Below, one piece after another: positions 1-10,544 of a stretch of DNA of 10,544 nucleotides. The notes beneath the pieces are model-generated. The model saw nothing but the letters and a program-made list of their open reading frames with translations, was not told the DNA's origin and made no database searches. The position numbers and the translations under genes were made by a program. The DNA is from Burkholderiaceae bacterium (GTDB taxonomy: Bacteria > Pseudomonadota > Gammaproteobacteria > Burkholderiales > Burkholderiaceae). How positions within the stretch are numbered: the stretch's first letter is position 1; each line of letters opens with the position of its first letter. The stretch covers positions 1 through 10,544 of the forward strand of contig CANISN010000039.1 of NCBI GenBank assembly GCA_947470165.1, read 5' to 3'.

Positions 1-261
1 CGTATCAATGAGCGAGAAGAGGGTGAGTTTGCTGTTACGGACACCGGGCCTGGAATTGCTTCTGAGCATCTCTCACGATTAACAGAGCGGTTTTATCGGG
101 TAGATCGAAGTCGTTCCCGAGATACGGGCGGTACCGGCCTAGGTTTGGCTATTGTGAAGCACATTGCTAGTCGCCATCAAGCGCAATTATTAATTGAAAG
201 CACCCCAGGGAAAGGGAGCACTTTTACCCTTAGATTCCCAAAGGAACGACTGACAGATTAA
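1..261 (+). CDS. phoR: PhoR-type phosphate sensor histidine kinase, C-terminal fragment
   Basis: The window opens inside this gene; only the last 86 codons are present, ending at TAA 259-261. The fragment is the distal half of a HATPase_c ATP-binding domain. Visible are the G1 box DTGPGI (fragment residues 14-19), an F box [10 protein letters not shown] (31-40) and the G2 box [12 protein letters not shown] (43-54), closed by the usual [15 protein letters not shown] strand. The FYRVD-R-R pattern before [12 protein letters not shown] is typical of PhoR/PhoR-like kinases, the inner-membrane sensors that phosphorylate PhoB when phosphate is scarce. The PhoR assignment rests on this motif style and on the neighbours: an exopolyphosphatase gene, a polyphosphate kinase gene and several Pho-box-like sites. 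The sensor and dimerisation domains lie outside the window, so another OmpR-partner kinase cannot be excluded. The convergent small gene ends only 9 bases away. Confidence 0.75.
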
Positions 262-270
262 GGGCTCTAA

Positions 271-504
271 TTAGTCTTTATTGTCCTTTTTCTCTTTTTT
301 ATCTTTCTTGTCCTTTTTCTCTTTCTTTTTCTTCGATTCCTTGGGCAGCTTGTCTAGCTTGCCATTGGCATATAGACACCAGACCTTAATCTCTTCTAAA
401 AGCTCAGTCAGATCCTCGTAAGATAGATTTTTAAAGTCCTGTAAGCCAATGACGCCAGACTCTTGAAGCTGTTTTACAGCATCTTCATACTTGTATTGAC
501 TCAT
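271..504 (-). CDS. Small hypothetical protein with a lysine/aspartate/glutamate-rich tail
   Basis: I do not recognise a family. The product is 77 residues if it starts at the ATG at 504 (MSQYKYEDAV), or 81 from a GTG at 516. I prefer the ATG because MSQYKYED is a natural N-terminus and neither start has a clear Shine-Dalgarno sequence. The first 50 or so residues look like a compact helical domain with regularly spaced acidic and hydrophobic residues (SYEDLTELLEEIKVW). The last 24 or so are a low-complexity, strongly basic KKKKEKKDKKDKKEKK tail, presumably disordered and possibly able to bind nucleic acid or polyanions. It converges with the phoR end (9 bases apart) and diverges from ppx. The ordered half makes a real gene likely, but its role is unknown. 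Confidence 0.6.
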   Translation of the reverse strand: MSQYKYEDAVKQLQESGVIGLQDFKNLSYEDLTELLEEIKVWCLYANGKLDKLPKESKKKKEKKDKKDKKEKKDNKD

Positions 505-640
505 AATGTTTGGCACTTAATAATCTTAATTTATCAATGTTAGCAAAGTATTGTGACAAAATTGACTTTTAACTGTTTAATGACTTGATGGCTACTTTTA
601 CCTATTGGATGCCAGTAGACTAAAGCCTCATTTCGCGAAT

Positions 641-672
641 TTGTCATCAGAGTTTCATAAAATAGACATATT
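641..672 (+). promoter_or_regulatory. Candidate Pho box and -10 for ppx
   Basis: TTGTCAT (641-647), a 4-base spacer CAGA, then GTTTCAT (652-658) match the PhoB repeat CTGTCAT at 6/7 and 5/7 positions with the correct 11-bp period. A weaker third repeat, TAGACAT at 663-669, matches 4/7. Eight bases after the second repeat lies CATATT (667-672), a 4/6 match to a -10 hexamer. The box ends 43 bases before the ppx start. This agrees with PhoB-activated promoters, where the box replaces the -35 element. It is a pattern match by eye, not a scored search. Confidence 0.5.
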
Positions 673-701
673 CAAATAAATATGCTGTTATTGGGAATAT
701 T

Positions 702-2243
702 TTGGCCGTACATCAAGACAAACTTGAAAAGAATGCAACTGACCTAGTCGCCGCAGTCGATCTAGGATCGAACAGCTTTCGTATGTTGGTGGCCCAAGTT
801 GTGAAAACGCCTTCGGGCACCCAGCTTCGCCCGATTGATACTCTGCGTGAGTCTGTTCGTCTTGCTGCTGGATTAACTGACAACAAATTATTAGGCAATG
901 ATGCTTATCAGCGTGGAATCACGGCGATTCGTCGCTTTGGTGAGCGCATTCGAGGGTTTGATCCTGCCAATGTGCGTGCCGTTGCCACCAATACCCTACG
1001 GGTAGCTAAAAATGCCCCCAACTTTATCCGTGAAGCTGAAGAAGCTTTAGGTTTCCCGATTGAAGTCATTGCAGGTGTAGAGGAGGCGCGCTTAATTTAT
1101 ATTGGTGCCGCTCATGAAGTGCCGGCAGTGCATGGTAATCGCTTGGTTGTAGATATCGGTGGCGGCTCTACAGAGCTCATTATTGGTAAAGCTTATGAGC
1201 CCAAGTTGATGGAGAGCTTATATATCGGATGCGTTTCTCATAGTCTCCGCTTCTTTCCAAAGGGAAATATAGATTCTCATGCCTTTAAAGAGGCAGAGTT
1301 AGCAGCAAGAAGAGAAATTCAGGTCATCTCTGGAGCGTATCTGAAGTATGGCTGGAAACAGGTGATCGGTTCTTCGGGGACTGCGCGCGCTTTAGCGGAG
1401 TTAATTGCTGAAAATAATTTCAATGGTCAGCCTGATGGCCTAACGAATGGTTTGATTACTCGTGATGGCTTAAGAGCCATGAAAAAGCATCTTCTCAAAT
1501 ACGAACACATCAACCAAGTTGAACTTCAGGGTCTTAAAGATGACCGAAGATCAGTGTGGCCTGGCGGCCTTGCCATCATGATTGCCGTATTTGATGAGCT
1601 TGGTATTGAGTCTATGGAAGTCACGGATGCCGCTTTGAGAATTGGCGTCCTTTATGACTTGTTAGGACGCTCGCAGCATGAGGACATGCGCTTTGTGACG
1701 GTTGAGCAATTTATGCAGCGCTATGCCGTAGATCGCGAGCAGGCTAAACGTGTGGGCAGCTTAGCTGCTGAGTTTTTGGCGCAACTCCCTAAACCAGATG
1801 AAGAGAGTCGGGCGGATAATATTGCCTTATTGCAATGGGCGGCAAATTTACATGAGATTGGCCTATCGATTTCTCATAACGGGTATCACAAGCATTCTGC
1901 ATACATCGCTGGTAATGCTGATATGCCAGGTTTCTCAAAGAATGATCAAGCTAGACTAGCTGCCTTGCTCATCGGGCATACCGGTAAATTGGGTAAGCTA
2001 GCAAACAACGCCTCTTTCTCTGATTGGCGAATGATATTTTGCATACGTCTTGCGCAAGTACTTTGCCGTGGACGCAGTGATATTAATCTACCTAGGGTGA
2101 AAGTCTCAGAGCACAACGGAGCCTATTTAGTCTCCCTCTCTAATGACTGGGCTAAAGAGCATCCGCTAACAGAATTTAGCCTGCAAAAAGAAGCGGCCGA
2201 ATGGGAGCGTATCGGCCGACCTTACAGCATTAGCTTGAAGTAA
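702..2243 (+). CDS. ppx: Exopolyphosphatase (Ppx/GppA family)
   Basis: This 513-residue cytoplasmic enzyme releases terminal phosphate from inorganic polyphosphate. It has the ASKHA-fold phosphate-1 loop (DLGSNSFRMLV, residues 20-30), TNTLR (97-101), the catalytic GVEEARLIY segment (125-133, with the glutamate that activates water) and the phosphate-2 loop VDIGGGSTE (150-158). An HD-like C-terminal helical domain follows (LHEIG at 383-387, YHKHSAYI at 395-402). The length matches long PPX enzymes rather than short Ppx/GppA forms. Guanosine pentaphosphatase (GppA) is the main alternative, but betaproteobacteria usually keep one such gene near phoR and call it ppx. The start is TTG at 702 with GGGAA 4 bases upstream; an in-frame stop at 663-665 limits any extension. 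It ends 4 bases from the convergent olsB-like gene. Confidence 0.9.
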   Translation: MAVHQDKLEKNATDLVAAVDLGSNSFRMLVAQVVKTPSGTQLRPIDTLRESVRLAAGLTDNKLLGNDAYQRGITAIRRFGERIRGFDPANVRAVATNTLRVAKNAPNFIREAEEALGFPIEVIAGVEEARLIYIGAAHEVPAVHGNRLVVDIGGGSTELIIGKAYEPKLMESLYIGCVSHSLRFFPKGNIDSHAFKEAELAARREIQVISGAYLKYGWKQVIGSSGTARALAELIAENNFNGQPDGLTNGLITRDGLRAMKKHLLKYEHINQVELQGLKDDRRSVWPGGLAIMIAVFDELGIESMEVTDAALRIGVLYDLLGRSQHEDMRFVTVEQFMQRYAVDREQAKRVGSLAAEFLAQLPKPDEESRADNIALLQWAANLHEIGLSISHNGYHKHSAYIAGNADMPGFSKNDQARLAALLIGHTGKLGKLANNASFSDWRMIFCIRLAQVLCRGRSDINLPRVKVSEHNGAYLVSLSNDWAKEHPLTEFSLQKEAAEWERIGRPYSISLK

Positions 2244-2247
2244 TCTT

Positions 2248-3183
2248 TTACTGTCCCAAGAAATGCTTTGCGTAGCGTGGATTGATCTCCGATAAGCGCA
2301 ACATGGTTAATACATCGGCAGTATTGAAGTCAGGATCCCAGGCGGGAGCGCTACAAATCTTGGCACCTAACTTTAAATAGCCTTTGATCAAGGGTGGAGG
2401 TTCTACTGCTAGGCCACCATTGAGACGATCTAGAGGTAAGGGTAAGCGAGGGAAGGCGTGATTTTCAACAGGCGCCATTTGATCATTGCTGAGTGAGTTA
2501 TATAAACTGGCTGCAAAGTGACCACCATCAGCCATAGGAATACTGGCACAACCGAGCATGATTTCATAATCGTGCTTTTGCATGTACTGGGCAAGTCCAC
2601 TCCACAGAGCCATGATGACAGCACCGGAGCGATAGTCTTCATGCACGCAAGATCTACCAAGCTCTACCAACTTAGGGCGTAAGTGGTTTAGACGCGTTAA
2701 ATCAAATTCTGAATCTGAATACAGGTGTCCAATTTCTAAAGCCTTGTGTGGGGGTAGTACACGGTAGGTACCAACTACTTTAAGCGACTCTTGATCGCGA
2801 ATCAGTAAATGATCGCAATAGGCATCAAATTCATCAATATCGAGGTTTTCAGGATTCTTCGGAAGATTGGCACCCATCTCTTCTGCGAATACTTTGTAGC
2901 GCAGGCGCTGTGCTTCTTTAATTTCACTGATATTGCTAGCCCAAGTGATTTGAAAAGCAGGACGCTTTGGCTTGGCGATCGTCTTCTCAATAACTGGCTC
3001 TATGGCCCTGAGTTCTGCCCGTGCCTTAGTCGCAAATTTTTTGCCAAATAACTTCTTCGCTATTTTTTTTGAGAAGAGTTTCTTAATAGCTTCAGTTTTG
3101 CTCTTTTTAACTTTCTTTGGCTTTATTTCAAAGCGTGAATCAAATAGATCAAATGCAGCGAGTGGATTTGGAATATCAGACAT
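2248..3183 (-). CDS. olsB: OlsB-like GNAT N-acyltransferase (ornithine lipid synthesis, first step)
   Basis: The 311-residue protein carries a PF13444-type acyltransferase domain. It shows the signature RLRYKVFAEEMGA (93-105), DEFDAYCDHLLIRD (117-130), VVGTYRVLP (136-144), VELGRSCVHEDYR (173-185) and LWSGLAQYM (193-201). The C-terminal PPLIKGYLKLGAKICSAPAWDPDFNTADV stretch is typical of OlsB, which transfers a 3-hydroxyacyl group from acyl-ACP to the alpha-amine of ornithine. A longer reading frame to 3231 would overlap dgkA by 40 bases. I start at the ATG at 3183 because AAGGA sits 5 bases upstream, overlapping the dgkA stop. It is the last gene of a tight four-gene operon. Residues 21-75 form an unusual lysine-rich extension before the catalytic domain. 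Related PF13444 acyltransferases acting on other amines are the alternative; context with plcP, agt and olsA favours lipid synthesis. Confidence 0.75.
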   Translation of the reverse strand: MSDIPNPLAAFDLFDSRFEIKPKKVKKSKTEAIKKLFSKKIAKKLFGKKFATKARAELRAIEPVIEKTIAKPKRPAFQITWASNISEIKEAQRLRYKVFAEEMGANLPKNPENLDIDEFDAYCDHLLIRDQESLKVVGTYRVLPPHKALEIGHLYSDSEFDLTRLNHLRPKLVELGRSCVHEDYRSGAVIMALWSGLAQYMQKHDYEIMLGCASIPMADGGHFAASLYNSLSNDQMAPVENHAFPRLPLPLDRLNGGLAVEPPPLIKGYLKLGAKICSAPAWDPDFNTADVLTMLRLSEINPRYAKHFLGQ

Positions 3184-3191
3184 GGTGTTCC

Positions 3192-3596
3192 TTAAAGAAT
3201 AGTAATAATGGGAATACAAATCGTTGCCCACAATAAGGCAGCGATGAGAAGCGCCAGCATGACTGCGGCCGAGCCAAAGTCTTTGGCTCGCTTTGATAGA
3301 TCGTGGTGATCAAATGAAATACGATCAATCGCCGCCTCTACGCTAGAGTTCAATAACTCGACTACTAAAACCATGATGAGTGAGGCAATGAGAACGCATT
3401 TTTCAAGTGGGCTAATCGGTAAAACAAAGGCAATAGGGCTCAATACAGCCAGTAAGAAAAGCTCTTGCCGAAAAGCACTTTCTTCCTGAAATGCATACAC
3501 CATGCCGCACCAGGAGTTTTTAGCCGCATGCCATGCTCTCGTGAGCCCACGATTGCCCTTATGAGGGTTTTGCTTAATGTCGTATGGAGTAGTCAA
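3192..3596 (-). CDS. dgkA: Diacylglycerol kinase (DgkA family)
   Basis: This 134-residue inner-membrane protein has the DgkA pattern: an amphipathic N-terminal TRAWHAAKNSWCGM (19-32), EESAFRQE (38-45) and three hydrophobic segments (about 46-63, 65-82, 108-131). The catalytic core VVELLNSSVEAAIDRI (78-93) keeps both key glutamates, E80 and E87, and is followed by the conserved RAKDFGSAAV (103-112). It phosphorylates diacylglycerol to phosphatidate using ATP. The start is TTG at 3596; there is no ATG until residue 32, which lies inside the conserved region, and no strong ribosome binding site is visible. The gene lies 8 bases after the glycosyltransferase stop and its own stop overlaps the olsB ribosome binding site. 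In this operon it could recover diacylglycerol released by the PlcP-like enzyme, or limit flux into glycolipid. Undecaprenol kinase is a less likely relative. Confidence 0.9.
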   Translation of the reverse strand: MTTPYDIKQNPHKGNRGLTRAWHAAKNSWCGMVYAFQEESAFRQELFLLAVLSPIAFVLPISPLEKCVLIASLIMVLVVELLNSSVEAAIDRISFDHHDLSKRAKDFGSAAVMLALLIAALLWATICIPIITIL

Positions 3597-3604
3597 GGCA
3601 GATC

Positions 3605-4633
3605 TTAAGCGAGCGCTGTCATGTGGACGGTTGTCGAAGGTACAGGCTTGAGATGCCTAGCAAACTGCTCAGACGCTGCTCTCCAAGAGAATTTCTCAGC
3701 ATGGGCTCGTGCTACTTCACGTGGAATCTTGAGGGCCTGCATGCAGGCCTCGCGCAGGTCCTCATTCATGGCGCCAGCAGGAGAGTCACCCAAAACATCG
3801 ATTGGGCCAGTGACTGGGTAAGCAGCTACGGGAGTGCCACAAGCCATGGCCTCTAATAAGACCAGCCCAAAAGTATCTGTCTTGCTTGGGAATACAAATA
3901 CATCAGCAGCAGCATAGACCTTGGCTAACTCATGCTGTTGCAATACGCCAAGGTAATTAATATTGGGATATTTTTCCTTAATGCCGGCCATTGCTGGACC
4001 ATCTCCAACAACCCATTTGGAGCCCGGTAAATCTATTTCTAAGAAAGCATTAATATTTTTCTCAACAGCTACACGGCCAACATATAAAAAGATTGGATGT
4101 GCAGTGTTTAAAGATTTTGACTCTTGCATCTTAAAGATATCTAAATCTACGCCCCGTGACCACAACACAACATTTTTGAGACCGTATTTCTCAAGATCAT
4201 CTTTAACGACAATGGTCGGTGCCATTACGGCCATTGAAGGGCCATGGAACCAGCGAATGAAAGCATAGGTAATTGCAAGCGGAATCCCAGTACGGGCTTT
4301 GACGTATTCAGGAAAGCGGGTGTGATATGCCGTAGAGAAAGGCAAATCATTCTTAACGGCATAGGAGCGGGCTGATAATCCTAAGGGACCCTCTGTAGCA
4401 ATATGAATTGCATCTGGTGCGAATTCTTTAATTCGGCGAGCCACTTCTTTTCCGGGGAATAAGGACAGAGCAATATCAGGATAGGTAGGGCAGGGAATCG
4501 ATTTAAAGCCGTTTGGCGTAATCATCTCCACTTCATGTCCCATAGCAAGGAGTTCTGTGCGAGTTTGCTTCAGTGTTCTCACGACCCCGTTGACTTGCGG
4601 ATCCCATGCATCAGTAATGATCATAATTTTCAT
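3605..4633 (-). CDS. agt: GT4 glycosyltransferase, probable Agt-like diacylglycerol glycosyltransferase
   Basis: A 342-residue GT-B fold enzyme without a signal peptide. The N-terminal acceptor domain opens MKIMIITDAWDPQVNGVVRTL, with the glycine-containing loop at 13-18. The C-terminal nucleotide-sugar domain has VGRVAVEKN (185-193, with phosphate-contacting R187 and K192) and VVGDGP (208-213). It also has FVFPSKTDTFGLVLLEAMACGTPVAAYP (246-273), where the usual EX7E motif reads D253-X7-E261. The family holds SqdX, PimB and the Agt enzymes that glycosylate diacylglycerol in phosphate-starved bacteria. Its ATG overlaps the plcP stop as ATGA (4630-4633), with AAGAGG just upstream, implying translational coupling. 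Coupling to a PlcP-like gene is the classic plcP-agt arrangement and is the main reason for the specific call. Sugar donor and acceptor cannot be read from sequence; a polysaccharide glycosyltransferase remains possible. Confidence 0.7.
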   Translation of the reverse strand: MKIMIITDAWDPQVNGVVRTLKQTRTELLAMGHEVEMITPNGFKSIPCPTYPDIALSLFPGKEVARRIKEFAPDAIHIATEGPLGLSARSYAVKNDLPFSTAYHTRFPEYVKARTGIPLAITYAFIRWFHGPSMAVMAPTIVVKDDLEKYGLKNVVLWSRGVDLDIFKMQESKSLNTAHPIFLYVGRVAVEKNINAFLEIDLPGSKWVVGDGPAMAGIKEKYPNINYLGVLQQHELAKVYAAADVFVFPSKTDTFGLVLLEAMACGTPVAAYPVTGPIDVLGDSPAGAMNEDLREACMQALKIPREVARAHAEKFSWRAASEQFARHLKPVPSTTVHMTALA

Positions 4634-5448
4634 ACGGTAGCCTCTTTGATAAGTGCTTCAACAGCAGGTTGATAAGTCATTTCTGGGGCCGTTGTTACCT
4701 CCGCTGGATCACCTTTGATATGGGTCCAGTAAATAATTTTGAGTTCGCCGGTGGTGGTCTCAACAAGTGCCGATAGGCTTTCCACCCAATCACCGTCGTT
4801 GCAATACAGCAGACCATCGATTTCACGGATTTCTGCTTTATGGATATGACCACAAACGACACCATCGCAATCTCTTAGGCGGGCCTCTCTAGCCATGATG
4901 TGCTCAAAGTCGGCGATATAGCTGACCGCATTTTTTACTTGATGCTTAAGATACTGGGAGAGTGACCAATATTGCAGTCCCATCTTGATGCGCATCATGT
5001 TGAAATAGCGATTGATATACAGAATGAATGAGTACAGAGAGTCACCGACATACGCAAGCCACTTGGCGTATTGCATTACGCCATCAAATAAGTCGCCATG
5101 AGTTACCCAAAGCTTGCGACCATCTAGGGTTGTATGGATTACTTCTTCTTGAACCTTGATATCGCCAAAGGACATGCCAAAGTACTGCCGAGCTGCTTCG
5201 TCATGATTGCCGGGTATATAAATGACTTCACTACCTTTACGGGCTTTACGCAATAATTTTTGAACGACGTCATTGTGGGTCTGTGGCCAGTAAAAAGATT
5301 GCTTAAGGCGCCAACCATCGATAATGTCCCCAACCAGATAAAACTTGTCGGCTTCATTATGTTTTAAGAAATCGAGGAGGTAGTTTGCTTGACACCCTGA
5401 AGTCCCCAGGTGCACATCTGAAATCCAAATCGCTCTGTAATGCATCAT
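4630..5448 (-). CDS. plcP: PlcP-like metallophosphoesterase (phospholipase C type, LpxH-related)
   Basis: A 272-residue calcineurin-type phosphoesterase with all metal-site motifs intact: SDVHLG (10-15, D11 and H13), GDIIDG (40-45), GNHDE (80-84), THGD (116-119) and GHIHKA (199-204). Databases tend to name this family UDP-2,3-diacylglucosamine diphosphatase, but at about 270 residues, with the long internal helical insert and the GHIHKAEIREI ending, it resembles PlcP. PlcP hydrolyses phospholipids to diacylglycerol and a phosphorylated head group under phosphate starvation. The product is probably cytoplasmic and peripheral to the inner membrane; no signal peptide is seen. It is the first gene of the plcP-agt-dgkA-olsB operon, overlaps agt by 4 bases and has a strong Pho-box array 35 bases upstream. 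The start is ATGATG at 5448 with no obvious Shine-Dalgarno sequence. A true LpxH role in lipid A synthesis is the main alternative. Confidence 0.75.
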   Translation of the reverse strand: MMHYRAIWISDVHLGTSGCQANYLLDFLKHNEADKFYLVGDIIDGWRLKQSFYWPQTHNDVVQKLLRKARKGSEVIYIPGNHDEAARQYFGMSFGDIKVQEEVIHTTLDGRKLWVTHGDLFDGVMQYAKWLAYVGDSLYSFILYINRYFNMMRIKMGLQYWSLSQYLKHQVKNAVSYIADFEHIMAREARLRDCDGVVCGHIHKAEIREIDGLLYCNDGDWVESLSALVETTTGELKIIYWTHIKGDPAEVTTAPEMTYQPAVEALIKEATV

Positions 5449-5469
5449 GAGTAGACATTAAGCCGATTG

Positions 5470-5512
5470 ATTGTGTAGGCATCATGACATTTTTATGTCA
5501 GTTTGATGACTT
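5470..5512 (-). promoter_or_regulatory. Triple Pho-box array and -10 for the plcP operon
   Basis: Read on the minus strand, three 7-bp repeats follow each other at an exact 11-bp period. They are AAGTCAT (5512-5506), CTGACAT (5501-5495) and ATGTCAT (5490-5484), matching CTGTCAT at 5/7, 6/7 and 6/7, with spacers CAAA and AAAA. CACAAT (5475-5470), a 4/6 -10 match, begins 8 bases after the last repeat, the same geometry as at ppx. The array lies in an 84-base divergent gap, so PhoB bound here could also influence the olsA-like gene. Read forward, the region offers only a weak box (ATGTCAG and ATGACTT, 9/14). Confidence 0.65.
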
Positions 5513-5532
5513 GATTTATATTACGGGCAGAC

Positions 5533-6306
5533 ATGAAGAATTCTCAAACAAAAGTCATTTCAACTCCGAGTAGTTATCAACGCTGTTGGGTTTGGACACG
5601 CATCCTTTTGCATGTAATTTCTGGGGTCTGCACGCTTTTATTTATCTTTCCCTTTGTAAGTCAAACTCAAAAAGACCGCCATATTCAGCAATGGTCTAAG
5701 CAATTATTGAAAATATTTCATATTCAGTCACGGGTAGTGGGAGCGAATAAATTAGTTTCCACCCCCTATCTTCTAGCATCAAATCACATCTCCTGGCTCG
5801 ATATTCATGTGATTAATGCATTCAAACCAGTTCGGTTTGTGGCTAAATCTGAGGTAAGGGCATGGCCAGTGTTTGGATGGATGGCAGTGCAACTGGGTAC
5901 CGTATTTATTCGCAGGGATAGTGCGCGACATGCGAGACAGGTTGTAGATCAGATGGCTGCGGTCTTGAAAGCAGAGTCGGTCTGCATTTTTCCCGAAGGA
6001 ACTTCCACCGCTGGAGAATCCGTATTGCCGTTTAAGCCTAACCTATTTGAATCTGCCATCCTTGCTAAAGTCCCAGTCACTCCTGTGGCAATTGCTTACC
6101 GGTCACGTTCAACAGGCCTTAGAAGCGATGCCCCTGCCTTTATTGGAAAGATGGGTCTTCTTGAATCAATGTCTAATGTCATTAGTAATCGGGATATAGA
6201 GGCACATTTAAGCCTACTTGAGCCCTATTTAATAAGTAATGCAGCCAATCCGGATCGCAAGGAGCTCGCTGTCTATTGTCAAGAGTCCATCGCTAAAACC
6301 TTATAA
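5533..6306 (+). CDS. olsA: OlsA/PlsC-like 1-acylglycerol-3-phosphate or lyso-ornithine lipid O-acyltransferase
   Basis: A 257-residue inner-membrane acyltransferase with one N-terminal membrane segment (about 23-43). The catalytic HX4D motif is NHISWLD (84-90, H85 and D90). The acceptor-binding block is FIRRDSARHARQV (125-137), followed by FPEGTSTAGE (153-162) and VPVTPVAIAY (180-189). The domain is shared by PlsC, which makes phosphatidate, and OlsA, which acylates lyso-ornithine lipid. The HISWLDI block and the divergent pairing with an operon containing an OlsB-like gene favour OlsA, and some members do both reactions. If a dedicated plsC exists elsewhere in the genome the OlsA call gains weight. 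The start is ATG at 5533 with a weak GGGCAG upstream. It shares the 84-base intergenic operator region with plcP and ends 7 bases before the ppk2 Pho box. Confidence 0.75.
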   Translation: MKNSQTKVISTPSSYQRCWVWTRILLHVISGVCTLLFIFPFVSQTQKDRHIQQWSKQLLKIFHIQSRVVGANKLVSTPYLLASNHISWLDIHVINAFKPVRFVAKSEVRAWPVFGWMAVQLGTVFIRRDSARHARQVVDQMAAVLKAESVCIFPEGTSTAGESVLPFKPNLFESAILAKVPVTPVAIAYRSRSTGLRSDAPAFIGKMGLLESMSNVISNRDIEAHLSLLEPYLISNAANPDRKELAVYCQESIAKTL

Positions 6307-6313
6307 ACGGTAT

Positions 6314-6347
6314 ATGTAATAAAAGTGTCATATCCTAGAGGTACAAA
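6314..6347 (+). promoter_or_regulatory. Candidate Pho box for ppk2
   Basis: ATGTAAT (6314-6320), spacer AAAA, then GTGTCAT (6325-6331) match the PhoB repeat at 5/7 and 6/7 with an 11-bp period. The spacer sequence is the same as in the plcP box. A possible -10, TACAAA (6342-6347), lies 10 bases downstream. The box ends 40 bases before the ppk2 ATG. It starts 7 bases after the olsA stop, so ppk2 may have its own phosphate-responsive promoter in addition to read-through. Confidence 0.45.
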
Positions 6348-6371
6348 GAACTATAGGCATCGGAAAGAGAT

Positions 6372-7277
6372 ATGACGTCAAAACATAAAGCTATGGACGA
6401 GTGGTACAAGCGCGCTCGGGAAGATATTTTAGATAGTATGGATGAAGAGCTCGAAATGGAGCTCGATGATGATCGCTTATCGCCCGATGGCGTAAGTGGC
6501 TCTGCCATGCCACGCAATGTCTACTTTAAGGAATTGTTTCGCCTGCAAGGTGAATTAGTAAAACTCCAAGATTGGGTAGTGGAAAACAAACTCAAGGTAG
6601 CTGTTTTATTTGAAGGTCGTGATTCTGCGGGTAAGGGTGGCGCGATCAAACGGATTACCCAACGTCTTAATCCCCGCGTTTGTAAAGTCGTTGCATTGAC
6701 TGCACCTAGCGAGCGTGAAAAAACCCAATGGTACTTTCAGCGATATGTATCAAACTTGCCTGCTGGTGGAGAGATCGTATTGTTTGACCGCAGCTGGTAC
6801 AACCGTGCTGGTGTTGAAAAGGTCATGGGATTTTGTAACGATGCCGAGTATGAAGAGTTCTTGCGCACAGTGCCTGAGTTTGAGCGCATGATTATCCGTT
6901 CCGGAATTATTTTGATTAAATACTGGTTCTCCATCTCAGACGATGAGCAATACAGCCGCTTCATGGTGCGGATTCATGATCCACTCAAGCAATGGAAGCT
7001 TAGTCCAATGGACTTGGATGCTCGCCGTCATTGGGAGGCCTATACCAAGGCAAAAGAGATTATGTTGGAACGAACCAATATTCCTGAGGCGCCTTGGTGG
7101 GTGGTGGCTGCAAACGATAAGAAAAAAGCCCGCCTTAATTGCATTTCGCACTTATTGACTCAAATTCCTTATAGTGAAATTTCTCATCCTGAAATCACCT
7201 TGCCTGCACGGGTTCATAATCCCGACTACCTTCGTGGGCCTGTACCGAAAAAGATGTACGTTCCCGAGATCTATTGA
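6372..7277 (+). CDS. ppk2: Polyphosphate kinase 2, class I
   Basis: A 301-residue single-domain PPK2. The Walker A loop is FEGRDSAGKGGAIKR (80-94) and the Walker B/DRSWYNR motif is LFDRSWYNRAGVE (137-149). The lid region FMVRIHDPLKQWKLSPMD (197-214) and the family's PWWVVAANDKKKARLN (241-256) follow, ending in the common LRGPVPKKMYVPEIY-type tail. The length and the single domain fit class I enzymes, which use polyphosphate to phosphorylate nucleoside diphosphates (GDP or ADP). PPK2 differs from membrane-associated PPK1, which mainly synthesises polyphosphate. The N-terminal 45 residues are acidic (EELEMELDDDR) and variable. The start ATG at 6372 has GGAAAGAGA just upstream. The gene lies 65 bases after the olsA-like gene, with its own Pho-box-like site, and converges with the TonB receptor gene. 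Nucleotide preference cannot be decided from sequence. Confidence 0.92.
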   Translation: MTSKHKAMDEWYKRAREDILDSMDEELEMELDDDRLSPDGVSGSAMPRNVYFKELFRLQGELVKLQDWVVENKLKVAVLFEGRDSAGKGGAIKRITQRLNPRVCKVVALTAPSEREKTQWYFQRYVSNLPAGGEIVLFDRSWYNRAGVEKVMGFCNDAEYEEFLRTVPEFERMIIRSGIILIKYWFSISDDEQYSRFMVRIHDPLKQWKLSPMDLDARRHWEAYTKAKEIMLERTNIPEAPWWVVAANDKKKARLNCISHLLTQIPYSEISHPEITLPARVHNPDYLRGPVPKKMYVPEIY

Positions 7278-7307
7278 TTCTCTAAATGCAGGCATCAAGG
7301 CGTTAAT

Positions 7308-7329
7308 CTCTTGGTGTTCACCAATCGAG
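7308..7329. terminator. Short hairpin in the ppk2/TonB receptor convergent gap
   Basis: CTC-TTGGT-GTTC-ACCAA-TC-GAG forms a 5-bp stem (7311-7315 with 7320-7324), extended by CTC/GAG across a small bulge. No T-tract follows on either strand, so any termination here would be weak or of a non-classical type. A perfect 10-bp palindrome, GTTAGCTAAC, lies at 7342-7351. The position between two converging genes suggests a shared transcript end. Confidence 0.3.
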
Positions 7330-7354
7330 TAGCACTTGAGAGTTAGCTAACAGC

Positions 7355-9442
7355 TTAGAAAGTTCCCCGCAGACCTACTATCAGACTTCTTCCCGGCTGA
7401 GGAGCATAGAGTCTGACTGCCATAGGAGTAGTTGCGTACCGAATTTGCTCATTAAGTAAGTTCTTCAAATTCATATATAAAGTCCAATTCACATCCTTAA
7501 TCTTTTCTGTATAGGAGATGCCGGCATTGAGTAAGTTATAGCTTGGTGCAGGCCCTTGTTCCCAACTAGCCAATCTATTTTGCTGATAACTGTAGATGTA
7601 GGTCGCATTAGTGAGCCAACCATTGCGTTGATGAGCTAGCTCTGCACCTAAACGTGGGGCAGGTTGAAGTGGTAAATTTCCACCAGCGTCAAAAGTGCCC
7701 TGGGAAGCATCGCCAAATACGCGACCACCAATACCATGCTGTCGCCAGTTGTAGGTCAGCTCACCCTCAATGCCTTTGATAGTCGCTGATGCTTGCTGTG
7801 CTACTACTACAGAAAAGTCCTCTACACCAGGAACGGATTTGCCAGTGTAGTAACCGTAGATGTAATTATTAAAGCGATTAGCATACACACTGGCCTTTGA
7901 TCTCATTAAGCCGCTAGTCTTTTGAATATTAAACTCTAAATTATGAGAAGTTTCTTTATTGAGATTGGGATTACCAATATCAAAAGTAGCAGTAGATTCA
8001 TGAGCGCCATAGGAGTAGAGCTCTTGTGCGCTTGGAGCTCGTTGTGAAACTGTGTATGCAACTCCAGTTCCATAGCCTTGCATGAAGCTCCAAAGACCGC
8101 CCGCAGAGTAAGACATCAAATTGAAGCTGCGATTTTGTAAGCTAATACTTGGCGTATTACCACCTATATTCATCGCTTGTGGTACTAGCTCAGTACCTAA
8201 ATTCGGTTTCTGTGCCACATTGTTATAGCGCAGACCTAGGTTTCCTTGTAGAGAATTCCATTTGCCTTCTTCAATCCAAAATAAGGCATTGGAATTAGTC
8301 TTCGTTGGCGGAACAATGGCATAACTTCCAGAGCCTACTTCAGTCGCATTAAGTGATGCTGCTGATACTTGTACACCGAAGATGCCTTTCCAGCCAGCAA
8401 TGCGGTTATGGGCTAATTCAAAGCGGGCTTCGTTAGCGATGTTCCTCCATAGCGATGCTGCTGCACCAACATTATTAAATTCAGTATGGCTGTAATTAGA
8501 ATTAGCTACACTCAATTTTAAGGCTGAAAATCCAGCAAAAGGATCCCGTGTTTCATGCTGAAGATCATATCGATTCTGAGATTGATTAATCGAGCCGCCT
8601 TCAGATGTTGGTATGCCGTAGTTATTATTTAAACGCTCGACTGACATACCGGTATAGCCGTTCTGTCCAATATAAGAAACACCCACACCTAAATTATCTT
8701 GGTTACTAAACGAGTTTGGTAGCTTGCCACTGTAATTTTTTCCACCATTGCCAGTAGCTGGTACGGTCCAGCCGCCTGTTGGTTGGCCTTGGGATTGCGT
8801 TGAGTTTCCAGGGATACGGTAACTATTAGCATTATTAATTGCTGTATCTACATGGACCGCTACTGAGCCAAATGCGCTATCGACTTCTAAGGCGCCAGCT
8901 CTACCGTTATTCACTGTTTCATAACTCGTATTAAGAGCACCTGTTGGACGATCAGGCAAGTTCGTCAAGATGCGGTCATTTACTACATTGACTAAACCAC
9001 CACTTGAGCCTGAGCCGTAGAGTAGGGCGGCAGCGCCGCGTAGGATTTCTACTTGGTGGGCATTTTGCATATTGTTAGCAACAGCATGGTCTTGCGAGAT
9101 GTTAGATACATCGCCAACAGATAAACCGTTTTGCAAAATCTGTACACGCGATCCCTCAAGACCACGAATCACTGGACGCGATGAGCCTGCCCCATAGCCA
9201 GTAGCAGATACTCCTAGCTCATTGGCAAGGGTAGCTCCAAGTGTCGTGCCCAATTTATTGAGTAATTCATCACCTTGCAAAATCTTTGTGGGCGTCAAAA
9301 TACTTTGAGTAGCTTCCGTTGAGCCTGTCGCAGTAATTTCTAAAGAGGGCTGAGATTGAGCTAAAGCGGAAGAGCTGATGAGTCCGGATACCAGAATATA
9401 GATTAGCTTTTGCTTAGCCAATGGCTGGTTAATTTGATACAT
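7355..9442 (-). CDS. TonB-dependent outer-membrane receptor, ZnuD-like
   Basis: A 695-residue outer-membrane receptor. Residues 1-28 are a signal peptide (KLIYILVSGLISSSALA, cleavage before QSQ). A TonB-box-like LEITATG (34-40) follows. The plug domain contains RPVIRGLEGSRVQILQNG, DVSNISQDHAVANN and QVEILRGAAALLYGSGSSGGLVNVV. The rest is a beta-barrel ending in GLRGTF, with the terminal phenylalanine needed for assembly. The QDHA motif after the RGLEG segment resembles neisserial ZnuD (SPDHA), so zinc or another divalent metal is the likely substrate, but no long His-rich loop is visible. Energy comes from TonB-ExbBD elsewhere. The ATG at 9442 has AAGGA six bases upstream. The upstream His/Cys-containing small gene is probably co-transcribed. 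Siderophore or heme uptake is a less likely alternative. Confidence 0.82.
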   Translation of the reverse strand: MYQINQPLAKQKLIYILVSGLISSSALAQSQPSLEITATGSTEATQSILTPTKILQGDELLNKLGTTLGATLANELGVSATGYGAGSSRPVIRGLEGSRVQILQNGLSVGDVSNISQDHAVANNMQNAHQVEILRGAAALLYGSGSSGGLVNVVNDRILTNLPDRPTGALNTSYETVNNGRAGALEVDSAFGSVAVHVDTAINNANSYRIPGNSTQSQGQPTGGWTVPATGNGGKNYSGKLPNSFSNQDNLGVGVSYIGQNGYTGMSVERLNNNYGIPTSEGGSINQSQNRYDLQHETRDPFAGFSALKLSVANSNYSHTEFNNVGAAASLWRNIANEARFELAHNRIAGWKGIFGVQVSAASLNATEVGSGSYAIVPPTKTNSNALFWIEEGKWNSLQGNLGLRYNNVAQKPNLGTELVPQAMNIGGNTPSISLQNRSFNLMSYSAGGLWSFMQGYGTGVAYTVSQRAPSAQELYSYGAHESTATFDIGNPNLNKETSHNLEFNIQKTSGLMRSKASVYANRFNNYIYGYYTGKSVPGVEDFSVVVAQQASATIKGIEGELTYNWRQHGIGGRVFGDASQGTFDAGGNLPLQPAPRLGAELAHQRNGWLTNATYIYSYQQNRLASWEQGPAPSYNLLNAGISYTEKIKDVNWTLYMNLKNLLNEQIRYATTPMAVRLYAPQPGRSLIVGLRGTF

Positions 9443-9463
9443 AGTGTTTCCTTCATTCCAATA

Positions 9464-9487
9464 GCGCCATTCTCAAGAGATGGGCGC
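9464..9487 (-). promoter_or_regulatory. Hairpin in the 5' leader of the TonB receptor gene
   Basis: GCGCC (9464-9468) pairs with GGCGC (9483-9487), and TCTC (9471-9474) pairs with GAGA (9477-9480) inside it around an AA loop. Both strands can form it. It ends 21 bases before the start codon, just above the AAGGA ribosome binding site. There is no T-run, so it is not a standard terminator. It could stabilise the leader or tune translation; this is inference. Confidence 0.35.
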
Positions 9488-9501
9488 AATAAATCAGATG
9501 T

Positions 9502-9518
9502 CCAAACAAAGTGTTTGG
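9502..9518. promoter_or_regulatory. Perfect 17-bp inverted repeat upstream of the TonB receptor gene
   Basis: CCAAACA (9502-9508), AAG, TGTTTGG (9512-9518) is an exact 7-bp inverted repeat around a 3-base centre. It lies 59 bases before the receptor start and 13 bases past the stop of the small upstream gene. The dimensions suit an operator for a dimeric repressor. It does not match the AT-rich Zur or Fur consensus forms that I know. A small hairpin at the end of the upstream gene is the alternative. Confidence 0.35.
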
Positions 9519-9531
9519 CTAGTTAATTGAT

Positions 9532-9906
9532 TTACAGAATGAAAGTAGGTGGGGCTCTAGATTGATATAGGCCAGCATGAATGCTATTGAGATAAGGCTT
9601 GTTTAGCTTATCGCGTGTTTGGCCAAATGCAGTAATACCGATGAAGTGATTTGGTTCTGAGGCAATGAAGCCGGCCAGAGTCAGGGCGTCATATAAATGA
9701 CAACTTGCTGAACTGTGTTGTGCCTCTGCAGCTTGATCTGTGCAGCTCAGCTCAGTTGTTTGATTGCTTAAGCCCGAGTGATTAATGCCATGGGCATAGC
9801 CAATCCAATGGGTGCCTAGTAAGCTGGCAAGCAAAAAGCTCAGGGCGATCCAGCCCCCGATTTGCTTGTTTAGTTTACTTAAAAATAAGGCGTCCATCCC
9901 ACGCAT
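9532..9906 (-). CDS. Small membrane or secreted protein, DUF2946-like
   Basis: The product is 124 residues from the ATG at 9906, or 121 from the ATG at 9897; neither has a strong ribosome binding site. The reading frame stays open to 10098, but that extension is only the antisense of two tRNA genes and is not coding. A hydrophobic segment (about IGGWIALSFLLASLLGTHWIGYAHG) acts as signal anchor or membrane helix. The exported part holds His and Cys residues (HGINHSG, CTDQAAEAQHSSASCHLYDALTL) and ends in SRAPPTFIL. An ending of the RAPP type and a spaced Cys pair recall DUF2946 proteins, which often sit beside metal-related TonB receptors. That family call is weak. It is transcribed toward the ZnuD-like receptor, 89 bases away, so a periplasmic metal-binding or accessory role is plausible but unproven. 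Confidence 0.6.
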   Translation of the reverse strand: MRGMDALFLSKLNKQIGGWIALSFLLASLLGTHWIGYAHGINHSGLSNQTTELSCTDQAAEAQHSSASCHLYDALTLAGFIASEPNHFIGITAFGQTRDKLNKPYLNSIHAGLYQSRAPPTFIL

Positions 9907-9916
9907 CTTACAGGAT

Positions 9917-9946
9917 TTGCCCCAATAGGCCTTCTCAGTGTAGAAT
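9917..9946 (+). promoter_or_regulatory. Candidate sigma-70 promoter for the tRNA-Pro/tRNA-Arg pair
   Basis: TTGCCC (9917-9922, 4/6 to the -35 consensus) and TAGAAT (9941-9946, 5/6 to TATAAT) are 18 bases apart. Transcription would start a few bases before the tRNA-Pro 5' end at 9958. The promoter is divergent from, and close to, the start of the DUF2946-like gene. Confidence 0.5.
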
Positions 9947-9957
9947 ATGGGTTCCGT

Positions 9958-10034
9958 CGGAGTGTAGCGCAGCCTGGTAGCGCACCTGCTTTGGGAGCAG
10001 GGGGTCCAAGGTTCGAATCCTTGTACTCCGACCA
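9958..10034 (+). tRNA. tRNA-Pro (anticodon TGG)
   Basis: A complete 77-base cloverleaf. The acceptor stem is CGGAGTG (9958-9964) with TACTCCG (10024-10030). The anticodon stem CCTGC/GCAGG encloses TTTGGGA, with anticodon TGG at 9992-9994. The T-loop is TTCGAAT, the discriminator base is A, and the CCA end is encoded at 10032-10034. It reads CCA and, by wobble, other proline codons. It is first of two tandem tRNA genes, 36 bases apart. Confidence 0.97.
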
Positions 10035-10070
10035 CTTTCTCTATTGTTCTACATACAGACCCAGCATATT

Positions 10071-10147
<77 letters not shown>

Positions 10148-10177
10148 AATCTCTTGAACTGTCCTCAGTAAATACAA

Positions 10178-10190
10178 GGCCATAGTGGCC
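10178..10190 (+). terminator. Short hairpin after the tRNA pair
   Basis: GGCCA-TAG-TGGCC is a perfect 5-bp stem, extendable by CAA/TTG across one bulged A. It starts 31 bases after the tRNA-Arg CCA. No T-tract follows, so it may be a processing or weak termination structure rather than a classical terminator. Confidence 0.3.
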
Positions 10191-10234
10191 ATTGCTGCAA
10201 ATTCACTTTCCTGTACCAAACTCATTTATACAAG

Positions 10235-10278
10235 AAATCCTGACCAAATTGGGAAAATCCTGACCAAATCCTGACCAA
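10235..10278 (+). repeat. Three direct repeats of AAATCCTGACCAA downstream of tRNA-Arg
   Basis: AAATCCTGACCAAAT occurs at 10235-10249 and 10255-10269. A third copy, AAATCCTGACCAA, lies at 10266-10278 and overlaps the second by four bases. A degraded copy, CCTGTACCAAA, lies at 10210-10220. Start-to-start spacings are 20 and 11 bases, so successive copies sit about one or two helical turns apart. This favours a protein-binding array, for example integrase arm sites or a regulator, but the owner is not identifiable. Confidence 0.55.
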
Positions 10279-10406
10279 GATATTTAATAGTTTAGGGCGG
10301 AAAACGCGTTTTATATGCATTAGTTGTATAGGGGAGATGAAATAAATTATCTAAATCTTAGCAAGCAAATACTTATTATTTTAGTTAAAATAGATGAGAA
10401 TAAAAT

Positions 10407-10544
10407 GTGCAGTAAGGCGGGGCTCCTAAAGTAACACTAACTATAGGTCGTGAGGTTAGAGTTAAGCCCAAGGAAAAGCCGTGTTAGGCCGAGTGGAATC
10501 GAAGTAGGCCGAAGCATAGCGTAATGCCGTGATCTTGATAGATA
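10407..10544 (+). mobile_element. Possible 5' end (domain I) of a group II intron, cut by the window end
   Basis: No reading frame is present, yet the sequence is highly structured. A long stem pairs TAACACTAAC (10432-10441) with GTTAGAGTTA (10455-10464) with one A/A mismatch. It continues into GGGCT (10420-10424) with AGCCC (10465-10469), leaving a one-sided 7-base bulge CCTAAAG. A further GCAT/ATGC stem lies at 10514-10527, and TAGGCCGA occurs at 10485 and 10505. The start GTGCAG resembles the GUGYG 5' end of group II introns. A one-sided bulged stem followed by A-rich bases and AGCC recalls the start of domain I in the lactococcal intron. The reverse transcriptase gene and domain V would lie outside the window. 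Another structured RNA is possible. Confidence 0.4.

Follow-up and report, generated by a model that had tools for sequence, protein, structure and literature searches.

Replacement of membrane lipids under phosphorus shortage has been described in marine bacteria (PMC4796936). Among the closest described systems is the plcP-agt pair of SAR11, Erythrobacter, Methylosinus, and P. aeruginosa, the "type 2" neighborhood of PMC4796936 (also PMC9239053 and PMC8528852), which shares with the locus presented here the order plcP then agt, a Pho box in the promoter, and, in P. aeruginosa, a 4-base overlap of the 2 genes. Unlike in that pair, dgkA and olsB come next in our locus, and olsA is divergent; no ols gene is named in the main-text section of PMC4796936 that describes six types of plcP neighborhood. 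In Pseudomonas, PlcP, DagK, OlsA, and OlsB were named as one lipid-remodeling set, and a regulator mutant without PlcP and OlsAB was reported (PMC5082522). The 4 functions are the same as here, but the Pseudomonas genes are unlinked (plcP is PPUBIRD1_1390 and olsA-olsB are 0974-0975), whereas ours form one unit. The OlsBA pathway of Burkholderia (OlsB is Bcal1281; PMC7814305) has the OlsB family in common with our locus, and Pho boxes precede olsB in some species. In 2 relatives from the same family as our organism, olsB adjoins ppx with no plcP in the 18 kb covered, unlike here.

The window, i.e., the whole stretch of 10,544 nucleotides that was analyzed, is an entire contig from a Polynucleobacter-type draft genome. 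Four genes form a tight unit on the minus strand: plcP (4630..5448), a gene for an Agt-like GT4 glycosyltransferase (3605..4633), dgkA (3192..3596), and an olsB-like gene (2248..3183). The first 2 overlap by 4 bases, and gaps of 8 bases separate the glycosyltransferase gene from dgkA and dgkA from olsB. An olsA-like gene (5533..6306, plus strand) diverges from plcP across an 84-bp gap. The 5 genes encode Acetyltransf_5, DAGK_prokar, GT4, Metallophos, and Acyltransferase domains, all above the Pfam cut-offs. An earlier note had described 5 genes at these positions and with this spacing as one compact unit; the sequence confirms the positions, overlap, gaps, and divergence, and the layout bears out the compactness. 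We infer that the 4 minus-strand genes are transcribed jointly. The cluster is flanked by ppx, encoding an exopolyphosphatase (702..2243, plus strand, convergent with olsB; TIGR03706, 320 bits over a cut-off of 307), and, 3′ of olsA, by ppk2, encoding polyphosphate kinase 2 (6372..7277, plus strand; TIGR03707, 369 over 302). The first 261 nucleotides (1..261, plus strand), judged from sequence and translation, encode the C-terminal end of a histidine kinase truncated by the contig end, which is probably PhoR by its appearance and by the position of such a gene before ppx in relatives. A structured-RNA scan of the window returned two tRNAs above threshold and nothing else.

The gap between plcP and olsA contains an array of Pho boxes (5473..5512, minus strand), direct repeats 11 bp apart that read towards plcP. 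Its best 18-mer (5484-5501) scores 12 of 14 and is the top Pho-box match of the 10.5-kb window on both strands; the next (5495-5512) scores 11 of 14, and a fourth, weakest repeat unit (5473-5479) was read by eye, as was a -10-like CTTAAT of the putative plcP promoter, about 10 nt past the last repeat (5457..5462, minus strand). Upstream of plcP, 38 of 43 loci (the window included) score at least 11 of 14, against 1.6% of shuffles; the remaining 5 score below 11, and in 36 of the 43 the box lies at -42 or -53. The agt and dgkA starts reach this threshold near shuffle level (1/43 and 0/37, respectively). Because relatives keep the box at the same position ahead of plcP, the cluster is a predicted member of the Pho regulon, with the array as its probable link to phosphate. 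Pho-box scores reaching 11 also occur before ppx (9/15 loci) and ppk2 (15/23), in the window at 641..658 and 6314..6331 (both plus strand, 11 of 14). A separate match precedes olsB in 13 of 39 loci, so that this gene need not always depend on the plcP promoter. For olsA, phosphate regulation was found to be absent in A. baumannii (PMC11828411). The earlier note had mentioned neither the array nor its setting of PhoR-like kinase end, ppx, and ppk2.

We estimate a probability of roughly 85% that this cluster is a Pho-regulated module that replaces membrane phospholipid, a reading that draws on the observed gene content, homology, repeat array, conservation, and gene history. The binding of PhoB, the substrates and products, and the control of olsA are predicted as follows. 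Upon phosphate shortage, PhoB would bind the 11-bp repeats between plcP and olsA, activating plcP-agt-dgkA-olsB and possibly also olsA on the other strand. PlcP would then strip the phosphate head group off phospholipids, yielding diacylglycerol, which the GT4 enzyme would convert to glucosyl- and/or glucuronosyl-diacylglycerol, while DgkA would recycle surplus diacylglycerol to phosphatidic acid. In parallel, OlsB and OlsA would produce ornithine lipid, and polyphosphate would be handled alongside by the products of the flanking genes ppx and ppk2, each preceded by a Pho-box match. One aspect sits uneasily with a single module, as dgkA consumes the diacylglycerol that agt needs.

The earlier note had proposed a search for conserved plcP-agt-dgkA-olsB synteny, and the 5 genes were indeed found together in 18 of 23 loci from the genus, with 3 lacking dgkA and 2 broken. 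This conservation is more than chance, and we rejected both chance adjacency and the reading that the cluster is unique to this organism. In named Burkholderiaceae outside Polynucleobacter, plcP-agt-dgkA alone is the usual arrangement (58 of 61 loci), and outside the genus ppx adjoins olsB without plcP; the cluster looks like a fusion of 2 older units, plcP-agt-dgkA and ppx-olsB. The claim that the arrangement is special thus holds in part. The fusion stands, as do its conservation across Polynucleobacter and the fact that another family shares it, and these seem to be what is new, but plcP-agt-dgkA is common, further lineages (G031, G155, and G128) also link plcP to olsB, the set had been listed in Pseudomonas (PMC5082522), and the kinds of gene are themselves known.

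The same data bear on whether the 2 routes work together. A small genome may simply pack Pho-regulated genes side by side, with the routes not functionally coupled and dgkA a passenger. Such packing would fit the presence of ppx and ppk2, with their own matches, in the same stretch, the ppx-olsB neighborhoods that lack plcP, and the absence of dgkA from 6 otherwise intact loci (3/23 in the genus and 3/19 besides). However, it is countered by the recurrence of the plcP-olsB junction in those other lineages and by the finding of plcP-olsB with olsA as a set, with related sequences, in another family. We consider uncoupled packing unlikely, though it is the alternative that survives best.

The least secure names in the cluster are those of OlsB and OlsA, for both of which ornithine-lipid models rank first but score below cut-off. 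The olsB product, with a Lys-rich N-terminal extension, matches PF13444 (E 2.3e-38), and we place its start at the ATG at 3183, since the ORF tool's choice, a GTG at 3231, would extend the gene into dgkA. OlsB equivalogs take the first 2 places in its NCBIfam ranking, with 179 bits against a cut-off of 350 and 177 against 320, and no match was found among solved structures. For the olsA product, named from the ranking of NCBIfam models, OlsA models come first and second, with 130 and 125 bits against a cut-off of 300; TIGR00530, a PlsC-type model, scores 97 bits against 103, and the match among solved structures is one PlsC. Both proteins fall below the curated cut-offs and are called OlsB-like and OlsA-like; the acyltransferase names put forward earlier are supported to that extent, as nearest models. 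In 12 of the 13 loci examined (of 50), an ATG for olsA is located 84-87 bp away from the start of plcP, and several of the 13 also have alternative start codons; gaps of 30-40 bp in several divergent loci relied on extrapolation of the starts and were discarded once start codons had been checked (13/50 loci).

With scores at about half of the cut-offs or less, it is conceivable that only the glycolipid route works as proposed, with OlsB and OlsA together producing an N-acyl lipid of some other amino acid, or with the OlsA-like protein acting mainly as a second PlsC. Lysine lipids are among the products of OlsB and OlsA in A. baumannii, and the Rhodobacter capsulatus OlsA has an additional role in phosphatidic acid synthesis (PMC11828411). 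Nevertheless, we regard this as improbable: the ornithine models rank first, with the glycine GlsB model far behind at 24 bits for OlsB, the OlsB-like protein groups with OlsB of the 2 Burkholderiaceae relatives, where the gene too adjoins ppx, and another gene of the PlsC (TIGR00530) family exists elsewhere in the genome.

The remaining 3 assignments are firmer. PlcP, a metallophosphoesterase predicted to remove phospholipid head groups, shares 55% identity over 234 aa with a P. aeruginosa PlcP-type protein encoded beside a glycosyltransferase gene and 50% over 257 aa with a homolog on pSymB of S. meliloti. It carries the motifs SDVHLG, GDIIDG, GNHDE, HGD, and GHIH. The GT4 protein, predicted to glycosylate diacylglycerol, is 48% identical over 325 aa to the glycosyltransferase encoded after that P. 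aeruginosa plcP, and the 2 homologs are taken to be the characterized PA3219/PA3218 (PMC8528852). Lipid glycosyltransferases supply its 2 best-ranked NCBIfam models, no model reaching its cut-off, and general GT4 enzymes were matched among solved structures; position directly after plcP and overlap are likewise those of Agt, bearing out the Agt-like name proposed earlier. DgkA matches PF01219 above cut-off (E 1.1e-32) and solved DgkA chains (E 8e-25), with no NCBIfam model matched at E 0.001, which upholds its identification as diacylglycerol kinase. PlcP is below every NCBIfam cut-off listed, matches three LpxH sequences among solved structures (E about 5e-5), and has homologs that sources nearly always name LpxH or UDP-2,3-diacylglucosamine diphosphatase; however, pairwise identity, model scores, and motif all side with characterized PlcP, as the earlier note had held: the scores with LpxH models are 37 bits (cut-off 190) and 44 bits (cut-off 134), GNHDE stands where the same genome's own LpxH has GNRDFL, and that true lpxH lies elsewhere, over its cut-off at 226 bits. 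We therefore rejected the LpxH reading, and consider it very improbable that the cluster serves lipid A or surface polysaccharide with a polysaccharide-making glycosyltransferase, for which the diversity of GT4 enzymes counts but against which stand these data, the gene pair and overlap matching those of P. aeruginosa, and the Pho box before plcP.

A version consisting of plcP-olsB and a divergent olsA, with a Polynucleobacter-type PlcP, is present in genomes of 1.2-1.4 Mb from another family, which we infer to fit "Ca. Methylopumilus". Trees place the sequences of this family inside Polynucleobacter. With groups chosen after a tree had been seen, a single Polynucleobacter clade was not rejected for PlcP (AU p 0.225) or OlsB (p 0.41) but was rejected for OlsA (p 0.017). 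The OlsB of one genome (L220, G243) stands apart from its family's other OlsB on a very long branch, which speaks against that genome having received the genes together in a single transfer. It is about an even chance that the two-route Pho-box module was built in Polynucleobacter from 2 older Pho units and then passed on, plcP-olsB and olsA with the promoter layout to the small-genome bacteria and plcP-agt-dgkA to Jezberella. It would then be a laterally acquired response to phosphorus shortage that lake bacteria share and that is lost on entering endosymbiosis. Seven viral contigs carry PlcP relatives, beside which agt, dgkA, and ols genes were not found in the stretches examined. Among 10 proteins scanned from two of these contigs, 7 match PHROGs families, four of unknown function and none with a structural or replication description, and host-like Pfam domains occur in several of the proteins; a viral carrier is therefore not claimed.

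On average, about 20% of the bacterioplankton in various fresh waters belongs to a single Polynucleobacter taxon (PMC3308952), and the literature library searched held no paper containing both "Polynucleobacter" and "plcP". What we describe looks like 2 known phosphorus-saving routes side by side behind an apparent phosphate-starvation switch in a freshwater bacterium. Through such a module, lipid replacement in lakes becomes directly testable, and the module may serve as a genetic marker of phosphorus stress in these habitats. With both routes behind one switch, their division of labor could be tested in a single organism. Part of the gene set is common to an unrelated small bacterium, and it is this joining and sharing of familiar genes that seem new.

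The phosphoesterase encoded by the window (4630..5448, minus strand) is PlcP rather than LpxH, as the earlier note had proposed. LpxH models scored 37 and 44 bits against it (cut-offs 190 and 134), its motif reads GNHDE as opposed to GNRDFL in the LpxH of the same genome, a separate gene scoring 226 bits, and LpxH identity is rejected on these grounds. Across 234 aa the protein shares 55% identity with a PlcP-type protein of Pseudomonas aeruginosa, whose gene, on a plasmid record, is directly followed by a glycosyltransferase gene with a 4-base overlap. The GT4 enzyme of the window (3605..4633, minus) shares 48% identity with that glycosyltransferase across 325 aa and is, judged by sequence, probably Agt-like as claimed. 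The S. meliloti pSymB homologue is 50% identical to PlcP and has no glycosyltransferase gene beside it. The next gene after the P. aeruginosa pair encodes CyaB, which we take to be PA3217. Because of this neighbor, and because the gene order matches that in the excerpt of PMC8528852, where a glycosyltransferase gene lies immediately behind PA3219, the pair is taken as PA3219/PA3218. The same excerpt assigns glucosyl-diacylglycerol to Agt1 and glucuronosyl-diacylglycerol to Agt2, so the window enzyme may add either sugar.

The family classes claimed for all five genes were each matched by Pfam, and their coordinates, 4-base overlap, and 8-base gaps are correct, provided olsB begins at the ATG at 3183. 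For the 2 acyltransferases, OlsB-like (2248..3183, minus) and OlsA-like (5533..6306, plus), the corresponding models rank first, but their scores stay below cut-off. A lysine-rich N-terminal extension of OlsB (2950-3183, minus) is present in the window and most Polynucleobacter loci examined; in 13 loci with the extension (two cut at another place), the stretch preceding RYKVF has 86-110 residues with 13-24 K/R, versus 47-49 residues with 3-4 K/R in 2 OlsB proteins of another family, f26.

The window is one entire contig (C39, 10,544 bases) of a 1.80-Mb draft genome, 82% complete. Its PlcP homologs are 73-99% identical in the best 120 matches listed, of which those bearing an organism name are Polynucleobacter, Burkholderiaceae, Betaproteobacteria, or Pseudomonadota, and the closest named plcP loci are from Polynucleobacter strains and Burkholderiaceae or beta-proteobacterial MAGs. 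PlcP was matched in 23 of 24 other genomes of the genus, in two of them in pieces only; the remaining genome (G022, 83% complete) gave no match. The synteny search for plcP-agt-dgkA-olsB (dgkA, 3192..3596, minus) proposed in the earlier note found this order conserved together with olsA in 18 of 23 fetched genus loci (L033-L048, L050, L053), while dgkA is absent from the cluster in 3 (L049, L051, L052), and the cluster is broken in 2 (L054, L055). In a partly overlapping set, the 19 named Polynucleobacter-type loci within the best 80 of at least 590, all five genes were found in 14, dgkA was missing in 3, and 2 were cut by a contig end.

Two genomes carry damaged copies. In G017 (1.55 Mb, one contig), the 16.3 kb fetched contains only fragments of plcP, olsB, olsA, and the TonB gene, the first three with stops, while agt, dgkA, ppx, and ppk2 were all absent there; ORFs cover 0.68 of it, versus 0.79-0.93 in the remaining 22 genus loci. 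Our guess is that G017 resembles one of the ciliate endosymbionts that an excerpt of PMC5018217 places within Polynucleobacter. In G023, plcP and olsA are both split across two frames and the olsB alignment begins only at residue 46; ppx, agt, dgkA, ppk2, and the TonB gene each align whole, without stops. The breaks in G023 may reflect decay or sequencing error.

In the window, the end of a PhoR-like kinase gene (1..261, plus), an 81-aa ORF (271-516, minus), and ppx (702..2243, plus) are followed by olsB, dgkA, the GT4 gene, and plcP on the minus strand, olsA and ppk2 (6372..7277) on the plus strand, and then a TonB receptor gene and two tRNAs. The receptor, adjoining the cluster (7355-9442, minus), is ZnuD-like, at 375 bits (cut-off 950). 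The 81-aa ORF matches no Pfam family and ends in a Lys/Asp-rich tail; L134 and L136 have relatives of it behind phoR, and in L148 a relative stands apart from phoR. The phoR-ppx interval (262-701 in the window) spans ~2.5 kb in relatives such as L134, with room for ppk1, and there is no such room in the window or L136. PF02503 also gave no match in this 82%-complete genome. Hence ppk1 is apparently absent, and ppk2 may have to carry polyphosphate synthesis.

A Pho-box consensus scan of both strands had its top match (12 of 14) in the plcP/olsA gap, in an array at 5473..5512 (minus). Four matches scored 11: the next array unit, and sites before ppx, before ppk2, and inside the GT4 gene. For comparison between loci we used 44 (the window, L033-L055, L131-L149 with Jezberella as L144, plus L156), 43 of them with enough upstream sequence. 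A score of at least 11 was reached upstream of plcP in 38 of 43 (dinucleotide shuffles, 1.6%), with the best site beginning at -42 or -53 in 36; the broken locus L055 was among the weak ones, at 10. Genes within the unit were near shuffle level (agt 1/43, dgkA 0/37), and a score of 11 was reached before olsB in 13/39, ppx in 9/15, and ppk2 in 15/23. Among the 13 of 50 loci with start codons checked, 12 have an ATG for olsA at a distance of 84-87 bp from where plcP starts (77 in L053), with further olsA starts possible in several.

Outside the Polynucleobacter type, plcP-agt followed by dgkA on the same strand within ~0.5 kb was found in 58 of 61 named loci (Cupriavidus, Burkholderia, Paraburkholderia, Caballeronia, Ralstonia, Pandoraea, Trinickia, and others), and neither olsB nor olsA was found near plcP in any of the 61, within at most 9 kb per side; since these loci come from the best 80 of at least 590, near relatives are over-represented. 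Across 150 genomes of the order, at the limits set, plcP was found in 77, olsB in 104, and ppx in 145. Reading the listings by eye, we found olsB and ppx tail to tail within ~220 bp in 10: three Polynucleobacter genomes and G139, G172, G027, G041, G118, G122, and G153. Of these last seven, five carry plcP on a separate contig or no closer than 67 kb, and two gave no plcP match. Five more genomes have olsB and ppx adjacent on the same strand (G061, G065, G102, G108, G145). From these arrangements, the cluster appears to be a join of two older units, plcP-agt-dgkA and ppx-olsB.

Further joins are present among 75 other order loci (L056-L130, of which L099 is the f26 case described below): olsB-plcP (G155), olsB-plcP-agt (G031), plcP-agt-olsB (G128), olsB 0.8 kb ahead of plcP (G092), and olsB-olsA on the opposite strand within 1.5 kb of plcP (G044, G164). 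In the class, PlcP occurs in 32 of 114 genomes (including G000 and G072); among 20 neighborhoods drawn from the other 30, none had the four-gene order and 5 had an OlsB-like match within 8 kb.

Family f26, taken to be Methylophilaceae, has PlcP in 20 of 80 genomes. Its genus g92 (8 genomes, PlcP in 7; 1.2-1.4 Mb, loci of 37-38.5% GC) fits, we infer from size and GC, 'Ca. Methylopumilus' (1.28-1.31 Mb, 37% GC in an excerpt of PMC10872708). All 7 loci (L213 being short) have plcP then olsB with no agt between, and a divergent olsA. In a careful tree, g92 PlcP is nested within Polynucleobacter (branch support 100/99) and groups with the subclade lacking dgkA (98/93); an AU test rejects placing it together with four PlcP from other f26 genera (p 3e-45). 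OlsB has the same neighbors (SH-aLRT 97), OlsA more weakly so (81). In another f26 genus, G243 carries dgkA and olsA|plcP-olsB together, its PlcP in the same clade as g92 and its OlsB outside. PlcP of Jezberella montanilacus, with agt and dgkA behind plcP, is likewise within the Polynucleobacter branch (99/96). This is good evidence that lateral transfer has spread part of the cluster between families. A single Polynucleobacter clade was not rejected for PlcP or OlsB; from the sequences compared, transfer from Polynucleobacter to f26 is the likelier direction.

Ahead of plcP in g92 the repeats hold their position (-42 in five and -41 in one of six loci tested), with weaker scores of 10 or 11; 5% of shuffles also attain 11. 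In f26 (L239-L244), the separate GT4 gene that matches best has its strongest Pho-box site at -42 in 5 of 6 loci, scoring 8-11, four at least 10 (shuffles reach 11 in 0.8%), and perhaps substitutes for the missing agt. PlcP relatives also occur on seven viral-collection contigs (L270-L276), six at 47-51% identity; both contigs examined carry host-like genes, which points to auxiliary genes or misfiled contigs.

Among the matches listed from open-licence PMC papers, none described this gene arrangement; there, Polynucleobacter was not co-mentioned with plcP, and with 'ornithine lipid' only in one paper, on Burkholderia taxonomy. The kinds of enzyme and the kind of switch are already known; what seems new is their conserved combination.
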